Of a DNA stretch of 64,000 bases, positions 1-64,000 are shown piece by piece (within the stretch, counting starts at the first letter, position 1; each line of letters begins with the position of its first letter). The position numbers and the translations under genes were made by a program. Under the pieces are notes generated by a model that did no database searches, was not told where the DNA came from, and saw only the letters and a program-made list of their open reading frames with translations. This DNA comes from an uncultured Acinetobacter sp. (GTDB taxonomy: Bacteria; Cyanobacteriota; Vampirovibrionia; Gastranaerophilales; Gastranaerophilaceae), in the NCBI GenBank assembly GCA_947306495.1, contig CAMZGT010000002.1, positions 1-64,000 of the forward strand. Direction: 5' to 3'.

Positions 1-860
1 AAATCAGCTCTCGGTGCACCGACACCATACAAGCCATATCCTTTATATCGGGTATTAAAGTTCTTTTCCGGCATATAGTCTTTCATATTGAGATTTTTTG
101 AAATACCGCCTGCAAGAGTTTTTCCTTTGATACCAAACAACGGATAGAAACTTGTTGAGCCGTTTTGTTCCGTTACTGATGCAACATTATTTGATACAAC
201 AATGTTCCAACCCGACAATTTTCCGATATATCCTTTTGCCATTTTTTGATGACCGGATTCAACATACTTCAAATCTTCTAATTGACCTAAATAGAATTGA
301 TATTCGGGTGGTACGATAGCAACCATTTGACCGTCAATCCAATTTGTATGACCTTTTCCGTCACCTCTTTGGAATTTTGCTTGCATATACGCAAAAATTT
401 CTTTTGCTACACTTGAAGTCAAAGTTATTGCAGTATTGTTTGTACCGGATAAATAATGCCCTGCTCTTGTGTATAATTTTCCGTAAGCAGTATCAACGGC
501 AGCTGCAAATTGTTTTATTGCATCAGAAGAATATTCTTTTGCAAGTTCAACCTTTTGTTTCAAGTCGGGTGCATTATTAATTTGTTGCCTTTTAACTTCA
601 TCAACTTCGTAATGAAAGGCTTTACCCTTATCAAACTTAACTTTTGCCGTAGTAGTTGTGGTTAATTCTGCATCATCTAAATCACCGCCCGTATAATCAA
701 ACAAAGTAACCATAGCAGGCATAATGACATCAACTTCCGCACCAACTCTCACACCGTCTTTTAATTCGGTATGTGCTAACTGACCTATCACCATTTCATC
801 ATAGACATACTTATTAAATGCCTTAGTGAAGGTCGTAATCATTACTTGTTCATCAGACAT
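1..860 (-). CDS. Putative phage major capsid protein (partial, runs off left edge)
   Basis: Open minus-strand frame from ATG at 858-860 (MSDEQVMITTFTKAFNKYVYDEMVIGQLAHTELKDGVRVGAEVDVIMPAMVTLFDYTGGDLDDAELT...). Absent from ORF track because it is truncated. Lies downstream of scaffold and portal. Confidence 0.65.
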   Translation of the reverse strand, partial: MSDEQVMITTFTKAFNKYVYDEMVIGQLAHTELKDGVRVGAEVDVIMPAMVTLFDYTGGDLDDAELTTTTTAKVKFDKGKAFHYEVDEVKRQQINNAPDLKQKVELAKEYSSDAIKQFAAAVDTAYGKLYTRAGHYLSGTNNTAITLTSSVAKEIFAYMQAKFQRGDGKGHTNWIDGQMVAIVPPEYQFYLGQLEDLKYVESGHQKMAKGYIGKLSGWNIVVSNNVASVTEQNGSTSFYPLFGIKGKTLAGGISKNLNMKDYMPEKNFNTRYKGYGLYGVGAPRAD

Positions 861-913
861 AATGTACTCTCTTTCTTAATTTTTGGGTAGGGGTAAATAT
901 ATATATTTGAGCC

Positions 914-1879
914 TTATATCAATGCCTCGATTGCACTATCAAGTTCTTCGGGGGAATAATCCTCTACCCTTTTTGTAGTAACAACTTTTTGATTGGTTTT
1001 CGGACTAAGATTTTTTAGAGAATCTTTTTCCTTTTCATTCTCGGATTTTAGTTTTAATTCTTCCTCAAATTCTTTTCTGAAAACATCTTTTAACTTCTGA
1101 AGATGTCCGATTAATGCTGAAGTTTCAAAGGCATCACCTTTTACTTCTAAAGCCGATTTAAAGAAATCAACAAATTCGGGGATTTTAAACCAATCGGGGT
1201 AATCGTCAAACGATTTTTTAACAAAATTTTGAGCCTCTTGTTTGTACTGTTCGTACTTTTCGGCATTTTGCCGTTCAATAACTTGGTTTTTATACCTTTC
1301 TGCAAAAACTGATACTCTTTTTACAACATCAACACTAAATTCTTCTTCGATTTTGTCTAGTATTGCAGGGTTAGGAGTTTTAGAATATACCGCTAATAAT
1401 CCCTGTACTCTTTCGGGATCAGAAACAGTATATAAATATTTTTCGTACTCATTAGATACGGCATTGGCAACTTCTTGCGTAAGTTCCATATCTTCAGAGT
1501 TCCTATAACCCTGTTGTAATGCTAAAGACTGTTGTTGTAACTGTAATTGTTCAGCATACTCGGCTTTCTTTTGTAGTATTGCTTTTTCTTTTTCCCAATC
1601 TGCTTTTTGATTTAAAAGAGGCTCTAATTGTTGGTAAGATTTAAGCAAATTTTCTACATTAACCGTTCCGTCAGTATTCAAAAACTTGTCAGGGCATTTA
1701 GTAATGTTATCCTGTGTTTCATCTTCTGATTCGGTTTCTTCGGTTTGTTCTTCAGTTTCTTCGGTATCAGCCGTATTTTCTTGATTATCATTCTCAACAT
1801 CTTCACTATCGAAAATTTCTTGTATTTGAGAATCTAAATCTTGATTATCGGTTGTTGATACATTTTGTTCGTTTTCCAT
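914..1879 (-). CDS. Putative phage scaffold protein
   Basis: Acidic, Glu/Gln-rich coiled-coil protein immediately upstream of the capsid gene and downstream of portal. Confidence 0.65.
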   Translation of the reverse strand: MENEQNVSTTDNQDLDSQIQEIFDSEDVENDNQENTADTEETEEQTEETESEDETQDNITKCPDKFLNTDGTVNVENLLKSYQQLEPLLNQKADWEKEKAILQKKAEYAEQLQLQQQSLALQQGYRNSEDMELTQEVANAVSNEYEKYLYTVSDPERVQGLLAVYSKTPNPAILDKIEEEFSVDVVKRVSVFAERYKNQVIERQNAEKYEQYKQEAQNFVKKSFDDYPDWFKIPEFVDFFKSALEVKGDAFETSALIGHLQKLKDVFRKEFEEELKLKSENEKEKDSLKNLSPKTNQKVVTTKRVEDYSPEELDSAIEALI

Positions 1880-1881
1880 AT

Positions 1882-2082
1882 TTAAACCTTCTTTCTCTCA
1901 CTCTCAAAATCTGATTTCCATTTATCCGTATCGTAAATATTTTTCAACATACCCTGCAAAATAAGAGGGTTTATGTCGGTATTTGATAAACGGACAATAT
2001 TATCTAACTGATACGACCTAGTTTTTGAGTATTCTTCACTCATAACTAGGTCATATTTTTCTATCAAAATATCTTTATTCAT
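1882..2082 (-). CDS. Small phage head-region protein, unknown function
   Basis: ORF track 1882-2136; internal ATG (MNKDILIEKYDLVMSEEYSK...) at 2082 gives a short overlap with the portal gene and is the likelier start. Confidence 0.5.
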   Translation of the reverse strand: MNKDILIEKYDLVMSEEYSKTRSYQLDNIVRLSNTDINPLILQGMLKNIYDTDKWKSDFESERKKV

Positions 2083-4012
2083 AAATTTGCATTTTACTTT
2101 CGGGTTTTTCGATAAGCGGAGTAGTTGGTATTCCAAACTCCGAACTTATATTTACCCCTTCTCTTGGTATCTCTATTGGACTAGGATTTGCAACTTTTTG
2201 TTTTTCTTTTTCCTGTTGTACTTGATTTATCATTTCTTGCACCGCAGGGTTTTGCATCAAAATTTGTTGAACTTCCATTGGCATTTGTTCCATAGGCTGC
2301 AAAAATCTTTCGGGATTTTCTACGCCTTTTTGTTCCATATACCAAACAAATATTGACTGAACATTTAGAGGAATATGATTTGCAAATCTTTCTACCGCAA
2401 GAATAACCATATCGGCAAAACTAAATCTTTCCGTCATTGAATTTCGGTCTGAATAAGTATAGCGATATTCTGCCTGTCTTACTTCGTCAGTAATAACAAC
2501 ATTTTCGGGGTTATTATCTTTATTTAAAAATATTTGTTCCGTACCAAATTTGAAGTTTGCACAAAGTTTAGCAACATTTTTAACGGTAGGTATAATAAAG
2601 TATTGATTTATTACATCCAAAACCATTGAAAGACGAGTTGTTTGCCCCTGTGTTTTTACATTAATTTCCGTAGCGGTTTTAGTCCTGTTTTCTTCAGCAC
2701 CCATCATATTTGGGAAGATGCCGGATATTTCACTCATTAAATCGGATAAAAATGTAATATCGTTAATAAAGATATTGCTTTGAAAAGTCATTGGCTGAAT
2801 ACTGCTAGAAGTATAAAGTTGCGGATCGTATGTAATTATCTTTCCGGGATATAGTTCCACATCATCATCGTCAAAGAAATCTTTAGGACAAAGTAATGGT
2901 GGGTTTTCCGATAATGATTGCATATCAACAGTTTTATTCAGTAAATTTTCTTGAACATGTGCCAAATCTAAAACGGAATAAAGAGGGCTTATTCCTCTCT
3001 TTGTTTCGGGATCTTGCAGAAAAGCACCAAATGAAAACGGATTAATAACAAACTTATTCTTTTCAAATCGGACTAAATATTTACCACCGACAACTACTGC
3101 GTGCCAATTTCTTAAAACTTCACCACTCGGCAAAGTAAAGTTTCCCCAATGTTCTAACACTTCAACGGTTGAGCCGTTTTTGTGTTTATCTAACAGAGAA
3201 TCTTTTGATTGGTTTAATAAGTCGGAACTATCCGGCTCTTTTGATACCATACCTCTTAATTCTCTAGCGATTTCGGGAGTTATTTCATAGCATTTGTTAT
3301 TGATAATATCATCCGGTGTTCGCCAAGTCCTGTTTATTTTCGGACAATTATCAAAATCATCTGCTTGTGTAACATCAAAAACAAAGTCAGCCGGATTAAC
3401 AGGAATAATATACGGATTATCGTAAACTATTTTTTCATCAATATAGAAGTTTTGACCTTTTGATTTTGCCTCAATAATTTTTGGTAAATTTTTTATATCA
3501 TTCCTAAACAAAATCTCAAAAAAGTTTATAGGTCTGCGATATTCTTCTTTTCGTGTTCGCCAAGTAGTAAATGATACCAATTCGCCATAAATTAAAGCAT
3601 TATCAATAACAGTATCGCATATTTGCGGATATTCCATTTTTTCAAGAATATCTACAAGCATAGCCTTTTGTTTGTTTGAATTATTATCAGCCTCTAAAGA
3701 TTCGCCCGATACATCAAACATTGAATTTATGCCGGAGTAAGTATTTTTCCAAATAAAAGCCTTAAAAGTTTGATAGTACATAAAGATTTTGCACATCTTA
3801 ACTTTGGCTTTCCATTTTTTGTTTTTATCGGTTATTTTGGATAAATCTTTTTTGAAAAATATCTCTTTAATAAGTTCATTTGCCATTGATAAATTACTTT
3901 GGCGAGAATCATTATATGTTTTAAAATCGGTAACAATCCTTTTTGCTATATTTGCTTTTTCTTCATTGGATAACTTTTTTACCTTTTTAAATTTTTCTAT
4001 AATGTATTCCAT
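2075..4012 (-). CDS. Phage portal protein
   Basis: 645 aa; portal-like composition and position (SGIFPNMMGAEENRTKTATEINVKTQGQTTRLSMVLDVINQYFIIPTVKNV), between TerS-like and scaffold genes. Confidence 0.75.
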   Translation of the reverse strand: MEYIIEKFKKVKKLSNEEKANIAKRIVTDFKTYNDSRQSNLSMANELIKEIFFKKDLSKITDKNKKWKAKVKMCKIFMYYQTFKAFIWKNTYSGINSMFDVSGESLEADNNSNKQKAMLVDILEKMEYPQICDTVIDNALIYGELVSFTTWRTRKEEYRRPINFFEILFRNDIKNLPKIIEAKSKGQNFYIDEKIVYDNPYIIPVNPADFVFDVTQADDFDNCPKINRTWRTPDDIINNKCYEITPEIARELRGMVSKEPDSSDLLNQSKDSLLDKHKNGSTVEVLEHWGNFTLPSGEVLRNWHAVVVGGKYLVRFEKNKFVINPFSFGAFLQDPETKRGISPLYSVLDLAHVQENLLNKTVDMQSLSENPPLLCPKDFFDDDDVELYPGKIITYDPQLYTSSSIQPMTFQSNIFINDITFLSDLMSEISGIFPNMMGAEENRTKTATEINVKTQGQTTRLSMVLDVINQYFIIPTVKNVAKLCANFKFGTEQIFLNKDNNPENVVITDEVRQAEYRYTYSDRNSMTERFSFADMVILAVERFANHIPLNVQSIFVWYMEQKGVENPERFLQPMEQMPMEVQQILMQNPAVQEMINQVQQEKEKQKVANPSPIEIPREGVNISSEFGIPTTPLIEKPESKMQIYE

Positions 4013-4518
4013 TAGATATTATCTTCCTTTACACCTTCAATAACCAAAACTTCGGGTTGGTCGATTTTGAGATTACCTTCTTCATCCATACCCAAAGCAA
4101 CTCTCAAACCTTTTTGAGCCTTAGAGATACCGGACATAATCAAATCCATATTATATGCAGATGCTCTCGGTTTTGCTTTTCCTTCAGTAAGTTCGGTTTT
4201 ATACTGATCCAAAAGAGTTTGTATAACATCAAGAGATTCGTTAAATAATTGGATATGTCTTTCGTTAGCAGCGATTTTTTCTTCTTCAACTCTTTCACAA
4301 AGTTTTTGAGTAACTTTTTCCTCAATTTTTCGCTTTTTCCGGTTGATACCTTCCCTGCTCATTTTTTCAATTATGGTTTTCCGTTTTATATCCAAATAGG
4401 GTATTTGTTCCATAACATAGTCAAGAGTTTCATTCCGTAAATACAAAGTTCTGATTTTTTGCCAATCCTTTGCAGTAGGTTTTCTTTTTTCAATAGGTTT
4501 TTCTTCCTTTTTAGCCAT
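4012..4518 (-). CDS. Putative terminase small subunit-like DNA-binding protein
   Basis: 168 aa, HTH-like N-terminus (AKDWQKIRTLYLRNETLDYVMEQIPYLDIKRKTIIEKMSREGINRKKRK), stop/start overlap with portal gene. Confidence 0.5.
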   Translation of the reverse strand: MAKKEEKPIEKRKPTAKDWQKIRTLYLRNETLDYVMEQIPYLDIKRKTIIEKMSREGINRKKRKIEEKVTQKLCERVEEEKIAANERHIQLFNESLDVIQTLLDQYKTELTEGKAKPRASAYNMDLIMSGISKAQKGLRVALGMDEEGNLKIDQPEVLVIEGVKEDNI

Positions 4519-4594
4519 AATAAAATCCTTTTTTATAAGCGGAGTTATTATAAAATTCCATTCAATCTTTTATTTACCCCTTACCCCAAAGAAA

Positions 4595-4619
4595 AGACGG
4601 CTAGGGATAACAGCCGTCT
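4595..4619 (-). terminator. Predicted intrinsic terminator
   Basis: AGACGGCT-agggataac-AGCCGTCT; on the minus strand the stem is followed by TTTTCTTT. Confidence 0.6.
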
Positions 4620-4670
4620 ATCAACCAACATCACACATCATCAAGGAGTAAATTAAATGAAAGATAAATA

Positions 4671-5120
4671 TTAAATCTTTTTCAATAATTGTTTATTTCC
4701 AAAGAAGTCGCATCTTTTTTGCCTAATCTCAATAACATCACCTTTGTTATTATGGACTTCTTGATTTTCACCGTAACAAAAACCATAGGGTACGGATTGT
4801 AATTTGATTAAATCTTGGTCGGTGTATTTGACTTCTTTTATCAGCCTGTCGGTATATTTTTCTAATAAATCACCGCCAATAAGTTCACAAAAAATTTCAC
4901 CGTCAGAAATTCGTGTTTCAACGAGTTTTGCAAGTCCTTTTTCGCATATAGGACAAGTTGCAAGATAAAATCTTCTATGGGTAAATTTTTCATTATCATT
5001 TAAAAACCACACTTCATGCGGCTTAAATGTCATATTACAATGGGTAAACATACAATAATCCCCGTAGGTTACGATATGCCAATTTCTTTTCGTCAGTCCC
5101 CTGTGTGAGCCAATCCCCAC
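4671..5120 (-). CDS. Hypothetical phage protein with C..CPIC motif
   Basis: 149 aa ORF with CMFTHC...CPICEKG cysteines; no confident family. Confidence 0.5.
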   Translation of the reverse strand: MGIGSHRGLTKRNWHIVTYGDYCMFTHCNMTFKPHEVWFLNDNEKFTHRRFYLATCPICEKGLAKLVETRISDGEIFCELIGGDLLEKYTDRLIKEVKYTDQDLIKLQSVPYGFCYGENQEVHNNKGDVIEIRQKRCDFFGNKQLLKKI

Positions 5121-5189
5121 CTAACACTACTTCAAATGTTCATATCAACTACTCTTATATTATCCAACATTGTCTATAAAAATTGTTGC

Positions 5190-5233
5190 AACTATGACAA
5201 CTTGTAAAAAAAGTTTTACAAAGTGTCATAGTT
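5190..5233. repeat. Inverted repeat, 20-bp arms
   Basis: AACTATGACAACTTGTAAAA / TTTTACAAAGTGTCATAGTT, 18/20 complementary, 4-nt loop. Confidence 0.85.
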
Positions 5234-5304
5234 AGAACAAAAGTATTGCCGGATAAATTATAATAGGTATGTAAGATGTTTGATTTATTTATCTAGGTGT
5301 TTAT

Positions 5305-5328
5305 AGTCCTTCTCCGGAAGGACTTTTT
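5305..5328 (+). terminator. Predicted intrinsic terminator
   Basis: AGTCCTTC-TCCG-GAAGGACT followed by TTTT. Confidence 0.7.
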
Positions 5329-5390
5329 AATGCCCTTTTTTTGGTCTTGGGATATATGGGTATGTGTATTCTATATTTAATAGAAGTTAA

Positions 5391-5412
5391 TTCGGGGGGT
5401 ACACCCCCCGAA
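5391..5412. repeat. GC-rich inverted repeat
   Basis: TTCGGGGGG-TACA-CCCCCCGAA, perfect 9-bp arms. Confidence 0.85.
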
Positions 5413-5812
5413 GAATTGACAATGGTGGAACTTGAAAGATTAAAGAGTTTGTAGCAACGAGATTGATGTATCTGCTATTAGAGGGTGGAAGTCAATATCG
5501 GCTATCGAATAAAATGATAAAGACGGAATCAAAAATACGGATTTCGTTGATTGTTGATGCAATCTTCATAAATCAGTTTTTACAATTAAAAAACGTATCA
5601 AATCAAATTCCCGACTTCAAATATATGTGTTGTCTTTTTTAGTCAGTAACGATACAAATATTGTTAATGTCTTATTTTTCAATAATACTCCTAAAGTTTG
5701 TTGTAATACTGTTTGCACTTCGTCTTTGTAAACATTCTTTCGGTTGAAACCTTTTTGTTTTCCCTTCCGTTCCTCTCTACTCCGTATCTGTATTTGTGTT
5801 CTCACCGATTAA

Positions 5813-6011
5813 AACAGGAAGTAAAAATTTTTATGCCTAAATCGGACTGAAGTGTAAAATTTGTTACAGTTCCTAACAACGATTTCTCTAGCCTTTAAGT
5901 TATGGTGTTGTTAAGAACTGTAACAAGATTTGTCCGTTTTAGTCAAAAACCGCCTTGTGAAACTACCAACCAAAAGTATCTGCTACCAAGTTGCTATTTT
6001 TACTTCCTGTT
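5813..6011. repeat. Inverted repeats flanking a possible divergent control segment
   Basis: AACAGGAAGTAAAAAT (5813-5828) and exact reverse complement ATTTTTACTTCCTGTT (5996-6011), with imperfect outward extension to about 5770 and 6050. Confidence 0.85.
5861..5926. repeat. Inner inverted repeat, 20-bp arms
   Basis: TTGTTACAGTTCCTAACAAC (5861-5880) / GTTGTTAAGAACTGTAACAA (5907-5926), 19/20 complementary. Confidence 0.85.
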
Positions 6012-6065
6012 GCGGTTAAAGAGGTGTGAACACAAAGACGCTACTGCGTAGAAAGGAACTCAATT

Positions 6066-6563
6066 ATGTCAAACAAAAAAGATTTCAACCTCATTCCGTA
6101 TGTTTACGGCAGACTTTATGCAGAACAGTATTACGATAAAGTCGGTTACGGAGTATTATTTGAAAAATCAGACAAAGTTTATTCTTGGAAAGGTATCTTT
6201 TACTGGCTAAAAAAGGAAGGTTATTTGGTTAATTATGAAGTTGGTAATGTTGATTATGATACTTCGGTTGTTTGTTTCAAGTTTAATCGTACAAAACTGA
6301 CTTATGAAGGTTACATCAGAGCCGTTGAAAAAGGCTTGAAGAAAAATGAACTTGTTGTTACTCCTATGAGTGAGTTTGTTCAACAACTTGATACCGAAAA
6401 AGACCGAGATAAATTAGTTGATGGTTTTGAGGCTCAATATAAAAAGCCTGTTGAGTACATAGCACCTACTGATAGATGCTTAAAAGAACTCAATAAGAAA
6501 ATTATGGAAGAACTTGCCAAAGGTGAAACTCCTAATGGTGATGAGGAAAAAAAGGCGGCTTAG
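6066..6563 (+). CDS. Hypothetical phage protein
   Basis: 165 aa ORF with upstream AGAAAGGAAC Shine-Dalgarno-like sequence; no recognised family. Confidence 0.7.
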   Translation: MSNKKDFNLIPYVYGRLYAEQYYDKVGYGVLFEKSDKVYSWKGIFYWLKKEGYLVNYEVGNVDYDTSVVCFKFNRTKLTYEGYIRAVEKGLKKNELVVTPMSEFVQQLDTEKDRDKLVDGFEAQYKKPVEYIAPTDRCLKELNKKIMEELAKGETPNGDEEKKAA

Positions 6564-6574
6564 TCCGTCTTTTT
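6549..6574 (+). terminator. Predicted terminator overlapping the stop codon of 6066-6563
   Basis: AAAAAGGCGG-CTTAGT-CCGTCTTTTT; TAG stop lies in the loop. Confidence 0.7.
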
Positions 6575-6933
6575 GATTTGGGGATTGCTTGTGTTATTCG
6601 TCAAAACAAAGTTCACGCACAAGCAATTCTTTTAATGCCCTTTTGGTATAGATTATACGCACTTGCGTGCCGTTGTCTATACCGAAAGGCTTTCTTTTCT
6701 AATATTGCAAATACTTGCGTATGATTCGGGTTGAATTAATATGCTCTATTGAGATACGCAATTATGGAGTAATAGAAGAAAAGAGAAAAAGAATACCCAA
6801 AAGCAATAGAATTAAGTATTTAATGCAAATTTAGAGTAAAAAATGATAGAACAATAAATTTGCAAGAAAAAAACAATAATTGTTTTGTGTATTAACTTGC
6901 ATTTATTTTTAAAAAGGTTTTCACTTGTTAAAG

Positions 6934-7099
6934 GTTATTAACAGTTAAAAGCAAATAGTTATAACCTTTTAAAGTTAAAGTCTTAGTCTTATATAGGTTA
7001 TAACCTATTTTAGTTAAAAGTTATAACATGTATTAGTTAATATACATGTTATTAACTAATATAAGTTAATAATAACAACATGTAATAGTTATTAACTAT
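6934..7099. repeat. Cluster of GTTATAAC / GTTATTAAC palindromes
   Basis: GTTATTAAC at 6934, 7048, 7088; GTTATAAC at 6958, 6997, 7020; includes 16-bp palindrome ATAGGTTATAACCTAT (6993-7008). Confidence 0.85.
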
Positions 7100-7184
7100 A
7101 AAGACAATATATGTTAAAGCAGGGGGTAAGCGAGGGGTTTGGATTCCATTCCCTTCGTTTATTCTATGTAATAAAAGAACTGAA

Positions 7185-7210
7185 GTCGGATAAAGTCCGG
7201 CTCTTTTTTT
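7185..7210 (+). terminator. Predicted intrinsic terminator
   Basis: AGTCGGA-TAAAG-TCCGGCT followed by CTTTTTTT. Confidence 0.65.
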
Positions 7211-7239
7211 GGGAAGTTAATACGGAAAGGAAGGTAATC

Positions 7240-7443
7240 GTGAGAACTGTAACACTCAATGCTGAAGATATAAAGACATTATTAGATGAAGGCGAATTAT
7301 ATTTATCATCAGATAAAACCATTTATTTTTCAGATGTTGAAGGATTCAAACTTGAATTAAGTTACAAAGGTGACGGCTATAAACCGATAAAAGCCGTCAT
7401 TGATTTTGTTTATGACGAAAATATAAAGTTTACGGAAGGATAA
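7240..7443 (+). CDS. Hypothetical small phage protein
   Basis: Track gives 7111-7443, but a terminator lies inside that 5' part; in-frame GTG at 7240 follows GGAAAGGAAGG. Confidence 0.55.
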   Translation: MRTVTLNAEDIKTLLDEGELYLSSDKTIYFSDVEGFKLELSYKGDGYKPIKAVIDFVYDENIKFTEG

Positions 7444-7446
7444 AAT

Positions 7447-8088
7447 ATGTCAAAAGATTATTTACTTGAATTTATAAAATGTATGGAAAGTGTTGATAGA
7501 AGTAAACACAATTTTGAGATTTTTCAAGATTTTTTGATTATGGCATCAGCATCTTTCAATAATGCAATAGTAAAAGATGAAAATGTTGAAAATGAATATA
7601 TGGAAGTCGTGCAACGATATAAAGATGTAAAGCCGTTATGTGAATTGCTTGCAATAACTACAATGGCATTAGAACAAAAAATGCACGATTTTTTAGGTGA
7701 AGTTTATATGTCCGCAGGGTTTGGTAACAAACACAACGGACAATTTTTTACACCATATCACATGTCATTATGTATGGCAAAAATGCTTATAGGTGAATAT
7801 GTAGAAAATGAAATAAAAGAAAAAGGCTATTACACTTTATCAGAGCCTTGTTGTGGTGCGGGTGGAATGATTATCGCATTTGCAAACACACTACTTGATA
7901 AAGGATATAACCCTCAAAAAATAATGAAGTTTTTAGGAACGGATATTGATATTGGTTGTTGCAGAATGGCATATATCCAAACATCTTTATTGGGATTAAA
8001 AGGTGATATTGTGCATGGTAACACTCTTTCACTTGAAATATGGCGAAAGTTTACAACACCAATGTCATATCTGACTTTAGCAGCATAA
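7447..8088 (+). CDS. N-6 adenine methyltransferase-like phage protein (SAM-binding motif present, catalytic NPPY/F not seen)
   Basis: NGQFFTPYHMSLCMAKML and SEPCCGAGGMIIAF resemble HsdM-type N6_Mtase; ends without (N/D)PP(Y/F). Confidence 0.7.
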   Translation: MSKDYLLEFIKCMESVDRSKHNFEIFQDFLIMASASFNNAIVKDENVENEYMEVVQRYKDVKPLCELLAITTMALEQKMHDFLGEVYMSAGFGNKHNGQFFTPYHMSLCMAKMLIGEYVENEIKEKGYYTLSEPCCGAGGMIIAFANTLLDKGYNPQKIMKFLGTDIDIGCCRMAYIQTSLLGLKGDIVHGNTLSLEIWRKFTTPMSYLTLAA

Positions 8089-8149
8089 GGTGGTGGTGAA
8101 TTATGAAAATACAAATAGAATCGGAATTATAAAATTTGTAGATAGTTAG

Positions 8150-8186
8150 AAAAAAGGCACTTGTCAATTAAGACAGGTGCTTTTTT
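8150..8186 (+). terminator. Predicted intrinsic terminator
   Basis: AAAAAAGGCACTTGTC-AATTAA-GACAGGTGCTTTTTT. Confidence 0.8.
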
Positions 8187-8201
8187 CGTAAGGAGTAAAA
8201 A

Positions 8202-9509
8202 ATGATATGTAAAAATTGTGGAAAAATGGTATTGCCAAAAGACGGACATTTACTTGATTATGAGTTCTTTTGTTCGGATTGTGCAATAGAATGTCACGAT
8301 TGTGGCGAGATTATTTTAAAAGATAGTGCCTATAAAACGGCAGATGAATATTACATTTGCGATAGTTGTTTAGATGATGATTACCGATATTGTGATGATT
8401 GCGGTGAAATCTTCAAATATGACGAAGTTACATGGATTGAAAATGAAGAAAAATATATTTGTGACAGTTGCTTAGATGAAGGTGAATACTACTCTTGCGA
8501 ATGTTGTGAAAAATATTTTAGCAAAGACGGTTTAGAACGGACTTATGATAATAATTGGGTTTGTGATGATTGCAGATGTAATGATTATTACTATTGTAAC
8601 GATTGTGGCAGAGCAACGCATCGTGATGATTGCCATTATATAGAATATCGTGATGCCGATTATTGCCCGAATTGTTATGACAACCATACTTGCGAAGATT
8701 ATATATACAGTTATCACGATTTTGATTGTTTTTCAAAACGCAAAACGGCAGACGAGCCATTAACTAATGAATACTTTGGTTTTGAGTTAGAAGTATCGGG
8801 TAATAGAGATTATGCTGAAGAATTTTTAGACCAAGTTTCTGATGTCGTATTAATGAATGACAGTTCTATTGAAAATGGTGGTTTTGAAATCGTCACTCAA
8901 CCAATGACGAGAAGATACTTCAAAGAACGATTTAAACCAATGTTTGAAAAAGGCTTGAAATTCCTAGACCAAAACGGATTCTACGGACATGGAATGGGTG
9001 GTATGCATGTCCATGTTTCTGCTGATATTTTTTCAAAAAGACAAATTGCACAAATGGCTGAAATCCTATACGGCAACGAAGATGATAGAAATATTTGGTT
9101 TTGTATATCACAACGCAAAGAAAAGAATATGGAAGAATGGAGTTGCATGACGGATCGCAATAGGTCGTTTGATGAAATTGTGAATTATGAATATGGTATG
9201 CCGAAAGTAGCGGATGATAGACATACCGCTTTAAATTTTGATAGCAGAACTTTTACTTATGAAATTAGAATATTTAACTCAAATACAAGAATAGAACGAG
9301 TTGTAAAAAATATGGAATGTGTATTTGCCCTAGTTGATTACACAAGACAAGAAGTAGATAACCCTTACAAGTGCAACACAAGAGGGTTTATAAACTTTGT
9401 TTTTGACAATCGGCTTGAATATCCATATTTATACGCATTTTTACTTGAACGCAGAGTAGAAGAACATTTTGGAATCAAATATACGGAAAAAGAATTGGAG
9501 GCAGCATAA
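8202..9509 (+). CDS. Amidoligase-like enzyme with five N-terminal CxxC..CxxC zinc-binding modules
   Basis: C-terminal motifs YFGFELEVSG, NDSSIENGGFEIVTQPMT, GGMHVHVS, TFTYEIRIFNSN match my knowledge of amidoligase_2 (GS-like COOH-NH2 ligase) proteins; N-terminus has five paired CxxC units. Confidence 0.75.
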   Translation: MICKNCGKMVLPKDGHLLDYEFFCSDCAIECHDCGEIILKDSAYKTADEYYICDSCLDDDYRYCDDCGEIFKYDEVTWIENEEKYICDSCLDEGEYYSCECCEKYFSKDGLERTYDNNWVCDDCRCNDYYYCNDCGRATHRDDCHYIEYRDADYCPNCYDNHTCEDYIYSYHDFDCFSKRKTADEPLTNEYFGFELEVSGNRDYAEEFLDQVSDVVLMNDSSIENGGFEIVTQPMTRRYFKERFKPMFEKGLKFLDQNGFYGHGMGGMHVHVSADIFSKRQIAQMAEILYGNEDDRNIWFCISQRKEKNMEEWSCMTDRNRSFDEIVNYEYGMPKVADDRHTALNFDSRTFTYEIRIFNSNTRIERVVKNMECVFALVDYTRQEVDNPYKCNTRGFINFVFDNRLEYPYLYAFLLERRVEEHFGIKYTEKELEAA

Positions 9510-10318
9510 TGTGTATTGCAATAGTTAAACCACAAGGCACTCAAATCTCTGACGAGTGCTTGCGAAATTGTTTTGAAAATAACCAAGACGGTGCCGGAAT
9601 TGCTTATGCAGTAAACGGCAAATTATATGTAACAAAAGGAATTTTTAAACTTGATGATTTTATGAAAAATGTAAGAGCAGTAGAAAAAATTGCTGAAGGT
9701 GATATTTTAATCCATTGTCGTATCGGAACAAGCGGAAAGAAAGATAAGAATAATTGTCATCCTCATTGGGTAAATAGTTCAGTTGTAATGATACATAACG
9801 GAATTTTGGATATTGATGTGCCGGATAAAAGCGAAGTATCAGATACTATTCTTTTTATAAATGAATATTTAAGTAATTTACCCGAAGATTTTATTAAAAA
9901 TACTTCAATTTTAAAACTGATTGAGCAAGTTATCGGTAAAAATAACAAATTTGCTTTTTTAAATAATAAAGGTGAATCAGCAATTTGTAATATAAAATCC
10001 GGTGTAGTTGATGAAGGCATTTGGTATTCAAACGAAACCTATAAATATAACAGTTATTGCGGTTATAGATCTTATTCTCAAAGAGAAATTCTTGATTATT
10101 TTGAAGATTATATCGGAACATTGGAAGATGATGAATATGAAAATTTAGGCGAATATCCTCTTATTGATAGATATGATTGGGTATTAGTGCCTTTTTCAAA
10201 AGAAAATTACAGGGATAGATACAATTACATAAGTTTAAAAAGTTATTCTGAACAACTTTATAAACAGTATCAAAAAGGATTTAAAGATTTTAGCAAAAGA
10301 TACAAAATTGCATCATAG
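9509..10318 (+). CDS. Class-II glutamine amidotransferase (Ntn hydrolase)-like
   Basis: Starts MCIAIVKPQG (Cys2 nucleophile), NNQDGAGIAY, HCRIGTSGKKDKNNCHPH, MIHNGIL. Stop/start overlap (TAATG) with amidoligase gene. Confidence 0.8.
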   Translation: MCIAIVKPQGTQISDECLRNCFENNQDGAGIAYAVNGKLYVTKGIFKLDDFMKNVRAVEKIAEGDILIHCRIGTSGKKDKNNCHPHWVNSSVVMIHNGILDIDVPDKSEVSDTILFINEYLSNLPEDFIKNTSILKLIEQVIGKNNKFAFLNNKGESAICNIKSGVVDEGIWYSNETYKYNSYCGYRSYSQREILDYFEDYIGTLEDDEYENLGEYPLIDRYDWVLVPFSKENYRDRYNYISLKSYSEQLYKQYQKGFKDFSKRYKIAS

Positions 10319-10330
10319 AAAGGGGGAAAA

Positions 10331-10537
10331 ATGGCTGATTGGAATTGGAAAGTTTTAGATGACGGAACATTACAAATTTATAACGGCAACATTTTGTATT
10401 GGGAAATTGACAACTGTAACGCAGAAAATGAAGATGAAGTTGAACGAATTGCCCGAAAAGCAATAAGGGATTACATTTATCTTCTAAATGACATATTTGA
10501 TTGTGACGAAGAATATGACTGTTGCGGAAATTATTAA
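10331..10537 (+). CDS. Small acidic hypothetical protein
   Basis: 68 aa ORF, SD AAAGGGGG, in the amidoligase gene train. Confidence 0.6.
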   Translation: MADWNWKVLDDGTLQIYNGNILYWEIDNCNAENEDEVERIARKAIRDYIYLLNDIFDCDEEYDCCGNY

Positions 10538-10551
10538 AAGGATAAAAGTAT

Positions 10552-10869
10552 ATGCAGCAATTAAGATTACAATTCAACCAATATACCGTACCGGAAGAAT
10601 ATGACTACGCAAATTTGTATGAAGGTGAACTGATAAAAGACAAAGACAGCAATATTTATTTTGGTAGCGGATATAACGGGAAAAAGACACTAACTTTTTA
10701 TAACGACAAAAACACCGGCAAAATGTGGTCGCAAATTGAAGGTGCTGATTTGGAATTTATCAATTTTGCAGAGGCATATCAATTTATTCTTACAAATAAT
10801 ATCCCTGTTTATAACATGTCGTGTGGTTCTTGGGAAAAAGAAATAAAACAATATGAAAGGAGTAAATAA
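10552..10869 (+). CDS. Hypothetical protein
   Basis: 105 aa ORF in the same tightly packed train. Confidence 0.6.
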   Translation: MQQLRLQFNQYTVPEEYDYANLYEGELIKDKDSNIYFGSGYNGKKTLTFYNDKNTGKMWSQIEGADLEFINFAEAYQFILTNNIPVYNMSCGSWEKEIKQYERSK

Positions 10870-11024
10870 TGAATGTTGCAGAAATTATTAAAATACTTAA
10901 CAAATTACCTCAACATTTGCCTGTCGTAATGCCGGATATGATACCGATTACACAAGTTGTTGAAGTTCCGTATGGAAATGGTGTTGTCGTAATAACGGAT
11001 GCAGAAGAAAGCGAGGAAAAATAA
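10869..11024 (+). CDS. Small hypothetical protein (51 aa, below track cutoff)
   Basis: ATG 10869 to TAA 11022-11024 (MNVAEIIKILNKLPQHLPVVMPDMIPITQVVEVPYGNGVVVITDAEESEEK); SD GAAAGGAG, one-base overlaps with both neighbours. Confidence 0.6.
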   Translation: MNVAEIIKILNKLPQHLPVVMPDMIPITQVVEVPYGNGVVVITDAEESEEK

Positions 11025-11245
11025 TGAATATTTATCGTGTAGTTTTAAGCATACAAGATTATGACACTATGGAAAAAATTAATAAAATCACAGGCTCTTG
11101 TGAATTTAATGATGAAAATTGGGTAAATTTGGAAGTTATACAAGAATACCCAAAATTGTTGGAATACATAACTGATGAAGAATTAAATGCACTTAAAAAC
11201 AAAGAGATTGATACTGTTGTTTTTACGGCATTATCTTCAGTATAA
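11024..11245 (+). CDS. Small acidic protein, paralogue A
   Basis: 73 aa; aligns over its length with 11516-11734. Confidence 0.65.
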   Translation: MNIYRVVLSIQDYDTMEKINKITGSCEFNDENWVNLEVIQEYPKLLEYITDEELNALKNKEIDTVVFTALSSV

Positions 11246-11258
11246 GAAAGAGGTATAA

Positions 11259-11525
11259 ATGGAAACAAAATATTTTGTAGAATATGCTGATTATTTATTT
11301 AAGCCTGTTTTATATTCAGAAAAGCAATTAAAAGAATATGCAATAAGTCTTTATGACGAATACTTAAAAACAGGCGAACAGGAATTATTATTGGAAGATT
11401 ATAACAGGAATGATTTATCTCATACTGATAAAGCATTAGATTTTTTAAACCGTAGATTTTCTGATGATGATATACCATTTCAAGAAGTAGAAATTTATAA
11501 GGAAAGGAAAGAAAAATGGCAGTAA
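11259..11525 (+). CDS. Hypothetical acidic protein
   Basis: 88 aa ORF with SD AAGAGG, between the two paralogues. Confidence 0.6.
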   Translation: METKYFVEYADYLFKPVLYSEKQLKEYAISLYDEYLKTGEQELLLEDYNRNDLSHTDKALDFLNRRFSDDDIPFQEVEIYKERKEKWQ

Positions 11526-11734
11526 TAGACAAAGTTATTATGAGTTTACAAGAATCAGACGATATGGAAAGGATTAACAGTATTACCGGAATTAGTTATG
11601 ACAATACTGATAATTGGGTGGATATTGAAACAATCGAAGAAAACCCCGAATTAAAACAATACATATCAGATGATGAGTATGATGCTATGTTAAATGGCGA
11701 GGCTGATTATATTGCATTTAGGATAGATTATTAG
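11516..11734 (+). CDS. Small acidic protein, paralogue B
   Basis: 72 aa; shares ME(K/R)IN(K/S)ITG...(D/E)NWV(N/D)(L/I)E.I.E.P.L..YI.D(E/D)E..A with 11024-11245. Confidence 0.65.
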   Translation: MAVIDKVIMSLQESDDMERINSITGISYDNTDNWVDIETIEENPELKQYISDDEYDAMLNGEADYIAFRIDY

Positions 11735-11743
11735 AGGTAAATT

Positions 11744-12286
11744 ATGAAAAAAATAAAATTAACGGATATACTTGAAAGCATTGAATTTAGTTATGTTATA
11801 AATGACGATAACACTTTTTCTCTGCGTGATTGCCAAGATTGTAATTTAGGTAATATTGAAAACGATAAATTTGATATTGATAAAAATTTGGCTATGAATG
11901 TAATTGATAGAATAGAAATTTATATCAATGACTATTATTTGTCTGATATTGCAGAACGATTAAGAACGGAATGTAATGATAGCATAAGTATTACTGAAAA
12001 TTATTTTGATTTTTTAGAAAAAATGCAGAAATATCCCAAAGTATTTAAAGATGATATTGATACAATGAAAACCTTTGTTAATCCAAATTTGCTTGATATA
12101 TCGGATATAAAGCAAAATGCAAAAATAAAATTAAAATGTTTCAGATGTGGAACAAGATTACAAAAATCAGCCATTAAGGATTATACATATTTTTGTCCTA
12201 ATTGTTGCGAAGATTTTTATAGGTTTGAACAAGAAACAAAGAAAGGAATATTTAGATGTTTATCAAAATTGATGCAGATTGGGTAA
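11744..12286 (+). CDS. Hypothetical protein with C-terminal zinc ribbon
   Basis: 180 aa; CFRCGTRLQKSAIKDYTYFCPNCC. Confidence 0.65.
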   Translation: MKKIKLTDILESIEFSYVINDDNTFSLRDCQDCNLGNIENDKFDIDKNLAMNVIDRIEIYINDYYLSDIAERLRTECNDSISITENYFDFLEKMQKYPKVFKDDIDTMKTFVNPNLLDISDIKQNAKIKLKCFRCGTRLQKSAIKDYTYFCPNCCEDFYRFEQETKKGIFRCLSKLMQIG

Positions 12287-12651
12287 AAAATAATTATATT
12301 GATGATTATACAAATTATAAAAATAAAGAAGAAGTTATTGCGGATGCAACAAGATTTTATCATGAGCATTTTCAACAAGAAGATGATTATGACAAAGATT
12401 TTGAAGTAACAACATTTGAACAGGCAAAAAAATTTTGGGAATGTAACGGTTATGAAGTAAAGGAACGAAAAGGCAGGGAGTATATTTGCCCTGTGTGTGA
12501 TTCTAAAAATACCGATTCTTCCGGTAGCGAAATAGAAGGCGGATATATAACCTACCATTACTACTGTAAAGATTGTGGTGCTACTTATGACGAAGATTTT
12601 GAGCTTGTATTTAGTGGTTTTGATAATGTATCATTATCTAGCAATACATAG
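12256..12651 (+). CDS. Hypothetical protein with zinc ribbon
   Basis: 131 aa; ICPVCDSKNTDSSGSEIEGGYITYHYYCKDCGATYDED; overlaps previous ORF by 31 bp. Confidence 0.65.
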   Translation: MFIKIDADWVKNNYIDDYTNYKNKEEVIADATRFYHEHFQQEDDYDKDFEVTTFEQAKKFWECNGYEVKERKGREYICPVCDSKNTDSSGSEIEGGYITYHYYCKDCGATYDEDFELVFSGFDNVSLSSNT

Positions 12652-13309
12652 AATGAAATAAACCGACAACTTGACCTACAATTCTAAAATTAAGTGTTTT
12701 GTCAATTATAAACGGTGGATAATTGGTATTCTTGGATATTGCAATAATACTGTTACCGCTTGTTTTTAATTCTTTACACATTGGCTGACCGTCATAACTA
12801 AATACATAGATTTGACCGTCTTTTACACTTGTTTTAGATTTATCAACCAAAATCATATCGTTATCATTAATATCCGGTGACATACTATCGCCTTTTGCGT
12901 ATATAATTTCAGTTTCGTGCTTATCAGCATTAAAGTATTTTTGCAATAATTGACTTGGCAAAGGCAAGTTTTCAGATGTAAATTCGTCATAAACTTCTAC
13001 ACCAAAACCGCAACTTGCTGATACATCAGATTTAACAGGAACATTTACCATATTAGGTTTATCAGCAAATTGTTTGTATAATTGTGTATCAGTTTTGCCG
13101 ATTTCTTCTAAATGTTGAACTAACATTAATTGTTCTTCCTTTGTTATAGCAGAATTACGGCTAAATCTTAACCCAATATTTTGTCTTGTAAAATTAAAGA
13201 TTTTGGCATACTTTGATTGGGAAATTTTGCCAATTTCCTCTACATATTGAGCATAAATGCTACTATGCATGTACTTGTCGGAGCAAGCACAGTTGTCTTT
13301 CTTTTTCAT
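12638..13309 (-). CDS. Phage repressor, HTH plus S24/LexA-like peptidase
   Basis: SASCGFGVEVYDE cleavage-type segment, YAKGDSMSPDINDNDMILVD and KDGQIYVF catalytic region; ATG at 13309 chosen over 13330 because an operator-like palindrome overlaps the latter. Confidence 0.8.
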   Translation of the reverse strand: MKKKDNCACSDKYMHSSIYAQYVEEIGKISQSKYAKIFNFTRQNIGLRFSRNSAITKEEQLMLVQHLEEIGKTDTQLYKQFADKPNMVNVPVKSDVSASCGFGVEVYDEFTSENLPLPSQLLQKYFNADKHETEIIYAKGDSMSPDINDNDMILVDKSKTSVKDGQIYVFSYDGQPMCKELKTSGNSIIAISKNTNYPPFIIDKTLNFRIVGQVVGLFHSMYC

Positions 13310-13325
13310 ATTACTCCAGCAATTT

Positions 13326-13341
13326 GTCAAATGTGATTGAC
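13326..13341. promoter_or_regulatory. Candidate repressor operator 1
   Basis: GTCAAATGTGATTGAC, imperfect dyad sharing the GATTGAC half-site with 13462-13477. Confidence 0.6.
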
Positions 13342-13461
13342 GGTTTTTGTGATTTTACTATGACACTTTGTTAAGCATTTTGCAATAAATTTACATTTTG
13401 TCATAGGTTGTTTATAACTACATTTCGTACACATAAAATTTTATAATATCTTAACAAAAAT

Positions 13462-13477
13462 GTCAATCGTGATTGAC
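13462..13477. promoter_or_regulatory. Candidate repressor operator 2
   Basis: GTCAATC-GT-GATTGAC, perfect 7-bp dyad upstream of repressor. Confidence 0.7.
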
Positions 13478-13569
13478 ACTTTTTCCATATTGATAAATAA
13501 TACAATCATAAAAGGTGTTTATTAAAATTTACTAGGAAAAAGAGAGGGAAGTCCAACTACTTAACCCTT

Positions 13570-13599
13570 AAATAAAGTTGTCTTTTTGTAACTTTATTT
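13570..13599. repeat. Inverted repeat in early-operon leader
   Basis: AAATAAAGTT-GTCTTTTTGT-AACTTTATTT, perfect 10-bp arms. Confidence 0.75.
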
Positions 13600-13644
13600 A
13601 TGAGGTTTAGTTGTTGTACCAAAATTCAGAAAAGAGAGGAAGTT

Positions 13645-13827
13645 ATGGCAAAAAATCAGCGAAGAAAATCGAGAGGTTTTCGTAACAGTTCGGGTAAATT
13701 CGTGCCGGATTATTATGCACAAATTAATACAAGAAACATTGATTTACCCATTGATTTGCCACTGTTTATGCAGGCAAAAGACATAAGAGAAACATTTAAG
13801 GAAAACGGATTAGTAGCAGAGAGGTAA
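13645..13827 (+). CDS. Small basic hypothetical phage protein
   Basis: ATG 13645 after AGAGAGGAAG (MAKNQRRKSRGFRNSSGKFVPDYY...); track start 13600 less likely. Confidence 0.55.
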   Translation: MAKNQRRKSRGFRNSSGKFVPDYYAQINTRNIDLPIDLPLFMQAKDIRETFKENGLVAER

Positions 13828-13831
13828 AAAA

Positions 13832-14011
13832 ATGAAAGTAAAAGAATTTGTTGAAAGTTTGTTAAGTATTGAAAATCAAGATGCAGAATTGATTTTTGAA
13901 TTTACTGAAGGTGGTGAAACTACCGATTATTCTCTACAAGAAGATACCACAAGTTTTAGTGACTATGCGTATCTTACGGTTAGAGGTTGTTTAGAAAAAG
14001 ATTTCTGCTAA
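13832..14011 (+). CDS. Small acidic hypothetical protein (59 aa)
   Basis: MKVKEFVESLLSIENQDAELIFEFTEGGETTDYSLQEDTTSFSDYAYLTVRGCLEKDFC; SD AGAGAGG. Confidence 0.5.
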   Translation: MKVKEFVESLLSIENQDAELIFEFTEGGETTDYSLQEDTTSFSDYAYLTVRGCLEKDFC

Positions 14012-14029
14012 CAAAAGAAAGGAGTAATA

Positions 14030-14920
14030 ATGTTTACCGCAGAAGAACGCAGAAAGTATATTGGTGGCTCTGATATTGCATCAATTTTGGGAATGAGTAG
14101 GTGGAAAACACCATTTACTTTATGGCTTGAAAAAACAGGCGAAGTTGAGCCTAGTGATTTATCAGACAATGAGGCGGTGCAACTTGGTACGGAATTAGAA
14201 GAATTTGTTGCACAAAAGTTTTCAAGAGTAACAGGCTTGAAAGTAAGAAAAAGAACGGCTATATACACACATAAAAAATATCCGTTTTTAGCAGCACATG
14301 TTGATAGATTAATAGTAGGAACTGATGAACTGTTAGAATGTAAAACTTGTAGCAGTTATAAGGCTGAAGAATGGGAAGATATTATCGTCAAAGAAGAAAT
14401 TGACGGAAAAATTGTTGAAAAAGTAATTGAAAAAATACCACAAGAATATTTATTACAAGTTATGTGGTATTTGGGAATTACAAACAAAAAACGAGGCTAT
14501 ATTGCAGTTCTTATTGGCGGTCAAAAGTTTAAATATAGAAAAATAGATTTTGATGCCGAATTATTTGATTCTATGTTAAAAGCAGCAATCGAATTTTGGA
14601 ATTGCGTTGAAAACAAAATACCACCTGCATTTATACCTAGTGATAATGAATTGTTAGTACAAATTTATCCTCAACAGGAAGAAAATGCAGAATTTATTAA
14701 CGACCAAAAGCAAGAAAAATTGATTGATCGTTTACAAAAAATTAAGTCCAAACGAGCAGAACTCAAAGAAAAACAGGACTTAATAGAGGCAAGACTTAAA
14801 AATATCATTAATACCCATGCCGGAATAATGACTGAAAAATACAGAGTGTCTTGGCAAACAGGCAAAACTTCAACAATACGAACTTTTAGAGTTTATGAAA
14901 ATAAGAAAAAGGCTGCATAG
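14030..14920 (+). CDS. YqaJ-family viral recombinase/exonuclease
   Basis: RRKYIGGSDIASILGMSRWKTPFTLWLEKTG, LAAHVDRLIVGTDELLECKTCS, next to RecT. Confidence 0.9.
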   Translation: MFTAEERRKYIGGSDIASILGMSRWKTPFTLWLEKTGEVEPSDLSDNEAVQLGTELEEFVAQKFSRVTGLKVRKRTAIYTHKKYPFLAAHVDRLIVGTDELLECKTCSSYKAEEWEDIIVKEEIDGKIVEKVIEKIPQEYLLQVMWYLGITNKKRGYIAVLIGGQKFKYRKIDFDAELFDSMLKAAIEFWNCVENKIPPAFIPSDNELLVQIYPQQEENAEFINDQKQEKLIDRLQKIKSKRAELKEKQDLIEARLKNIINTHAGIMTEKYRVSWQTGKTSTIRTFRVYENKKKAA

Positions 14921-14967
14921 CCAAAGAGATTATAAAAGTGGAAGGTCGAAAGACGGAAAGGAAATTT

Positions 14968-15870
14968 ATGAGTACACAAATTGCAGAAATTAAAGCACAA
15001 GTTGTCGAAAAGCAAAAAGGTGCAAAAACAATTCAAGAACTTTTACAAAAAAGTTTGAAAGAATTGGATAAAGCACTCCCCAAACACATAACGGCTGAAA
15101 GACTTGGAAGGATAGTTCTAACTTGCGTAAGAAAAAATCCCGAACTTGCTGAATGTACCCCCGAATCATTTTTAGGTGCAGTATTTCAAGCAGCACAATT
15201 AGGGCTAGAGCCTGATACTGACGGACAGGCATATCTTCTTGTATTTAATAATTCAAGAAAGATTAACGGAAAATGGACTAAACTCAAAGAAGTCCAATTT
15301 GTAATAGGTTATAAAGGTTATGTTGATTTATTTTACAGGCACGAATTAGGTTTGAAAGTAAGTATGCACACCGTTTATTCTAAAGATGAATTTAGGTATG
15401 AATACGGAACAAATGAAACAATAAGACACATAACTTATGATATACCGGATGCAAACGGTGAAGTTGATAGAGGTAAACCAATTAAATATTATGCTATTGC
15501 TCATTTAGCAAACGGTGAATGTGCATTTAAGGTAATGAACAGGACTGAATGTATCACTCATGCTATGAAACACTCTAAAGCATATATTGATATGGAATTT
15601 GATGATAATGAGAAAAAATATGTACCAATTAAAAATCCTCATTTTAATCCTAATTCCGCTTGGGTAACTGATGAAAATGCTATGTGTAAGAAAACTGTTT
15701 TAATACAGTTGATGAAAACCTTGCCTAAGTCCGTAGAAATAAGAAAAGCATTTGATATGGATAATACAACCAAAATAAAAGTTTTGGCTGATATGTCAGA
15801 AGTCAAAGATGTTACTGATTGGAGTGATAAAAAGTTAGTGGCTGATGATGAAGAAAGGAAGGTTGCATAG
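14968..15870 (+). CDS. recT: RecT-family single-strand annealing protein
   Basis: MSTQIAEIKAQ...LGRIVLTCVRKNPELAECTPESFLGAVFQAAQLGLEPDTDGQAYLLVFNN; ATG 14968 after GGAAAGGAA. Confidence 0.92.
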   Translation: MSTQIAEIKAQVVEKQKGAKTIQELLQKSLKELDKALPKHITAERLGRIVLTCVRKNPELAECTPESFLGAVFQAAQLGLEPDTDGQAYLLVFNNSRKINGKWTKLKEVQFVIGYKGYVDLFYRHELGLKVSMHTVYSKDEFRYEYGTNETIRHITYDIPDANGEVDRGKPIKYYAIAHLANGECAFKVMNRTECITHAMKHSKAYIDMEFDDNEKKYVPIKNPHFNPNSAWVTDENAMCKKTVLIQLMKTLPKSVEIRKAFDMDNTTKIKVLADMSEVKDVTDWSDKKLVADDEERKVA

Positions 15871-16271
15871 TGAACAGGGTAGAGATTATGGGTAGGTTGA
15901 ATTGGAAGGAAATCAGATATTTTGAATCCGGTGCTTGCAGAACAAAAATTCTTTTGAGCAAAAAGAAACCTAACGCAAATAATCCCGATGAAACACAAAA
16001 TTACGATTCCTTCCCTATAATATTTTTCAATAACAAGAATGATAATATAGCGGAAAGAATTGCTGAAGATGTATCAGAAGGTGATTATGTTCATATTGTA
16101 GGCACATTAACAAGAAATCAGCCTAAAAATAAAACATCTAAAGAAACTGAAATTATCGGTTGGGATTTTCGTAAAACAAAATGGTCTAACGATAAGAAAA
16201 GATATGTTTATGAAGATGATGAAAATGAAGTTGTCGGCTACGGCAAAATAGACAAAAAAGAAGTAGCATAA
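15870..16271 (+). CDS. ssb: Single-stranded DNA-binding-like protein
   Basis: OB-fold-like 133 aa protein following RecT; GTG start overlapping RecT stop. Confidence 0.7.
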   Translation: MNRVEIMGRLNWKEIRYFESGACRTKILLSKKKPNANNPDETQNYDSFPIIFFNNKNDNIAERIAEDVSEGDYVHIVGTLTRNQPKNKTSKETEIIGWDFRKTKWSNDKKRYVYEDDENEVVGYGKIDKKEVA

Positions 16272-16303
16272 GTCCGATAAAATAAGAGAGAAAGCAATAT
16301 ATA

Positions 16304-17506
16304 ATGAATTTACTCCACGACTATGAGCAAGAAATAACATCAATGCTAGTTGCATCACAAAAGGATATGCAAGAAGTAATTTTAGGACAGTTGAACAAAA
16401 ATATGTTCATAAATCGTTTCTTTGCAAAAGTTTTTGATATAGCAGAATTATTATTTAACTCCGGTAAAGAAGTAAATTTTTATAATATTGCTGAAAAATT
16501 ATCTAATATTGAGGAAAAACAAGACCTTCTCGCATTACAAGAAAATTTTATAACGAATATAAATTATAAATTCTATATTGATAAAATTCACAATGCTTAT
16601 TTTGATAGAGTAACGCAGAGTGCAACAAGTTTTGATGATATAGAAAAAATCCAACGAGAAAAAGAAAAATATACAGATACCTCAATATTATTAGATATTA
16701 CATACAATGCAGATAAATTGCTTGTACCAAAAGAAAATACAAGATTGATAAGGACAGGCTACCCTTCAATAGATAAACACTTAGGTTGTATGCTAGGCGG
16801 TGATTTTATCGTACTAGCAGGTGCAACCGGCATGGGTAAAACTTGTATGATGATTAATTTAATAGCAAAAATAGCAAGACAGGGATATAAGGTAAGTTTG
16901 TATAGTTTAGAAATGTCATTATCACAAATACAAAACCGTCTTATTTGTTCCCAAGCAAGCATTGATGCAAGTAAATTAAGAACTCAAACACTTAACGAAT
17001 CAGAAAAAGATGAATACATAAATTACATAAACGGTTTTCTTCAAACATTGAGTATTAAAGTTTGTACTGACTATGAAATTGCAGTAAAAAAAATTAGGCA
17101 ATTAGAGAAAAAGTCGAATAGTGATATTGTATTTCTTGATTACATGGGTTTGTTAAGTGGAAGTAATGCAAAAACAAGTTATGAGAGGGTTAGCGAAATA
17201 TCAAGAGAATTAAAATTAACCGCTATGGAAATTAATAAACCTCTTGTTGCCTTAAATCAATTAAGTAGAGCCTTTGCAAACAGGCAAGACAAAACCCCGA
17301 TTCTTTCAGATTTGAGAGATTCGGGAAAAATAGAACAAGATGCTGATACAGTTTGTTTTGTTCATAGACCTGCATATTTTGAGCCTGATAAATATAGATC
17401 AAACGACTTGCGTTTCATAGTAGCAAAATCTCGGCATACGGAAGGTAATAAGACCGCATATCTCTACTATGATTCGGTAACACAAAGTATAAGAGAGAGG
17501 TTTTAA
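16304..17506 (+). CDS. dnaB: DnaB-like replicative helicase
   Basis: GGDFIVLAGATGMGKTCMMINL Walker A, DIVFLDYMGLL, SDLRDSGKIEQDADTVCFVHRP. Confidence 0.9.
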   Translation: MNLLHDYEQEITSMLVASQKDMQEVILGQLNKNMFINRFFAKVFDIAELLFNSGKEVNFYNIAEKLSNIEEKQDLLALQENFITNINYKFYIDKIHNAYFDRVTQSATSFDDIEKIQREKEKYTDTSILLDITYNADKLLVPKENTRLIRTGYPSIDKHLGCMLGGDFIVLAGATGMGKTCMMINLIAKIARQGYKVSLYSLEMSLSQIQNRLICSQASIDASKLRTQTLNESEKDEYINYINGFLQTLSIKVCTDYEIAVKKIRQLEKKSNSDIVFLDYMGLLSGSNAKTSYERVSEISRELKLTAMEINKPLVALNQLSRAFANRQDKTPILSDLRDSGKIEQDADTVCFVHRPAYFEPDKYRSNDLRFIVAKSRHTEGNKTAYLYYDSVTQSIRERF

Positions 17507-17507
17507 T

Positions 17508-17807
17508 ATGTACGGTAATTTATATTCGCAAAATAATATGTCACAAGTTGATACAGTTTTACAACATCTAGTAGCCTTTGGCAAAATATCACCGGAAATT
17601 GCAAGCGATTGGTATGGAATAAAATATCTGCCAAAATGCATAAGCAGATTGAGAAAAAGAAAAATTAATATAAAAAAGCAAATGGGTGATACTGAAAAAA
17701 GATTTGATTTTGTGGTTGAAAATTATGTCTTATGCAAAGACCAACCCAAAGAAGTTAAAAAAATGCTTGATACCCTTAAAATAAATAATCTTAAAAAGAG
17801 TGCGTAA
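17508..17807 (+). CDS. Phage helix-turn-helix protein
   Basis: 99 aa; VDTVLQHLVAFGKISPEIASDWYGIKYLPKCISRLRKR. Confidence 0.6.
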   Translation: MYGNLYSQNNMSQVDTVLQHLVAFGKISPEIASDWYGIKYLPKCISRLRKRKINIKKQMGDTEKRFDFVVENYVLCKDQPKEVKKMLDTLKINNLKKSA

Positions 17808-17824
17808 GAAGGGAGCATAAGGAT

Positions 17825-18040
17825 ATGGAAAAAAGCGGACTTTGGACTAAAAGAAAGACCGCAGACTTCTTGTTTGCGGATATGATTGATAACCCACAAA
17901 AAAGGTTAATCAAATTAAATAATTGGATTGCTAGGAAAATTATCCCTGCAAAAGTTATGGACAAAATGGGTAAAGAAATAGTATTTTTCGAGGATTCTTT
18001 AAAAGAATGGCTCGAAGAAAGAAAAAGAAAGGTGGCTTAA
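17825..18040 (+). CDS. Small DNA-binding/excisionase-like protein
   Basis: 71 aa basic protein immediately upstream of integrase. Confidence 0.5.
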
Positions 18041-18041
18041 T

Positions 18042-19100
18042 ATGAGTGTATTTAAGAAGGGTAATAGCAATAAATGGTATTATCGCTTTCAACTAAACGG
18101 AAAAGAGTATTATAGAGCATGTAAGGGTGCGGTTGATCAAAAGACCGCACTCCAATACGAAGCAGTAGTAAAAGCCGAGATTATGAAAGGTAATCTCGGT
18201 ATTTTAGATAATAAACCGAAACCTACTCTAAAATATGCAATAAAACTATATTTAGATTATTCAGAATGTAATAAAAAATCATATAAAGGTGATTTGCGAA
18301 GTACGGATATATTTTTAGAGTACTTTGGAAATATCAATTTAGAGGACATTACTCCGGCTAAAATAGAAGATTTTAAACGAGATGTTAAAAATAATACCGG
18401 AAATAAAAATGCCACTATAAATAGATATTTACAAGCATTAAGTAAAATGTTAAATATAGCCGTTGCAAATGAACTGATAAATAAAAACCCAATGTGGTCG
18501 GTTAAAAAATTAAAAGAAAATAATTATAAAACTAGAGTTTTAATGCCGGAAGAAGAAGAACGATTATTCAAAGAAATAGAACGAGGTTATGAAGTCATAG
18601 GCAGGGATAGGAAAAAGAAAATAATATATCCGTACCTTTATCTTAAAAACATAATAATTTGTGCTTTACAAACGGGAATGAGAAAGGCTGAAATATTAAA
18701 CCTAAAATGGTCTAATATTGATTTTGATTACGAATATATAGAGTTGTATGTTACTAAATCCGGTAAATCTCGTAAAATACCAATATCAACAAAATTAATG
18801 AAAATACTCAAAGAGATATTGGCATCAAGCAATTCTGAATATGTATTTGTAAATCCTTCTACAAATGCCAATTATATTGATATACATAAATCTTTTGAAA
18901 CTGTTTTGGAAAATGCAAAAGTTAATAACTTTAGATTCCATGATTTAAGACATACAGCTGCAACAAGAATGTTAGAAAAAGGGGCTGATATAAGAACAGT
19001 ACAGGAAATTTTAGGACATAGTAGCGTATCGGTTACTGAAAGATATACACACACCAACGCAAAAAATAAGAAAAATGCTATTGAGTTATTATGCTCTTAA
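18042..19100 (+). CDS. int: Tyrosine site-specific integrase
   Basis: [59 protein letters not shown]. Confidence 0.95.
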
Positions 19101-19212
19101 TTTTACTAGCATTTATAATCATTTAGTATCTCGGAATATCAGTTGTATAAGTCGGGAAATAGTCGGGAAAAATGCAAAATTAACAAAATTTTGCTAAAAT
19201 TTTAAGCAATAA

Positions 19213-19240
19213 AAAAAGACTAAAACCGAAGTCTAGTCTT
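19213..19240 (-). terminator. Predicted terminator downstream of tRNA-Gly
   Basis: Minus strand AAAGACTA...TAGTCTTTTTTT. Confidence 0.6.
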
Positions 19241-19249
19241 TGTTTTAAA

Positions 19250-19325
19250 TGGAGCGGACGACGAGACTCGAACTCGCGACAGTCTGCTTGGAAGGCAGAT
19301 ACTCTACCAACTGAGCTACGTCCGC
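19250..19325 (-). tRNA. tRNA-Gly (TCC)
   Basis: GCGGACGTAGCTCAGTTGGTAGAGTATCTGCCTTCCAAGCAGACTGTCGCGAGTTCGAGTCTCGTCGTCCGCTCCA: complete cloverleaf, anticodon loop CTTCCAA, encoded CCA. Confidence 0.95.
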
Positions 19326-19351
19326 ATATTAAATTTTCAATCTTGACGCTT

Positions 19352-19437
19352 CTCAGTTGGTAGAGTATATATCTCAGATACGCTTCACTCTTGTTCCGCT
19401 TGGGCAACTGAGCTACGTCCGCATATTAAATTTTCAA
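19352..19437. repeat. Scrambled partial copies of tRNA-Gly 5' half and leader
   Basis: 33-bp direct repeat CAACTGAGCTACGTCCGCATATTAAATTTTCAA (19308-19340 and 19405-19437); 17-bp inverted copy CTCAGTTGGTAGAGTAT at 19352-19368. Confidence 0.85.
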
Positions 19438-19544
19438 GGACTGCTTTAACAGCTCCGCTTCATAAGCCTGCTCGTATTGCTCTCGCAACACAAGTATATA
19501 CATATTAAAATAAATACACTTTTTTTTCAAGCAAAAATTTTATT

Positions 19545-20183
19545 TTATTGAGGTAGCGGAGAAGTTGCACCATTTATCGGTTCTGTAGGAATATCTTCTG
19601 TTTGCTCCGGTGACGTATGAGCATATAGTCTTAAGCTGATATTTGATATCAGTACCTTTTTATCTTTAGCATATGGTTTAACTTCGATATTATTAATTTT
19701 TATATAATATGGATATTGATAAACATCCTGAATAAATTTGCCAAGATTAACATAATTAGAAACAACTTCCATTTCTACATCACATACAAAGTACACGTCT
19801 TTACCAAATTTAACAAATGAATCAGTCTCAGGATTATAAGTGTATTCAATTGTTTTTATTTTTATAGAATTAGAATGAAGCATTTCAATTACATCATTAT
19901 ATAGAGTGAAAAATAATGTGTCATTGCCTAAATCAGATTCTATAGGTGAATAAATTTTCTTTTGAGAAGATACAATAGAATTTTTTATTTTTTTAATTTT
20001 ATTCTGTACAATAGTTATTTTGCTTTTTAAGCTGCTTAATTGGTTCTCTTGATTTTCTATATTTGATTTTAAGTTGCTTGTTTCTGCTATTCTTGGCCCT
20101 AAAATTAAATAAACAGCCAAAAATAATGCAAATAAAGCTGCTGCAAAAATCATTACGCCATAATATTTTTTGTATTTATCCAT
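19545..20183 (-). CDS. PilO-like type IV pilus assembly protein
   Basis: N-terminal TM plus coiled coil, downstream of PilM/PilN-like protein. Confidence 0.6.
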   Translation of the reverse strand: MDKYKKYYGVMIFAAALFALFLAVYLILGPRIAETSNLKSNIENQENQLSSLKSKITIVQNKIKKIKNSIVSSQKKIYSPIESDLGNDTLFFTLYNDVIEMLHSNSIKIKTIEYTYNPETDSFVKFGKDVYFVCDVEMEVVSNYVNLGKFIQDVYQYPYYIKINNIEVKPYAKDKKVLISNISLRLYAHTSPEQTEDIPTEPINGATSPLPQ

Positions 20184-20197
20184 TATTTTTTAACCCT

Positions 20198-21841
20198 TTA
20201 CTCTTTTATTGGTTCTAAATCAGGCAAACCGTTGCCTTTTTTGTCACCTTTCTTTAACTCTTCTTTAGAAACCTCCGGTTCATTAGAAATCCTAAATTCG
20301 TAGAAATCAGCGTTCATAGAAGTTAGTATTGACTCAGTGTCAAATTCGTTGCTGCCGTTTAACGCAAAATTCTTTGATTTTGATGCAAGACCGAGTTTTT
20401 GCAATTTTATATCTGATTCAGGATCATAATCTTTTATACTTCTAAAGAAAGCATAAACACTTTCTAAATTATCAGCTTGACCTTCAATAGTAATGTTATT
20501 TCCAAATTTCAATTGAGTTAACCACAACTTTTTAGGGATTTCGGTTCCTACTATTGTATAGTATGAATAAATTGCTTTATTATGTTCAAGACCGACTCTT
20601 ATTTCATCTCCTTCATCAAAAAGTTCGGACGAAATGTCTTCATTATCTTTTAAGAATTGGTTACTTGCTTTAATTTTTTCTGCTAAATCCTCCGATTGCT
20701 GTTTTTGAGAGTTAATTTTTGTAACAAGTATAATTAGTGATAAAAATGTTATAGCAATAATGATAATTGCAATCATAATAAACCATTTAGCCAGCTTATC
20801 ATTGGAAAGAACATATGTTTTTTCACGTATCGTTATTTCCGGAGGTTGTTCTGAATAATAAACATCTCCCAATAATTTGTTAAACAAATTAAATTTTGCA
20901 GACTCATATGGTTCGAATTCTCTGTATATTGCAGCTCCGATTGCGTCCAATGTTATTTGACTTGCAACAGACGATTCTACTGAGTCATCCAAATTTAGAA
21001 AAACTTCATTGGAAAAAGCATTTGCTTCCTGATATGTAATCGGAGCAGAATAAGTGAGCTTGTTTGAAAGCATTTCTGCGCTTATTATATCTGTTTTTGA
21101 TACTACACATAAGTATTTTGACGGCAAATTCTTAATAATAGGCTCAACTGCAGTCATAACTGTTGAATAATTCTCTGCATCACCGAGGACTTCACCAATG
21201 CTTATCTTCTCTTCGAAAGCATCAATATAATTGTTGCCATTCATTGAAAATACTCTGCAACAATAATTTTCCACTACAAGAAGCACCCAGTTAACATCAG
21301 GTTCTGTATTTACTCTCTCTAAGTACATCAAAGAATTTATTGTTGAATTTACTGATGTATCAAACCCATATATCTTATAGCCTAAGTCTTTGAAAATAAG
21401 AGCAATCTCCAAAATCATACTTTTTGAAGATGCAGTGTATGCGACTTTATTGAATTGTATTGTAGAATTCGGTAGTATTGAGTAGCTGTAACAAGCCTCT
21501 TTCTCTTGATACAAAGGTGTTCCGAGCAGTTCTTCTTCTATTGCATTGGATATCTGAAATTCATCTAATGCCGCAGGATAATCATTGACTTTGAATAGTC
21601 CTGCAGGAATATTCAAAACTATCTCTGCATTTTTGGGAATTTGCATCTCTATAAATAAATCTTGTACAGCATCTTTGAATAAGTCTAAGTCAGCTATTTC
21701 TCTCTGATTTATGCTAAATCCTAAGCTCCGAGTTCCATACTTCAGCAAAGTTTTTGTATCAAAATCAATTTGCGCAACTTCTAAGCCTTTTTCAGGAGTC
21801 ACACAAACGCCAACTATTATGCTCTTCTTAAATAAATCCAT
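20198..21841 (-). CDS. PilM-PilN-like fusion protein
   Basis: PilM/actin-like N-terminus (IVGVCVTPEKGLEVAQIDFD), TM at WFIMIAIIIIAITFLSLIILV, then PilN-like coiled coil. Confidence 0.65.
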   Translation of the reverse strand: MDLFKKSIIVGVCVTPEKGLEVAQIDFDTKTLLKYGTRSLGFSINQREIADLDLFKDAVQDLFIEMQIPKNAEIVLNIPAGLFKVNDYPAALDEFQISNAIEEELLGTPLYQEKEACYSYSILPNSTIQFNKVAYTASSKSMILEIALIFKDLGYKIYGFDTSVNSTINSLMYLERVNTEPDVNWVLLVVENYCCRVFSMNGNNYIDAFEEKISIGEVLGDAENYSTVMTAVEPIIKNLPSKYLCVVSKTDIISAEMLSNKLTYSAPITYQEANAFSNEVFLNLDDSVESSVASQITLDAIGAAIYREFEPYESAKFNLFNKLLGDVYYSEQPPEITIREKTYVLSNDKLAKWFIMIAIIIIAITFLSLIILVTKINSQKQQSEDLAEKIKASNQFLKDNEDISSELFDEGDEIRVGLEHNKAIYSYYTIVGTEIPKKLWLTQLKFGNNITIEGQADNLESVYAFFRSIKDYDPESDIKLQKLGLASKSKNFALNGSNEFDTESILTSMNADFYEFRISNEPEVSKEELKKGDKKGNGLPDLEPIKE

Positions 21842-21944
21842 CTTTATATTCTCCTTTTTTTATTGTACAATAAATTTGAAAATTTGTATATATTACAAAC
21901 ATTTAGATTTATTTTTAAGTTATTAAGAGGGTTTTATTCTAAAA

Positions 21945-22706
21945 ATGGATGAAATGATAATTTATGGAAAAAATTCTGTAATAGAGGCTTTAGAGTCAGG
22001 AAATAGAGAATTTAATAAAATACTAATTTCTAATAATTCTCATTCGGATACCAAAATAGAGCAAATAAAAGTTTTATCCAAACAAAGGGGAATCGTATTT
22101 CAGTTTGTAGCAAAAGAAAAATTAAATTTACTGGTACCTGAAGGCAGGCACCAAGGTGTAGTTGCACAAATTGCACCAATTAAATATGTTGAATTAGAAG
22201 ATTTTATAGAAGAATATAAAGGCGAAAACGCTCCTGTTGTAATTCTTGATGGTGTTGAGGATTCCCACAATGTGGGAGCAATTATCAGATCTTGTGTATG
22301 TGCAGGAATAAAGGGAATTATATTGCCATCACGCAGGGGAGCTCTGGTTAACTCTACGGTTGAAAAAACCAGTGCAGGAGCAACAAGTCATATTTCCATA
22401 ATAAAAACAAACAGTCTTGTAAATGCGATACAAAAGCTAAAAGAAAACGACTGGTGGGTAATTGCATCTGATCATCATGCAGAGCAAAATCATTATGAAA
22501 TTGATTATACAGATATGAATTTTGCACTTATAATGGGTGCAGAGCATGCGGGAATTTCAAAATCACTATTAAAACTTTCTGATTTTAAAGTTAAAATTCC
22601 AATGTTAACAAAATTTAATTCTTTAAACGTTTCAAATGCTGCTGCTATAATAATGTTTGAATATGTAACGCAGGTTGCTAAAAAACGAGAAAATAAATTG
22701 AGGTAA
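21945..22706 (+). CDS. rlmB: 23S rRNA 2'-O-methyltransferase, SpoU/TrmH family
   Basis: [54 protein letters not shown]. Confidence 0.9.
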
Positions 22707-22708
22707 AT

Positions 22709-23707
22709 ATGAGCAAAAAAGGCGAAACTCTTAATATTATGGCCGACGAAATATCAGATGAAGGCGTTGATTTTAACAGTATTGATGCATTAGATGAAGA
22801 TGATGAGTCAATTGAGATAGAAGAACCAAAAACGCAAGAGAGCTTGAATTCTGTCAATGCTGACGATTCAGTAAGAATATATTTGCAACAGATTGGAAAA
22901 ATTCCTTTGCTTTCAGCAGATGAAGAATTAGAGGTTGCCAAAAAAATCTACGAAACACAAAATATTATGGCAAGAAAAGTTTTAATCAATGCAAATTTGA
23001 GGTTGGTTGTTTCTATTGCAAAAAAATATATCGGACGGGGTTTGTCTTTCCTTGATTTGATTCAGGAAGGTAATATGGGCTTAATAAAAGCTACTGAAAA
23101 ATTTGATTATACAAAAGGGTATAAATTTTCCACATATGCAACTTGGTGGATTCAGCAGTCTATAACAAGGGCAATTGCTGATAAAGCAAGAATAATAAGA
23201 TTGCCTATACATTTGATTGAATCAATTAACAAAATTAAAAAAGCTACTATGGACTTAACAACAAAATTGGGTCGTATACCTAATAAACAGGAAATTGCAG
23301 ATGAAATGGGAATTTCTGTTTCTAAATTAACTTCAATCATAAAGTCAACTCAATCGACAATTAGTATTGATACACCAACTGGACAAAAGGATGATTCGAA
23401 TAAAATTATAGATTACATAGTTGATGAATCAACAATTGCACCCGATAACATGGTTTCACAAGAAAGTATGATTGATGATATAAAATGTATGCTTGAACAA
23501 TTAAGTCCAAAAGAACGAGATGTTTTGATTCTCCGTTTTGGTTTGAACAATGACGGTAACAAAAAAACGCTTGATGAAATAGGTTCAATTTATGGCGTTT
23601 CCAGAGAGAGGATTCGTCAAATTGAGAATAGGGCAATATCTAAGTTGAAAAAATTGTGTAAAAACAGAAATTTAACATCAGGACTCAAAAATTATTTTGG
23701 CGGTTAA
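22709..23707 (+). CDS. RNA polymerase sigma-70 family factor (RpoD/SigA-like)
   Basis: [101 protein letters not shown]. Confidence 0.93.
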
Positions 23708-23737
23708 AAGTTATATAAGACGATAGTAGGATTTATT

Positions 23738-25501
23738 ATGGTTGATATAGACAGAATTACAGAATTAGTTGGGAATAAAAATTTTGAAGAAGCACAGACT
23801 TTGTTAGCAGAAGCATTAAAGGAAGATGCGAACAATATTGAACTGATAAAATTGGCCGGACTTACTGAGGTTAACCTACAAAATTGGGAGTCTGCCAAGA
23901 CTCATTTTGAAACTGTTGTCAAGTTTATTCCGGAAGATGCCACATCTTGGTTTTATCTTGCGAGTTGCTACGATAATCTTGGAGATTTTATTTCTTCAAA
24001 AAATGCATATATTAAAGTTATCGACTTAAGAGCAGATTATGTTGATGCATATAAAAATCTCTGTGTTGTTCTATTGAAGTTAAATCAACCGTCAGAGGCG
24101 ATAAGTTTTGCATTCAGGGCAAATGCAATAGCAGAAGAAGATTATATTTTTGATTTTGTAGCTGGAACTGCATATTTGAAAATTAAAGAATTTGATAAGA
24201 GTATAGAACCTTTTATGCGCGCGTTGGAAAAATCTCCTAATAATGTAGGTATATATAGTAGTTTAGGAACTGCTTATATGGCAGTCGGTAATAAAGATGA
24301 GGCAATAAAGTGTTATAAAAAAGCTCTTGAACTTAAACCGGATGACCCGATGGTATATTATAATTTAGGTTCTGCATATCAGGTTCAAAATTTACATAGA
24401 GAAGCAAGTGAATATTTACGAAAAGCAGTGGAAATGGATGATGAAGACGAATCATTTAAAGTAGCGCTTGCCATGTCTTTAGTTAAATCGGAGAATTTCA
24501 AAGAAGCAGCTGATATTTATAAAAAACTGCTTGTATACCATCCTGAAAAAGAGAATTATAAATACAATTTGGTCACTTGTTATGAAGCGTTAGGTGAACT
24601 AAGAACCGCAATTACAATGCTTGAGAGCATGGTCTATTTGAATCAAAAATTTATTTTACCTGCGCAGAGGCTTGCTTCATTGTATATAAAGGTCAATCAA
24701 CCGGCTAAAGCAAAAGAAATATATGATAATATTTTATTGAAAAATAATCCGAATGCTGAAACGCTTCATCAGTACGCAGTTCTTTCATCAAGCCTTTGTG
24801 ATACAGATACGGCAGAAAGAATTCTGAAAAAAGTCATAAAGATGAATCCTAATATTGCAAGAGCGCACAAAGATTTGGCAGTTATTTATCTTAACAAGCG
24901 TTTATTTGATTATGCAGACGAAGAATTTAAGACTGCGATGAAGCTTTCTCCGAATGATTTTGAAATATTGTTTGAGTATGGCAATTTTTTATATTCTATA
25001 TCTAAGAATAATGAAGCTGAAAGGTATTATTCTGAAGCTCTTGAACTAGAGCCGAACAATATTTTAGCTTTGACGTTTATGGCTTTAAATAAGCTTGTTC
25101 TAAATCAACTTGATGAAGCTAAAGAATACATTATGAAAGCATTGCATATTGATCATCATCATGAATATATATTATTTTGTGCGGGAAGAATAATGCTGGC
25201 AAGAAAAGAATATGAAGATGCTAAAAGGTATTTAATAAAAGCTGTTGAGCAAAATCCTGATATAGAAACTCAGAATGCACTTGCACATTGCTATTATGAG
25301 CTTGGAGATTATCAGCAAGCTTTAAATATTTTCAATAATATCTTAGCAAAATACCCTGAAAACATTTCCGTTCTTATGAATATTGCTAAATGTTATGAAG
25401 GACTTAATGATAATGATAGTGCATTGGAATATTTGGATAAATTGGTAACAATTTTCCCTGAGGATGAAGATGCTCACGACATGATAAGAAAATTATCGTA
25501 A
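23738..25501 (+). CDS. TPR-repeat protein
   Basis: Multiple 34-aa TPR units (e.g. GIYSSLGTAYMAVGNKDEAIKCYKKALELKPDDP). Confidence 0.9.
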   Translation: MVDIDRITELVGNKNFEEAQTLLAEALKEDANNIELIKLAGLTEVNLQNWESAKTHFETVVKFIPEDATSWFYLASCYDNLGDFISSKNAYIKVIDLRADYVDAYKNLCVVLLKLNQPSEAISFAFRANAIAEEDYIFDFVAGTAYLKIKEFDKSIEPFMRALEKSPNNVGIYSSLGTAYMAVGNKDEAIKCYKKALELKPDDPMVYYNLGSAYQVQNLHREASEYLRKAVEMDDEDESFKVALAMSLVKSENFKEAADIYKKLLVYHPEKENYKYNLVTCYEALGELRTAITMLESMVYLNQKFILPAQRLASLYIKVNQPAKAKEIYDNILLKNNPNAETLHQYAVLSSSLCDTDTAERILKKVIKMNPNIARAHKDLAVIYLNKRLFDYADEEFKTAMKLSPNDFEILFEYGNFLYSISKNNEAERYYSEALELEPNNILALTFMALNKLVLNQLDEAKEYIMKALHIDHHHEYILFCAGRIMLARKEYEDAKRYLIKAVEQNPDIETQNALAHCYYELGDYQQALNIFNNILAKYPENISVLMNIAKCYEGLNDNDSALEYLDKLVTIFPEDEDAHDMIRKLS

Positions 25502-25518
25502 TTTATATAGGAGAGAAG

Positions 25519-26355
25519 ATGTTAACAGGGCCATTTTTAGATAGAAATTGGATGGGAGAAAATAAAGATTACAGTACAGCAGATATTGTTATGTTAGGTT
25601 TGCCTTTTGATGGTACGGTTTCTTATCGTCCTGGTTCAAGGTTTGCGCCTGAACAAATTCGTCTTGCAAGCTGGGGATTGGAAGAATATTCACCCTATTT
25701 TGATAAACATCTTGAAGATTGCAACTTTCATGACGTTGGAGATTTAGAATTCCCTCTTGGAAATACAGTTAAATCATTAAACTTAATAGAAGAAAATGTT
25801 AATCAAATTTATAAAGACGGAAAAAAAGTTTTTGGTATAGGTGGAGAACACCTTGTAACTTTGCCTGAAATAAAAGCTGTTTCCAAATTTTATAAAGATC
25901 TTGCTATTGTCCATTTTGATGCACATACAGATTTGCGAGAAGAATATTTAGGAGAAGCTCTCTCTCATTCTGCCGTTATAAGGCATACAGGAAATATTGT
26001 CGGATTCGAAAATCTCAAACAAATTGGAATTCGTTCCGGCATGAAGGATGAATTTGAGTTAATGAAAAAATATAATACACGGGCAGAAAAATATGAAGAT
26101 TTGGATGTCTTAAGAAGTAAGAACATATTTATTACTGTAGATTTGGATGTTTTAGACACATCAATATTGCCCGGTACAGGAACCCCGGAAGTCGGAGGAC
26201 TCAGTTTTAACGAACTTATTGGGTGGTTTAAGTACTTATCTGATTTTAATATTGTAGGAGCAGATGTTGTCGAATTAGCTCCTGATTACGATTCCAGCGG
26301 AGCATCAACTGCAGTTGCAACAAAAGTTATTCGAGAACTTCTTATGTCAATGTAG
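25519..26355 (+). CDS. speB: Agmatinase
   Basis: GGEHLVTLPEIK, AIVHFDAHTDLREEYLGEALSHSAVIRH, TVDLDVLDTSILPGTGTPEVGGLSFNEL. Confidence 0.9.
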   Translation: MLTGPFLDRNWMGENKDYSTADIVMLGLPFDGTVSYRPGSRFAPEQIRLASWGLEEYSPYFDKHLEDCNFHDVGDLEFPLGNTVKSLNLIEENVNQIYKDGKKVFGIGGEHLVTLPEIKAVSKFYKDLAIVHFDAHTDLREEYLGEALSHSAVIRHTGNIVGFENLKQIGIRSGMKDEFELMKKYNTRAEKYEDLDVLRSKNIFITVDLDVLDTSILPGTGTPEVGGLSFNELIGWFKYLSDFNIVGADVVELAPDYDSSGASTAVATKVIRELLMSM

Positions 26356-26537
26356 AAAAATGTGAATGTATGTAATTTTGTTCTAAATTTCCACCTTTTG
26401 AATGATGCCTGTTTAATAAAATACATTTATAGTATTAGTGGGGAGGGGTAGATATGATTCTAGCCTTCAAGAATGGTAAGTAAAAACTAACTATAAGTTA
26501 CAGATGCTTATGTGTCCGTGACTACAAGGGGAGAAAT

Positions 26538-27626
26538 ATGAAAAGGCTGATAGTATTGACCATGTTGCTATTATTCGGGTTTATGCCAGTGGAAGCGGCA
26601 GCAGTAAGAATTATGGATATTGCTCATATTCAGGGCGTCAGAGAAAACCAATTGGTAGGATATGGTGTAGTGGTTGGTTTGCCTGGAACCGGTGATAACT
26701 CCAGATCAACCCAGATTACTAACAAAATGATGTTAAGAAACCTTGGTACGGTAATTGAACAGGAAAACTACATCCAAAAAGGTGCTTCAGCGGCTGTTAT
26801 CGTAACTGCAACGGTCCCTGCTTTTGCCAAGAACGGAGATAAAATTGATGTAACAGTTTCTGCAATGGCAGATTGTAAAAGCTTGGAAGGCGGTGTGCTT
26901 GTACAAACTATCTTAAAAGCACCAAATGGGGAAGCTGTTGCTGTTGCTCAGGGTCCTATAAGTGTTGGTGGTATCAATAAAATTGCCGGAGCGTCTTCTG
27001 CCCGTACAGCAATTACGACAACAGGAAGAATTCCAGGGGGCGGAATTGTAGAAAGAGATATTTATACAGAAATAGGCGATGAATCGTCAATAACTCTTTC
27101 TTTGGATCATTCTGACTATACCTTAGTATCAAGGATAGCAAAATCTATTTCTCAGATAGCACCGGCAAGAGCGATAGACGGTAATTCGGTGAGAGTTCAA
27201 ATCCCTGCAAAATTTCAAAATGACAGAGTAACATTTTTGTCAATATTAGAAAACTTAGAAGTTATGCCTACTGCAGAAAAAGCAAAGGTAATTGTTAACG
27301 AGAGAACCGGAACAGTAGTTATAGGAGCTGACGTCAAACTTCTTCCTGCTGCTGTAGCACATGGAAATATTACAGTTACTGTTTCAGCTCATAATGAAGT
27401 TTCTCAGCCGAACGGATTTTCTAACGGAGCAACTGTAGGTTTTGAAAATGCTGATATAGAAATTAACAAAACACCGGGCAGTTTAATAAACATGCCGGCA
27501 AACAGCAATCTAAATGATTTAGTAAGAGCGTTGAATTCTATCGGTGTAGCTCCTATAGATTTAATATCAATATTACAGGCGCTTAAAAAATCAGGTAGTT
27601 TGCAAGCGGAGTTAGTGATTATTTAA
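26538..27626 (+). CDS. flgI: Flagellar P-ring protein FlgI
   Basis: Signal peptide; VRIMDIAHIQGVRENQLVGYGVVVGLPGTGDNSRST; INERTGTVVIGADV-type motif. Confidence 0.95.
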   Translation: MKRLIVLTMLLLFGFMPVEAAAVRIMDIAHIQGVRENQLVGYGVVVGLPGTGDNSRSTQITNKMMLRNLGTVIEQENYIQKGASAAVIVTATVPAFAKNGDKIDVTVSAMADCKSLEGGVLVQTILKAPNGEAVAVAQGPISVGGINKIAGASSARTAITTTGRIPGGGIVERDIYTEIGDESSITLSLDHSDYTLVSRIAKSISQIAPARAIDGNSVRVQIPAKFQNDRVTFLSILENLEVMPTAEKAKVIVNERTGTVVIGADVKLLPAAVAHGNITVTVSAHNEVSQPNGFSNGATVGFENADIEINKTPGSLINMPANSNLNDLVRALNSIGVAPIDLISILQALKKSGSLQAELVII

Positions 27627-27641
27627 TTTGATGAGGGAAAT

Positions 27642-28013
27642 ATGGAAATCGGAAAAACATCAGACATAACAACACCTACATTAGATTTGATTAAGCATGG
27701 TCTAAACCATGCACAAACAGTTAATTCTGATCAGGTTCTTTACAATAGAATAAAAGAATCAGGAGATTCTAAAGAACAGTTGAAAAAAGCAGCAACAGAA
27801 TTTGAATCTATTTTTATTACAAAAATGTTATCTGAGATGGATAAAACTACTATGAAGGATGAAAATGGTTTATTTGGGAAGGAGTCCCAATACGAAGATA
27901 CATTCAAGTCAATTGTATTCCAACAAATGGGCAGAGATTTGGCAAATAATCCAAGAACAAGCTTCGGATTTGCTGATTCTATATACAGGCAGATGGAAAA
28001 ATATGTACGTTAA
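27642..28013 (+). CDS. flgJ: Rod-binding protein (FlgJ N-domain-like)
   Basis: LKKAATEFESIFITKMLSEMDKTTMKDENGLFGKESQYEDTFKSIVFQQMGRDLANN; no muramidase domain. Confidence 0.85.
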   Translation: MEIGKTSDITTPTLDLIKHGLNHAQTVNSDQVLYNRIKESGDSKEQLKKAATEFESIFITKMLSEMDKTTMKDENGLFGKESQYEDTFKSIVFQQMGRDLANNPRTSFGFADSIYRQMEKYVR

Positions 28014-28025
28014 AAGGAATAAATA

Positions 28026-28310
28026 ATGAGAGTTGAACAAAACAATTCGGGTGTAAATCAAGTACAACAATTTAGTGCAATTAATGTTTTTAAAAACAAC
28101 AAAAATATTACTAAACCGACTCAAGAAGAGGAAACGGTTGAAGCACATAGTGGTGTTAAAACCGGTTCAACACCAGGTCTGTTAGAGAGAATTGATGTAA
28201 ATGAAGTTAAAGAATGTGCAAAATATGCAGGAGAGTTTAATATAACAGATGAAGATATAAAATATGGTCTTTTGTATGGCAGAAGTGTTATAGCGGAATG
28301 GCTTTGCTGA
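28026..28310 (+). CDS. Hypothetical protein in flagellar operon
   Basis: 94 aa between flgJ and flgH; no confident family. Confidence 0.6.
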   Translation: MRVEQNNSGVNQVQQFSAINVFKNNKNITKPTQEEETVEAHSGVKTGSTPGLLERIDVNEVKECAKYAGEFNITDEDIKYGLLYGRSVIAEWLC

Positions 28311-28365
28311 AGAAATCAATAAGTCCTAACAATAACAGAAACTTTAGGAATAAGAGGTAACAGAT

Positions 28366-29034
28366 ATGAGAATACAAAACAAATTAACGAATATTATAAA
28401 GGATAAGTTTATAACTCACTTATTGCCTTATTACCTTATTGCCATGTTGGTTTTCATGATACCGACTGTATCCGTTAAGGCAGAATCTCTGTTCACACTT
28501 GGAGCAGCACAAAATTATCAAGGCGTTCCGCGTTCTTTGTTTGGAGGTGTTCAGGCACACCAAATAGGAGATTTGATATCCATAAGAATGACAGAAAGTG
28601 TTCAATTAAGTGATAATTTAACATATTCATCAGGTAAATCTTCCGAAACGACAGATTCTTTTACATCTTTTTTGAAAGATTGGTTTCACTTGTCTAAGTT
28701 AAAGAGTGCTGGCGGATATGGAGGAAGTAATACTGTTTCAAATTCTGCTAACGGTCAAAGAGCTTTAACAATAGGCGATAGGATTGCTTGTCAGGTAGTG
28801 CAGCAATTGCCAAACGGAAATCTTGGTATTCAAGGCAAAAAAACACTTGTTAACGGAAATGAAAGAGTTGATTTTATTGTGACAGGTATTGTAGACCCAA
28901 GATGGCTTAACGTAGAAGGAGAAATTTTCTCATACAATGTGTCTAACTTGCAATTCGCTCTTTCAGGCAGAGGCTCTGTATCGAGAAGTCAAAATGAAGG
29001 TATATTTAACAGATTTATCAGGTACTTATTCTAG
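28366..29034 (+). CDS. flgH: Flagellar L-ring protein FlgH
   Basis: SLFGGVQAHQIGDLISIRMTE, NLGIQGKKTLVNGNERVDFIVTGIVDPRWL. Confidence 0.9.
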   Translation: MRIQNKLTNIIKDKFITHLLPYYLIAMLVFMIPTVSVKAESLFTLGAAQNYQGVPRSLFGGVQAHQIGDLISIRMTESVQLSDNLTYSSGKSSETTDSFTSFLKDWFHLSKLKSAGGYGGSNTVSNSANGQRALTIGDRIACQVVQQLPNGNLGIQGKKTLVNGNERVDFIVTGIVDPRWLNVEGEIFSYNVSNLQFALSGRGSVSRSQNEGIFNRFIRYLF

Positions 29035-29079
29035 TAAATTATGTTGATTAATTTAAAATTATAGTTAAAGGAAATAAAT

Positions 29080-29577
29080 ATGGAAAACGAAAATTTTCAA
29101 AAATTAATACAAATACTTGATAAAGAAATTCGAGCATATACAAATTTGATGGAATTATTTTCGGAAAAAAGAGAAATTCTCAAAAAAGCAAAGCCGGATG
29201 ACTTGGGTGTTTTAGATAACAAAATTATTGCACTGAATAATGTTATTACAAAACTCAATAAATCCCGTCAGGAATTGGCAGTAGAAATGCTTGGTAAAGA
29301 TGCAAATATGTCTGAATTTATTGAATTCGCAGAACAAAATGCATTAGATTTTGTTGAACCTCTGAAGGATAGAAAAGTTAAGATTTGTAACATTATTCCT
29401 CAAATTATGTTATTAAATCAACAAAATGTGGAATTATTAAAACATGGCATAATAATATCTAACAAGATGTTGGAAACAATTATTGATGCTTTCGCTCCGC
29501 AAGGAAGCTATTACAACGGAGCAGGAAAAACAGATACACATGACATGGACATGTGGACAGTAAACGAAGAAGTCTAA
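29080..29577 (+). CDS. flgN: FlgN-like export chaperone
   Basis: Coiled-coil 165 aa directly upstream of flgK. Confidence 0.65.
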   Translation: MENENFQKLIQILDKEIRAYTNLMELFSEKREILKKAKPDDLGVLDNKIIALNNVITKLNKSRQELAVEMLGKDANMSEFIEFAEQNALDFVEPLKDRKVKICNIIPQIMLLNQQNVELLKHGIIISNKMLETIIDAFAPQGSYYNGAGKTDTHDMDMWTVNEEV

Positions 29578-29591
29578 ATGAGGTAGTGAAA

Positions 29592-31172
29592 ATGAATTTA
29601 TTGTCATCATTAAATATCAGTGCAGGAGCATTATCAGTAAATGAAAAAGCTATTAGCGTTGTTTCACATAACGTATCAAATATGAATACAGAAGGGTATC
29701 ACAAACAACGAGTTAATCTTGCTGCAAGAAATATTGCAGGACAAATTGGTGACAATCCGGATAATCAGGTTCGTGCTAACGGTGGTGTAAAAATTCAAAA
29801 CGTTATGAGATATAACGATGATTACCTTAACAATTACTACAGAGAACAATTGTCACTTAAGAACATGTATGAGCAGCAATTAGGTGATTTAGATGAACTT
29901 GCTAACATATTTGATGATATGGAAGGTGAAGGAATTGACGGTGCTTTAGGGAAATTTTATGAAGCTCTTAATAATCTTAATCAATATCCTGCAAGTTCTA
30001 CCGCTCGTACTAATTTTATCGAAACAGCAAAGACGTTGTGTTCTGTTTTGAATTCCAAAAGTGCACAATTAAATAAGCTAACAGGAGAATCTCTTGGAGA
30101 CGGTTCAACGATGGAATCTCTGCAAAATTCAAGAATATATTCTCAATATAAGGGATTGAATAGTGCTCTTGATGATTTAGCTGCAGTTAACAAAGCCTTG
30201 CAAACAACTCAGACCGGTACATTAACTGCGAATAACCTTCTTGACAGAAGAGATTTAATATTGCATGACATAGCTCAATATACCGATATAAATATTGATG
30301 AAAAACAGAACGGTTCAGTAGATTTATATATTGGTGATATTCCGATGGTTAAAGGTTCATCCGTTTTGGGTCACTTAGAATTAACTCCGGGAGAAATATA
30401 TAAGCAAACCCACAGCGATTGGGATGATGAAACTGTTGTCATAAGTATTGTTAATAAAACAGATACAGGAATTCAGGAAATTGTTTCTAAGGCAAATTCA
30501 AGTTTTACCGGCGGTTCAATAGGCGGACTTTTGGCATCAGGTATGGATAAAGATGATGGTGAAACTACTGCAGCATCCGTACAAAACAGCCTCAACAAGC
30601 TTGCAGAAGAAGTTGCTAATATATTTAATGATTTGAACGTCAATTCAAAAGCTTTCTGTATTGATCCTACAAATACTAATCATCTTAAGGCAACAAATGC
30701 TAACAATAAAATATTTGTCGGAGGTAAAGACGGAACAGAAACTGTTACTGCAGCAAATATTCGACTTGCAGACGGACTATTAACCGATAGTGGTATTTGG
30801 AATATTTCTTGTGCATATTTTGATAACATGGAAGATTTTGATATCAATGCCGTAGGGAACTCAAATAACGTTCAAAAAATGCTTGAAACTCGCAGTCAAG
30901 GACAACAAGCGTTGGATGGTATGTCAATAGAAGATTATTATTCCGCTCTTCTTGGAAGAATTGCTTCGGCTGGTGACAGCTCAAAAACTTTATATGAAAC
31001 TCAGTGTGATGTTGTAGATTCATTGGAAAATCAACTTGATTCAGCGTATGGAGTTGATTTGAATGAAGAATTGGTAGACTTGGTGAAATATCAAACAGCG
31101 TACGCAGCCGCAGCGCAAGTATTTAATGTTGTTAATAACTGTCTTGATACTTTAATGAGTTTAGGAAGGTAG
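29592..31172 (+). CDS. flgK: Flagellar hook-associated protein FlgK
   Basis: MNLLSSLNISAGALSVNEKAISVVSHNVSNMNTEGYHKQRV...; C-terminal NEELVDLVKYQTAYAAAAQVFNVVNNCLDTLMSL. Confidence 0.93.
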   Translation: MNLLSSLNISAGALSVNEKAISVVSHNVSNMNTEGYHKQRVNLAARNIAGQIGDNPDNQVRANGGVKIQNVMRYNDDYLNNYYREQLSLKNMYEQQLGDLDELANIFDDMEGEGIDGALGKFYEALNNLNQYPASSTARTNFIETAKTLCSVLNSKSAQLNKLTGESLGDGSTMESLQNSRIYSQYKGLNSALDDLAAVNKALQTTQTGTLTANNLLDRRDLILHDIAQYTDINIDEKQNGSVDLYIGDIPMVKGSSVLGHLELTPGEIYKQTHSDWDDETVVISIVNKTDTGIQEIVSKANSSFTGGSIGGLLASGMDKDDGETTAASVQNSLNKLAEEVANIFNDLNVNSKAFCIDPTNTNHLKATNANNKIFVGGKDGTETVTAANIRLADGLLTDSGIWNISCAYFDNMEDFDINAVGNSNNVQKMLETRSQGQQALDGMSIEDYYSALLGRIASAGDSSKTLYETQCDVVDSLENQLDSAYGVDLNEELVDLVKYQTAYAAAAQVFNVVNNCLDTLMSLGR

Positions 31173-31178
31173 GCAACT

Positions 31179-32462
31179 ATGTATAGTAACAGAATTTCAA
31201 CAGGAGCAAGATATAACTTAATAGCATCTGATATTAAACAAGCAGAGGCAAACTACAATAGGATTACAGCACAACTTGCATCAGGTAAAAAAGTTACGAG
31301 TATTACTGATGATCCTATTGCAGCAGTTAATATAATTAATACAAATCGTCAACTTGGTCAAATGGAAACTTTCAATAAAAACGTTTCAATGGGGATGAAA
31401 GAAATTGAAGAAATGGATGATTTGCTTGATTTGGCCGGCGGTTACCTTTCTACTGCCTGGGATAAAGCTGTTCAAGCTAATAACCAAATTTACGACGAAA
31501 CATCTTTAAAAGCATTAAAAACAGAAATTGATGAAATTACTAAAACAATGGTTGACCTGGCGAATACAGAATTTAATGATAGTTTTGTCTTTGGCGGAGC
31601 GAATTCAAAATTAGTACCTTTTACAATCGAAGAAAACGGTGATATAGTATACCACGGTACACCATCTTCAAATCCTGAATATGCAAAAAAAACAGAAGTG
31701 GCTGACGGAGTATTTGAAACCATAAATACAACCGGTGATAAAGTATTTGGTTGTTACAGAGCTGCAGTTGAGGAGGGAAATGGTGTGTACACAGCTCCTG
31801 ACGGCAGAAGAGTAATTGAAGACAATGGTATATACAAGTATGAAAACGGTAATTTATATAATACGGGTCGTGATTTGAATAATACTCTAACTCCGGTTAA
31901 AGATAAAGATGATAACATTACTCACTATTTATCGCCAGATGGTAAAAAAGTTATTAAAACCGATGAAACAGATACCGATGGAAATCCTTTGTATAAATAT
32001 GCAGACGGTGGTTACTACGGCGACGGAAAAGATAATTATGGCTTAGGTGGGGCAGAAACAGGGAAAAGTTCGGGTGCCGCAGAAGTTTGTACAGGTGTAA
32101 TGGGTGCATTAAAAAAACTCAGCAATTCCATACAAAAGGTTATTGACGGTCAGATGGCAAAGGATGACGTAAAAATTGCTGAAGGTTATGATGAGATGAA
32201 CTCAACTTTAGACATGTTTAAAAATTCTTTAACCCAAATGAATACTGAGCAAACTAAATTTGGCGGAGTTTATAATCGTTTGCAAATGACAGAATCAACA
32301 ATAGAGTCAAATAACAAAAACTTGAGCTCATATTTATCAGATTTACAAGAAGTAGATATAGCAAAAGCTGCTTCAGATTGGTACAATGCACAATATGCAT
32401 ATCAAGCAAGCTTGAAGGTAGCTTCTTCATCAATGGGTATGAGTTTGCTCAATTATCTATAA
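31179..32462 (+). CDS. flgL: Flagellar hook-associated protein FlgL with central insertion
   Basis: ISTGARYNLIASDIKQAEANYNRITAQLASGKKVTSITDDPIAAVNI; flagellin-like C-terminus; repeated PDG.(R/K)VI segments in middle. Confidence 0.9.
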   Translation: MYSNRISTGARYNLIASDIKQAEANYNRITAQLASGKKVTSITDDPIAAVNIINTNRQLGQMETFNKNVSMGMKEIEEMDDLLDLAGGYLSTAWDKAVQANNQIYDETSLKALKTEIDEITKTMVDLANTEFNDSFVFGGANSKLVPFTIEENGDIVYHGTPSSNPEYAKKTEVADGVFETINTTGDKVFGCYRAAVEEGNGVYTAPDGRRVIEDNGIYKYENGNLYNTGRDLNNTLTPVKDKDDNITHYLSPDGKKVIKTDETDTDGNPLYKYADGGYYGDGKDNYGLGGAETGKSSGAAEVCTGVMGALKKLSNSIQKVIDGQMAKDDVKIAEGYDEMNSTLDMFKNSLTQMNTEQTKFGGVYNRLQMTESTIESNNKNLSSYLSDLQEVDIAKAASDWYNAQYAYQASLKVASSSMGMSLLNYL

Positions 32463-32498
32463 AAAGTAGTCTACAAAAATTAATATACTTACCATTTC

Positions 32499-32523
32499 AA
32501 GGACATTTTATGTCCTTTTTTAT
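32499..32523 (+). terminator. Predicted terminator after flgL
   Basis: AAGGACA-TTTTA-TGTCCTTTTTTATT. Confidence 0.75.
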
Positions 32524-32945
32524 TATCTTCTGTTATTAAGGTATTCGCGTATGATGTTGGGGTTTTCTATGCAATAATTACTAAATTTTTGCATTTCATC
32601 AAGAATATTTTTTGAGATAATATGCTCTATTTTACAAGCATTTTCACTTGCTTCATCGGGACTTATATTCAGAACTGTTTGAAAAAAAGTTTTTAAAATT
32701 TTGTGTGTATCATATACTTTTTTGCCTTCGAGCGTTCCTTTAGGAGTTAACGTAACTGTTCCATAACTTTCATAATTTATAAGTCCCTTTGATACAAGCT
32801 TAGACAAGGCTTCAGAAACCGATGCTCGGGAGATATTGAGCATTTTAGCAAGTTCCGCACCTTTTACAGCTTTATTTTCAATTTTGGCAATATAAATTGC
32901 TTCTAAGTAATCTTCAAGCCCTGCCGTTATATTTGTATTTCCCAT
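32523..32945 (-). CDS. DtxR/MntR-family metal-dependent regulator
   Basis: LEDYLEAIYIAKIENKAVKGAELAKMLNISRASVSEALSKLVSKGLINYE. Confidence 0.85.
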   Translation of the reverse strand: MGNTNITAGLEDYLEAIYIAKIENKAVKGAELAKMLNISRASVSEALSKLVSKGLINYESYGTVTLTPKGTLEGKKVYDTHKILKTFFQTVLNISPDEASENACKIEHIISKNILDEMQKFSNYCIENPNIIREYLNNRR

Positions 32946-32968
32946 ATTTTTGATTTTCTATATTTAAA

Positions 32969-32990
32969 ATTGTAAGGCATGCCTAACAAT
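32969..32990. promoter_or_regulatory. Candidate DtxR-type operator
   Basis: ATTGTAAGGCATGCCTAACAAT, palindromic at 20 of 22 positions, just upstream of the regulator. Confidence 0.65.
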
Positions 32991-33025
32991 TTGTCAAGAA
33001 AAATATTTTTATTGTTAACGAATGT

Positions 33026-34102
33026 TTATGCCTCGGTAATAACTCCTCCGCCAAGCAAGGTGTCGCCATCATACAGTACAACTGATTGCCCGATTGCAAT
33101 GGATTTTTGCATATCATCAAATTTTACAAGTAGTTTGCCGTTATCAATTGTTGCATTAACTTCAGTCGGTTGTTGAGTTGAACGAATTTTTGCTTGTGCA
33201 GTAAAGCTTTTTTGCGTAGGTTCGATAATCCAACTTAAATCTGTCGCGATTAAGGAATTCTTCATAGTCTTCTCTTTCGGCCCGATAACAACTTCGTTAG
33301 AATCTTTTCTAAGTTCAATTACATACAGGGGCTCTGTAGAAGAAACTCCCACCCCTTTTCTTTGTCCTATAGTAAAGTTCCAAATACCTTTATGTCTACC
33401 CAATATTTTACCGTTTATATCAACAATATTGCCATCTTTTTCTTCAACTCCAAGAAGTTCGTTATAATCACCCGCGTAAAAGTCTTGACTGTCAGGTTTT
33501 TCCGCAGCGAGAAGATTATGTTCTTTAGCAATGGCACGTATTTCTTCTTTGGAATATCCGCCAAGAGGCATTAATATCTTTGAGAGTTGTTCCTGCTTAA
33601 GTCTATATAAAAAGTAAGATTGATCTTTTTTAGGGTCAATGCCTCTTTTAAGAATGTATTTGTCTTTTTCTTCAAAAATTCTGGCATAATGACCTGTTGC
33701 GAATTTGTCGAATTCTATCCCGTTTTTCTTAGCTAAATTAGGAAGTACGTTAAATTTTATAAGTGAATTACACCAAACACAAGGATTTGGTGTGTGTCCG
33801 TCAAGATATTCTTTACGGAAATTATTTAAGACAATTTCTTCGTATTGTTGAGCACAGTCGAAAACGTGGAAAGGAATTCCGATTTGTTTACAGACTAAGC
33901 GTGCACTTTCAATATCTTCTTTTTCGTCAGGGCCTAAACAAGCACCATGTTTTTGTGGAAGTTTATTTTTTAATTGTTCTTTTACTCCTCTGTCTCCCCA
34001 AATAGCCATTGTTGCGCCTATAACTTCATGGCCCTGTTCTTTTAGAAGCATAGCCGTAACAGAAGAATCTACACCGCCTGACATTCCGACTAAAATTTTC
34101 AT
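33026..34102 (-). CDS. mnmA: tRNA-specific 2-thiouridylase MnmA
   Basis: MKILVGMSGGVDSSVTAMLLKEQGHEVIGATM, HTPNPCVWCNSLIKF, ATGHYARI. Confidence 0.95.
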   Translation of the reverse strand: MKILVGMSGGVDSSVTAMLLKEQGHEVIGATMAIWGDRGVKEQLKNKLPQKHGACLGPDEKEDIESARLVCKQIGIPFHVFDCAQQYEEIVLNNFRKEYLDGHTPNPCVWCNSLIKFNVLPNLAKKNGIEFDKFATGHYARIFEEKDKYILKRGIDPKKDQSYFLYRLKQEQLSKILMPLGGYSKEEIRAIAKEHNLLAAEKPDSQDFYAGDYNELLGVEEKDGNIVDINGKILGRHKGIWNFTIGQRKGVGVSSTEPLYVIELRKDSNEVVIGPKEKTMKNSLIATDLSWIIEPTQKSFTAQAKIRSTQQPTEVNATIDNGKLLVKFDDMQKSIAIGQSVVLYDGDTLLGGGVITEA

Positions 34103-34133
34103 TACACATTTCCTTTATTATTTAGTTTTATTT

Positions 34134-35057
34134 TTACTTTTTAGAATTTACACATGTGATTTCAAACATTTTGTTAATACATGCCATTGCTTTTTCTTGA
34201 GTATTTTTATCCAAAATAATTTCGTGTTCTTCTCTCATTAGTGAATTGTAGATATCGTCTAAATTGTTCCACTTCATATTCTGACATACAAGAGTATCTT
34301 TAAGCAGATGGAAAGATTTTTTAGGATAATCACGTACAAGCCTGTCAAAAACGCCTTTCTCCGTAGCGATAGTATATTGTTTAAAATCAGTATTTTTAAC
34401 ATAATCCATAATATCTTTTGTGCTTCCGACAAAATCAGCAAGTTCAGAAACTTTATGATGACATTCAGGATGTGCAAGTATTTTGGAATTTGGAAATTCT
34501 ATACGGGATTTTTCGATATCTTCCGGAATCAATCTTAGGTGTGTCGGGCAAAAACCGTTGTATGTTATAACATTTACGTTTTCAAGTTGTTTTTCTACCC
34601 ATTTGCCCAGGTATGTATCAGGAAGGAACAATACTTCTTTTGCTCCAAGGTTTTTAACTACATTCACTGCATTGGAACTTGTACAGCAAACGTCACATTC
34701 TGCCTTAATTGCAGCCGTAGAATTTACGTAACAAACGGCTGGTATGTTAGGATGAAGTGATTTGAATTCTTTCAATGATTTTACGTCAATCATATCAGCC
34801 ATAAAGCATCCCGATTCCAAGCGAGGTAAAAGAACCTTTTTGTTTGGTGAAAGCAGTTTTGCAGTTTCCGCCATAAAGGAAACCCCTGCAAAAACTATGA
34901 TATCAGCATTTGTTTCTTTGGCTTTTTGACTTAAATATAAGGAATCACCTACAAAATCTGCAACTTCATCAACTTCAATATTTTGGTAGCAATGAGCTAA
35001 AATAACAGCATTTTTTTCTTTTTTAAGAGTGTTAATTTTTTCAACTAGTGCGTTCAT
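34134..35057 (-). CDS. nadA: Quinolinate synthase NadA
   Basis: AHCYQNIEVDEVADFVGDSLYLSQKAKET, FAGVSFMAETAKLLSPNKKVLLP, CHHKV. Confidence 0.95.
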   Translation of the reverse strand: MNALVEKINTLKKEKNAVILAHCYQNIEVDEVADFVGDSLYLSQKAKETNADIIVFAGVSFMAETAKLLSPNKKVLLPRLESGCFMADMIDVKSLKEFKSLHPNIPAVCYVNSTAAIKAECDVCCTSSNAVNVVKNLGAKEVLFLPDTYLGKWVEKQLENVNVITYNGFCPTHLRLIPEDIEKSRIEFPNSKILAHPECHHKVSELADFVGSTKDIMDYVKNTDFKQYTIATEKGVFDRLVRDYPKKSFHLLKDTLVCQNMKWNNLDDIYNSLMREEHEIILDKNTQEKAMACINKMFEITCVNSKK

Positions 35058-35314
35058 TTTTTGTGAAACTATCCTTAAAGTTGTCCTTTTTATATCAATA
35101 TAATTAAGCCACAGATATATTTTAAAGTCAAAGATTAAGTTTTTCTAAAATATTCCGTTAGAATAAAGATTGTTTAACGAAACGTTTATATTGTTGCATT
35201 TTTGGCACACTTGCCTAGAAAACATGTTCATGCGACAATTATTAGGACTGGTTATCAGTATAAATAGTAGTAGGGCAGATATTCTGCCAAAGTAATATAG
35301 AAGGAAAAAAGAAA

Positions 35315-37402
35315 ATGGCTAGAAAAACTCCATTAGAAAAAATCAGAAATATTGGTATTGCCGCTCACATCGACGCAGGTAAAACCACTACAACTGAACG
35401 TATTTTGTTCTATACAGGTAAAACTCACAAACTTGGTGAAGTACATGATGGTGCTGCTGTTACCGATTTTATGGAACAAGAAAGAGAAAGAGGTATCACA
35501 ATCCAATCTGCTGCTGTTACGGCTGAATGGAAAGGTCACCAAATTAACATTATCGACACACCGGGCCACGTTGACTTTACAATTGAAGTAGAGCGTTCAC
35601 TTCGTGTATTAGACGGTGTTGTTGCTGTATTCTGTGCAGTTGGTGGTGTTCAATCACAGTCAGAAACAGTTTGGAGACAAGCTAACAGATATGAAGTACC
35701 TCGTATGGTATTTGTTAACAAAATGGACAGAACAGGTGCAGATTTTTATCGTGTAGTTGAACAAATCAAAACACGTTTGGGCGGTAATGCTGTTCCTATA
35801 CAATTACCAATCGGTGCAGAAGATAAATTTACAGGCTTGGTAGACTTAATGACTATGAAAGCCGAAATTTATACTAACGACTTAGGTACAGATATTAGAG
35901 AAGAAGATATTCCTGCTGAATTGCAAGAAAAAGCCAAAGAATATCACGATGCTATGGTTGAAGCTATTGCAGGAGAAGATGATGATTTGATGGAAAAATT
36001 CTTTGAAGATCCTGATTCAATAACAGTTGATGAATTAAGAGCAGGTTTGAGAAAAGCTGTTTGTAACAACAAAATAGTTCCTGTATGCTGCGGTACAGCA
36101 TTTAAGAACAAAGGTGTTCAATTACTTTTAAACAACGTTGTTTACTATATGCCATCACCGGTTGATGTTAAAGCTATTGAAGGTGAATTGGAAGACGGAA
36201 CAAAAACAGAAAGACACTCTTCTGATTCTGAACCGTTCTCAGCATTAGCTTTTAAAGTTATGACAGACCCGTTTGTAGGTCGTTTAACATTTATGAGAAT
36301 ATATTCAGGTATTATTACTTCAGGTTCTTATGTATTAAACGCATCAAACGGTAAGAAAGAACGTATTTCAAGATTGGTTCGTATGTATGCTGACCAAAGA
36401 TTAGAAGAAAACGAAGTATACGCAGGTGATATTTGTGCAGCAGTAGGTTTAAAAGATACAACAACAGGTGATACACTATGTGACGAAAAAGCACCTATTA
36501 TCTTGGAAAAAATTAATTTCCCTGAACCTGTTATTTCTGTTGCAATTGAACCAAAGACAAAAGCAGACCAAGATAAAATGGGTATTGCTCTTCAAAAACT
36601 TGCAGAAGAAGATCCGTCATTCAGAGTTAAATCTGACACGGAAACAGGTCAAACAATTATTTCAGGAATGGGTGAACTTCACTTGGATATTATCGTTGAC
36701 CGTATGCTTAGAGAATTCAAAGTAGAAGCTAATATTGGTAAACCTCAAGTTGCTTATCGTGAAACTATCAGAGGAACTGCTGATCAGGATTCTAAATTCA
36801 TCCGTCAATCAGGTGGTAAAGGTCAATATGGTCACTGTAAAATCAGAATTATGCCTGCTGAAGAAAATGCCGGTTTTGTATTTGAAAACAAAATCGTCGG
36901 TGGTGCTATTCCTAAGGAATATATAGAACCTGCAAGAAAAGGTATGGAAGAAGCTCTCGAAGGCGGTATTTTAGCAGGATATCCTATGATAGACGTTAAA
37001 GTTGAACTTTATGACGGTTCTTACCACGAAGTCGACTCTTCAGAAATGGCGTTCAAGATTGCCGGTTCTATGGCAATTAAGGATGGTTGTAAAAAAGCTC
37101 AGCCTTGTATTCTTGAACCTATGATGAAGGTAGAAATTGAAATTCCGGATGAATTTACAGGTACAATTATTGGTGATATTTCAAGACGTCGCGGACGTGT
37201 TGAAGGTCAAGAACCTCAAGGTAATACAGGTAACGTAATTGTTAGAGCAATTGTTCCTTTGGCTAACATGTTCGGTTATGCAACAGACTTGAGATCTAAT
37301 ACTCAAGGCCGCGGAACATTCTCTATGGAATTCCAAAAATACGAACAAGTTCCGGCTAACGTTGAAAAAGAAATCATCGAAAAAGCAGGAGCGAAAGCAT
37401 AA
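35315..37402 (+). CDS. fusA: Elongation factor G
   Basis: [45 protein letters not shown]. Confidence 0.98.
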
Positions 37403-37415
37403 GAAAATAAAACCG

Positions 37416-37449
37416 AAAAAAGAGGGCAACATTGTTGTCCTCTTTTTTT
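37416..37449 (+). terminator. Predicted terminator after fusA
   Basis: AAAAAAGAGGGCAAC-ATT-GTTGTCCTCTTTTTTT. Confidence 0.8.
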
Positions 37450-37457
37450 ATTTGCAT

Positions 37458-37747
37458 TTATATATAATAATTCAAAAATTCATTTATTTCATCAGGTGTC
37501 ATTTGATTTGAAATAATACTTACTGCTTCAAATCGGGCTTCTTGATATTCTTTCCATTTTGATTGGGCTTTAAGGATATTGTTATATTCTTGATTTGTGA
37601 TTTGTTGTTGATTTTTAGGTTGAGAAAGTGTCTCGTCACTGTTTACAATAGTCGAAGTTGTTTGAGATAAATCTTTATTTACATTTATCCCAGTACAACC
37701 ACAGGTAAAAATAGAACTATTAAGATATAAAGAGTAAGTCTTTTCAT
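37458..37747 (-). pseudogene. Small lipoprotein-like gene with an apparent single-base frameshift
   Basis: Signal peptide MKRLTLYILIVLF then frame breaks in a T5 tract; another frame continues TCGCTGINVNKDLSQTTSTIVNSDETLSQPKNQQQITNQEYNNILKAQSKWKEYQEARFEAVSIISNQMTPDEINEFLNYYI*. Confidence 0.6.
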
Positions 37748-38096
37748 ACTTTTATTATATATTTTTTTTAAAATTACCTATGAATTGTTAAGAAAAATTC
37801 ACATCTTACTTGTTTGAGTTTAACGGCATTTCTGTGTTTTGCTTTTCATGCCAGCCACACTACAAGCAAAAACTCTCAAGTCTCAGCTCTCTCATGCATC
37901 TTAACATATGATTTAATATAAATGAGGTTTTTAGCTTTTAAATTGTCTTAAATAAGTATATACCTCGTTTTTAGTCTGTTTGATGTTTTATTCATATGTT
38001 TTCATGCAAAACAAATACTATTGATAATTTGAAACACATTCTCTTTTATGTTAAAATTGCTGCATTGAGTATATTATGAAAAAGGGAGGTTTATCT

Positions 38097-38894
38097 ATGG
38101 AAAACTTAGCAGATATTGGTGTTTTTGGCGGTTCAGGGTTTTATAAATTTTTGGATGATATAAGAGAGTTTAAAGTAGAAACGCCTTATGGAATGCCTTC
38201 TGACAGTTTATTTATCGGTAAAATAGGGTCGCACAGTGTTGCATTTATGCCTCGTCACGGCAGAAGTCACACGATACTTCCTCATCTTATAAATTACAGA
38301 GCCAATGTTTGGGCAATGAAAGAAGTTGGATGTAAAAGAGTTATATCTCCTTGTGCGGCGGGTAGTTTACAAAAACACGTAGCACCGGGGCATTTTGTAA
38401 TTTGTGATCAATTTGTTGATTGGACAGACGGAAGAAAGTCAACTTTCTTTGAAGGACCTATTGTTACACATCCGTCTGCGGCGGAAACTTATTGCCCTGA
38501 GTTAAGGAGGATTGCTATTAATACGGCAAAAGAACTTGGGATTACTGTTCACGAAACAGGTACAGTTGTTGTAATTAACGGTCCAAGATTCTCTACAAAG
38601 GCTGAATCTAAATTCTTTACTAATCAAGGTTGGGAAGTTATTAATATGACAGCTTTCCCTGAAGCGTATTTGGTCAAAGAAATGGATATGTGTCCTCTTA
38701 ATATTTCATTGATTACAGATTATGATGCAGGTTTGGTCGGTGATGTTCCGCCAGTTTCACACCACGAAGTTATTAAGGTATTCAATAACAACATTGATAA
38801 TTTGAAAAAGCTTTTGTTCACTATGATAGAAAAAATTCCTGCTGATAATAAAAATTGCGAATGTGCTAACACAAAAAAATCATCACAATTGTAG
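38097..38894 (+). CDS. mtnP: S-methyl-5'-thioadenosine phosphorylase family
   Basis: ADIGVFGGSGFYKF, FMPRHGRSHTILPHLINYRANVWAMKEVGCKRVISPCAAGSL; SD GGGAGG before ATG 38097. Confidence 0.9.
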   Translation: MENLADIGVFGGSGFYKFLDDIREFKVETPYGMPSDSLFIGKIGSHSVAFMPRHGRSHTILPHLINYRANVWAMKEVGCKRVISPCAAGSLQKHVAPGHFVICDQFVDWTDGRKSTFFEGPIVTHPSAAETYCPELRRIAINTAKELGITVHETGTVVVINGPRFSTKAESKFFTNQGWEVINMTAFPEAYLVKEMDMCPLNISLITDYDAGLVGDVPPVSHHEVIKVFNNNIDNLKKLLFTMIEKIPADNKNCECANTKKSSQL

Positions 38895-38902
38895 AGGTTA
38901 AA

Positions 38903-39169
38903 ATGATAGCAAGAACAGTAAATCAATTATTTTATTTATATTATTTATTACTGATTATCAGAATATTTTTGAGTTGGATTCCTAATATTGATTGGGAAGC
39001 AGAACCATTCAGATTAATTCGTTCAATAACAGATCCGTTCTTGAATATATTCAGAGGAATAATACCGCCAATCGGTGGAATGCTTGATATCTCGCCAATA
39101 CTTGCAATAATTCTTTTAAGTGTTTTGCAAGGAATTGTTGTTAGTTTTATTGCCGGTCTTGGACTATGA
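38903..39169 (+). CDS. YggT family membrane protein
   Basis: LLIIRIFLSWIPNIDW...FRLIRSITDPFLNIFRGIIPPIGGMLDISPILAIILL. Confidence 0.85.
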   Translation: MIARTVNQLFYLYYLLLIIRIFLSWIPNIDWEAEPFRLIRSITDPFLNIFRGIIPPIGGMLDISPILAIILLSVLQGIVVSFIAGLGL

Positions 39170-40761
39170 TAGAACGTATAAAAGAAGCAATTCAGCTTGC
39201 TCAAAGAGGAAAATTTAGAGAAGCTGAACAAATATATCAAGAGCTTATGACGATTGAACCGGAAAACGGATTTTTATTGTCTGCGTATGGTTTGTTTTAC
39301 GTAAATATTAATCAATATGATAAAGCTACAGAGTATTTGCGCAAGGCTTGCAAAATTTTACCGACATTTGGTACTTTATCAGCGCTTGGTGCTGCTGAGT
39401 ATGAAATAAGAAACTATACGGCCTCTGCAGAAATTCTTGAACAAGCTATCACATTAGGAAAATCTCCGGATATTTATAATAAACTTATCACAAGCCTTTA
39501 TGAGATAAAAAATTATTCTAAAGCGATAGAATATTCGGAAAAAATGAATAAAGACTATCCTGATGATTATCGTTCAGTTGTTAATCAAGTGAAGGCATTA
39601 ACTCAAAGCGGTCAACTTTCAGCAGCTGAAAAATTATGTGTAGGATATTTGTCAGAGCATCCTGATGTAGCATCACTATGGTTTAGCTTGGGTTATTTAA
39701 AAGAACTTATTTATGCAGATGACAAGCAAGCTTTGAGGTGCTATAAGGCCGCTTATGATTTAGGCAGTGATGTAGCTGATTATAATATTGCAATAAGTTA
39801 TCAAAAACTCGGAGAATATTCTAAAGCAGAAAAACATTACAAAAAGATGATAACAAATTATCCGAATGAAATCGAACCAAAAGTTTCATACGGTATGTGT
39901 CTTTTAAAGCAGCGGAAATTTAAGGAAGGTTATGAGTATTTTTATCATAGAAAAAGTAGCGCGATTGATAATTTGACAAAAAATAATTGGAAACCATATG
40001 ACAAAATAGAAGACAACGTTGTTGTAATTTGTGACCAAGGATTTGGAGATAATATTCAGTTCGTTAGATATCTACCGTTTTTACCTTCAAAACATATTAC
40101 AGTAGCTTGCAGAGATACGTTAAGAGATTTGTTCAAAAAGAATTACCCTGACGTTAATTTTTTAAGTTACCAGGAAATCGATTCAGATTTACAATCTATA
40201 AGAATAACCGATTTAGCATTTGCACTTGGTATGGATTTCAACAATATTCCGTTTTCGGATGGATATTTGCAAAGTGAGGCTGCAAATATTCAAAATAGTA
40301 AATTAAAAGTAGGATTATGTTGGGAGGCAGGTAGTGCTGCTATTAGGACTATGATACAAAGGACAATTCATGTAAAATGTTTTGAACCGTTTTTTGATTT
40401 AAGTGATGTGCAAATTTATTCATTGCAATGTAACGACACTTTTAAGGGTAATGAAAAATATCCTCAAATGATAAATTTAACAACAGACTTTAAAAATTTT
40501 GCCGATACAGCAAAAGCGTTAAAAGGGTTGGATGTCGTTGTAACTGTAGATACATCTGTTGCGCATTTGGCGGGTGCTTTGGGTGTAAAAACATTTTTAC
40601 TTCTTCCATATGTATCTGATTGGAGATGGTTTGACGACACAAAAACGACTCCGTGGTACAAAAGTGTAGAAATTTTTAAACAAACAGATACAATTTCTTG
40701 GGAGAAACCTTTAACAAGTATTATGGAAAAACTGCAAACTTTGGCTAAACGCCGGAATTAG
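39166..40761 (+). CDS. TPR protein with C-terminal glycosyltransferase-like domain
   Basis: N-terminal TPRs; DQGFGDNIQFVRYLPFL and VVVTVDTSVAHLAGALGVKTFLLLPYVSDWRW. Confidence 0.8.
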   Translation: MIERIKEAIQLAQRGKFREAEQIYQELMTIEPENGFLLSAYGLFYVNINQYDKATEYLRKACKILPTFGTLSALGAAEYEIRNYTASAEILEQAITLGKSPDIYNKLITSLYEIKNYSKAIEYSEKMNKDYPDDYRSVVNQVKALTQSGQLSAAEKLCVGYLSEHPDVASLWFSLGYLKELIYADDKQALRCYKAAYDLGSDVADYNIAISYQKLGEYSKAEKHYKKMITNYPNEIEPKVSYGMCLLKQRKFKEGYEYFYHRKSSAIDNLTKNNWKPYDKIEDNVVVICDQGFGDNIQFVRYLPFLPSKHITVACRDTLRDLFKKNYPDVNFLSYQEIDSDLQSIRITDLAFALGMDFNNIPFSDGYLQSEAANIQNSKLKVGLCWEAGSAAIRTMIQRTIHVKCFEPFFDLSDVQIYSLQCNDTFKGNEKYPQMINLTTDFKNFADTAKALKGLDVVVTVDTSVAHLAGALGVKTFLLLPYVSDWRWFDDTKTTPWYKSVEIFKQTDTISWEKPLTSIMEKLQTLAKRRN

Positions 40762-41599
40762 TTTTTATATCAATTTTCTTAAGTCTTTGCTCAATTTGAC
40801 GATACCACTTCAGCTTCATTTGGAAAAGTGTTTCATATCCTTGGAAATTTGCATGGCTAATATCGTAGAACTGTTTATCACAAATTTCTTCAAGTTTCTT
40901 CCCAAGCAGTGCCGTAAATTCTTTTCTGTCTGGCTTATCGTCTGTAAGTTCAATTATGTCTCCAAACTCAACAAAAACTTCAGGGCGATTATCTCTTAAA
41001 AAGAAATAGTTCACGCCAACCGGCATGAGAGCGACTTTTCCGTATTTTTTAGCAGCTTTTTCCGCAATATAAATCATGCCCGTTTGCAACTCAATTGGTC
41101 TGTAGTTTGGCGGTTTAATAATACCTTGCGGGAAAATATAAAGGATGTTATTTGTATCTTCAATAACATCAATTGCATATTTTAAAGCTTCCATTGATGC
41201 TTGAGGGGATTTCTTATTTACGCTAAAAGCTCCGGCCCTGCGTAAGATTGGAAAACGATTAAGTTCTTCTACCATTAAGCGGATTTCTTTTTTAAAAATT
41301 CGATTACAAATGTTGTACCCGACGATTCCATCCCACCAATTTGAATGAGGAGCAAACAAAATAATCGGAGTTTTAGGGTCTTTTTGTTGATAGAATTTTT
41401 CTGCACCACGATAACGGAATGCGTAAAATCTCTTTTCCAACATTCCATAAAAATATCTGTCAGCTACCCACAGCCAGAACGGTGAAGTCTGTGCAGGACG
41501 AAATTTCTCATTTATGTTCCGTAACTTTGTTGGCGGAACTTGTGAATATAACTCCTCTAAATTAATAACCATATAACTATCATACACATTTAACCTCAT
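40745..41599 (-). CDS. 1-acyl-glycerol-3-phosphate acyltransferase-like (PlsC domain)
   Basis: ILFAPHSNWWDGIVGY (HxxxxD type) and IFPQGIIKPPN. Confidence 0.75.
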   Translation of the reverse strand: MRLNVYDSYMVINLEELYSQVPPTKLRNINEKFRPAQTSPFWLWVADRYFYGMLEKRFYAFRYRGAEKFYQQKDPKTPIILFAPHSNWWDGIVGYNICNRIFKKEIRLMVEELNRFPILRRAGAFSVNKKSPQASMEALKYAIDVIEDTNNILYIFPQGIIKPPNYRPIELQTGMIYIAEKAAKKYGKVALMPVGVNYFFLRDNRPEVFVEFGDIIELTDDKPDRKEFTALLGKKLEEICDKQFYDISHANFQGYETLFQMKLKWYRQIEQRLKKIDIKTNSGV

Positions 41600-41666
41600 T
41601 TTGTTAATACTTATTTGACTATTTTTAATTAAAGTTTACAATATTTAATATTGAGAAGAGGAATTT

Positions 41667-43415
41667 ATGAAAATAAAGTTATTCTTGATTTGCAGTTTTG
41701 TAGGATTATTTTTCTTTTATTTATTAAACAACTACACAATGACTTTTGTTTACCTTAATCCTTATTCATATACAAAACCGTTTGGTTATATATCTCGTGT
41801 GATTCAGGAGCTTGATGGAGCATTCAAATATGCTCAGAAATCATCTGAAAAAGATGGATATAATTATAAATACATTTTTTTTAATGCTTATGGTTCAGGA
41901 TTTATTCAAGATAATAATATCTCGAATGATTTAGACTATGCAGTCGGAATTGACTTAGGAAAATACAAATACAACGGCAAAAATTCTAATGAAATAGCAA
42001 AACAAATATTATCAAAAATGAATTCTTTTAATAAGTCATTTAATTTTTATATAAATACATTAGATAATGGTCATACTTATATTACTGAAAATATATTTAC
42101 GTCAGCGGCGCTGTTAGAATCTCAATATGATGCTTCAGTAAAGAACATAGAAAATTCTATTGATTTAGCTTTATTGGATAAGAGCTATTTGACATATACC
42201 TCTAAAAAACTTGAAGATAAAGAACAAACTGCAAAAGTGGATATCCCATATGTAATGAAATCCGGAGAAATTCTTTTAGAGGGCAGGCAACCATTATATT
42301 TATACAGTGATTTAGTAAGTTATAATCCATACAATATGCATTACATGCGAGAAATCTCCATAATACCTGAATATTTTGTCACGATTGATAAAGACGGGGT
42401 TTCAAAGGTTATAGAAATTGTACCGGAATCTTTCCTCGGAGAACGGCTTCAACTAAAAAGAAGATTGTTTGCATCTTGTGTTTTTGTACACAATTCTTCT
42501 GCTAAATTTTTAAAAGGAATGTCTTATATTAAAAATGACGAAGAATATCTGTTCTATAGGCGGTTGTCATTCAAACGACATTTACAAGAAATTAATAACA
42601 TTTTGATAATGCAAGACAGACCTATAAAGTTATTTAAAAGGTTAGCTCAAACCGCAGATATGATGCAGCCGGTTTTATCAAAGGATGTTTACGATGAAAT
42701 TAAACGATATACAGCTAAAAATCTTTCTAACAAAAACATTATTCTATTAAATGAATATGATAATATTTGCGCAAATATAGCAAATATATCAGAGCACCCT
42801 ATTTTATACATACAATTATTAGAAAAAGGCAAAATTCAAGTTATGTATAATGATTTAGGCTCAATTATTAATGCACTTGAAAAAAATAATGTTGATAAAT
42901 CATATTTGGCAGTTTTAAAAGATTTTAGGGTGAATAGTATTGCTCCTATGCTGAAACTAAAAAAACAAAATAAAGTCAGACAGTATAGAGAAAAGTTTAT
43001 AAATGAAAAATATGAAACAATGAAAAATGCTTGGCATAATGCTGTTAAATCTCAGCTTGAAGAACCCGAAAAATTGGAAAAATATATAGCTATGTTTAAC
43101 AAATTCTATATTGATGCAGGTTTTCATAAAGTTACATTATGCTGGTTGGACAACAATAATATAGGAATATTGGAAGACTCTTATACAAAATCGATTAAAG
43201 ATTTAAAAGCATTTGCAGAAGCAAATAACCTTATTGATGTAAATTACAAACTGATTAAAGAGTCAGAAATGCCGGATATTTCGCTGGAATACGATGTTTT
43301 AACCAGATATAATACAACACCAGAAGAGGATAAAAAATTAGAGATGATCAATAAAAAATTCCTTGATGATAAGAAAAATTTTAACATTAAGAGAAAAATA
43401 GTGATTATTAAATAA
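41667..43415 (+). CDS. Hypothetical membrane-anchored protein
   Basis: 582 aa, N-terminal hydrophobic anchor, no recognised family. Confidence 0.7.
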   Translation: MKIKLFLICSFVGLFFFYLLNNYTMTFVYLNPYSYTKPFGYISRVIQELDGAFKYAQKSSEKDGYNYKYIFFNAYGSGFIQDNNISNDLDYAVGIDLGKYKYNGKNSNEIAKQILSKMNSFNKSFNFYINTLDNGHTYITENIFTSAALLESQYDASVKNIENSIDLALLDKSYLTYTSKKLEDKEQTAKVDIPYVMKSGEILLEGRQPLYLYSDLVSYNPYNMHYMREISIIPEYFVTIDKDGVSKVIEIVPESFLGERLQLKRRLFASCVFVHNSSAKFLKGMSYIKNDEEYLFYRRLSFKRHLQEINNILIMQDRPIKLFKRLAQTADMMQPVLSKDVYDEIKRYTAKNLSNKNIILLNEYDNICANIANISEHPILYIQLLEKGKIQVMYNDLGSIINALEKNNVDKSYLAVLKDFRVNSIAPMLKLKKQNKVRQYREKFINEKYETMKNAWHNAVKSQLEEPEKLEKYIAMFNKFYIDAGFHKVTLCWLDNNNIGILEDSYTKSIKDLKAFAEANNLIDVNYKLIKESEMPDISLEYDVLTRYNTTPEEDKKLEMINKKFLDDKKNFNIKRKIVIIK

Positions 43416-44841
43416 GTACGGCTTTTCTGAAGGAATAGAGTATCCCATAGCTCATTACCAGGTAAATAACTATGCTCAATGCACTAATTAGGACGTTGTC
43501 ATACTGTAAAAATACTTTGACCGCAAAGGCACAGATACATGCAACAGCCAGAATCAAAGCAGTTGTTGTAATAACTTTTTTATAGTTAATGTAATCTGCA
43601 TCTTTAAATTTAATAAAAATATTAAAAATTAATAACAATAATTCTGTCAGAAACATTATGATTGCCACAAAAATAATTGGTAAAATTCCTGCATATTTCA
43701 AATTTATAAATGAAAAAATACTTATAATGAAAATAGCGGTAAGCATTTCCCAATAAGTTTTATTTATAAGATGAAATTTTATAGTTATAAGTTTTAAAAG
43801 CTCATGTGTAAAAAGTTTAAAAGCAAAAAATGGCATTAAAAATGCTGCTATTGAATAGTCACCAGGTAAAACTATTTTTACAATATTTTCGGAAAAGAAA
43901 CAAAAGCCAAGTACTATAGGAAACAATATAAAGAAATAAAGCTGTATTGAATTTGTAAGGTAAGGTTTAATTTTTTTATTATGTTCAAAATTTTTGATAA
44001 GAACAGGATAATTTACAAATGAAAATAGCCCTGCTAGCGGTTGTATTGTATTTGAAACAAGAGCAAAAGATATTCCGAATACAGATGTTTTCATATAAGA
44101 GCCTGTGGACTGGAATATAAAATTTGGTAAATATAAAACAAGCCAATATAAAATGTTTGTGATAACTAAAGGTAGTGAGTATTTAAGAGTTTCCAGAATA
44201 ATATCTTTATTTATGACAAATTGCACTTTATATTTTGTATGTATTTTACCTGTTGTGTATATATCTATTGTAATAATTGCAAAAGTCATTGCTATTATTA
44301 TTGCAGCAGCATTATGGATAATATTTACAAGTCCTAGAAAAGCAGCTATAAAAATAAATTGATATAAAATTATACTTAAAGTATAAAGCCAATGTTCGTT
44401 ATTTATTCTCAGGATCTGATACAATGTTTGCCTTATACCGCACGGTATTACAAGTACAATAGTAAGCACAAATATAAGATTTGTTATTGCAAATTTTGTT
44501 ATTAAGATATCTTTGAATAAAAAATATAATATAAGCGCAAAAGTATAAACTATAGCAGAAAGCCAAAAAATTGTAGAAAAAAACTCTTCCAATTTGTTTT
44601 GTAATTTATATTTTTCATAAAATCTAAGAACAGCTTTTGATATCCAATCAAAAGAACAAGTACAAATCAAGTTAAGTACTTGGAGCGCTATAAGATATAT
44701 ACTCACTTCTTTATGGTTTAGCGCATATGTAAAAATAGGAATAATAAAAAAAGAATTTATTATAATCAACACTCTTGATGGCATATAATGAATCAAGTTT
44801 GATAATATAGAGCTGTAATTATAAAAAATTCTTTTTTCCAC
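43408..44841 (-). CDS. Polysaccharide flippase/exporter-like membrane protein
   Basis: About 12 hydrophobic helices, Wzx/MATE-like. Confidence 0.7.
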   Translation of the reverse strand: MEKRIFYNYSSILSNLIHYMPSRVLIIINSFFIIPIFTYALNHKEVSIYLIALQVLNLICTCSFDWISKAVLRFYEKYKLQNKLEEFFSTIFWLSAIVYTFALILYFLFKDILITKFAITNLIFVLTIVLVIPCGIRQTLYQILRINNEHWLYTLSIILYQFIFIAAFLGLVNIIHNAAAIIIAMTFAIITIDIYTTGKIHTKYKVQFVINKDIILETLKYSLPLVITNILYWLVLYLPNFIFQSTGSYMKTSVFGISFALVSNTIQPLAGLFSFVNYPVLIKNFEHNKKIKPYLTNSIQLYFFILFPIVLGFCFFSENIVKIVLPGDYSIAAFLMPFFAFKLFTHELLKLITIKFHLINKTYWEMLTAIFIISIFSFINLKYAGILPIIFVAIIMFLTELLLLIFNIFIKFKDADYINYKKVITTTALILAVACICAFAVKVFLQYDNVLISALSIVIYLVMSYGILYSFRKAVLI

Positions 44842-44858
44842 TGTTTTTTATCTGTATA

Positions 44859-45536
44859 TTAATAATCGAATTTAAACCCGTTTCTTATAAAGTGTCCGAA
44901 ACAACCGCCGTAATTCTGTTCTTTACAGCTATCAAAGCGATCTTTAATTATACCGTTGACGTAATCTATTTTGTTATAATCATTTTTAATTTTCGGATCC
45001 AAAGAACTTTCATCTATACTTCCGTCATAAAATATGTCGAAATATTGAAGGTCGTATCCGATTTTATTTGGCCCTTTTTTACCGTTAGTGTCAAAGTAAA
45101 CCTGTATAGGATAGCCTTCGTCTCCCATGCATTTATAGCCTTGGAGTTGAAAAACAGTTCCGTCAGCAAGAACATACACAGGACATTCTTCTTTTTCAAA
45201 AGTAAAAGGCTCTTTTGCCGGATGCTTTCCCTCTCCTTCGATATTTGAGTATTCTTTTGGCAAACAATCTTCCTGTTTTTTACAATATCCGGATATATTA
45301 AAATATTTTTTTACAAATTCTCTTTCGTCAAAGTCTATGCCAGTAAGTCTGTTTACATCATTTTCAGCCATAAACGTTTTAACTGCAGTTGTCATATTAG
45401 CATAGAATTTAGCAACTTGCTTTTCTATAGATTGTTTTGCTATATTAGATTGTAATGCAGGAAGTGTTAACGCTGCCACCACTCCTAATATGGCCATAGT
45501 AATCAAAACCTCTGATAAAGTAAACCCTTTTTTCAT
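44859..45536 (-). CDS. Type IV pilin/pseudopilin-like protein
   Basis: MKKGFTLSEVLITMAILGVVAALTLPALQ prepilin signature. Confidence 0.9.
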   Translation of the reverse strand: MKKGFTLSEVLITMAILGVVAALTLPALQSNIAKQSIEKQVAKFYANMTTAVKTFMAENDVNRLTGIDFDEREFVKKYFNISGYCKKQEDCLPKEYSNIEGEGKHPAKEPFTFEKEECPVYVLADGTVFQLQGYKCMGDEGYPIQVYFDTNGKKGPNKIGYDLQYFDIFYDGSIDESSLDPKIKNDYNKIDYVNGIIKDRFDSCKEQNYGGCFGHFIRNGFKFDY

Positions 45537-45548
45537 GTTAGTACCTTT

Positions 45549-46184
45549 CTAGTAATCAAATTTAAATCCGTTTCTTTTAAAATGTCCGAAACAACCATTG
45601 TATCCAAAACTGTTACAAGCTTCAAAACCTTTGTCGATATCTTTATTTCGCTCATTAGAATCTTTTGTTTCATGTGTTGTTTCGTTAATATAGGTATCTT
45701 CAATACTGCCGTCTTCAAAAGCTTTAACAACCCATAAGTCATATCCAATTTTGTTAGGTCCTTTTTTACCGTTTACATCAAATACAATATACGGTGAATT
45801 GCTTATGGAAAAAACTGTTCCGTCAGTTAATTTATAAACGCTGTAGGATGAAAAAAGGTCATGCGGACTAAAAACGGAACCTTTTATATTTGTATATTCT
45901 TTTGGTAAACAATTTTCCATGGGGTTACAATTTTCTTCTACGTCAAAGTATTTAGTAATAAAATTGGAAGGCTTGAAAATCTTATAATCAATACTATCCA
46001 AATCATTCTCTGCTTTATACAAATCAAAAGCTTTACTCAACTGGGTATAAAATTTAAATGTTTGTTTTTCTAAAGCTTGCATAGCCATATTTTGCTGCAA
46101 CTGCGGCAAAGTAAGTGCTGCAACTACCCCAAGAATACCCAGCGTTACAAGAATTTCAGCTATTGTGAACCCTTTTTTAAACAT
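45549..46184 (-). CDS. Type IV pilin/pseudopilin-like protein (paralogue)
   Basis: MFKKGFTIAEILVTLGILGVVAALTLPQLQ; shares C-terminal CFGHF.RNGFKFDY with neighbour. Confidence 0.9.
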   Translation of the reverse strand: MFKKGFTIAEILVTLGILGVVAALTLPQLQQNMAMQALEKQTFKFYTQLSKAFDLYKAENDLDSIDYKIFKPSNFITKYFDVEENCNPMENCLPKEYTNIKGSVFSPHDLFSSYSVYKLTDGTVFSISNSPYIVFDVNGKKGPNKIGYDLWVVKAFEDGSIEDTYINETTHETKDSNERNKDIDKGFEACNSFGYNGCFGHFKRNGFKFDY

Positions 46185-46227
46185 ATAGAATCCTTTCGTT
46201 CTCTCTATTATATTTATTTTATCAAAT

Positions 46228-47754
46228 TTATTGAATTATATCAACACGATATTGAAGGGCCTGCGTAACGTGTTCCAGAACGATGCTTTCACTGTTATTC
46301 AAATCTGCTATTGTACGGGATAGTTTTAAAACTCTATCGTATTTTCTTCCGGATAGTTGATATCTCTGTGCTGCAAGTTTTAAAAACTCTGCGGTTTTAT
46401 CATCAAGTTTACAGAAAAATTTTATCTGCTTTGAATTAAGCTCTGAATTAGTAAAAATGCCTTCTTTTTCGTAACGTTTTGCCTGTATTTTTCTTGCTGC
46501 AATTACACGTTTTCTTATATCAGCAGAACTTTCCGCGTTAGACTTTGCATTTATAAGTTCATCTGTTGTTAATCTGGGAACATTAACGACCAAATCTATT
46601 CTGTCTAATAGCGGACCTGATAGTTTTGAACGATATCTTTGTATTTGAAACTCAGAGCATGCACAATTCTTTTCCCTATCTCCGAGGTATCCGCATGGGC
46701 ATGGATTCATTGCACCAACCAACATAAATTTCGCAGGATATTTGATAGAATTTTTTGCTCTTGATATAACAACTTCGCCGTCTTCCAGAGGTTGACGCAA
46801 AACTTCAAGAACTTGGCGTGGAAATTCTGCAATTTCATCAAGAAATAGTACACCTCTATGTGCAAGAGTAATTTCTCCGGGCTTAGGATTAGAACCGCCA
46901 CCAATTATTCCGTTTTGGGATGCCGTATGATGCACCGCTCGGTATGGACGCTTTGTCATAAGAGGATTATCAGGCTGCAGAAGTCCGCTTATGCTGTATA
47001 TTTTAGTAAGTTCCAATGCTTCTTTTAGCTCAAGCGGCGGCAGAATTGATGCCATACATTTTGCCATAAGGGTTTTGCCTGAACCGGGAGAACCTGACAT
47101 TAGTATGTTATGTCCTCCTGCGGCTGCAATTTCCAATGCTTTTTTTGCTTTTTGTTGCCCCTTTACATCTTTAAAGTCAAAAGGATAATCAATATTTGAG
47201 TTAAGAGCAAGATATTCATCTATATTAACGGTAGTTTTTGTTATAGGAGTATCTGTATAGTGATTTACTATGTCAATTAAGTGTTTTGCACCATACACAT
47301 CTATGTTTTGAACTAAGGCAGCTTCTTTTGCATTTTCTTCCGGCACAAAAACCGTTTTTATACCAGCTTCTTTTAACCCACTTACCAGAGGTAAAACACC
47401 ATTAATCTTTCTTAATGTTCCGTCAAGTGAGAGTTCTCCCAGAAAGCCGATTGTTAAATCATCAGAAATGTTTATTCCTTGTTCTTTTAGTATACAAATT
47501 GCTATCGGCAAATCAAAGTTCGTTCCTTCTTTCCTTATATCCGCCGGAGCAAGATTAACAATAACTTTTCCGGTAGGGAATGTGAAGCCGGAATTTTTAA
47601 TAGCGGAATGAACTCTTTCTCTCGCTTCCGAAACCGCACTGTCGGGTAATCCGACAATGCTTATTGACGGTAATGAATTTGCTACATCAACTTCCACTTC
47701 TATTTTACAAGAATTTATGCCAATGGCTGCAGCCGTAATCGCTTTTGTTACCAT
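46228..47754 (-). CDS. comM: ComM/YifB family Mg-chelatase-like ATPase
   Basis: VNLAPADIRKEGTNFDLPIAI, MSGSPGSGKTLMAKCMASILPPL, LFLDEIAEFPRQVLEVLRQPLEDG. Confidence 0.95.
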   Translation of the reverse strand: MVTKAITAAAIGINSCKIEVEVDVANSLPSISIVGLPDSAVSEARERVHSAIKNSGFTFPTGKVIVNLAPADIRKEGTNFDLPIAICILKEQGINISDDLTIGFLGELSLDGTLRKINGVLPLVSGLKEAGIKTVFVPEENAKEAALVQNIDVYGAKHLIDIVNHYTDTPITKTTVNIDEYLALNSNIDYPFDFKDVKGQQKAKKALEIAAAGGHNILMSGSPGSGKTLMAKCMASILPPLELKEALELTKIYSISGLLQPDNPLMTKRPYRAVHHTASQNGIIGGGSNPKPGEITLAHRGVLFLDEIAEFPRQVLEVLRQPLEDGEVVISRAKNSIKYPAKFMLVGAMNPCPCGYLGDREKNCACSEFQIQRYRSKLSGPLLDRIDLVVNVPRLTTDELINAKSNAESSADIRKRVIAARKIQAKRYEKEGIFTNSELNSKQIKFFCKLDDKTAEFLKLAAQRYQLSGRKYDRVLKLSRTIADLNNSESIVLEHVTQALQYRVDIIQ

Positions 47755-47873
47755 ATGACAATTATAACATAAATTGATGCAATAAAATATACATTTTGTT
47801 GCATTATCTATATTAACTATGGTAAATATTACAAGAATATAATATTATATTTCTGTAAAGATGAGGAATTTTT

Positions 47874-50450
47874 ATGTATCGATTAAAAAAAATTTTTGTA
47901 ATATTAGTTTTATTTATTGTTACAATTTCTGTTAATTCAGCGGATTTTACGACACAAAAACTGCCAAACGGGCAAACGGTAGTTGTATATGAAATTCATA
48001 ACAATCCGATTGTAACTATAGATACGTGGATTAAAACGGGTTCGATTAACGAAAATGACACCAATAACGGAATTTCACATTTTTTAGAACATCTGTTTTT
48101 TAAAGGAACAAAATCTCATCCTACCGGAGAAATGGATAGAATACTTGAGTCAAAAGGTGCTGTTGTAAACGCGGCTACCAGTAAAGATTTTACCCATTAC
48201 TACATAACAATTCCTGCATCTGACTTTGATACAGCTCTTGACTTACATTCAGATATGCTTCTCAATCCGCAAATACCAAGGAAAGAACTGGAAAAAGAAC
48301 GCAAAGTTGTGCTGGAAGAAATTTCTAAAGACAACAATAATCCTTCTAAGAAAGTTTATGATAATCTTAATAATTTAATGTACACTTCTCACCCCTACAA
48401 AAGAAAAGTAATAGGCACGGCAGAAAACGTAAGTACAATGAGAAGAGAAGAAATTCTGGATTATTTTAATAAGTATTATGCACCATCAAATATGATAACT
48501 CTTATAGTGGGTGATGTTGATACGTCCAAAACATTGCAAAAAATTCAAAAAAGTTTTAATCAGGAATATAAAAAACCTGTAAAGAAAAGTTTTCACAAAG
48601 AACACCTGATTTCAGCCCAAAGACGCAGCACAGAATACACTCAATCAGCATCAGGTTATATGATGATAGGATTTAGAAGTGCAGAAATTTCAAGCAAAGA
48701 TACATTTGCTCTTGATGTTTTAGCCCAAATACTCGGAGGTGGTAAATCATCAAGGTTATATAGAGACATCAAAGAACAAAAAGGCCTTGCTTACTCTATT
48801 TCAGCTTCTAATGGAAGCTATAGAGATGACGGCATTTTTTACATAAACGCAAACTACATACCTTCAAACCAACAAAAATTGGAAAAAGCTATTTTTACAG
48901 AAATAGAAAATATACAAAAATACGGAGTAACCTCTGAAGAGCTTGAACTTGCTAAAAAAGTTATTATTCAAGACACCTTCTATTTGAGAGAATCTACTTC
49001 TAATATAGCGTCAGAACTTGGATACATAATGGCATTAACAGGAAGTTCTGATTTGTATAAAAATTATGTAGATTCAATAAAAAAAGTATCTCCATCAGAT
49101 GTTCAATGCGTTTCGCAAAAGTATTTAGGATTAAATAAAAGTGCAGTTTCCATAGTACTGCCCGAAAATACAAAAAATGAAGTTTCCAACCCCGCGGTTA
49201 ATCATACAATGCAAAAACTTTCCGAGAATAACGGGACCGCAAAATATTTGATAGATAATGGAGCAACTTTACTTATAAACGAAAATAATGCTAATGATAT
49301 TATTGCAATTGAAATTTTAGCAAAAGGCGGAGAATTTATAGAAACGGTCGCAGGAGAAGGAACACTTACTGCCCAAACTATGCTTAAGGGTACTAAAAAA
49401 TATTCTGCTCAGGAACTTGCATATATTTTGGACGAAAACGGAATTGAAATAACACCAGTTTGTGATAGTGATTTCTTTATAATTAGCGTAAAAACAACGA
49501 CAGCAGGAATCGACAAAACGTTAGAAATCCTGGATGAAGTGTTAAACAATGCCATCTTTGACGAATATGAAATAGAAAAAAAACGTTCGGAAATTTTATC
49601 AAAAATCAAACAAAAACGAGATATTCCGATGAATATAGCACTTGAAGAATTTAAAACTCTGATATTTGAAAACAGTGTTTATTCGCACACAAATAAAGTT
49701 CTTGAAAAAACACTTCCTCGGGTCACACGTAATGATATTTTAAGATATTATAATAGAATCTTAGATTCTAAAAATGTTGTTATATCAATAAGCGGAAATG
49801 TTGATTCTGCAAAAATGGGACAAGCTTTTGGCTCAATTCTCAGCGACAAAAAAGTTGCTAAATTTGATTATCAAAAATACTCCATAACAAAACTTAATTC
49901 ACCAAAAACTACCACCAAAATAATAAAAGATTTGGAAACTGCTTGGTTATTCTTGGGTTGGCAAGTATCAGGCGTTCAGGATAAAAAAGATTTTGTAACA
50001 TTGAAAGTAATAAACACATTGTTAGGTTCAGGCTTAAGTTCTCGTCTTTATCGTAATTTGCGGGAGTCAGACGGTCTTGCATATCAATTAGGCTCAAGTT
50101 ATTCTCCAAAAATGCTTGGCGGAATCTTTCTGGGATATATAGGCACAAATCCTTCAACTTTAGAGTATTCTCGTCAAAAAATGCTCGAAGAAATAAACAA
50201 ATTGAAAATAGAATTTGTATCTGATAGTGAACTAAATGATGCAAAAGACAGACTCAAGGGCGGATTTATACTTGCGCTTGAAACAAATACGGAAAAGGCC
50301 TCCAATATAGGTATTTTTGAATCATATGGTTTTGGGTATAACTTTTTAGATAATTACATCCAAATGATTGATAAAGTAACAGCTTCCGATATAGTAAGAG
50401 TTGCCAATAAATACTTTACAGTTAATATAGTCCAGTCTGATGTAAGGTAA
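47874..50450 (+). CDS. M16-family zinc peptidase (two domains)
   Basis: NGISHFLEHLFFKGTKSHPTGEMDRILESKG (HxxEH) plus second M16-like half. Confidence 0.92.
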   Translation: MYRLKKIFVILVLFIVTISVNSADFTTQKLPNGQTVVVYEIHNNPIVTIDTWIKTGSINENDTNNGISHFLEHLFFKGTKSHPTGEMDRILESKGAVVNAATSKDFTHYYITIPASDFDTALDLHSDMLLNPQIPRKELEKERKVVLEEISKDNNNPSKKVYDNLNNLMYTSHPYKRKVIGTAENVSTMRREEILDYFNKYYAPSNMITLIVGDVDTSKTLQKIQKSFNQEYKKPVKKSFHKEHLISAQRRSTEYTQSASGYMMIGFRSAEISSKDTFALDVLAQILGGGKSSRLYRDIKEQKGLAYSISASNGSYRDDGIFYINANYIPSNQQKLEKAIFTEIENIQKYGVTSEELELAKKVIIQDTFYLRESTSNIASELGYIMALTGSSDLYKNYVDSIKKVSPSDVQCVSQKYLGLNKSAVSIVLPENTKNEVSNPAVNHTMQKLSENNGTAKYLIDNGATLLINENNANDIIAIEILAKGGEFIETVAGEGTLTAQTMLKGTKKYSAQELAYILDENGIEITPVCDSDFFIISVKTTTAGIDKTLEILDEVLNNAIFDEYEIEKKRSEILSKIKQKRDIPMNIALEEFKTLIFENSVYSHTNKVLEKTLPRVTRNDILRYYNRILDSKNVVISISGNVDSAKMGQAFGSILSDKKVAKFDYQKYSITKLNSPKTTTKIIKDLETAWLFLGWQVSGVQDKKDFVTLKVINTLLGSGLSSRLYRNLRESDGLAYQLGSSYSPKMLGGIFLGYIGTNPSTLEYSRQKMLEEINKLKIEFVSDSELNDAKDRLKGGFILALETNTEKASNIGIFESYGFGYNFLDNYIQMIDKVTASDIVRVANKYFTVNIVQSDVR

Positions 50451-50548
50451 GCAGTAAAGTATACTGCGGTAAATCTATGATAACCGTACCATAAATGCTT
50501 ATTTCTTATATGTTTGTAAAAATCTAAACTCGATTCGAGTTTTTAAGT

Positions 50549-51313
50549 TTAAATATTAACTAAAACTTTGTTTTCACCGATTATTTTACCGTTATAAACT
50601 CTTTTGTAGTTTTTATTTTCAACGTTTATATAATCGCCTAGCATACCGTCAGACATTGCAGTTCCGTCAATTGAAATCATCACGGCGCCGTTAGACACAA
50701 AGAAAACTCTTACCTCAGAATTTCTTGCAACATCAGGACGCATTTTTACAAATCTTTTGTCAATAATTTCACCTTTTTGGAATATTTTGCGGGTCGTTAT
50801 TTCTTTGTCTAACATGCTTTCGTCAAGTACATAATCAGCTTTCATTGCAACATCAACTTTTTTAGTAGAAGTACATTCTTTTGTAAGAGTTTGTTCTCTG
50901 TCAATAAAGTCATTTGCTACAAGAACATCTTTGTATACACTTGTTTGAGCAGGTAAACTTAATGTTCTGAAGAGATTCTCATTGATATATAAATCCACTC
51001 TTTTGATATCTCTTGGTAAAATCTTATCTCCGCCACCGACTATCTTATATGATATTTTGCCATCCGGAACTTGCAATTCTGCAAATTGCGTGGCTGTTAT
51101 CTTTACTTGTATATCACCGTTAACAGTTTTTTTGTAATGATTCTCAAACAGTTTGCTGACATCATTTTTTATCTGTGTTGAGGTTAAGATTTGTGCTTGC
51201 GCTGCGGATGCAAATAAAATTATTGCGAAAAAAAGCACAAAAACTTTTGTCGGGTTATATGCCTGACCAAAAGTTTTTGTCATTTTAATTCTATTTAAAA
51301 AACGCTTAATCAC
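50549..51313 (-). CDS. flgA: Flagellar P-ring assembly chaperone FlgA-like
   Basis: C-terminal SAF-like segment, downstream of flgG. Confidence 0.75.
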   Translation of the reverse strand: MIKRFLNRIKMTKTFGQAYNPTKVFVLFFAIILFASAAQAQILTSTQIKNDVSKLFENHYKKTVNGDIQVKITATQFAELQVPDGKISYKIVGGGDKILPRDIKRVDLYINENLFRTLSLPAQTSVYKDVLVANDFIDREQTLTKECTSTKKVDVAMKADYVLDESMLDKEITTRKIFQKGEIIDKRFVKMRPDVARNSEVRVFFVSNGAVMISIDGTAMSDGMLGDYINVENKNYKRVYNGKIIGENKVLVNI

Positions 51314-51340
51314 TTAACCTCCTGTTCACTCAATCACTTG

Positions 51341-52126
51341 CTAGGTCATATTATTAGTAATTTGCAGAATATTACTTGATGCAGTAATCAATCTTGAATT
51401 AGATTCAAAAGCTCTTTCTGCCTTGATTAAGCCGACAAGTTCGTCTACAATTTGAACGTTAGAACCTTCTAACATGCCCTGTTGGATTAAACCTAAACCG
51501 TTCTGCCCCGGAGTATCTTGTACAGGGTTACCTGATGCTTGAGTTTCTTGATACAAATTATGACCGATAGATAACAAACCTGCAGGGTTTTGGAACTTAA
51601 CCAGCTGCAATGAACCAACGGTTGATTGTTGCGTCTGTCCCGGAAGTGTTACTGAGATATTACCATCTTGTGTAATAGTAATTTCTGTCGCATCTCTCGG
51701 AATTGATACAGAAGGCTGTATTAAAAGACCATCATTTGTACATAGCTGCCCCAGTGAGTCAACTTGTAAGCAGCCGTCGCGTGTATAAGCCAGTGAGCCG
51801 TCCTCTTTCATAACTTGTAAGAAACCGTCACCTTCAATTTCTATATCAAGCTGCCTGCCGGTAGAAATGGCAACACCTTGAGTAAAAACACGAGTTGTAG
51901 CCGCTGTTTTAACACCAAGTCCGATTTCTATACCTACAGGTTGGTAAGTTCCTTGGTTCATCAAAGCACCTGGAGTTCTTGCCGCTTGAGATAACAAATC
52001 TTGAAATTCGATTCTGGATTGTTTATAACCGGTAGTGTTAACGTTTGCTACGTTGTTTGCAATAACATCAAGATAGTTCTGTTGCGCTATCATACCTGTT
52101 GCTGCTGTAGTTAATGCTCTTAACAT
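51341..52126 (-). CDS. flgG: Flagellar distal rod protein FlgG
   Basis: MLRALTTAATGMIAQQNYLDVIANNVANVNTTGYKQSRIEFQDLL. Confidence 0.93.
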   Translation of the reverse strand: MLRALTTAATGMIAQQNYLDVIANNVANVNTTGYKQSRIEFQDLLSQAARTPGALMNQGTYQPVGIEIGLGVKTAATTRVFTQGVAISTGRQLDIEIEGDGFLQVMKEDGSLAYTRDGCLQVDSLGQLCTNDGLLIQPSVSIPRDATEITITQDGNISVTLPGQTQQSTVGSLQLVKFQNPAGLLSIGHNLYQETQASGNPVQDTPGQNGLGLIQQGMLEGSNVQIVDELVGLIKAERAFESNSRLITASSNILQITNNMT

Positions 52127-52157
52127 TTTTCCTCCGTATTATTTATTCTTTGTTGTT

Positions 52158-52979
52158 TTAACTTCTTATTCTGCCTAAAGATACTGCCGAATTCAGCATC
52201 TCATTATTTGTTGTAACGATTTTAGCTAAACTTTCGTAATTTCTTGTGGTATTAATTGTACTAATCATTTCTCTGATAACATTAGAGTTTGAGAGTTCAA
52301 GCATACCCTGTTGAATACAAAATTTTTCTGCTTTTAATTCGGGATTATTGTCTATATCTTTTGGTACAAATCTTGTATCAGAAATTTCAAACAAGTCATC
52401 TTTGTCTGAAAAATCCCACATGCCAATAGTTTGAAGCGGAAATTTTTGATTTCCTGCATTAAATTCAATATTTCCGTTTTCGCCTACAATTACTTGAACT
52501 TTATCTCTGACCAAATCAGGGTCTAAATCTTCAGGAACCATTCTTATACGCTTATTACGTACGTCCAGAACGTATTCACCTTGTTTTGTAACCAAGTAAT
52601 CATCATTATTTACAACAAAAGATCCGTTTCTTGTATAAGAACGTTTCCCGTCAACATTTTCTACTTTAAAAAAACCGTCACCTTCGATTGCCAAATCATA
52701 AGGATTATCCGTTTTTGTAAGTGCGCCTTGAGAAAAATCATGAGTGTATCTTAAAGCTTCAGCTCCCATGCTTACCGAACCTAAGTATCTCGAATCATTA
52801 CTCCTTAAAACGGATTTTGCTTGTGTATATACAGCAGATTGCATAACATCCTTAAACCTGAGGGATCCTTTTTTAAATCCGACGGTATTTACATTAGCAA
52901 GGTTATTTGCTGTGTTATCATGCGCATCCATCAGAGCCAGCATTCCGTTAGCGCATGTTGTTAAACCTCTTACTATCAT
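52158..52979 (-). CDS. flgF: Flagellar rod/hook-basal body protein (FlgF-like)
   Basis: MIVRGLTTCANGMLALMDAHDNTANNLANVNTVGFKKGSLRFKDVM. Confidence 0.85.
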   Translation of the reverse strand: MIVRGLTTCANGMLALMDAHDNTANNLANVNTVGFKKGSLRFKDVMQSAVYTQAKSVLRSNDSRYLGSVSMGAEALRYTHDFSQGALTKTDNPYDLAIEGDGFFKVENVDGKRSYTRNGSFVVNNDDYLVTKQGEYVLDVRNKRIRMVPEDLDPDLVRDKVQVIVGENGNIEFNAGNQKFPLQTIGMWDFSDKDDLFEISDTRFVPKDIDNNPELKAEKFCIQQGMLELSNSNVIREMISTINTTRNYESLAKIVTTNNEMLNSAVSLGRIRS

Positions 52980-53530
52980 AATGCTGCTCCTTTCATACTT
53001 TCATATTTGCCCAAAACGTTTTTAACATAATTCTGAGTTTCTTGATATGGAGGAATCCCTCCGTATTTTTTAACTGCATTCGGTCCTGCATTATATGCAG
53101 CAAGCGCCAAAGATTTGTTGTTATTAAACCTGTCCATTAACCCTTTTAAATATTTTGTTCCGCCTTCAATATTTTGCTCAGGGTCATAAGCATTTTTAAC
53201 ACCCAATCCTTCTGCTGTTCCAGGCATTAATTGCATTAATCCCATAGCTCCGCATCTTGAAGTTGCATTTGGGTTAAAACCGGATTCCTGATTAACAACT
53301 GCTTTTACAAAATCTGCATCTAAACCGTTTTTGTCTGCATATTTATCTATAAGGTTGTTAATTTCTGTTTTTGATGCGATTGTCGGATTTTTCTTATTTT
53401 CAATCTTGGTATCTAATATTTTTTGAAAATCTTCGCTCGGCTGCTGAGTGCCGTAAGATATAAGCGATTGAAATTGATTTTCAATCGTATGAATTCTTTG
53501 CAAAGTTATGTCTAAACTCGTAAGATTCAT
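52976..53530 (-). CDS. Lytic transglycosylase (SLT domain)
   Basis: VKAVVNQESGFNPNATSRCGAMGLMQLMPGTAEGLGV...ALAAYNAGPNAVKKYGGIPPYQETQNYV. Confidence 0.9.
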   Translation of the reverse strand: MNLTSLDITLQRIHTIENQFQSLISYGTQQPSEDFQKILDTKIENKKNPTIASKTEINNLIDKYADKNGLDADFVKAVVNQESGFNPNATSRCGAMGLMQLMPGTAEGLGVKNAYDPEQNIEGGTKYLKGLMDRFNNNKSLALAAYNAGPNAVKKYGGIPPYQETQNYVKNVLGKYESMKGAAL

Positions 53531-53794
53531 CTTACGTTTACCTCTCTTCTATACCTACCAATTTTAAGCGAGTATATTTACACTCATACCAAGTCTACAA
53601 CTATACTATATTATGTATTCCTGCAACTAACATCAATCATATGGTTGAAATTTTAATTATTTTATAGACCATGTGGTTAATATAAAATTTTTATAAAAAA
53701 CCTTGTAAAAATATCAATAATGTTGTATTATAAGACTTGCGGAGTGTATCATCGTATCCCATAATATTAATGCCGAAAATATGAAAGGAAACTT

Positions 53795-54358
53795 GTGACA
53801 CAGTTATCTGTAAACAATAATATATCTTTTCGTTCTTCTTTTTACAGCAGATTTTTTAAATCAGTTCCTGAAAAAGAAATTAAAAACTCTGCAAAATATA
53901 CAAAACTGGGACATATGTTGGCAAGTCCTCATTGGAACAGGGTTGCACTTGGTGTCGGAGCAATTACAACCCAACCTGCACTTGATTATTTTAACCCCAG
54001 AGTAGACAAAGATACGGCAACTTCGTCTGCATTAAGAACTATTGCTAAAATATGTGTTTGTACAAGTGTAGGTTTTATTGTTCGTGGAAGTGCATATAAG
54101 CTTGTTGAAAAATATGCTCATGGATTGCCATCAGAGGGTTCTACGGTGTTAACACCTGAAGCAATACTTAAAATTAGCGATAAGGTGTTAAGAGATAACA
54201 GTCTAAAGCTTCACAAAAATGCGCTTTCAACGGCATTAGCACTGGGTGTAATGTTCTTTACTAACGTGCTTGTGGATGCTCCGCTAACCACAATAGCAGC
54301 AAATAAGCTTATTTCTAAATACAAGGCTTATAATGTGAAAAATAAAGGAGGAAATTAA
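53795..54358 (+). CDS. Hypothetical membrane protein
   Basis: 187 aa, GTG start, hydrophobic helices; 1-bp gap to next ORF. Confidence 0.65.
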   Translation: MTQLSVNNNISFRSSFYSRFFKSVPEKEIKNSAKYTKLGHMLASPHWNRVALGVGAITTQPALDYFNPRVDKDTATSSALRTIAKICVCTSVGFIVRGSAYKLVEKYAHGLPSEGSTVLTPEAILKISDKVLRDNSLKLHKNALSTALALGVMFFTNVLVDAPLTTIAANKLISKYKAYNVKNKGGN

Positions 54359-54359
54359 A

Positions 54360-55067
54360 ATGGCTAATTTCTTCCAAAAAGCAGGGAAATATATTGCAGA
54401 AAAAGTATTCAAAAATATAGAAAGCGGTTCCGGAAATATGATACTGATTACAAGTATGACAGGGATAGCATTTTCTTGTATAGCTCAGACTTTTGCGATA
54501 TTTATTAATAAAAAATATTCAGTCTCTCAAAAAGCGTTTATGGTACCACAAGAACTTACTGAAGGTGTAATTTCAATAGCGTCAATGTTCGCTATTTCAA
54601 AACCTTGCCAAAAGGCAGCGAGTAAGATTATGAAATCCGGTAAAATCTTTACCAAAGATATGGCTACTTATATGAAAAAATATGATCTAATCGGTAAACG
54701 TGGAGAATACGATTTCGATTTTCAAAAAAGTGTTAAAAGTATTATTTCTAAAATTGAAAATTCAGATGAATTTATTAAATCCAATGCTTGCAAACAAGAA
54801 GAATTTTTAGCTGAGCATCACAATATAATTAAAGAGTTTAACGCAGTAAGTGATGCTACTTCCGCATTTGCTACTACAGCGGGAAGCATTATGTCGACAG
54901 CTCTGATTTCTCCATTATTGAGAAATTATGTTGCATCATACTATCAACAAGTAAACCTTAATTATTACAATAAGTTACCTCAAGAGCGAAAAAACAGTTT
55001 TATTGATTATAAAAAATATTCATTTTTGAACCCGTCTTGCTATAGTGGCAGAGTCAATAAAATTTAA
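54360..55067 (+). CDS. Hypothetical membrane protein
   Basis: 235 aa, SD AAAGGAGG; pairs with 53795-54358. Confidence 0.65.
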   Translation: MANFFQKAGKYIAEKVFKNIESGSGNMILITSMTGIAFSCIAQTFAIFINKKYSVSQKAFMVPQELTEGVISIASMFAISKPCQKAASKIMKSGKIFTKDMATYMKKYDLIGKRGEYDFDFQKSVKSIISKIENSDEFIKSNACKQEEFLAEHHNIIKEFNAVSDATSAFATTAGSIMSTALISPLLRNYVASYYQQVNLNYYNKLPQERKNSFIDYKKYSFLNPSCYSGRVNKI

Positions 55068-55285
55068 AAATTTATAATTATTCAGAAGTAATTCTTAAGG
55101 ATTAGATTGTTACATTTTTTAATAAATCTGTAAATCTTGTTGTTGTTGAATTGCAACTGAATGTTTCTGATTAGGAATTCACTCTTTTGATAAAAAAGTT
55201 GATTATATGCTATGTTATTGGTATATTAGAAAAGGACTTTTTTAGTTCTTTAGTAGTACGCACATAAGTAAGAAGGTTAAAAATT

Positions 55286-56980
55286 ATGTCATTACCAAAT
55301 GTAGCTTATTTCTCAATGGAAATTGCAATGGATCAATCCTTAAGCACGTATTCAGGTGGGTTAGGGTTTTTGGCAGGCTCTCATATGTTGTCTGCAGGTT
55401 ACTTACAAATGCCGATGGTAGGTGTAACAATGTTGTGGTCATACGGCTATTATGACCAACGAATCGATCATTCAGGAAATGTTGAAGTAGCTTATATAAG
55501 AAAGTATTATGATTATCTTGAAGATACAGGTATCACTGTAGAAGTTGATACTTTTGGTGAAAGAGTAAAGGTAAAAGCATTCAAGGTAAATCCTGAGTTG
55601 TTTGGCACTTGTCCTGTATATTTGCTGACAACGGATATTGACGGAAACAGTGATTGGGCGAAAAGTATTTCGCACAGATTGTATGACGGAAATGAAAGAA
55701 TAAGAATTGCTCAAGAAACAGTTCTTGGTATTGCAGGTGTAAGAGTTCTGCAAGCAGCAGGATACAATTTTGATGTTATTCACATGAATGAAGGTCATGC
55801 GCTTCCGGCAGCATTTGAACTTTTAAGACAATATAACGGCAGCTTGGAAGAAGTAAGAAGAAAAACTGTTTTTACGACTCACACTCCTGTTGCTGCAGGT
55901 AATGAAGTTCATTGGGTAGATACTCTTCTTGAAGGCGGTTTCTTTGCAGGAGCAAGCAGAGAAAGGGCTATACAACTCGGCGGTGAAAACTTCTCTTTAA
56001 CAGTTGCTGCACTTAGAATGTCAAGAATTGCTAATGCTGTTTCACAACTTCACGGTCTTGTTGCTAACAAAATGTGGGAATGGGTTGAGGACAGATGCCC
56101 GATTAGAGCTATTACGAATGCTGTAAACCTTCATTATTGGCAAGATAAAAGAGTTGCAGCTGCTCAAAATGATCCGGAAAAACTTCTTGAAGTTAAACGT
56201 GAAATGAAGGCTGAATTATTCAAATACATTGCGAATGTTGCAGGTAAGAGATTCAATCCGGATGTATTAACTATTACTTGGGCAAGAAGATTTGCTGACT
56301 ACAAACGTGCTTGGTTAATATTAATGGACAAAGAAAGAATCGGCAAATTATTAGATGAAGATAAGGTACAAATTATATTTGCAGGTAAATTCCATCCGGA
56401 CGATGTAATGGGCAAAGAAATGTTTAATAAGTTGTTGAATCGTTCTCACAGCTTGAAAAACGTTGTTGTACTTCCTGGATATGAACTTCAATTATCAGGT
56501 ATGTTGAAACGTGGTTCTGATATTTGGTTGAATACACCATTAAGACCTTTTGAAGCATCAGGAACTTCCGGTATGTCTGCTAACATGAATGGTGCTCTGC
56601 ACTTATCTATTTTTGACGGATGGACTGTTGAGGGTACATTTAACGGTATTAACGGTTATACGGTGGAATACGAAGGTTTAGATGACGATATGCCTTGGGA
56701 AGAAAGACATTGGCAAGATCATAAGTGTGTAATGGATATAATTGAAAATCAAATTATTCCTACATACTACAAAAATAAAACTGAATGGGCTCGCTTGATG
56801 CGTCAAGCAATCAGAACTTCTGAGGCTTACTTCAACTCTGACAGAATGGTAATCGAGTACTACAACAGATTGTATCATCCGATTGCTCATGATGATTGCA
56901 CCGGTGGTGAAAAGAAGAAAGAACTTAATCTTTCCGAGACTCCTACATTTGATGCTTGGACATATTCAAATATCAAATAG
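55286..56980 (+). CDS. Alpha-glucan phosphorylase (short form)
   Basis: VAYFSMEIAMDQSLSTYSGGLGFLAGSHMLSA; FEASGTSGMSANMNGALHLSIFDGW. Confidence 0.93.
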   Translation: MSLPNVAYFSMEIAMDQSLSTYSGGLGFLAGSHMLSAGYLQMPMVGVTMLWSYGYYDQRIDHSGNVEVAYIRKYYDYLEDTGITVEVDTFGERVKVKAFKVNPELFGTCPVYLLTTDIDGNSDWAKSISHRLYDGNERIRIAQETVLGIAGVRVLQAAGYNFDVIHMNEGHALPAAFELLRQYNGSLEEVRRKTVFTTHTPVAAGNEVHWVDTLLEGGFFAGASRERAIQLGGENFSLTVAALRMSRIANAVSQLHGLVANKMWEWVEDRCPIRAITNAVNLHYWQDKRVAAAQNDPEKLLEVKREMKAELFKYIANVAGKRFNPDVLTITWARRFADYKRAWLILMDKERIGKLLDEDKVQIIFAGKFHPDDVMGKEMFNKLLNRSHSLKNVVVLPGYELQLSGMLKRGSDIWLNTPLRPFEASGTSGMSANMNGALHLSIFDGWTVEGTFNGINGYTVEYEGLDDDMPWEERHWQDHKCVMDIIENQIIPTYYKNKTEWARLMRQAIRTSEAYFNSDRMVIEYYNRLYHPIAHDDCTGGEKKKELNLSETPTFDAWTYSNIK

Positions 56981-57054
56981 CCGAGGGTGTAAATGGTAGT
57001 AGATATGGGTAAATATATTTAACCTGTAAAAAGTAAGCAATAGATATATTTTGA

Positions 57055-57093
57055 GAAAACTGGGCGGATGCCATTGGCATCCGCCCAGTTTTC
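57055..57093. terminator. Strong, probably bidirectional intrinsic terminator
   Basis: GAAAACTGGGCGGATGCC-ATT-GGCATCCGCCCAGTTTTC, perfect 18-bp stem. Confidence 0.9.
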
Positions 57094-57185
57094 TTAAAAA
57101 TACTCTATTTAAATGATGTCAACTTTAAAATTTAGTACTATTCTGATAGTTGAGGGAAAGTGTAGCCCTCAAGAGGGGATTGGTA

Positions 57186-57392
57186 ATGCTAAATACTGCA
57201 ACAAATGTTCAATATGCGGAAATTTCTACTTCAATAACAAAAAATTGGACAGAGCAAGCAATTGAATGTTATAAGTTAAACGGTAACTGTGCAGAATGTT
57301 CTATTCGCAAGGCACACTATTCTTTTGATTGTCAGATGCCGAGAGTCGTTGAAGTTCTTAAGCTGATGGGAGAGCCTGATTTAGAGGACTGA
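57186..57392 (+). CDS. Small cysteine-containing hypothetical protein
   Basis: ATG 57186; CYKLNGNCAECSIRKAHYSFDCQM. Confidence 0.65.
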   Translation: MLNTATNVQYAEISTSITKNWTEQAIECYKLNGNCAECSIRKAHYSFDCQMPRVVEVLKLMGEPDLED

Positions 57393-57400
57393 TTGATAAC

Positions 57401-57829
57401 TTAAAATCCTGTTTTTTTGATGTATATGTTGGGTTTGGAGTTTCCGTGCGGGTTTGTAATTAATTGTCGGGGGCTTATAATATAATTGTTTCCGGAAGGA
57501 TAAAAGCAGCGTGGTATATATCTTCTTCCGGGGTAATATTTTCCTGTATTACTCCACATACCTGTAGAAAAGCTTCCTATTGGCATCATATTTTCATCGT
57601 AAAAATATTGTGTATATTCTGATAAAGTTTTTTGCGATGGTGCATTTTCTATAAGTTCTTCCGGTTTTTCGATTTTTTTGTCATAAAAATCGTATAGTAT
57701 GAAGTTTTCACCTTCCTTCTTATATGTCCCGACTCGGTTTCCCCACTGGTCATAAACTTTAATTGCGTATGCATTGCAAGTTTGTATTGTTAAAATAGCG
57801 ATCAGAAGAATTAAAATTATTTTATACAA
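57401..57829 (-). CDS. Hypothetical secreted protein
   Basis: Signal peptide MYKIILILLIAILTIQTCNA. Confidence 0.65.
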   Translation of the reverse strand: MYKIILILLIAILTIQTCNAYAIKVYDQWGNRVGTYKKEGENFILYDFYDKKIEKPEELIENAPSQKTLSEYTQYFYDENMMPIGSFSTGMWSNTGKYYPGRRYIPRCFYPSGNNYIISPRQLITNPHGNSKPNIYIKKTGF

Positions 57830-57890
57830 GAGTTTTGCTCCTTTTATGTATTAACGATATTTTAACACTAAAGTTCATTTTCGTGCTATT

Positions 57891-58502
57891 ATGTTAGCAA
57901 GGATAGGGGAAAGATTTATGTCGATAAGAAAAGTTGTTAAATATGGTACGCCATCACTTAGAGAATCATCAAAAGAAGTTCATAAAGTTTCTCAAAAAAT
58001 AAAAATTTTGGTAGACGATTTGTTGGATACAATGTATGCTCAAAATGGTGTAGGTCTTGCCGCTCCCCAAATTGGTGAAAACTACAGAATCTTTGTCATA
58101 GATGTATCTACAGGGGATGAGCCTTTGAATCCTATGGTGTTTATTAATCCTAAAATAATTAAAAAATCCGGTGCATGTATAAGTCATGAAGGATGTTTAA
58201 GTTTTCCTGAAGCATTTACTGATGTAAAAAGATATGCAAATGTTATGGTAAAAGCCATGGATAGGAATGGTCGTTCTTTTGTTCTCGAAGCAAAAGATGG
58301 AACTCTTCTTGCTCGTTGCATACAACATGAGTTTGACCATCTTAACGGTGTTTTATTTATTGATCATGTTATTAATCGTTTTGAAGCAGAAGCAGAGCTT
58401 AGCAAAAACAACTTGCCGCCTCTTCAGGTGGACAAAATTCTAGATGAGCCTGAACTTGAGCCTGAAATACAGAAACTGTTGGCAGAAAAAACACAAAGTT
58501 AG
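57891..58502 (+). CDS. def: Peptide deformylase
   Basis: GVGLAAPQIG, EGCLSFPEAF, CIQHEFDHLNGVLFID. Confidence 0.95.
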   Translation: MLARIGERFMSIRKVVKYGTPSLRESSKEVHKVSQKIKILVDDLLDTMYAQNGVGLAAPQIGENYRIFVIDVSTGDEPLNPMVFINPKIIKKSGACISHEGCLSFPEAFTDVKRYANVMVKAMDRNGRSFVLEAKDGTLLARCIQHEFDHLNGVLFIDHVINRFEAEAELSKNNLPPLQVDKILDEPELEPEIQKLLAEKTQS

Positions 58503-58704
58503 GAACGGATTCACAGTATATGAAGTCTTTCGGGGGGGGTAAATGTAAAATGTTTTTATTAACTGTAATATCTTTCCCTTAGAATGACTAGATATTCTCT
58601 ATACATTTTGTTAATTTTTGTAACGATTTCTAAATTTGCCTTAAAGTTTTCCAAAAAGATGCCGTTAATACATGTAAAGATGTCGAAATAAAGGAGTTTG
58701 GGCA

Positions 58705-60507
58705 ATGAGTTTTGAAATCGGTAAAAAGATTAGTATGGATGGAATTACGCTTGAGGACTTGTTAAAAGGTGTTAAAAGCGAAAAAGAAAAGCAAAATGTC
58801 ATATCTATCTTTAACAGGTTTAACACTGACAACTCCGATGAAAATGGTAAACAGGTTCTTGACAGAAAAGAACAAAATGCACTATATAGTTTCTTGGCGA
58901 AATTATCATTTGGCGATGGTAATGTAACAAGGAAAGATGTCAGAGATGAAAATGAACAAAGTTCAACTAAAAATAAATATTCTCAAATCAGAGATTTTGT
59001 GGCAGCTTTCGAACGTGTAATAGTAGGTTCACAAAAGACCATAGATGCTAAAAATTTTGTTATTGGCGAAGATGGTGGTTACAGTGTAACAGAAGATAAC
59101 GGAATCGTAACAACCTATAATAGTAAGAACGAAGTTATTGAGAAAAAAGATTCTTTAGGCAGGAAACTGTTTGAAATTGGTGCTTTTGATAAGAAATTTT
59201 CTTATAAATATAATAATGACGATCCAAATGCAAAGCCGTTTCAAGTAACTATAGTAAAATCAAATGGTAGAACTGAAGATTACTTCTATATTGATAGATT
59301 AGATTGTTATTATTCATATACAAATTCATCTTATGATTACTTTACCCTAGGCCCAAATATAATGTTGCAATCCTCTCAAGTTGATATGATGCCTAAAATC
59401 ATGAATTCTAATTCAGCGACCAATACTCAGGAGCAAGGGCAATCACAACAAACATCACAAACTCAAATTGAACAGCAAAACTATGAAATACCTGATAACA
59501 GACCAATGATGCCAGCCAAACGTTCAAGAGTACATATGCCTAAAGAATGGAATAATAGACAAACATCTCTTCCCGAAGGTATACAAGAATCAAAAACGGC
59601 AGACGAAGTTTTAGAAAAGTTACTGCCGTCAGGTGTAACTTTGACAGACGAGCAGAAAAATCAATTGAAAGCGGATTTGATAAAATATAACCCAAGCGTG
59701 TTTAATGCAGCAGGTCAAGTGTATAAAAATGCACTTTGGACGAAATTAGACTTTCTGTCAGAAGAAAATATTCAAAGAAAGTATGCCGCAGATACCGCAG
59801 CACAGCCAGAAGCAAGTATTAATGATGAAGAAGCAGTACAAACAGATAATCAACCTGATGAAACAAGGGCTAATGCCGCAAAACCACCAAAGAAAAAAGC
59901 AGTTGCTAGTGACGGTGTTATGAATCGGGATTATACTCCTGTCTATATAAAAACAGCTTGCAATGGTGTTGTATACAACGAAACGGACGGTCAACACTAC
60001 AGGCAGCAAGGTGACCAATTCACTTTAATTAAGCCTAAATTTCAGGGATACAAAATTTCTGAGTTTAAATCAGATGGTTCTCATATAGAGAAGTTAGTAA
60101 AAGGCTCACAAACTGTACTTGTATCGGTTAGTGCAAACGGCAAGGCTACGGGACAAGATTTTTATGTAAACGGTAAAAAGACATCACATTACGGATTTTA
60201 TAATAATGGAGCAAAAAAATCAGATACGAGATATGAAAATGGGCAAAAAAGTCACATTAATTATTTTGCTCCAGACGGAAAAACCAATACGGCAACTTTT
60301 GATTACAGAAATAGTGAATTATTTATAAAACCATACATAGTAAAAAATAAATATATTGTTTTTGTGAATGGATGTCATTATGAAGTTCCAAATGCAGGCA
60401 CCGCATCACGGGATGCTGTAAAAAGAGCATTTGCTGAGCGTTTCAAAAGAGCAGGTGTTCAATTTCAAAAGATATCAGTGTTATTTCCAAATGGAACAAT
60501 TGCTTAA
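58705..60507 (+). CDS. Large hypothetical protein with EF-hand-like N-terminus
   Basis: 600 aa; FNTDNSDENGKQVLDRKE and SFGDGNVTRKDVRD; C-terminal NGKKTSHYGFYNNGAKKSDTRYENGQ repeats. Confidence 0.65.
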   Translation: MSFEIGKKISMDGITLEDLLKGVKSEKEKQNVISIFNRFNTDNSDENGKQVLDRKEQNALYSFLAKLSFGDGNVTRKDVRDENEQSSTKNKYSQIRDFVAAFERVIVGSQKTIDAKNFVIGEDGGYSVTEDNGIVTTYNSKNEVIEKKDSLGRKLFEIGAFDKKFSYKYNNDDPNAKPFQVTIVKSNGRTEDYFYIDRLDCYYSYTNSSYDYFTLGPNIMLQSSQVDMMPKIMNSNSATNTQEQGQSQQTSQTQIEQQNYEIPDNRPMMPAKRSRVHMPKEWNNRQTSLPEGIQESKTADEVLEKLLPSGVTLTDEQKNQLKADLIKYNPSVFNAAGQVYKNALWTKLDFLSEENIQRKYAADTAAQPEASINDEEAVQTDNQPDETRANAAKPPKKKAVASDGVMNRDYTPVYIKTACNGVVYNETDGQHYRQQGDQFTLIKPKFQGYKISEFKSDGSHIEKLVKGSQTVLVSVSANGKATGQDFYVNGKKTSHYGFYNNGAKKSDTRYENGQKSHINYFAPDGKTNTATFDYRNSELFIKPYIVKNKYIVFVNGCHYEVPNAGTASRDAVKRAFAERFKRAGVQFQKISVLFPNGTIA

Positions 60508-60650
60508 AGTTTTGTAACTCCATATCTAAATAAAGTTCACATTCAACCGTTTATTGGTTCACAGACTCAAAAAGTAAATATACGATTTGTGTCTGTATTC
60601 TTGTTTTGGCTTATTGTATAATGTTTTCAAGAGTAAATGAGGATAAAGAT

Positions 60651-61571
60651 TTGGAAAAAATTAGTATAGTATTTTTTGGAACACCTGATATCGGACTTAA
60701 ATCATTAGAGCATTTTTATAATTCAGACAAGTTTGATGTTTTAGCAGTTGTCACTCAGCCGGATAGACCATCAGGGCGAGGTCATAGGCTTGTGCCAAGT
60801 CCTATAAAGCAATTTGCATTAGAAAAGAATATAAAAATATTTCAACCGAAATCTATAAGAAAAGAACCTGAAATTATTGGTGCATTAAAAGCTTTAAATC
60901 CTGATTTCTTTGTTACATTTGCATTTGGTCAGATTTTATCGCAAGAAGTTTTAGATATACCCAAATATGAAACAATAAATTTGCATGTTTCGCTTTTACC
61001 AAAGTACCGTGGAGCTAATCCGATACAAAGAGCTATTATTAACGGTGAAAAAGAAACAGGTATTTGTACTATGATTACTGAACTTGGTTTAGACTGCGGC
61101 GACATTTGTATGAGGTACCCGATAACAATTACGCCTAACATGAATTGTGTAGAACTCTTTGAACTTTGTGCCTCTAATTCGCCGGAATTATTAGAGCAAA
61201 CACTTATAGGGATAAAAAAAGGAATATTAAAACCTGTAAAACAATGTGAAGAGGGTGTTTGTTTTGCGGACAAGCTTAAAAAAGAAGAATGTGAAATTAA
61301 TTGGTCAAAATCAGCCGAAGAAATCCATAACCTTGTAAGGGGTGTTTATAAATGTCCCGGCGCATTCTTCAAATACCAGGATAAAATTATAAAAGTTATG
61401 GAAACCGAACCTATAGATGAATTTTTAGAAGGAAATTCAGGAGACTTTGTAAGGATTTCAAAATCAGGAATTGACGTTAAAACGAGTAAAGGTTTATTAA
61501 GGCTTATAAGAGTCAAACCTGAAGGCAAAGGTGAAATGTTGGCAAGAGATTGGGCCAACGGACTTCATTAA
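60651..61571 (+). CDS. fmt: Methionyl-tRNA formyltransferase (start uncertain, 60606-60651)
   Basis: ISIVFFGTPDIGLKSLEHF, HVSLLPKYRGANPIQRAIINGEKETGICTM. Confidence 0.93.
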   Translation: MEKISIVFFGTPDIGLKSLEHFYNSDKFDVLAVVTQPDRPSGRGHRLVPSPIKQFALEKNIKIFQPKSIRKEPEIIGALKALNPDFFVTFAFGQILSQEVLDIPKYETINLHVSLLPKYRGANPIQRAIINGEKETGICTMITELGLDCGDICMRYPITITPNMNCVELFELCASNSPELLEQTLIGIKKGILKPVKQCEEGVCFADKLKKEECEINWSKSAEEIHNLVRGVYKCPGAFFKYQDKIIKVMETEPIDEFLEGNSGDFVRISKSGIDVKTSKGLLRLIRVKPEGKGEMLARDWANGLH

Positions 61572-61613
61572 GAATGTATTCACGATTTATCTTTCTTGCG
61601 ATATAATCATGTT

Positions 61614-62798
61614 ATGCTAAAAAATAAAAATATTTTAATAGGTATAACTGGCGGTATTGCGGCGTATAAAATATGTACGCTGATTCGTTTGTATAAGAAA
61701 GCCGGTGCAAATGTTCGTGTTGTAGTTACTCCAAATGCGCTTAATTTTGTAACTAAACTTACACTTCAATCACTTTCCGGTAATGAGGTTTATGTTGATC
61801 ATTTTGAGATTGATGAATACAAGCCGGAACACATTGCACTTACTGAATCAGACATGTTTGTAATTGCGCCTGCAAGTGCAAATACAATTTCTAAAATTGC
61901 AAACGGAATATGTGATAATCTGCTGCTTTCAACAGCCTGTGCTTTTAAAAATCCTATTTTAATAGCACCCGCAATGAATACAAATATGTGGGAAAATCCT
62001 TTTGTGCAGGATAATATAAAAAAGCTTGTCAAAAACGGTTACCATATAATAGAGCCTGATTCCGGTTTTTTGGCTTGCGGTACCAATGGCATCGGAAGAA
62101 TGAGAGAGGTAGATGAAATTTTTGATAAATCGGTACAAATATTAGGAGCGCAAGCAGAAAGGCTAGGCGAAAAAAAAATACTTGTAACAGCAGGCGGAAC
62201 AAAAGAAAAAATTGATCCTGTGCGATTTATCACAAATGCGTCTTCAGGTAAAATGGGACTTGCTATAGCTCAACAGGCGGAGAAAATGGGTGCTGATGTT
62301 ACGTTAATATCAACATTCAAGGTTGATGGTTTCAATAATATAGTTGTTCAAACAGCTTTGGAGATGGAAAAAGCCGTAAAAGAGAACTTTGCGAATACGG
62401 ATTGTGTGATAATGGCAGCGGCAGTTTCTGACTATAGAGTTAAAGAGTACAGCGAACAAAAGATTAAAAAGACTTCAGATGAAACATTAAATCTGGAGCT
62501 TGTAAAAAATCCTGATATTTTGAAAGAAATTTGTAATATGAAATCTGCCTCTCAAGACAAACCAATAATTGTAGGATTCTGCGCAGAAAGTGAAAATTTG
62601 TTGGACAATGCTAAAATAAAGATTAAGACTAAAGGCTGCGATTATCTGGTAGCAAATGATATCTCAAGGCGTGATATCGGATTTAATAGTGATGAAAACG
62701 AAGTCTATATTTTAGACAAAAATTTAAAGATAAAGAAATTAAATAAAGATTCTAAACAAAATATTGCAAAACAAATCTTGGAGGAAATTTTTGAATAA
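61614..62798 (+). CDS. coaBC: Phosphopantothenoylcysteine decarboxylase/synthase CoaBC
   Basis: ILIGITGGIAAYKICTLIRLYKKAG, APAMNTNMWENP, VTAGGTKEKIDPVRFITNASSGKMG. Confidence 0.95.
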   Translation: MLKNKNILIGITGGIAAYKICTLIRLYKKAGANVRVVVTPNALNFVTKLTLQSLSGNEVYVDHFEIDEYKPEHIALTESDMFVIAPASANTISKIANGICDNLLLSTACAFKNPILIAPAMNTNMWENPFVQDNIKKLVKNGYHIIEPDSGFLACGTNGIGRMREVDEIFDKSVQILGAQAERLGEKKILVTAGGTKEKIDPVRFITNASSGKMGLAIAQQAEKMGADVTLISTFKVDGFNNIVVQTALEMEKAVKENFANTDCVIMAAAVSDYRVKEYSEQKIKKTSDETLNLELVKNPDILKEICNMKSASQDKPIIVGFCAESENLLDNAKIKIKTKGCDYLVANDISRRDIGFNSDENEVYILDKNLKIKKLNKDSKQNIAKQILEEIFE

Positions 62799-63462
62799 AT
62801 ACGAAATTGTCCAAAAAATAGAAGCTTTTGCACCATTAGAAACTCAAGAAAAGTGGGATATGAGCGGATGGCTTATAGATACTGCAAACTCAAATGTTAC
62901 AAAGATAATGTTTGCACTAACGATTACAGACAATGTCCTGCATCAGGCTTTTGAACAAAACTGTGATATGATAATTTCACATCATCCACTTTTTTATGTG
63001 CCATTAAAATATAAAAATATTAATATGTATTGTGCGCATACAAATCTTGACAGGGCAGAGGGCGGAACTACGGATACTTTGATAAAAGAGCTTGGTTTCA
63101 AGAAAACAAGAACAGAAGATTTTGTAAGAATTGTTGAATTTGAAAATCCGATATCAATCGAGGATTTACGTTTAAGACTGTTGAAAATTTCACCGAAATT
63201 AAGATACATAAATAATTTAGGTACAAAGGAAATTAAATCTGTCGGATTTTGCGCGGGTTCAGGTTCTGAATTTTTATCAGAAACTAACACAGACGCATTT
63301 GTTACAGGCGATTTAAAATTCCATACAGCATTGGATGCTAAACCGGCAGTATTTGATATAGGCCATTTTGAGAGTGAAATTTTTGCCCCAAAAATTCTAA
63401 AAGAAATAACCGAAGTTGGAGAAAAAGGAGTAATAGCTGATGAAAAAAGTCCTTTTATTTAG
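62791..63462 (+). CDS. Nif3-like dinuclear metal centre protein
   Basis: IISHHPLFYVPLK, YCAHTNLDRAEGGTTD, FVTGDLKFHTALDA; TTG start 62791 after GGAGG. Confidence 0.85.
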   Translation: MNKYEIVQKIEAFAPLETQEKWDMSGWLIDTANSNVTKIMFALTITDNVLHQAFEQNCDMIISHHPLFYVPLKYKNINMYCAHTNLDRAEGGTTDTLIKELGFKKTRTEDFVRIVEFENPISIEDLRLRLLKISPKLRYINNLGTKEIKSVGFCAGSGSEFLSETNTDAFVTGDLKFHTALDAKPAVFDIGHFESEIFAPKILKEITEVGEKGVIADEKSPFI

Positions 63463-63991
63463 TTTTCTGATATTGTTTGCGTTAACAACTTCGGTATTTG
63501 CTTATGAAACTGCAATAATAAGGTTTCCTGACGGAGAAAGATGGGACCCGGCATTTTACAAAAAAAATGGAAATGAAGCTATATTACAATATGTACCATT
63601 AGGACAAACAAATGATAATTGGGTTCGTTCCATTGTGCTGCACTCATATAATCATAATGAATATCCTGTAGATCAGTTTGTGTCAACGAACTTGGCTCGT
63701 ATGCAAAAAGCGAATCCAACGGCTAAATATAAAACATTAAAACTAAGTAAAAATGACGCAATGTTTACTCGCTGTACGGATGATTATCAAAAAGTTCAGG
63801 GACAATGTGAATTTTACCGTGCAACACAAGCGCATGGCGGAATTATTACGATCCACTATATGAATAAAAATAAGGCAGATTTTAAGGACAATTATACACT
63901 ATGGTTTGAAATTGTTAAACAGATTAAATTTTTAAATAGTTACTATCGCGGAGAAAGAACTTTTAATAAATCAGATTTTTTTGAATTGTAA
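63440..63991 (+). CDS. Hypothetical secreted protein
   Basis: Signal peptide MKKVLLFSFLILFALTTSVFA. Confidence 0.7.
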   Translation: MKKVLLFSFLILFALTTSVFAYETAIIRFPDGERWDPAFYKKNGNEAILQYVPLGQTNDNWVRSIVLHSYNHNEYPVDQFVSTNLARMQKANPTAKYKTLKLSKNDAMFTRCTDDYQKVQGQCEFYRATQAHGGIITIHYMNKNKADFKDNYTLWFEIVKQIKFLNSYYRGERTFNKSDFFEL

Positions 63992-64000
63992 TTATTTACA

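Follow-up and report, generated by a model that had tools for sequence, protein, structure and literature searches.

An overlapping amidoligase-glutaminase gene pair with an N-terminal zinc-module array in a Gastranaerophilales prophage

Genomic location of the gene pair

In the 64,000-nucleotide stretch of DNA analyzed here (the window), which starts at the first base of its contig, a gene for an amidoligase and a gene for a class-II glutamine amidotransferase (GAT, glutaminase) overlap on the forward strand (Table 1). The ORF list contains both open reading frames at the expected coordinates, and the genome harboring them has a size of 1.65 Mb. The pair is part of a prophage, the host being a bacterium of Candidatus Gastranaerophilales, as it is surrounded by genes for a portal protein, an S24-type repressor, YqaJ, RecT, SSB, a DnaB-like helicase and an integrase beside a tRNA-Gly. 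This agrees with the prophage setting that a previous, sequence-only reading of the locus had assumed. The left end of the prophage falls off the contig.

Table 1. Features of the gene pair and of its prophage surroundings (positions in the window).
Feature	Position	Strand	Evidence
Portal protein, prophage context	2075..4012	-	PF23899, E 9.5e-14
N6-methyltransferase-like ORF (213 aa), non-obligatory neighbor	7447..8088	+	PF02384, E 1.7e-10; PHROG 5696
Terminator-like hairpin and T tract, ending 15 nt before the amidoligase ATG	8151..8186	+	Leader fold, ortholog alignment
Amidoligase gene (435 aa): N-terminal zinc-module array and predicted GS-like carboxylate-amine ligase domain	8202..9509	+	PF12224, AlphaFold2, Foldseek
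Five tandem CxxC...CxxC zinc modules (residues 3-158)	8208..8675	+	Cys conservation, Foldseek to LIM domains
Predicted GS-like catalytic domain (residues ~190-420)	8769..9461	+	Residues invariant in 45 relatives; PF12224
Shine-Dalgarno sequence GGAGG and overlapping stop/start TAATG	9497-9501; 9507-9511	+	Sequence, orthologous loci
Class-II (Ntn) glutamine amidotransferase domain protein (269 aa)	9509..10318	+	PHROG 25883, NCBIfam, PDB 1xff, AlphaFold2, Foldseek
S24-type repressor, prophage context	12638..13330	-	PF00717, E 3.7e-24
Tyrosine integrase, prophage context	18042..19100	+	PF00589, E 1.3e-39; adjoins tRNA-Gly
tRNA-Gly beside integrase	19250-19325		tRNA call

A syntenic prophage with the same pair was found in another genome of the genus (G044), the ligases being 48% and the glutaminases 62% identical. 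A copy of the tRNA-Gly end was absent from the upstream stretch examined in this genome, and the left prophage end was not located. Of the 64 further genomes of the genus that were searched, just G044 and G063 encode an ortholog of the glutaminase, a distribution that fits mobile cargo. In all, 96 genomes gave an apparent match to the glutaminase, but most of these matches, judged by open frames of about 620 amino acids, are to the host GlmS, which is not an ortholog.

Upstream of the pair lies an N6-methyltransferase-like ORF that has a motif-I-like sequence (EPCCGAGG) and lacks the NPPY motif. Its ortholog in G044 is 58% identical and equally short, so that a truncated methyltransferase seems conserved. 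DNA modification by this neighbor was considered as a part of the system and rejected, since the gene is replaced by another ORF in G063 (locus L024) and is without the NPPY motif. Downstream of the pair, at 11026-11246 and 11516-11734, lie two short ORFs for acidic paralogs of about 72 amino acids, the second of which has relatives in G044 and G063. The region 19545-21841 comprises host genes beside the integration site; a 547-amino-acid ORF therein is weakly PilN-like (E 7e-4, below the cut-off), which suggests a putative type IV pilus assembly locus.

The 75-nt leader of the amidoligase gene folds at -22.2 kcal/mol and contains a terminator-like hairpin. It is kept in three distinct Gastranaerophilales loci, with a compensatory change of one base pair on both sides (GCAC/GTGC versus GCTC/GAGC), and is retained although the upstream gene differs in one of the three. 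Such a structure occurs in 0.5% of random stretches from the same loci. As there is little room between the hairpin and the ATG, expression of the amidoligase probably depends on read-through or antitermination. A further terminator-like site was noticed at 7184-7202, 5′ of an ORF starting near 7240.

Predicted domains and active sites of the two proteins

The amidoligase is a member of the family PF12224 (Amidoligase_2), whose profile matches residues 226-372 with 24.5 bits at a curated Pfam cut-off of 22 and also matches 43 of its 45 relatives at E ≤ 0.01. In a Foldseek comparison with the PDB, the AlphaFold2 model of the protein (pLDDT 87.4) matched Dop, YbdK and glutamine synthetase (GS) with high probability, and also PafA; the TM-scores of the full-length model against proteins of the GS fold reach only about 0.2-0.33 by query length, and the rmsd is large. 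Many phage amidoligases were matched with high probability as well, some of them end to end. Judging from this model, the catalytic domain has the fold of the GS superfamily (Dop, YbdK, GS), which comprises GS-fold carboxylate-amine ligases and their derivatives (PMC7947786, PMC3511204). Searches of the PDB by sequence alone, with either the ligase or its profile, returned no Dop, PafA, YbdK or GS, and the proteins found were unrelated, mostly zinc proteins. The upstream ORF had been read as an amidoligase from its sequence, with a structural check of the C-terminal domain proposed, and this domain was found to match amidoligases in sequence and in fold.

Among the 45 relatives the residues E195, E197 (ExE), D220, E229, H269 (of HxH), R305, N345, E354 and R356 (ExR) are invariant. 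Along the chain, ExE, acid/Glu, HxH and ExR presumably succeed one another as the ligands of metal and phosphate do in GS, a comparison of order and not a superposition. A loss of active-site Glu, His or Arg residues, which would have spoken against the earlier reading, was looked for, and the candidate residues turned out to be conserved. The candidate metal/ATP site thus appears intact, and ATP-dependent amide-bond formation is predicted. The distant amidoligases of L040, L041, L096 and L106 show no HxH or ExR by a simple pattern search, with glutaminase partners that look intact; these ligases are possibly divergent or inactivated.

The N-terminal 160 residues contain five zinc modules, whose 20 cysteines are conserved in the three Gastranaerophilales copies. 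Module 5 (C132, C135, C155, C158) is invariant across the 45 relatives, which have up to 10 CxxC motifs each by a simple pattern count. The structural model also matched the LIM domains of LMO2, PINCH, Lhx3 and Isl1, with probabilities mostly between 0.82 and 1.00, and these matches are placed in the cysteine-rich N-terminal half because the zinc modules lie there. The modules are therefore termed LIM-like by their predicted fold only; the Pfam LIM profile (PF00412) found no match in the amidoligase of the window and matched one of the 45 relatives (E 0.0096). LIM domains are known protein binders. Similar zinc-plus-amidoligase architectures were found by Foldseek in other phage proteins of the database, and one phage protein with an overall fold similar to that of the ligase (A0A6J7X2B6) is annotated as 'LIM domain containing protein'.

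The glutaminase begins with MC and carries HCRIGTSG at residues 69-76, HPH at 84-86 and MIHNG at 94-98. It scores 14.1 bits with Pfam GATase_4 (cut-off 23) and 12.8 bits with GATase_6 (cut-off 27), and is by these cut-offs not a member of either family. Matches were obtained to PHROG 25883 (E 1.5e-12), to PDB 1xff by sequence search (E 2e-4) and to the NCBIfam model of the GlmS N-terminus (E 2.6e-11, far below the whole-protein cut-off of this model). The AlphaFold2 model (pLDDT 93.2) gave GlmS and its glutaminase domain as the clearly best fold matches (3ooj, E 4e-8; 1xff, TM 0.54 by target length), whereas EgtC matched more weakly. The protein is a divergent member that is classed, by fold and catalytic residues, only under the wider class-II group. 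In 52 relatives there is no variation at C2, H69, R71, H84, N97, G98 and D112, and hardly any at T74. Cys2 is the predicted nucleophile once the methionine is removed, and the putative catalytic set and the glutamine-binding residues are intact. The assignment to a glutaminase Ntn domain, for which these motifs had been cited, is thereby corroborated by the fold match to GlmS. A known anti-phage defence system was considered as well and rejected, as the PADLOC defence models gave no match for the ligase; the glutaminase reached E 0.005 with one candidate model.

Linkage and co-divergence of the two genes

The stop codon of the amidoligase gene overlaps the start codon of the glutaminase gene, as had been noted before, and the GGAGG sequence ends 7 nt 5′ of this ATG, within the amidoligase gene. 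The identical TAATG overlap is present in the orthologous loci L023 and L024.

Single-protein scans of viral contigs gave no relative of the glutaminase and one of the amidoligase. The first two alignments used for glutaminase searches were too diverse, and a closer alignment led to 123 relatives, from which 80 phage loci were kept. An amidoligase gene is located directly upstream of 66 of the 71 phage glutaminase ORFs with at least 1.5 kb of upstream sequence, and the neighborhood survey proposed earlier thus confirms the conservation of the pair in other phages. Of the five glutaminase ORFs without an amidoligase, four are tandem copies in a single contig and one is a short second copy in another (L073). 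Since the orthologous loci keep the overlap and these phage relatives have the pair, the arrangement is not due to chance. Among 82 pairs, the genes have a spacing of -1 in 32 cases and of -10 in 31 (together 63); some of the loci are near-duplicates, and 51 pairs are left after their removal. As the survey began from one GAT family, it is silent on amidoligases without this partner. The contig with the four tandem copies (L110:5536-9758) represents an unexplained amplification of class-II GAT genes without an amidoligase, which directly follows an adenylosuccinate-synthetase-like gene (PF00709) and precedes a DHFR-like ORF.

The ligase and glutaminase genes co-diverge, their distance matrices being correlated with r = 0.93 (maximum 0.30 over 2000 permutations), much of which is given by co-inheritance in one genome alone. 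Between two close copies, dN/dS is about 0.06 for the ligase and 0.13 for the glutaminase; both genes are under purifying selection. The two genes are furthermore found near each other in the unrelated phages Marvin, MEP402, MW202733, StenR_269 and a Christensenellales phage. In the last two of these, the GAT related to that of the window is not immediately beside the PF12224 amidoligase.

Proposed reaction, competing explanations and known systems

The pair most likely amidates a carboxylate in a glutamine-dependent reaction, probably with a docked protein or peptide as the substrate. The glutaminase would hydrolyze glutamine and pass the ammonia to the ligase; like GS and PafA, the ligase would use ATP to activate the carboxylate as an acyl-phosphate, from which it would form the amide. 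The zinc array may dock the substrate, which is most likely a protein or peptide of the host or the phage, and the gene overlap would aid matched amounts of the two subunits. We infer this chemistry, i.e., amide formation fed by ammonia from glutamine, with graded confidence. A glutamine-fed amidating enzyme of any kind is rather probable, and the chances are about even for the full arrangement, an ammonia-fed enzyme of two subunits with a substrate docked by the zinc array. That the substrate is a protein is less probable and can be proposed tentatively. More generally, the LIM-like array could be an interchangeable adaptor by which many phages have side-chain or C-terminal carboxylates of host or phage proteins amidated with ammonia from glutamine, an unlikely extension at present; such a reaction would be the chemical reverse of the deamidation of Pup by Dop. 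A protein or peptide is favored as substrate because of the LIM-like modules and the fold kinship to PafA and Dop, enzymes whose target is a protein tag (PMC3511204, PMC7947786).

The strongest rival is gamma-glutamyl chemistry, since YbdK ranks with the best structural matches of the ligase, roughly level with Dop, and the Ntn site would suit the hydrolysis of gamma-glutamyl compounds. YbdK (GCS2) or PuuA join the gamma-carboxyl group of glutamate to an amine; if the ligase did likewise and the partner acted on gamma-glutamyl amides in the manner of EgtC, the pair would add and remove, or trim, a gamma-glutamyl group. The compatibility of the glutaminase active site with this hydrolysis and the EgtC match count against glutamine-dependent amidation, as do the low TM-scores and large rmsd of the ligase model, and a gamma-glutamyl cyclotransferase (GGCT) adjoins the pair in a few phage loci. 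However, the partner is matched best by GlmS, and coupled synthesis and hydrolysis without an intermediate step would be futile. In addition, the cyclotransferase family PF06094 is absent from the Gastranaerophilales genomes searched (that of the window and G044) and from the complete records of Marvin, MEP402 and MW202733, and gamma-glutamyl chemistry is accordingly regarded as unlikely. The pair could also be the core of a pathway that makes a small metabolite, an amide or a peptide, for which some phages encode an ATP-grasp enzyme or the host supplies one. A RimK/D-Ala ligase-like ATP-grasp gene is present in 34 of the collected phage loci, usually directly 3′ of the glutaminase gene, and the gene sets described in passages on LUZ24-like phages (PMC3890496) and Phage-ZRK32 (PMC10945688) point in the same direction. 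An ATP-grasp or GGCT gene beside the pair suggests that in other phages a longer pathway leads to a peptide-like product. PF08443 was negative in the complete phage records but detects this ATP-grasp family poorly, and the search was therefore repeated with the profile of the family itself and positive controls. By this search the family is absent from the genome of the window (92% complete), from G044 (74%) and from complete Marvin, MEP402 and MW202733. The core therefore occurs without ATP-grasp and, with the cyclotransferase lacking there as well, can stand alone as two genes. Zinc modules resembling those for protein docking are moreover hard to reconcile with a free metabolite, and a metabolite pathway is decidedly unlikely for the window.

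Amidation of a carboxylate in peptidoglycan or in a receptor, directed against superinfection, is very unlikely. It was proposed for phiEco32 (Iyer et al., 2009, quoted by PMC10580990 and PMC11318856), and the passage on MurT/GatD of Staphylococcus describes a ligase with a glutamine amidotransferase-like protein that amidates peptidoglycan (PMC3267633). In most relatives, however, the pair lies beside replication genes and not beside wall or surface genes, and no experimental test of the proposal was found in the passages of the literature searched. The GATase of MurT/GatD, moreover, belongs to another class. Finally, the pair might have no enzymatic function at all, being catalytically dead or a regulatory cargo, as the few distant relatives without HxH or ExR could indicate; with all candidate catalytic residues present in the window and the close copies under purifying selection, this is extremely improbable. 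Glutamine-dependent amidation of a carboxylate thus stays the preferred reading.

Pairs of amidoligase and glutaminase are widespread in phages, and predictions that they modify proteins, walls or metabolites go back to 2009. The prophage pair is among the simplest versions, with two overlapping genes, an intact predicted active site and a zinc array resembling protein-binding ones. Therefore, glutamine-dependent amidation of a protein or peptide is directly testable in a heterologous host. The association of the two genes has already been published for LUZ24-like phages (PMC3890496), OM43 phages (PMC10580990, a passage of which quotes Iyer et al., 2009 and the proposals for Marvin) and Phage-ZRK32 (PMC10945688). 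The passages concerned report no demonstrated substrate, nor was one found in the literature searched. The present analysis adds the leader hairpin, the number of zinc modules and their predicted LIM-like fold, a measure of how closely the two genes are linked, and a minimal version with two genes in Gastranaerophilales.

Compared with known systems, the pair has the same gene order as gp105/gp106 of Marvin and Marvin-like phages, in which the gene of an amidoligase-type protein with N-terminal CxxC motifs immediately precedes that of a class-II GAT; in the parts that match, the proteins are about 25% and 31% identical. The Marvin genes are 79 bp apart, whereas those of the window overlap, and Marvin has fewer CxxC motifs before the catalytic domain, compared to ten here. 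The marine OM43-bacteria phages MEP401 and MEP402 (PMC10580990) have an overlapping pair of amidoligase (PF12224) and GATase (PF13522), the latter being 40% identical; their amidoligases have a longer N-terminus with far fewer CxxC motifs, and MEP402 is likewise without ATP-grasp or GGCT in profile searches. The early gene sets of LUZ24-like phages, UFV-P2 and phiEco32 combine a PF12224 amidoligase and a class-II GAT (Iyer et al., 2009, as cited in a passage of PMC3890496). According to this passage, UFV-P2 has an HNH gene between the two as well as a second COOH-NH2 ligase, an ATP-grasp and an AIG2/GGCT protein, whereas the window has the pair only. Dop and PafA of pupylation, YbdK (GCS2) and GS share the predicted catalytic fold and differ in their N-terminal domains. 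With the eukaryotic LIM domains of LMO2, PINCH and Lhx3, zinc modules 1-2 share the predicted fold and the approximate cysteine spacing, but the ligands are all cysteines and three residues lie between two fingers, compared to two in LIM domains.
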